13,238 bases of DNA, from NCBI GenBank assembly GCA_017621955.1, contig JAGASB010000250.1, positions 1 through 13,238 of the forward strand, in the 5' to 3' direction. Shown here in pieces: positions 1 to 13,238 of the stretch. The translations under genes and the position numbers were made by a program. Every line of letters starts with the position of its first letter. Within the stretch, counting starts at the first letter, position 1. This stretch comes from Clostridia bacterium (GTDB taxonomy: Bacteria; Bacillota_A; Clostridia; Christensenellales; Borkfalkiaceae). The notes below the pieces were generated by a model. That model made no database searches, was not told the DNA's origin, and saw only the letters and a program-made list of their open reading frames with translations.

Positions 1-275
1 AAACGTTCGGTTGCGGTAGCGCAATCGCGTCAAGCTCGATGGCGACGGAACTTATTAAGGAAAAACCTGTATCCGAGGCTTTAACGTTGACGAACAAGGC
101 GGTAGCCGAAGCGTTGGACGGACTTCCCGCGCATAAGTTGCATTGTTCCGTTTTGGCGGAAGAAGCGATTAAAAAGGCGATTCAGGATTATTACGAGAAA
201 AACGGGATAGAATACGACAAAAAGCAATTTCCAAATTGTGAAAATTGTAGTCATTGTTCCGCGCGCCCCGTATAA
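1..275 (+). CDS. nifU: NifU/IscU-type Fe-S cluster scaffold protein, C-terminal part (5' end outside window)
   Basis: The open frame enters the window at base 3 and reads TFGCGSAIASSS before the first internal ATG at 39, so this is the 3' end of a longer gene. The GCGSAIASSS block holds a cluster-ligand Cys of the NifU N-terminal/IscU scaffold family, and PAHKLHCSVLAEEAI carries the last conserved Cys. These proteins assemble Fe-S clusters with the cysteine desulfurase IscS/NifS and pass them to apoproteins in the cytoplasm. The desulfurase gene is probably upstream, outside the window. The protein ends in a short Cys-containing tail, CENCSHC, beyond the usual IscU end; as I recall, Clostridium-type NifU proteins have similar tails. 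The family call is firm. The N-terminal half cannot be seen. Confidence 0.9.
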   Translation, partial: TFGCGSAIASSSMATELIKEKPVSEALTLTNKAVAEALDGLPAHKLHCSVLAEEAIKKAIQDYYEKNGIEYDKKQFPNCENCSHCSARPV

Positions 276-279
276 TTTA

Positions 280-308
280 TTGTTTTTTTTACGCAAAAGT
301 GATATAAT
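280..308 (+). promoter_or_regulatory. Sigma-A-type promoter of the metF operon
   Basis: TTGTTT (280-285) and TATAAT (303-308) are separated by 17 nt, in the gap between nifU and metF. The predicted start near 315 leaves a leader of under 30 nt. That is too short for a SAM or T-box leader, so no methionine-responsive riboswitch is visible on this operon. Confidence 0.6.
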
Positions 309-341
309 TAAAAAAATACGATAAAAGACTGAAGCGGAATT

Positions 342-1217
342 ATGAAGATCATTGATTTATTAACCGAAAACAAATTAACGCTTTCGTTTGAGGTGTTTCC
401 ACCCAAAACCGATAGCGTTTTTGATAGCGTAAAGCACGCAACGGAAGAAATAGCAAAACTAAAACCTGCGTTTATGAGTGTGACTTACGGCGCGGGCGGC
501 GGAACGAGTAAATATACGTTAGATATTGCAAAAAACATTTTAAAAGAGTATGGTGTGCCGACGTTGGCGCACCTTACTTGTGTTTCTTCAACGAAGCAAA
601 CGGTAAAAGAACGAATAGCGGATATTAGAAAATCAGGAATAAAAAACGTAATGGCGCTCCGTGGCGATATTCCCAAAGACATAGAAAATCAAGATAGAAA
701 CGGTTGGGATTATAAATACGCAATCGATTTAGTTCGAGAACTTAAAGAAGATAATCCTGATTTGTGTATAGGCGGTGCGTGCTATCCGGAAATTCACCCG
801 GAGAGCGCAAATCAGAAAGAAGACATAAAACACTTAAAAGAAAAAGTGGAAGCGGGCTGTGATTTTTTAACGACGCAGATGTTTTTTGATAATAATCTCT
901 TATATAACTTCTTATATAAAATTCGTGAAGCGGGAATTACAGTTCCTGTTATGCCGGGGATTATGCCCATCACCAACGCGAATCAAGTAGAGCGAGCAAT
1001 CAAACTTTCGGGCTCGTTTATGCCCCAACGTTTTAAGAGTTTGGTTGATAAGTTTGGAACTTCCCCCGACGCGATGAAACAAGCAGGTATCATTTATGCA
1101 ACCGACCAAATCATAGACCTTTTTGCAAACGGGATCAAGAACGTTCACGTTTACTCAATGAACAAACCCGACATCGCTGAAAAGATACTGAATAATCTTT
1201 CGGATATTCTTAACTGA
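342..1217 (+). CDS. metF: 5,10-methylenetetrahydrofolate reductase
   Basis: A 291-aa protein of usual bacterial MetF length. It reduces 5,10-methylene-THF to 5-methyl-THF using FAD, supplying the methyl donor for methionine synthase. Family landmarks are in order: SFEVFPPKT at 15-23, with E17 matching the catalytic Glu; SVTYGAGGG at 46-54; ALRGD at 105-109 with the conserved Asp; CYPEIHPE at 147-154; and TQMFFD at 178-183. The start at 342 gives the normal MetF N-terminus, preceded only by a weak purine-rich site (GAAGCGGA). It is the first gene of a metF, reactivation protein, metH operon, and the next ATG follows after one base. In some anaerobes MetF takes electrons from ferredoxin or a partner flavoprotein; the sequence does not show which donor is used here. 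Confidence 0.95.
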   Translation: MKIIDLLTENKLTLSFEVFPPKTDSVFDSVKHATEEIAKLKPAFMSVTYGAGGGTSKYTLDIAKNILKEYGVPTLAHLTCVSSTKQTVKERIADIRKSGIKNVMALRGDIPKDIENQDRNGWDYKYAIDLVRELKEDNPDLCIGGACYPEIHPESANQKEDIKHLKEKVEAGCDFLTTQMFFDNNLLYNFLYKIREAGITVPVMPGIMPITNANQVERAIKLSGSFMPQRFKSLVDKFGTSPDAMKQAGIIYATDQIIDLFANGIKNVHVYSMNKPDIAEKILNNLSDILN

Positions 1218-1218
1218 T

Positions 1219-1875
1219 ATGCCAAACGTTGTTTACGTAAAAAATTATACTCCGCCAAAAATAAACGTAAAAGAAGTTTTGCGGTATGCAGGGGTAAAGG
1301 GAGAAATACCCGAAATAAGCGCAATTGTCGACGAGTGCGTAAAAGAGTTGGAAGGCAAATTAAATTATAAAGTGTGTTATAGTGAATATCCCGTAAAAAT
1401 TACAGGGAATGAAATAGATTTGTCTTTTGCTTCGGTGAACTCAAAAAATTTGGCTAAAAATCTTAAGAATTGTAAAACGTATATCCTTTTTTGCGCCACG
1501 GTTGGTATAGCGATGGATAGACTTATTGCAAAATATAGCGTGCTATCCCCTACAAAAGCGCTTATTTTTCAAGCGCTTGGCGCCGAGCGGATAGAAAGCC
1601 TTTGCGACTTGTTTAATAAGGAAATTCAGGAAAAATACAAACACACAAGACCGCGGTTTTCTCCCGGATACGGCGATTTAAAGGTGGAACTTCAACGTGA
1701 AATTTTCGCTGCGCTTAACTGCTCTAAAAACATAGGCGTAACCTTAAACGAAAGTCTTTTAATGTCTCCGTCAAAGTCGGTTACCGCTATTATAGGTGTG
1801 TGCGAAGAGAATGCACGTGAAGAAAAACAAAGTTGTTTTAACTGCGAAAAAAGAAATTGTGCATTTAGGAAGTAA
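1219..1875 (+). CDS. Stand-alone methionine synthase reactivation-domain protein
   Basis: A 218-aa protein matching the vitamin B12-dependent methionine synthase activation domain, which in E. coli MetH is the C-terminal domain. It binds S-adenosylmethionine and helps re-methylate cob(II)alamin after accidental oxidation. The family AdoMet-site pattern is visible as RFSPGYGD at 146-153, followed by LNESLLMSPSKSVTAIIG around 176-193. The C-terminus has a Cys cluster, CFNCEKRNC (C206, C209, C214), possibly a metal site. The gene starts one base after metF stops and ends two bases before metH, so translation is probably coupled. MetH next door lacks this domain, so the two polypeptides together make one complete methionine synthase. 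Confidence 0.9.
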   Translation: MPNVVYVKNYTPPKINVKEVLRYAGVKGEIPEISAIVDECVKELEGKLNYKVCYSEYPVKITGNEIDLSFASVNSKNLAKNLKNCKTYILFCATVGIAMDRLIAKYSVLSPTKALIFQALGAERIESLCDLFNKEIQEKYKHTRPRFSPGYGDLKVELQREIFAALNCSKNIGVTLNESLLMSPSKSVTAIIGVCEENAREEKQSCFNCEKRNCAFRK

Positions 1876-1877
1876 AT

Positions 1878-4283
1878 ATGTTTATAAAAGATTATCTTAA
1901 AGACAATTTAATATTCCTTGACGGCGGTATGGGCACGCTTTTACAAGAAAACGGCTTAAAAGCGGGTGAACTTCCTGAACGTTGGAACGTAACCCATGCG
2001 GACGTAATAAATAAAATTCATAAAGAGTATTTTGATGCAGGTAGCAACGTCGTTGCTACGAATACTTTTGGCGCAAATATCCTGAAATTTTCCGAAGAAG
2101 AACTTGAAGAAATTATCAAGTGCGCTGTTTCTAATGCTAAAAACGCAAAAGAGCAGTCTAATGGAAGCCAAGAAAAATGGATAGCGTTAGATATAGGTCC
2201 TACGGGTAGAATGTTAAAACCTTACGGCGATCTTGATTTTGAAGATGCCGTCAAAGTGTTTTCAAAAACGGTAAAACTCGGCGTTAAATACGGTGTTGAT
2301 TTGGTGTTCATAGAAACTATGAACGACAGTTACGAAACTAAAGCGGCGGTTTTGGCAGCAAAAGAAAACTGCGATTTGCCTGTTTTCGTCTCCAACGCAT
2401 ACGGTGAAGACGGTACTCTTATGACGGGCGCAAAGCCCAAAGCAATGGTTGCTATGCTTGAAAGTTTAGGCGTAGATGCAATAGGTGTAAACTGTTCGTT
2501 CGGTCCTAAAAAACTTGCACCCGTTGTGGAAGAATACCTTAAATATTCGTCCATTCCCGTTCTTTTAGAGCCAAACGCAGGGATCCCTAAAGTAGTTGAC
2601 GGAAAGACCGTTTACGACGTTTTATCTGAAGAGTTTTCTTCTGATGTTAGCACGCTTATTAAAAAGGGCGTTCGTATTGCAGGTGGTTGCTGTGGCACTA
2701 CACCCGATTATATTAAAGCGCTCGTAGAAAAAGTCAAAGGTCAAGTACCCGTTCAAATAGAAAAGAAAAACTTTTCGATGGTTTCATCCTATACTCACGC
2801 AGTTGAATTTGACGCTGAACCTATTTTAATAGGCGAAAGAATAAACCCGACGGGGAAGAAAAAGTTTAAAGAAGCCTTAAAGACAAACGATATAGACTAT
2901 ATATTAAAAGAAGGCGTTTCTCAACAAGAAAAGGGCGTGCATATTTTAGACGTCAACGTAGGACTTCCCGAAATTGACGAAATTAAAATGTTAACAACCG
3001 CCGTAAAAGAACTGCAAGCCATTATAGATTTGCCTTTGCAAATTGATACGTCTAATATTTTAGCAATGGAAAATGCTTTGCGAGTTTATAACGGCAAAGC
3101 GATGGTAAATTCCGTTAACGGTAAAAAGGAAAGTATGGAAGCCGTTTTTCCACTCGTAAAAAAATACGGCGGATTAGTGGTTTGCTTAACGCTTGATGAA
3201 AACGGTATTCCCGAAAAAGCCGAAGATAGACTCAAAATCGCTAAAAAGATTTTAGAAAAAGCGAAAGAGTACGATATAGATAAAAAAGACCTGATTTTCG
3301 ACCCGTTGGCACTTACGATAAGCGCAGATAAAAATGAGGGATTAGAAACGCTTAAAGCAGTAAAATTAATTAAAGAGAAATTGGGTGCACACACTTCTCT
3401 CGGCGTTTCTAACGTTTCGTTTGGGCTACCTGAAAGAGATATTATAAACGGCAACTTTTTTACTCTTGCTCTTTATAACGGTTTATCGGCAGGTATAATT
3501 AACCCCTATTCAAACGAAATTATGAAAGTGTATCACGCATTTCGTGCGATTAACGGACTTGACGATAATTTTGAAAAGTATATTAAATTTACTGAAAACT
3601 TACCAAGACAAACGACAGTTGCGGTAGATACGACTACCAAAACGACGGATAGCATAGAACATAAATCCGAACTGCAAAAGGCAATAATTCAAGGTCTTAA
3701 AGAGCAGGCTAGTGTAATTACTAAAGAATTATTATTAACTGAAAAATCACTTAATATCGTTCAAAACGAAATTATCCCTGCACTTAATACCGTTGGCGTT
3801 GGCTTTGAAAATAAAACGGTATATTTACCGCAACTTTTAATGAGTGCAGAAGCGTCGAAGTCGGCGTTCGAGCGTATAAAAGAAAGTATGAGTGGCGAAA
3901 AAACGGCAAATAAATGCACTTTCGTTATTGCAACGGTAAAGGGCGATATTCACGATATAGGTAAAAATATAGTTAAACTGCTTTTGGAAAATTACGGATT
4001 TAACGTGTATGATTTAGGTCGCGACGTTTCGCCCGAAGAAGTGGCTAAGAAAACTATAGAATTAAAAGCACCGATAGTAGGACTTTCTGCACTTATGACG
4101 ACTACCGTTCCCGCAATGGAACAAACGATAAAACTATTAAGAAAAAAAGCGCCTTGGTGCAAAATCGTGGTTGGCGGCGCAGTGCTTAACAAAGAGTATG
4201 CGGATATGATAGGCGCTGATAAGTATGCAAAAGACGCTATGGAAACGGTAAGATACGCCGAAGAAATAAATAACAGTTTATAA
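1878..4283 (+). CDS. metH: Cobalamin-dependent methionine synthase lacking the reactivation domain
   Basis: An 801-aa protein, against about 1,200 aa for E. coli MetH. Domains in order: homocysteine S-methyltransferase barrel (about 1-300; FLDGGMGT near the start, zinc ligands C206 in GVNCSFGP and C271/C272 in GGCCGTTP); pterin/methyl-THF-binding barrel (about 312-570, starting ILIGERINPTGKKKF); B12-binding cap helices (about 605-680); and a Rossmann B12 domain (about 685-801) with the DxHxxG motif GDIHDIG, where H692 is the lower axial cobalt ligand. It transfers the methyl of 5-methyl-THF to cobalamin and then to homocysteine. TAGGAAG at 1866-1872 is a good ribosome site for ATG 1878. The absent C-terminal activation domain is supplied by the preceding gene. 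Confidence 0.96.
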   Translation: MFIKDYLKDNLIFLDGGMGTLLQENGLKAGELPERWNVTHADVINKIHKEYFDAGSNVVATNTFGANILKFSEEELEEIIKCAVSNAKNAKEQSNGSQEKWIALDIGPTGRMLKPYGDLDFEDAVKVFSKTVKLGVKYGVDLVFIETMNDSYETKAAVLAAKENCDLPVFVSNAYGEDGTLMTGAKPKAMVAMLESLGVDAIGVNCSFGPKKLAPVVEEYLKYSSIPVLLEPNAGIPKVVDGKTVYDVLSEEFSSDVSTLIKKGVRIAGGCCGTTPDYIKALVEKVKGQVPVQIEKKNFSMVSSYTHAVEFDAEPILIGERINPTGKKKFKEALKTNDIDYILKEGVSQQEKGVHILDVNVGLPEIDEIKMLTTAVKELQAIIDLPLQIDTSNILAMENALRVYNGKAMVNSVNGKKESMEAVFPLVKKYGGLVVCLTLDENGIPEKAEDRLKIAKKILEKAKEYDIDKKDLIFDPLALTISADKNEGLETLKAVKLIKEKLGAHTSLGVSNVSFGLPERDIINGNFFTLALYNGLSAGIINPYSNEIMKVYHAFRAINGLDDNFEKYIKFTENLPRQTTVAVDTTTKTTDSIEHKSELQKAIIQGLKEQASVITKELLLTEKSLNIVQNEIIPALNTVGVGFENKTVYLPQLLMSAEASKSAFERIKESMSGEKTANKCTFVIATVKGDIHDIGKNIVKLLLENYGFNVYDLGRDVSPEEVAKKTIELKAPIVGLSALMTTTVPAMEQTIKLLRKKAPWCKIVVGGAVLNKEYADMIGADKYAKDAMETVRYAEEINNSL

Positions 4284-4300
4284 AGAATAACAACTAAATA

Positions 4301-4402
4301 TAGCAATGCGAGTTGTGTTAATTCACAGAGAGTAGGGAAAGTGCGGTGAAAATCCGTCGCAACAGTCATTACGGTTAAAGTCCGATAGCCTACCCGTTGC
4401 TA
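4301..4402 (+). promoter_or_regulatory. Cobalamin (B12) riboswitch aptamer
   Basis: TAGCAATG (4301-4308) pairs with CGTTGCTA (4395-4402) as the closing P1 stem, and GTAGG (4332-4336) pairs with CCTAC (4389-4393). Between them lie the class hallmarks: GGGAAAGTGCGGTGAAAATCC followed by GTCGC, then ACAGTC, and the B12-box form AGTCCGATAGCCTACC (4379-4394). It lies in the leader of a lipoprotein and ECF S-component pair, as expected for corrinoid-controlled uptake genes. The aptamer is compact. The expression platform follows immediately and is listed separately. Confidence 0.93.
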
Positions 4403-4404
4403 CA

Positions 4405-4473
4405 AGCGTTATCATCTCGGGCAATGGAGAACGTGATAGCGTAATTTAATCGTGCCCGAGTGGCGCTTTTTTT
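4405..4473 (+). terminator. Riboswitch expression platform: intrinsic terminator with competing hairpin
   Basis: CTCGGGCA (4416-4423) pairs with TGCCCGAG (4453-4460), with AGCG/CGCT below it and a run of seven T after the stem. An alternative hairpin, CGTTATCA (4407-4414) with TGATAGCG (4434-4441), shares the same bases and holds CTCGGGCA in its loop. The two are mutually exclusive, as expected for control by transcription termination. Which form the ligand stabilises is not obvious from sequence; for uptake genes, B12 should favour termination. Confidence 0.8.
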
Positions 4474-4491
4474 ATTTATAGGAGAAAAAAT

Positions 4492-4956
4492 ATGAAAAAA
4501 TTTACAACGCTTTTATTTGCGCTTTTACTATGTTTTATATCGGCTTTTTCAGTCGCTTGTAAAAATGGCGAAACTACAGCAAGAATTGAGTCTGTAACTG
4601 AAACACAAATTGTTATGTCCATTGAAGAAACTGACGGCAAAGCCACCGCTTTTGACGCACTTAAATCATTGAGAAATCAAGATATAATTTCTTTTGATTA
4701 TGTCGAAAGTTCTTACGGGGCATATATTACGTCAATCAACGGTAAAGCTGAATACGTGATAGAATCTACGTTAACTTCAAGTAAAGGCTACTCGTGGAAG
4801 TTATACACGTCGGATTTACAAAATGCCTACGAAGAAAAGACCGTAGAAGTAAGCGGAACAACTTGTGGAGAATCGGCTTTCGGTGCAAGTTCGCTAACGG
4901 TAAAGACCGATAAATTATACGTTTGGGTTTTTGAATATTACGAATATACGTGGTAA
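4492..4956 (+). CDS. Riboswitch-controlled lipoprotein with a DUF4430/transcobalamin-like domain
   Basis: A 154-aa exported lipoprotein. MKKF is followed by a hydrophobic stretch and the lipobox SVAC, so C23 would be lipidated and the protein held on the outer face of the membrane. Residues 50-110 match the DUF4430 (transcobalamin-like C-terminal) pattern: AFDALKSL, then SSYGAYITSINGKAE, then a GYSWKLYTSD segment. The GxYI-xxINGxxE and W-x-(L/F)-Y pattern is what I use to place it. ATAGGAG at 4478-4484 gives a good ribosome site. It lies behind a B12 riboswitch and three bases before an ECF S-component gene, so I infer that it captures cobalamin or another corrinoid for uptake. The domain also occurs in proteins not linked to B12, so the substrate is inferred from context. 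Confidence 0.8.
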   Translation: MKKFTTLLFALLLCFISAFSVACKNGETTARIESVTETQIVMSIEETDGKATAFDALKSLRNQDIISFDYVESSYGAYITSINGKAEYVIESTLTSSKGYSWKLYTSDLQNAYEEKTVEVSGTTCGESAFGASSLTVKTDKLYVWVFEYYEYTW

Positions 4957-4959
4957 AAA

Positions 4960-5538
4960 ATGAAAGATAAAGAATTGCTACAGTCAAAAACTAAAAAAAA
5001 GAGTATTTGGTCGGCAAAAGAGTGTGCTAATATAGCCGTTTTCGTAGCCATACTTATCGCCGTACAGTTTGCTTTATCTTTCGTGCCGGGCGTTGAATTA
5101 GTAACCGTTTTATTCGTTACGTATTCTTTTGTTATGGGAACAAAACGTGGAATAATTTCTGCTTTTGCTTTTACGGTTTTAAGGCAATTGGTTTTCGGAT
5201 TTGCGCCAACGGTACTTATTCTTTATCTTATTTATTTCCCACTATTAACGTTTATTTTCGGGGTTTTAGGTAGTAAAATAAAGAATCCGTTGAAGGTTTT
5301 GCCACTTATCGTTTTAGTTGCTTGCGTGTGTACGGCTATGTTTACTATGTTAGATAATTTAATCACTCCTATTTGGTACGGGTACGGGCAAAAATCTGCA
5401 AAGCTCTATTTTATGGCGTCTATTCCGTTTATGATACCACAAGTAATTTGCTCTCTAATTTCAGTATCAGTTTTGTTCTATCCACTATATAAGGTGTTTA
5501 TAGCATTTAGGCAATCGTATCTCATGATTTGTAATTAA
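4960..5538 (+). CDS. ECF transporter S-component, probable cobalamin/corrinoid uptake (CbrT-like)
   Basis: A 192-aa integral membrane protein with about six hydrophobic segments (roughly 23-42, 45-62, 65-84, 86-105, 112-135 and 150-178). That is the size and topology of an energy-coupling-factor S-component. The segment GVELVTVLFVTYSFVMGTKR resembles CbrT-type S-components in my recollection. S-components bind the vitamin and work with a shared EcfT/EcfA/EcfA' module, which is not encoded in this window and is usually elsewhere in group II genomes. The gene follows the lipoprotein stop by three bases with no clear ribosome site, so translation is probably coupled. Both genes sit under the B12 riboswitch, which is the main support for a corrinoid substrate. 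No terminator is visible after it. Confidence 0.8.
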   Translation: MKDKELLQSKTKKKSIWSAKECANIAVFVAILIAVQFALSFVPGVELVTVLFVTYSFVMGTKRGIISAFAFTVLRQLVFGFAPTVLILYLIYFPLLTFIFGVLGSKIKNPLKVLPLIVLVACVCTAMFTMLDNLITPIWYGYGQKSAKLYFMASIPFMIPQVICSLISVSVLFYPLYKVFIAFRQSYLMICN

Positions 5539-5593
5539 ATATTTCAATAGGTACTCATTAATTATATTTGACAAAGAAACTTAAAAAAGTGAC

Positions 5594-6910
5594 GTGAGAT
5601 TTATAGCAATCTACGACCAAATGGATACGGAAACAAACCCTGACGATGATATTATCCCGTTTAAGAATATCCTAAACGAAATGTATGCAAAGGATTGTAG
5701 CAAAAAAGTTCGTGCAGTAGTAAGAGCAAAAGGTAACGCAGGAAAACATATATCCTATCTTCCGCCTTTGGGCTATATGAAAGACCCCGAAGATAAGGAA
5801 AAATGGATTGTAGAGCATATCGGCGCTTCTATCGTTAAAGAGATATTTGCCCTTTGCCTTAAAGGATACGGACCTACGCAAATCGCAAGAATTTTAACCG
5901 AACGTGGAATTGATACACCCGTAGTTCACTTTCATAAGTACAAGCTACCAACGGCGTTGAAATTAAGAGAAGATTCCGATGTTTGGAACGCAAAAACGAT
6001 AGCAGGAATACTTGAAAATATGGAGTATTTAGGACACACGGTTAATTTTAGGTACTACAAAAAGTCGTATAAATCAAAGAAGAAATATGAAAATCCAAAA
6101 GATAAATGGGTAATCTTTGAAAATACACAAGAAGCAATCATAGACCAAGAAACTTTTGATACTGTCCAAAGAATCCGAGATGGACGAAGGAGACCTACTG
6201 AAATGGGAGAAATGAATATCCTATCAGGAATGTTCTATTGCGCCGACTGTGGAGAAAAAATGTATCTTTGTCGTTGTACTACTATGAATCAAAAAGAATA
6301 CTTTAACTGTTCTACCTATCGCAAAAAAAAGAAGAAATATTGCACGTCCCACCAAATAACGGCGCACGCCGCTATGGCTCTAATAAAAAACGACATACAA
6401 TATACCATTAAGTTTGCGACTGAGAATAAAGAAACTTTTATGAGTATTCTCAAAGAACAAGCAAAAGCGAAAAGTAAACGTGAGTTAGAATCGTTTATCG
6501 ATGGTAAAGAGCAAGCAGAAAAGCGTATAAAAGCACTTGATAAAATTATCCAAAACCTTTATGAAGATAAGGTTGTAGGAAAAATCTCCGAAGAGCGCTA
6601 TATGAAAATGAGCGATAACTATGAAGCCGAACAAAAGGCGTTGACCGAAAGGCTTAACTACTTAAAGGCGGAAATAGAAAAAGCCAAAACCCAATATGAC
6701 AACATAAATAAGTTTATGGCTATCGTAAAAAGATATAGTGATTTTGAAGAGATAACACCTGAAATCTTACGTGCTTTCGTGGACAAGGTTATTATACACG
6801 AAAAAGTAAAGGTTGATGGACGTTACGTTCACACAATAGAAATTATTTATAACTTTGTCGAAGCCATAGATTTACCTGACTTCGATGCACATTTAAGAGA
6901 AGAAAACTAA
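5594..6910 (+). pseudogene. Large serine recombinase (TndX-like) missing its catalytic N-terminus
   Basis: The 438-codon frame begins at GTG 5594 inside what is normally the end of the resolvase domain (VRFIAIYDQMDTE, then PFKNILNEMYAKDCSKKVRAV at 22-42). An in-frame TAA at 5582 shows that the usual 100 or more upstream residues, which carry the catalytic Ser and active-site Arg residues, are absent. What remains is in order: the recombinase domain (about 50-160); a zinc ribbon with C216, C219, C239 and C250; a long coiled coil (about 285-378); and a DUF4368-like C-terminus ending HTIEIIYNFVEAIDLP. Intact relatives are about 530-560 aa and excise and integrate conjugative or mobilizable elements. 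The frame has no internal stops and could yield a DNA-binding protein without strand-cleavage activity, but I read it as a truncated gene left after loss of an element. No ribosome site precedes the GTG. Confidence 0.85.
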
Positions 6911-6923
6911 ATAGAATGAGAAA

Positions 6924-6946
6924 AGGCGTGGCATCACGCCACGCCT
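6924..6946. other. Perfect 9-bp inverted repeat after the recombinase gene
   Basis: AGGCGTGGC (6924-6932) and GCCACGCCT (6938-6946) form a GC-rich stem with an ATCAC loop, 13 bases after the recombinase stop. No T-tract follows on either strand, so it is not a standard intrinsic terminator. It could be a recombinase-related site or a transcript-end stabiliser. Confidence 0.5.
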
Positions 6947-6966
6947 GACTCTCAAAGATAGCACCT

Positions 6967-6996
6967 ACCGCAAAAATTCCCTATGGGAAGAGCGGT
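6967..6996. other. Two-part hairpin downstream of the recombinase gene
   Basis: ACCGC (6967-6971) pairs with GCGGT (6992-6996), and inside it TTCCC (6977-6981) pairs with GGGAA (6985-6989) around a TAT loop. A T-rich stretch begins about nine bases later (7005-7012), so a weak plus-strand terminator is possible. The rest of 6997-7085 is AT-rich and shows no gene. Confidence 0.4.
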
Positions 6997-7085
6997 TAAT
7001 AAATATTTTTTTCTTGCAGTATTTTTTACTCACGCAAAAAGAGAGAATGTGATTACATTTATAGACTGGTATTAATATGAAAAAT

Positions 7086-7116
7086 CGAGTAAGTTACTAT
7101 CTTGCTCGTTTTTTTT
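7086..7116 (+). terminator. Intrinsic terminator before hipBA
   Basis: CGAGTAAG (7086-7093) pairs with CTTGCTCG (7101-7108) with one G-U pair and a 7-nt loop, followed by eight T. It ends transcription coming from the recombinase side. The last T residues form part of the next -35 box. Confidence 0.8.
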
Positions 7117-7143
7117 GACAAATGACTACAAAATACTTATAAA
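7115..7143 (+). promoter_or_regulatory. Upstream promoter of hipBA
   Basis: TTGACA (7115-7120), a 17-nt spacer and TATAAA (7138-7143). A transcript from here would run through the palindrome at 7159-7176 into hipB. It may be a second promoter beside the operator-bearing one. Confidence 0.55.
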
Positions 7144-7158
7144 ATCTTTTTATTATAA

Positions 7159-7199
7159 TGTCAATAAAGATTGACAAACAATGCAATTATGTGTAAAAT
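7159..7199 (+). promoter_or_regulatory. hipBA promoter with overlapping palindromic operator
   Basis: TTGACA (7171-7176), a 17-nt spacer and TAAAAT (7194-7199) lie 22 bases before the hipB start codon. The perfect palindrome TGTCAAT-AAAG-ATTGACA (7159-7176) includes the whole -35 box. HipB-type antitoxins repress their own operon by binding palindromes at the promoter, so this is the natural autoregulatory operator. The same GTCAAT-N4-ATTGAC layout recurs at the promoter of the second RNA copy (9337-9352). Confidence 0.75.
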
Positions 7200-7221
7200 A
7201 TAGGTGTATTGGAGGTGTGAT

Positions 7222-7545
7222 ATGCCAAAGCAAGAAACAATTATTTTACCTAAAACACAAGAAATACTTTCTACTATGGGTGAGCAAATTAAGCTTGCAA
7301 GATTACGTCGTCATTTGACGGCAGAACTTGTTGCTCAAAGAGCAGGGTTAAGCAGAGCCACTGTTATTGCAATTGAAAAAGGTAAACCGTCTGTTTCAAT
7401 TGGCTCTTATGCAGCCGTTCTTCACGCATTAAATGACTTAGATAAGGATTTGTTGTTGATAGCTAGAGATGATGAATTGGGAAGAAAACTTCAAGACCTT
7501 GAATTACCCACAAGGGGTAGAGGAAGGAAGCGTAAGGGGGTATAA
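7222..7545 (+). CDS. hipB: HipB-type antitoxin, XRE-family DNA-binding protein
   Basis: A 107-aa protein with one HTH_XRE domain at about 20-75 (GEQIKLARLRRHLTAELVAQRAGLSRATVIAIEKGKPSVSIGSY split around the two helices) and a basic C-terminal tail (RGRGRKRKG). I choose ATG 7222 rather than the upstream ATG 7204 because GGAGG (7211-7215) lies six bases before it. HipB neutralises the HipA kinase by binding it on DNA and represses the operon; here a palindrome covers the promoter -35 box. The gene ends two bases before hipA, the usual antitoxin-first order. Partner identity rests on this context and the paired HipA; XRE domains alone are not specific. Confidence 0.9.
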   Translation: MPKQETIILPKTQEILSTMGEQIKLARLRRHLTAELVAQRAGLSRATVIAIEKGKPSVSIGSYAAVLHALNDLDKDLLLIARDDELGRKLQDLELPTRGRGRKRKGV

Positions 7546-7547
7546 TA

Positions 7548-8792
7548 ATGTCTAAAACAATTTATGTGTATGAAAATTGGAAAGGTATTCAGCCGAACAA
7601 AATTGGTGAGTTATACGTAGATTTTATCAAAGGGAAAGAAGTCTTTTCATTTGCATATGATGATGAATGGTTGGAAAATACTTTTGAAGCACGTCTTTTG
7701 GATCCCGACTTGATGTTATATAACGGGCGACAATATGCTCCTATGGGGAAAGAGATGTTTGGCGTTTTTAGTGATTCTTCGCCAGATGGATGGGGTCGTT
7801 TATTAATGGATAGAAGAGAAAGTATTTTGGCGCGCGAAGAAAATAGGAAGCCAAGAAAATTGACACAAAGCGATTATTTGCTAGGAGTATATGATTTGTC
7901 AAGAATGGGCGCATTGCGCTTTAAGACGGATGAAGATGGGGACTTTTTATCAAATGATAAAACAATGGCAGCTCCGCCCTGGACGAGTTTGCGAACATTA
8001 GAAGAAGCATCGCTTAATTTTGAAGAAGATGAAACTGCGCTTGATAAGAAATGGTTAAAACAGCTTATCGGACCAGGTTCTTCGTTGGGTGGTGCAAGAC
8101 CTAAAGCGTCCGTTGTAGACGTAGATGGTTCGTTATGGATTGCAAAATTTCCTTCAAAACGTGATACGTATAATATTGCAGCATGGGAAAAAGTCGTTCA
8201 TGATTTGGCTAAAATGATAGGCTTAAACGTTCCCGAATCAAGAATTGAAGGCTTTTCAAAATACGGGGATACGTTCTTGGTAAAAAGATTTGATAGGGAT
8301 GATGGTAAACGTATTCATTTTGCATCTGCTATGACAATGATAGGAAAGGTAGACGGGGAATCGTCGGAATCTAGTTACTTGGATTTAGTTGCATTTATTC
8401 GTGCAAACGGAGCAAGTCCAACTGAAGACTTGTTGGAACTTTGGAAACGTGTTGTGTTTAATATGTTGGTTTCCAACACGGATGACCATTTGAGAAATCA
8501 CGGGTTTATTCTTGATGATAACGGTTGGCGACTTTCTCCGCTTTACGACGTTAACCCTGTTTCCAATGGTGAATATTTATCGTTAAACGTAACAGAGAAC
8601 GATAGCCGTATTGATTTGAATTTGGCGATAGAAACGGCTAAATATTATGGTGTTTCTAATCAAAGGGCAAGAAAATATATAGAAGATGCGATGGGGATTG
8701 TTAATGAGAATTGGCATAAAATCGCAAAGCAATATGGTATTTCTAGAAGTTCAATTGAAGATATGAAGACTGCGTTTCTTGCAGAGTTTTAA
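7548..8792 (+). CDS. hipA: HipA-family serine/threonine kinase toxin
   Basis: A 414-aa protein, close to the usual HipA length of about 440. N-terminal residues 1-110 form the HipA N1/couple domain (TIYVYENWKGIQPNKIGELYVDF; later FGVFSDSSPDGWGRLLMDRR). The kinase core follows: the glycine-rich loop GSSLGGARPKA (about 177-187), which carries the position autophosphorylated in E. coli HipA; the catalytic motif N310-T-D312-D-H314-x2-N317; and the metal-binding YDVNP with D334. All key residues are present, so it should be active. E. coli HipA phosphorylates GltX and induces dormancy; the target here is unknown. AAGGGGG (7534-7540) is the ribosome site. Relatives also occur in defence islands. 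The codon choice (many TTG Leu) looks unlike the met genes. Confidence 0.93.
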   Translation: MSKTIYVYENWKGIQPNKIGELYVDFIKGKEVFSFAYDDEWLENTFEARLLDPDLMLYNGRQYAPMGKEMFGVFSDSSPDGWGRLLMDRRESILAREENRKPRKLTQSDYLLGVYDLSRMGALRFKTDEDGDFLSNDKTMAAPPWTSLRTLEEASLNFEEDETALDKKWLKQLIGPGSSLGGARPKASVVDVDGSLWIAKFPSKRDTYNIAAWEKVVHDLAKMIGLNVPESRIEGFSKYGDTFLVKRFDRDDGKRIHFASAMTMIGKVDGESSESSYLDLVAFIRANGASPTEDLLELWKRVVFNMLVSNTDDHLRNHGFILDDNGWRLSPLYDVNPVSNGEYLSLNVTENDSRIDLNLAIETAKYYGVSNQRARKYIEDAMGIVNENWHKIAKQYGISRSSIEDMKTAFLAEF

Positions 8793-8839
8793 TTAAAGCA
8801 AAAAATCGGATGGGGTTATAGCTCACCCGAAAAAATTTC

Positions 8840-8916
8840 TTCTTTGAAATTTTTGAGGCACGTGTCATAATCGCTTGAAAAAATAGTTACTCATTATAAC
8901 TATTGATTTCAAAGAA
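8840..8916 (+). other. Nested inverted repeats downstream of hipA
   Basis: TTCTTTGAAAT (8840-8850) pairs perfectly with ATTTCAAAGAA (8906-8916), and inside that AATAGTTA (8882-8889) pairs with TAACTATT (8897-8904). TTGAAA (8844-8849) and CATAAT (8866-8871) are 16 nt apart and may form a weak promoter for a short transcript ending at the 8976-9007 terminator. Otherwise this is the hipBA 3' UTR. I see no gene in 8793-9050. Confidence 0.4.
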
Positions 8917-8975
8917 ATATCAGAAATTAAAGATAATGCTTTCTTGAGTTGCTATAACGTAATGCACAATTGAAG

Positions 8976-9007
8976 ATCGAGCGGGTATACAACTCGCTCG
9001 ATTTTTT
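8976..9007 (+). terminator. Intrinsic terminator of hipBA
   Basis: ATCGAGCGGGT (8976-8986) pairs with ACTCGCTCGAT (8992-9002) with one G-U pair and a 5-nt loop, followed by six T. It lies 184 bases after the hipA stop and separates hipBA from the first RNA promoter. Confidence 0.88.
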
Positions 9008-9039
9008 AATAAACAGGAAAAGAAATTTTAATATATCCA

Positions 9040-9079
9040 CTCATTTGAAATTGACTTTATTTTTAAAAAGCCCTATAAT
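9040..9079 (+). promoter_or_regulatory. Promoter of structured RNA copy 1
   Basis: TTGACT (9051-9056), a 17-nt spacer and a consensus TATAAT (9074-9079). The predicted start near 9084-9087 coincides with the first paired bases of the RNA. The -35 region reads CTCATT-N4-ATTGAC, a degenerate form of the GTCAAT-N4-ATTGAC operator found at hipBA and copy 2 (four of six left-half bases match). Confidence 0.75.
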
Positions 9080-9083
9080 ATAA

Positions 9084-9307
9084 GCATACCACATTTTATT
9101 TATTATCATCAATACTCAAAATAGCGGTTTTTTGCCGTGAGAACACAACTTATCAAAAAGAATCACAAGGGGTATAATTTTGGTGGAATTATACCTTATC
9201 CGTTTACAATTTCCTTTGTGGTTTAGTTGTGGATGATAAATGAAGTGTGGTAGCTTACGAGAGGGTATATTCTGCGGATGCCGTCTCGAAAGGGGCGGCA
9301 TTCTTTT
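9084..9307 (+). ncRNA. Structured noncoding RNA, copy 1 (unrecognised family)
   Basis: There is no credible reading frame, but strong structure. P1 is 21 uninterrupted pairs (9087-9107 with 9232-9252, three G-U). A side hairpin follows (CTCA/TGAG and CGG/CCG, 9115-9141). P2 is CACAACT/AGTTGTG (9144-9150 with 9225-9231) and stacks directly on P1, making a three-way junction. P3 is CACAAGG with CCTTTGTG (9164-9170, 9213-9220). The apical hairpin P4 is 9171-9181 with 9185-9195, closed by a GGT loop. A single-stranded TTATCCGTTTA lies on the 3' side (9196-9206). After P1 come TTACGAGA and TATATTCT, shared with copy 2. It ends with a GAAA-capped terminator (9278-9301) and T-rich tail. It matches no RNA family I can name; 6S RNA was considered and does not fit well. 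Confidence 0.78.
9278..9307 (+). terminator. Terminator of RNA copy 1
   Basis: ATGCCGTCTC (9278-9287) pairs with GGGGCGGCAT (9292-9301) around a GAAA tetraloop, followed by TCTTTT. TCTCG at 9284-9288 can alternatively pair with the upstream CGAGA (9258-9262). Confidence 0.85.
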
Positions 9308-9336
9308 ATTGTTGATAATAAATTTGTTTGAGAGCA

Positions 9337-9376
9337 GTCAATTCAAATTGACATTTTATAGCAAAGCGGTTATAAT
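9337..9376 (+). promoter_or_regulatory. Promoter of RNA copy 2 with a HipB-like operator
   Basis: Consensus TTGACA (9348-9353), a 17-nt spacer and consensus TATAAT (9371-9376). The perfect palindrome GTCAATT-CA-AATTGAC (9337-9352) covers the -35 box. Its core GTCAAT-N4-ATTGAC is identical in half-sites, spacing and position relative to -35 to the hipBA operator at 7160-7175, which suggests a common repressor. Confidence 0.82.
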
Positions 9377-9381
9377 AGATA

Positions 9382-9588
9382 TGCTAAACTCAAAGACCTA
9401 TGTATGTAGGCAATCTCTTATTTGAATATTGATGCGAGTTACGGATATAATTCTGGTAGGATTATATCTCTTATCGTGTTTATCAAATCCGTGACTTTAT
9501 GTTCATTGGGAGATTGTAAACGAGTTTAGCAGCTTTACGAGAAAGGTATATTCTACGGGTGCCGTTCTCGAAAGAGGACGGCACTTTT
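9382..9588 (+). ncRNA. Structured noncoding RNA, copy 2 (paralogue of copy 1)
   Basis: Same architecture as copy 1 with mostly different bases in the helices. P1 GCTAAACTC/GAGTTTAGC (9383-9391, 9522-9530); side hairpin CCTA/TAGG (9397-9410); P2 CAATCTC/GAGATTG (9411-9417, 9510-9516); an extra helix TGAATA/TGTTCA (9423-9428, 9500-9505); P3 10 bp (9437-9446, 9487-9496); apical P4 TATAATTCT-GGT-AGGATTATA (about 9446-9466). The 3'-side asymmetric segment TTATCGTGTTTA (9471-9482) and the post-P1 elements TTACGAGA (9535-9542) and TATATTCT (9547-9554) match copy 1. The terminator has 11 bp and a GAAA loop. Helices kept while their sequence changes, plus a dedicated promoter and terminator, make a functional RNA very likely. 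The next gene is convergent, so this is not a leader. Confidence 0.82.
9559..9588 (+). terminator. Terminator of RNA copy 2
   Basis: GTGCCGTTCTC (9559-9569) pairs with GAGGACGGCAC (9574-9584) over 11 bp with a GAAA tetraloop, followed by TTTT. TTCTCG (9565-9570) can alternatively pair with CGAGAA (9538-9543). Readthrough would produce antisense RNA to the convergent XRE gene. Confidence 0.88.
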
Positions 9589-9592
9589 GTAT

Positions 9593-9626
9593 AAAGAAAA
9601 ACCGTCAAACAAAAGTGTTTAACGGT
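9593..9626 (-). terminator. Terminator of the minus-strand XRE gene, overlapping its stop
   Basis: On the minus strand AACCGTTAAACA (9626-9615) pairs with TGTTTGACGGTT (9611-9600 region) with one mismatch, followed by TTTTTCTTTA. The stem includes the last codons and stop of the gene. It lies back to back with the copy 2 terminator, so both convergent transcripts end within about 40 bases. Confidence 0.6.
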
Positions 9627-10065
9627 TGTCGCTTCTACCAAGTAAATAGTCCACGGATACATCGAAGTAATCACAAAGAATATCCAGTATTTCAAACGAA
9701 GGTAATTGATTTTTATTAAGCCATCTTGAAATATAGCTTTTATCGAAGTGACATTCTTGACTCACGCGGTAATGAGATTCTTCGCGCTCAGAGCATAATA
9801 AACGAAAGCGTTCACTGAAATTGCTTGGATTGGATGAACTCTCAAAATCATTAATATCTGTTTCGCCTAATAAGTAAGGAATAGAAACAATAAAGTAATC
9901 CGCTAATTTGGCGACGGTTCTGGGCTTGGGAACAATCCCGTAATTTAATGCGTTAGCCAATGAACGGTAGTCAACGCCCATTTTGCGATGAAGTTCAGAC
10001 CTTTTTGTTTCTTCTTCATCAATTAAGTCTTGTAATCGTTTTTGAAATTCAGTTGAAATCGCCAT
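9619..10065 (-). CDS. Double-HTH XRE-family transcriptional regulator
   Basis: A 148-aa cytoplasmic protein with two consecutive helix-turn-helix units that look like an internal duplication. The first is about 5-67, ending DYFIVSIPYLLGETD. The second is about 82-145 (FSERFRLLCSEREESHYRVSQECHFDKSYISRWLNKNQ split across its helices), ending DYFDVSVDYLLGRSD. The start at 10065 is preceded by a good minus-strand ribosome site, AAAGGGAG, seven bases upstream; an upstream in-frame ATG at 10101 lacks one. It is convergent with the tandem RNAs and divergent from the SLOG operon, so either could be its target. The AT-rich upstream gap contains TTATGCTAATGTATAAGC, with interleaved short inverted repeats, as a possible operator. 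Function beyond DNA binding cannot be assigned. Confidence 0.82.
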   Translation of the reverse strand: MAISTEFQKRLQDLIDEEETKRSELHRKMGVDYRSLANALNYGIVPKPRTVAKLADYFIVSIPYLLGETDINDFESSSNPSNFSERFRLLCSEREESHYRVSQECHFDKSYISRWLNKNQLPSFEILDILCDYFDVSVDYLLGRSDNR

Positions 10066-10200
10066 AATGCATCTCCCTTTAGTATGGTGTGTTAAAGCCA
10101 AAAGATACCATCTGGGAACATTATATAAAATTTTTTATCCGAAATAGTTATGCTAATGTATAAGCACACCTATTATATATAAAACAAGGAATGCGTTTAT

Positions 10201-10263
10201 ATGAGAGGATTTACAAAGAAATCACGAGAAGTTTGTTTTAATTTTACGGAAGACGAAAAATAG
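10201..10263 (+). CDS. Possible 20-aa leader or remnant ORF
   Basis: ATG 10201 opens a 20-codon frame, MRGFTKKSREVCFNFTEDEK, with AAGGA (10186-10190) ten bases upstream. The segment loosely resembles the start of MobC-like relaxosome proteins (a basic patch, then FxxTEDEK), so it could be the stub of a mobilisation gene. It could equally be a leader peptide before the hairpin at 10270-10310. It is too short to judge as coding. Confidence 0.25.
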   Translation: MRGFTKKSREVCFNFTEDEK

Positions 10264-10269
10264 GATAGC

Positions 10270-10310
10270 AGGAGTCAGGGGAAAACTTTTCATGTTTTTC
10301 TCTGGCTCCT
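10270..10310 (+). other. Strong 16-bp leader hairpin upstream of the SLOG gene
   Basis: AGGAGTCAGGGGAAAA (10270-10285) pairs with TTTTTCTCTGGCTCCT (10295-10310) with three G-U pairs and a 9-nt loop. Only nine bases separate it from the ribosome site GTGAGGAG (10319-10326). There is no downstream T-tract, so a simple terminator is unlikely. It could be an attenuator-like or translation-controlling structure, or a processing site. Confidence 0.6.
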
Positions 10311-10329
10311 TATGTATAGTGAGGAGATA

Positions 10330-10911
10330 ATGGAAGAAAAGGTTTGTTCTTTTTTTGGGCACCGAAAAATAGATGATTCGGTAGCGTTACGACAACGGAT
10401 ACAAAGCGAGATCGTTAATTTGATTGAGAACTATGGCGTTAACGTTTTTCTATTTGGCAGTAGAAGTGATTTTGATTCGCTTTGCCACGCGATTGTGACA
10501 GAGCTTAAAGAGAAATACCCGCATATACAAAGGCGGGCGTATACCTGTCGCAGTGAAACCTGCACTTTGGAAAAAGAACGTGCATATTGGGAAGGAATAT
10601 ATTCGTATTTTGAAAAACGCCCGGTTACGCTACTTGGAGTGGAAGAAGAGGTAGAGCATAAGAATAAATATACCGCAGGGAAAGCGCAATACGTTGAACG
10701 CAATCAAGCGATGATTAACGATAGCGATTTTTGCGTGTTTTATTATAATCCATATTATCAACCGCCGAGACGGAAATACTCCAAACGCTCGGTTGGGGAT
10801 TATCAACCTAAAAGTGGGACGCAGCTTGCTTTTGATTATGCCAATCAAAGGAAGCGCGGAGGAAAAGACTTAAGAATTATTAACGTTTATGAGGAAGAAA
10901 ATGAAAATTAA
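10330..10911 (+). CDS. SLOG-family (DUF1273/YpsA-like) predicted nucleotide-ligand-binding protein
   Basis: A 193-aa protein with the SLOG Rossmann-like signatures: CSFFGHRKI at 6-14; FLFGSRSDFD at 40-49; AQYVERNQAMINDSDF at 119-134; and SGTQLAFDYA at 162-171. SLOG domains are proposed to bind nucleotide-derived ligands, and some act as sensors in conflict systems or in phage and mobile elements. I choose ATG 10330, giving MEEKVCSFFGHR, because GAGGAG sits just before it (spacing three bases, rather short) and it matches the usual family N-terminus; ATG 10312 has no ribosome site. Its stop overlaps the next start by 11 bases, so it is the first gene of a three-gene operon with a surface protein and a Cys-repeat protein. 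Ligand and role are unknown. Confidence 0.82.
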   Translation: MEEKVCSFFGHRKIDDSVALRQRIQSEIVNLIENYGVNVFLFGSRSDFDSLCHAIVTELKEKYPHIQRRAYTCRSETCTLEKERAYWEGIYSYFEKRPVTLLGVEEEVEHKNKYTAGKAQYVERNQAMINDSDFCVFYYNPYYQPPRRKYSKRSVGDYQPKSGTQLAFDYANQRKRGGKDLRIINVYEEENEN

Positions 10912-12151
10912 GAAGAGAATAACGGCCATTATAGCTGGGATATTTTTAGCCGGTTCTTTCGGTACTCTCAATACACAAATTGCCAGCGCTGGCCAAGACG
11001 ATTTTATTATCCCTTATTATAACGGATATGTGGATGCGAGCGCAAGCATTGTATCCCAAAGTACCGTAATTGATATGAGTGGATATAACGGCGCAGGTGG
11101 AGTCGGTTTTGACGCAGGGATAATTGCTGCGACGTCGGAATATCAATTGAACGTGGAGCAAGATGGCGCTATTTTTTACTTACCCTATGCAGGCGTTGTT
11201 AAAGATTTGAATGAGATAAACGTGAAGGTGAACGGCTCTACCGTTACCCCCAAACGCATCTACGGGGATATGCCGTACTATTATGCTGGTTTAGGCGGCG
11301 ATAAGGATACGATTTTGGAAGCAATTTCCAGCGCGAAGCCATCGGTTTTGGAAGGAACGGGGAAACTTTACACCTTTGAAACATCCGTAGCGCCATTAGA
11401 GTATTCCTTTGCAAAGACAGAAACGCAAACAGTGTTGCATAGCGGGTTAAATTGGAGTAGCTACGGGGCAGACGGATATTCCATTAAGTACAATACGAAC
11501 ACGAACGAAGAATATCCTTATAAACTGTTCGTGACGGACGGGGAATTACAAAACTTTACATCGAACGTGGGATATGAAATTACGGATATTTCTTATAAAG
11601 ATTTTCTTGACTTCCACGTAGATGAGCTTATCGCTGAAATGGGGGAGGAATATAGGGAAATATTTTATAGTAATTTCAATCGGCAATTAGACGGGCAAGT
11701 GAAGGAAATGTATGATGTGTTTTATCATTACTCGGATTACGTCTTTGCGTTATTAAAAATTTCTTTGCCGGTTGGTACGGTGTCGATTGACGTCGGTACA
11801 AAAATAAAGCCAATGGTAAATGGGTTGTATAAACCGTATATTTACACGATAAGAACCGTGTCGGCATATCCACAAACCTGTTCGTATACCTTGACAATAA
11901 TACCATCAGAAAAACTTCCGTATTTGGTAGAACAGAATATAGGATTGGATGATTTCTCGTACGCGTCAAGTAAGCAAATCGAGGACGGCTACTATATAAT
12001 GAGTTCTGACAAGAAGCCCGATTACGCTCTTGATAATAACTCTAACAAAAATGATAAAGCGTGGATTTTATATTTAGGGCTCGGTTTAGGTGGAGTAATT
12101 TTGTTGGGGGCAGGTATTTATCTATTTGTAAGCTGGAGGAAATCAAAGTAG
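10901..12151 (+). CDS. Secreted, C-terminally membrane-anchored protein of unknown function
   Basis: A 416-aa protein I do not recognise. It has a classical signal peptide (MKIKKR, hydrophobic 7-22, predicted cleavage after ASA at 30) and a C-terminal membrane span (about 387-411) followed by WRKSK. About 355 residues would lie outside the cell, with a short cytoplasmic tail. There is no LPxTG motif. The ectodomain is rich in Tyr, Ser and Asp, has a single Cys (in the segment YPQTCSYTLTI) and looks mostly beta-structured in its first half, with a helical stretch around EYREIFYSNFNRQ. ATG 10901 is chosen because GAGGAAG (10891-10897) precedes it; ATG 10889 would also be in frame. It overlaps the SLOG gene and is two bases from the Cys-repeat gene. 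A cell-surface or element-exclusion role is possible, but nothing in the sequence proves it. Confidence 0.75.
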   Translation: MKIKKRITAIIAGIFLAGSFGTLNTQIASAGQDDFIIPYYNGYVDASASIVSQSTVIDMSGYNGAGGVGFDAGIIAATSEYQLNVEQDGAIFYLPYAGVVKDLNEINVKVNGSTVTPKRIYGDMPYYYAGLGGDKDTILEAISSAKPSVLEGTGKLYTFETSVAPLEYSFAKTETQTVLHSGLNWSSYGADGYSIKYNTNTNEEYPYKLFVTDGELQNFTSNVGYEITDISYKDFLDFHVDELIAEMGEEYREIFYSNFNRQLDGQVKEMYDVFYHYSDYVFALLKISLPVGTVSIDVGTKIKPMVNGLYKPYIYTIRTVSAYPQTCSYTLTIIPSEKLPYLVEQNIGLDDFSYASSKQIEDGYYIMSSDKKPDYALDNNSNKNDKAWILYLGLGLGGVILLGAGIYLFVSWRKSK

Positions 12152-12153
12152 GG

Positions 12154-12501
12154 ATGTACATAAGAGATTGGTTTATACGATGGCTTTTTGAATATGGGGA
12201 TAGAAAAAAATATAAAGGTTTGCCGCGCGGTTGTTGGAACTGTGAGGTTTTAGGGCTTTGTCGTAGACCAAAGGAAGAAGGCTGGAAATGTTATGACGGG
12301 TGCATGCTTATCAATGCAGAACTCGCATACAAATATGAAGGCTTACCAAAGGGGTGTTGGCGATGTCAGTATTTAACAGAATGCCGCAGACCTAAAGAGG
12401 AAGGCTGGAAATGTTATAATGGTTGTAGAGTTATCAAAGAAAAGGAAGAAAAAGAAAGGAAACTTATAGAAAAGCAAGAAAAGAAAAAAACCAAGAAATA
12501 G
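12154..12501 (+). CDS. Small protein with two tandem five-cysteine modules
   Basis: A 115-aa protein, cytosolic by sequence (no signal peptide). It contains two copies of a module of about 34 aa, offset by exactly 41 residues: YKGLPRGCWNCEVLGLC and YEGLPKGCWRCQYLTEC, each followed by RRPKEEGWKCY(D/N)GC. The Cys pattern C-x2-C-x5-C-x9-C-x3-C is kept exactly (C27, 30, 36, 46, 50 and C68, 71, 77, 87, 91). This suggests a zinc- or Fe-S-binding fold. The C-terminus is a charged Lys/Glu helix (KEKEEKERKLIEKQEKKKTKK in two parts). ATG 12154 lies two bases after the preceding stop; the nearest clear ribosome site, GGAGG (12135-12139), is 14 bases away, so coupling is likely. I do not know a named family for it. 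Confidence 0.78.
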   Translation: MYIRDWFIRWLFEYGDRKKYKGLPRGCWNCEVLGLCRRPKEEGWKCYDGCMLINAELAYKYEGLPKGCWRCQYLTECRRPKEEGWKCYNGCRVIKEKEEKERKLIEKQEKKKTKK

Positions 12502-12516
12502 AAGTAATTGTGTGAT

Positions 12517-12545
12517 GGGCAGTGAATTATCCTGCCCTTTTTTTT
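12517..12545 (+). terminator. Terminator of the SLOG operon
   Basis: GGGCAG (12517-12522) pairs with CTGCCC (12532-12537) around a 9-nt loop, followed by eight T. It lies 15 bases after the last stop codon of the operon. Confidence 0.9.
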
Positions 12546-12587
12546 GTTTTGTATTAAAATATTTATATAAATCTGCAATTATTATTA

Positions 12588-12604
12588 GGTTTTAACTTAA
12601 AACC
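12588..12604. repeat. Palindrome next to the sRNA promoter
   Basis: GGTTTTA (12588-12594) and TAAAACC (12598-12604) are perfect inverted repeats with a 3-base spacer, two bases upstream of the -35 box at 12607. A regulator site is possible. Confidence 0.4.
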
Positions 12605-12606
12605 AC

Positions 12607-12635
12607 TTGCTTAAAACTGATTTATTTGCTATAAT
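12607..12635 (+). promoter_or_regulatory. Promoter of a putative small RNA
   Basis: TTGCTT (12607-12612), a 17-nt spacer and consensus TATAAT (12630-12635). The expected start is near 12642, about 50 bases before a terminator and with no reading frame between. Confidence 0.65.
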
Positions 12636-12641
12636 AAAAAT

Positions 12642-12722
12642 ATAGAGTATCAGTTGTTTGCGTAAGGCAAAAAGTTATCCGAGTTACATAGTGTCTGAAA
12701 TTGTTTTTTCAGGCACTTTTTA
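12642..12722 (+). ncRNA. Putative small RNA of about 80 nt or regulated leader
   Basis: It is defined by the promoter at 12607-12635 and the intrinsic terminator GTGTCTGAA/TTCAGGCAC (12691-12699, 12708-12716, one G-U) followed by TTTTTATTTTT. The body has a small hairpin, TTTGC-GTAAG-GCAAA (12657-12671), and an unpaired stretch, AGTTATCCGAGTTAC. No ORF with a ribosome site is present. It could be a stand-alone sRNA, or a leader with a terminator that controls the gene at 12888. The sequence does not decide between them. Confidence 0.5.
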
Positions 12723-12727
12723 TTTTT
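12691..12727 (+). terminator. Terminator of the putative small RNA
   Basis: A 9-bp stem (12691-12699 with 12708-12716), an 8-nt loop and a long T-rich tail. Confidence 0.8.
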
Positions 12728-12733
12728 AATACG

Positions 12734-12788
12734 GCCTAATAGTAGGCAACAAAGCGTTCATTACATCATCCGTAGTGGGCGCTTTTTT
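12734..12788 (+). terminator. Second hairpin pair with intrinsic terminator
   Basis: A small hairpin, GCCTA/TAGGC (12734-12747), precedes AAAGCG-TT-CATTAC (12751-12764), which pairs with GTAGTG-GG-CGCTTT (12772-12785). A run of six T follows (12783-12788). I see no promoter of its own, so it would act on readthrough from 12607. Two terminators in series before the next gene suggest attenuation control. Confidence 0.6.
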
Positions 12789-12795
12789 ATATAGA

Positions 12796-12852
12796 TACGG
12801 AGTGTAACGGCTCCATAATTTCTTTTTATCGGAAGCCGTTTGGTCTTCCGTA
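12796..12852 (+). other. Leader stem-loop before the last gene
   Basis: TACGGA (12796-12801) pairs with TCCGTA (12847-12852), and inside it AACGGCT (12806-12812) pairs perfectly with AGCCGTT (12834-12840). The structure ends 17 bases before the ribosome site AAAGGAGG. It may be a 5'-UTR element; no T-tract follows. Confidence 0.5.
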
Positions 12853-12887
12853 GATATATAAAAATTTATAAAGGAGGCAATCCGAAA

Positions 12888-13235
12888 ATGAGATTGTATA
12901 TAACGATTAAAACCACAACAAAAGATTTGGTGATTGACTATATCACAGTCAGATTAGCGTCTGGAAGAGTCGTATCAATTAATTACGATGAAAGTAATTA
13001 TGAGTATGAAAATGGTTGCGTATATGCTCGATATCGCGGAATTCATTTTGGAGAAGGTGAAGAAGAACCTGCTTTATCAACTCTAACAGGTATGAAGGTA
13101 TTATACGTTGGTGTATATTCTGCTACCGATAGACTTGTAACGTTTCGCTTTTTAGATATGACGTTTGATGACGATGGAAAAGCGAAAGTCTTTAATGACG
13201 CTTTTTATCGGAAACACATTAGAGCAAGTGGCTAA
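12888..13235 (+). CDS. Hypothetical 115-aa protein
   Basis: I do not recognise this protein. ATG 12888 follows a consensus ribosome site AAAGGAGG (12870-12877) with a 10-base gap; the longer frame from 12840 runs through the leader hairpin and is rejected. The protein starts MRLYITIKTTTKDLVIDYITVR and alternates hydrophobic and polar residues throughout (VVSINYDESNYEY; VLYVGVYSATDRLVTFRFLDMTF), which suggests a small beta-rich fold with an acidic surface (GEGEEE, DDDG). There is no signal peptide or membrane span. It stands alone behind several leader hairpins and may be part of a longer accessory region beyond the window. Confidence 0.7.
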   Translation: MRLYITIKTTTKDLVIDYITVRLASGRVVSINYDESNYEYENGCVYARYRGIHFGEGEEEPALSTLTGMKVLYVGVYSATDRLVTFRFLDMTFDDDGKAKVFNDAFYRKHIRASG

Positions 13236-13238
13236 ATC

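Follow-up and report, generated by a model that had tools for sequence, protein, structure and literature searches.

Tandem structured RNAs at a YpsA-like SLOG locus as members of a candidate attenuator family of 5′ leader RNAs in Clostridia

Organization of the Locus

The window, i.e., the whole stretch of 13,238 nucleotides that was analysed, is a contig of a Clostridia bacterium (JAGASB010000250.1). Two tandem intergenic RNAs, termed units A and B, are located between hipA (HipA_C match) and an XRE-type regulator gene on the opposite strand, beyond which lies a gene of the YpsA/DUF1273 SLOG family. The features are as follows, with the basis of each in parentheses.

9051..9079, + strand: promoter of unit A, TTGACT-17-TATAAT (promoter scan, 11/12 matches)
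9086..9308, + strand: unit A structured RNA, from the inferred start to the terminator tail (fold; start inferred from the promoter)
9088..9110, + strand: unit A P1 5′ strand, partner 9232-9251 (fold; P1 covariation)
9232..9251, + strand: unit A P1 3′ strand (fold)
9144..9150, + strand: unit A P2 5′ strand CACAACT, partner AGTTGTG at 9225-9231 (fold)
9163..9170, + strand: unit A P3 5′ strand, partner 9213-9220 (fold, covariation)
9182..9195, + strand: unit A X′, apical, with the local partner Y (9171-9180) or X (9263-9275) (fold, RNAalifold, covariation)
9254..9268, + strand: unit A antiterminator strand aT, which pairs with the terminator 5′ arm and loop (cognate pairing tests)
9263..9275, + strand: unit A X, long-range partner of X′, overlapping aT (RNAalifold, covariation)
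9276..9308, + strand: unit A terminator hairpin (9276-9303) and U tail (passes terminator scan)
9348..9376, + strand: promoter of unit B, TTGACA-17-TATAAT (promoter scan, 12/12 matches)
9383..9589, + strand: unit B structured RNA (fold)
9383..9391, + strand: unit B P1 5′ strand GCTAAACTC, partner GAGTTTAGC at 9522-9530 (fold)
9411..9417, + strand: unit B P2 5′ strand CAATCTC, partner GAGATTG at 9510-9516 (fold)
9438..9446, + strand: unit B P3 5′ strand GTTACGGAT, partner ATCCGTGAC at 9487-9495 (fold)
9455..9469, + strand: unit B X′ (RNAalifold, pairing tests)
9533..9549, + strand: unit B antiterminator strand aT (pairing tests)
9544..9556, + strand: unit B X (RNAalifold, pairing tests)
9558..9589, + strand: unit B terminator hairpin (9559-9584) and short U tail (fold; absent from the terminator scan list)
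9619..10101, − strand: XRE-type regulator gene, convergent with the RNAs and divergent from the SLOG gene (ORF, domain match)
10312..10911, + strand: YpsA/DUF1273 SLOG-family gene, PF06908 (ORF, Pfam match)

The initial annotation had described each unit as a structured sequence with a near-consensus promoter of 17-nt spacing and a terminator, and this description holds. Both promoters are recovered in the promoter scan; the window as a whole has eight promoter-like sites, where 7.1 are expected (sd 2.6), an ordinary number, and those of A and B stand out by quality and placement. Unit A folds at -78.4 kcal/mol (z -8.04) and unit B at -75.7 kcal/mol (z -7.62), and in either case none of 200 shuffles is as stable. 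The terminator of unit A passes the terminator scan, whereas that of unit B folds as a hairpin but is unlisted by the scan; its tail consists of CTTTTG only. When slightly larger pieces containing A and B are plainly aligned, 135 of the 302 columns are identical, 62 of them within the last 110. Helix sequences differ between the copies with pairing retained, as had been proposed: P1 is ACCACA/TGTGGT in A and GCTAAACTC/GAGTTTAGC in B, and the P2 strands listed above are likewise found at the places given for them.

Two features had been overlooked. The conserved segments TTACGAGA and GGTATATTCT are pairing partners, belonging to the antiterminator and to the pseudoknot strand X, and the SLOG gene lies beyond the XRE gene. 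Neither a SLOG gene nor any other convincing same-strand gene is present less than 300 nt from units A and B.

Homologs in Clostridia

A weak blastn match (E 0.01) in a phage-labelled record led to a further unit, in which the elements come in the same order and the terminator reaches just to the beginning of a YpsA-like SLOG gene. An alignment scan of genome contigs for SLOG yielded 94 relatives, 80 of which were kept; in a blastn comparison of the units with these 80 loci and L017 and L018, copies were found directly upstream of SLOG in several, including one locus with two tandem RNA copies. L017 (MT835511.1) is a record labelled phage, and since its SLOG locus is close to a gene that we take to be pyruvate phosphate dikinase-like, it may be bacterial DNA.

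Covariance-model searches extended the family. Model R1 matched in 28 of 248 genomes from the order of one relative. Of 396 genomes drawn from one Clostridia order, 65 were matched by model R2, built from 52 sequences, with 141 places in total (the sum over the genome table) and a maximum of seven per genome; the R1 and R2 draws of genomes from the order overlap. Thus the search of Clostridia genomes proposed in the initial annotation does return homologs. In a draw from the class, 20 of 391 genomes matched, four of which were already in the order draw, and most of the others had one weaker match. In a draw from the phylum, for which stricter filters were used, none of 347 genomes besides the seed genome matched, and this result doubles as a specificity control. 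Three further genomes with SLOG loci had no model match. The 180 model rows include duplicates and correspond to 171 distinct RNA sequences.

Searches of mobile elements returned little. Against phages, blastn gave only the weak match described above, which is a homolog, and against plasmids 17 weak records. The pattern of the conserved 3′ segment had 16 matches in viral contigs, all chance-like on reading. One search of viral contigs for SLOG returned a single distant relative, at which the RNA is absent by eye, and a second search returned none.

Conserved Pairings and Antiterminator–Terminator Competition

In the alignment of 12 sequences, a long-range pairing of X′, the apical strand, with X, the strand in front of the terminator, emerged unprompted from RNAalifold. 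For covariation, the duplex energy of cognate strands was compared with that of non-cognate strands from different copies, using 87 non-redundant copies (of 150 with a promoter call) and 2000 shuffles. The cognate and non-cognate values are -24.2 and -10.5 for P1, -22.9 and -10.1 for P3, -15.4 and -8.7 for X–X′, -15.0 and -10.2 for aT with the terminator arm, and -9.4 and -5.6 for Y–X′ (n=87 for each), none of which was reached in 2000 shuffles, whereas two arbitrary control pairings (-5.3/-4.8 and -4.9/-5.2, n=87) stay inside the shuffle range. For P2, an earlier test on 55 copies (56 less one duplicate) gave a cognate value of -13.1 vs. -8.2 for non-cognate strands (n=41). In that test two intended controls also beat the shuffles: X with the terminator arm (p≤0.0144), and aT with X′ (p≤0.0002), the latter an unclean control because the aT stretch tested included part of X. 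A pairing of aT with the segment following X′ appeared plausible by eye and failed the cognate test (-5.62 vs. -5.70).

P1, P3 and the aT pairing lie outside the search models. X–X′ is inside them, though it had initially been recognised on a set collected with blastn, and later hits are therefore biased towards having it. In an alignment fitted to the X–X′ structure, all 13 pairs change on both sides. Covariation, the further evidence that the initial annotation had called for, is thus seen in the cognate-pairing test for P1, P3, X–X′ and aT–terminator.

The antiterminator helix takes in the first bases of X, the strands aT and X having five or six bases in common. In unit A, the antiterminator duplex is at -18.9 and the terminator hairpin at -16.2; in unit B, the respective values are -18.2 and -20.8 (duplex energies omit loop closure). 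Among the six copies listed, the aT duplex energy is near or better than that of the terminator, the two measures differing in kind. Outside the variable helices few bases are strongly conserved, namely GGUAG and the ACA/UGU of P1; a UUWUCGC-like element occurs in only 25 of 87 copies. The conserved bases of the family appear to be fewer than those of a typical metabolite pocket.

Leader Position and Downstream Genes

Position was counted for those distinct copies whose available sequence is long enough. A same-strand ORF of at least 100 aa starts within 150 nt downstream of 127 of 161 distinct copies (34 have none), compared with 16 of 80 in the mirrored control. A promoter-like site (at least 8/12) is present directly upstream of 148 of 168 distinct copies, and in 34 of 166 and 10 of 160 cases in two control stretches. 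The ORF count is a stricter recount: a looser one, which takes a same-strand gene within 300 nt, gives 144 of 180 rows (for the other 36, the next gene is absent, opposite or far), but this takes in ORFs whose start lies within the RNA and others that are short and probably spurious, among them one for window unit A. The layout of promoter, RNA, terminator and same-strand gene is therefore that of most copies in the family, and not that of A and B in the window.

Tandem copies recur, and 30 of the 32 rows from multi-copy loci have a promoter-like site; of the two others, one runs off the end of its locus and the other duplicates a row that does have the site. One locus near a contig end (L240; G154:C27) has four tandem RNA copies, each with a promoter-like site. 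At another (L050), a second copy at 5764-5914 follows the SLOG gene and leads a large protein, presumably CotH-like as judged by eye.

At several SLOG loci only 1–4 nt separate the start codon from the point where the model hit stops, so that the gene could hardly be read except past the terminator. This spacing is seen at L123, L125, L135, L142, L080 and L076, with possible ribosome-binding bases inside the terminator 3′ arm, and translation may therefore be controlled as well.

The downstream proteins fall into recurrent types. The Pfam scan covered 107 of 130 distinct ones; of the rest, 12 come from the window, from L017 and from SLOG-picked loci, and 11 were judged short or spurious. BspA-type LRR_5 was matched in 31, YpsA in 12, zinc ribbon in 12 and the Listeria-Bacteroides repeat in 11. 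For 62 upstream neighbours, taken from loci with long upstream flanks only, LRR_5 was matched once and the families listed are varied; YpsA and zinc ribbons are not among the 25 listed of 78 upstream-neighbour families. The enrichment of LRR_5 downstream over upstream is significant (Fisher p 2.7e-6). According to our own sorting rules, distinct rows that were not SLOG-picked comprise 40 lipoprotein-like, 32 SLOG, 17 zinc-ribbon and 37 other cases, and 31 with the next gene absent, opposite or far. The SLOG share downstream is 42 of 151 by the unrefined model, 44 by the iterated model and 12 of 107 by Pfam. The putative targets thus include nucleotide-binding SLOG/YpsA proteins, BspA-type leucine-rich-repeat and other lipoproteins, and zinc-ribbon membrane proteins; SLOG genes and genes for large surface proteins or lipoproteins are the usual ones. 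A restriction of the RNA to SLOG genes, considered at first, was given up.

Relation to Known RNA Classes

In a comparison of the window with Rfam 15, no family was matched at the units on the + strand even at E 10; the single match there, at chance level, is on the − strand (9558-9684, E 5.5, 16.5 bits, cut-off 100). Among 20 homolog loci searched with E up to 1, no match at the RNA reached its gathering score. Two matches below the cut-off do coincide at least in part with the RNA, on the same strand: VrrA at L124 (34.5 bits, cut-off 50, E 0.046) and tfoR at L117 (21.7 bits, cut-off 70, E 0.6). With homologs and covariation found and no Rfam family reaching its cut-off in the window or in these 20 loci, the suggestion of an unrecognised structured RNA family, made on first inspection, is borne out.

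Attenuating riboswitches and attenuator leaders combine a 5′ leader position with a structured domain, a competing antiterminator and terminator, and pseudoknot-type long-range pairing. The family resembles those that attenuate transcription in its leader layout, its aT/terminator competition and its long-range X–X′ pairing, but differs from known ones in that no Rfam family reaches its cut-off and that tandem units have a promoter-like site each. T-box leaders make a terminator/antiterminator choice in leaders of Bacillota. The family makes a similar choice, but T-box models had no match in the window and the 20 homolog loci, and the listed targets are not aminoacyl-tRNA or amino acid genes. 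6S RNA is about 200 nt long, with a long closing helix and its own promoter, all of which the family shares; unlike 6S RNA, it mostly precedes genes and has up to seven copies per genome. A 6S-like reading was set aside; 6S models had no match in the same sequences. Riboswitches for c-di-GMP control surface and adhesion genes; the family is like them in having several copies per genome and targets rich in surface proteins, and unlike them in that the family RNAs have no Rfam riboswitch match.

Exchange of RNA and XRE Regulators at SLOG Loci

The 80 SLOG loci comprise 53 with only a divergent XRE gene, 18 with only the RNA, one with both (L076), four with neither and four that are cut off upstream. 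RNA and XRE exclude each other with p 1e-12 (Fisher, 76 related loci), a value that is too good because the SLOG loci are not independent. The test left out the four loci cut off upstream. Counted as RNA were five weak calls (E 0.016-0.083) directly ahead of SLOG, and a truncated RNA at L085 (4736-4907), where by eye only the 3′ part seems left ahead of SLOG and the 5′ part is replaced by coding sequence. On a quick tree of SLOG proteins from 70 of the 80 loci and the window, the RNA/XRE label changes 9–12 times, at least four of them by starred branches; 33 of its 67 inner branches are open and L058 is badly read. Left out of the tree were L022, L026, L037 and L043, which are cut off, and L032, L035, L072, L083, L085 and L093. 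RNA and XRE thus replace each other at SLOG loci.

The window is itself a SLOG locus with both the RNA and XRE, the only other one being L076 (1 of 80), and the nearest relatives of its SLOG protein in the tree are the RNA-led L019 and L020 and the XRE-led L021. The presence of both regulators and of nearest relatives of both kinds would fit a locus caught in an exchange of regulators.

PF06908 is matched by the window SLOG gene as by the 12 scanned downstream proteins mentioned above. For the window SLOG protein, neither a PDB sequence search at E 0.01 nor PADLOC gave a match. A second hairpin (GGAGTC/GGCTCC-like) is seen by eye near the SLOG start in the window (~10268-10310) and also at L019, L023, L039 and L050.

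A Model for Transcription Attenuation

Units A and B probably belong, as two copies, to a family of 5′ leader RNAs that seems to be undescribed and whose members would work by attenuating transcription; it may be a riboswitch class. Comparison of the copies supports the helices and the rivalry of aT with the terminator. As to which way the switch works, whether a signal sets its balance, what GGUAG does and how the gene responds, we infer the following course.

Transcription would start at the foot of P1, and the RNA would fold into P1–P3 with X′ as an apical strand. The 3′ segment containing aT and X would then pair in alternative ways, either with X′, forming a pseudoknot across P1, or with the terminator 5′ arm, forming the antiterminator. 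Because of the overlap of aT with X, X–X′ pairing should free the terminator and turn the gene off. When X′ is kept in a local hairpin with Y, aT would be free to block the terminator and the gene would be on. GGUAG may be the starting point of the strand exchange, and the P1–P3 domain would read the signal, for which a small molecule or some other factor is the likeliest candidate.

For the signal, the foremost reading is that of a metabolite riboswitch proper, in which P1–P3 binds a small molecule, perhaps nucleotide-derived, that is also bound or cleaved by SLOG proteins. We regard this as a serious possibility that falls somewhat short of probable: the attenuator layout, the several copies per genome, the mixed targets including SLOG and surface proteins, and the exchange with an XRE regulator all agree with it, whereas few bases are conserved outside the variable helices and no large pocket is apparent among them. 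In its most specific form, put forward here tentatively, the family would be a new riboswitch class of gut Clostridia that responds perhaps to a nucleotide-derived signal, controls both SLOG proteins binding or processing that signal and surface adhesins, uses GGUAG for toehold-like strand exchange, and can replace a repressor protein in evolution.

In the window, A and B face the convergent XRE gene with SLOG beyond it, so that neither has an obvious target there. They may be relics of a swap of SLOG regulators, or they may act by read-through, antisense to XRE and towards SLOG. Quite possibly, if not quite as a first choice, A and B are remnants, an XRE–SLOG pair having replaced the SLOG gene that they once led, with no regulation left. 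The rarity of loci with both RNA and XRE (L076 besides the window) and the mixture of RNA-led and XRE-led nearest relatives point in this direction, but A and B keep near-perfect promoters, folded helices and the aT and X pairings.

Alternatively, a protein or another RNA rather than a metabolite might set the switch, and terminated leaders might pair with other copies, a reading that we consider rather unlikely. The small conserved sequence core and the tandem copies with a promoter-like site each would be compatible with it. Within A and within B, X/X′ pairing is at -10.0 and -9.8, and across the units at -9.8 and -11.2; as the strands pair about equally well in both arrangements, cross-talk between A and B is possible. 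Across the family, however, X and X′ of one and the same copy pair much better than strands taken from different copies, which argues for pairing in cis. That the RNAs are stand-alone small RNAs acting in trans is improbable: they have their own promoter and terminator, the window units lack a convincing same-strand gene nearby and in 36 of 180 rows the next gene is absent, opposite or far, but most copies are closely followed by a same-strand ORF, more often than in the mirrored control, the start codon follows the model hit by 1–4 nt in several SLOG loci, and LRR_5 is common downstream and not upstream, all tying the RNA to its downstream gene. A leader-peptide mechanism was judged unlikely, given that P1 opens right where transcription is inferred to start.

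Previous Reports and Implications

Literature searches combining DUF1273 or YpsA with riboswitch, and BspA with leucine-rich repeat and riboswitch, found neither combination. As supplements and subscription journals were outside these searches, the motif is possibly listed under another name. By term searches, the main texts of two surveys of new bacterial RNAs contain none of the terms SLOG, DUF1273, leucine-rich, lipoprotein and Christensenell (PMC11109978; PMC8632094). YpsA reportedly protects against oxidative stress and, when overproduced, disrupts cell division (PMC6459960).

If the attenuator model is right, a regulatory RNA family that is as yet unlisted would have more than 100 examples in gut Clostridia, often preceding genes of YpsA-like SLOG proteins and of surface proteins with a possible role in contacts with the host and with neighbours. 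The target set and the exchange of RNA and XRE would be handles for finding the signal, and could reveal the role of YpsA-like SLOG proteins.

Other Features of the Window

An ORF at 12061-12501 has two copies of a cysteine-rich motif (GLPxGCWxC...CRRPKEEGWKCY) and no Pfam match at E 0.001. The gene at 5594-6910 is serine-recombinase-like, with Recombinase, zinc-ribbon and DUF4368 domains. Serine recombinases are expected to have a resolvase catalytic domain; as this gene has no match to that domain, it is possibly cut short at its start. An AdoCbl-II (cobalamin) riboswitch above the cut-off is located at 4323-4399, followed downstream by a small ORF and by a gene whose ECF-transporter match stays below threshold.
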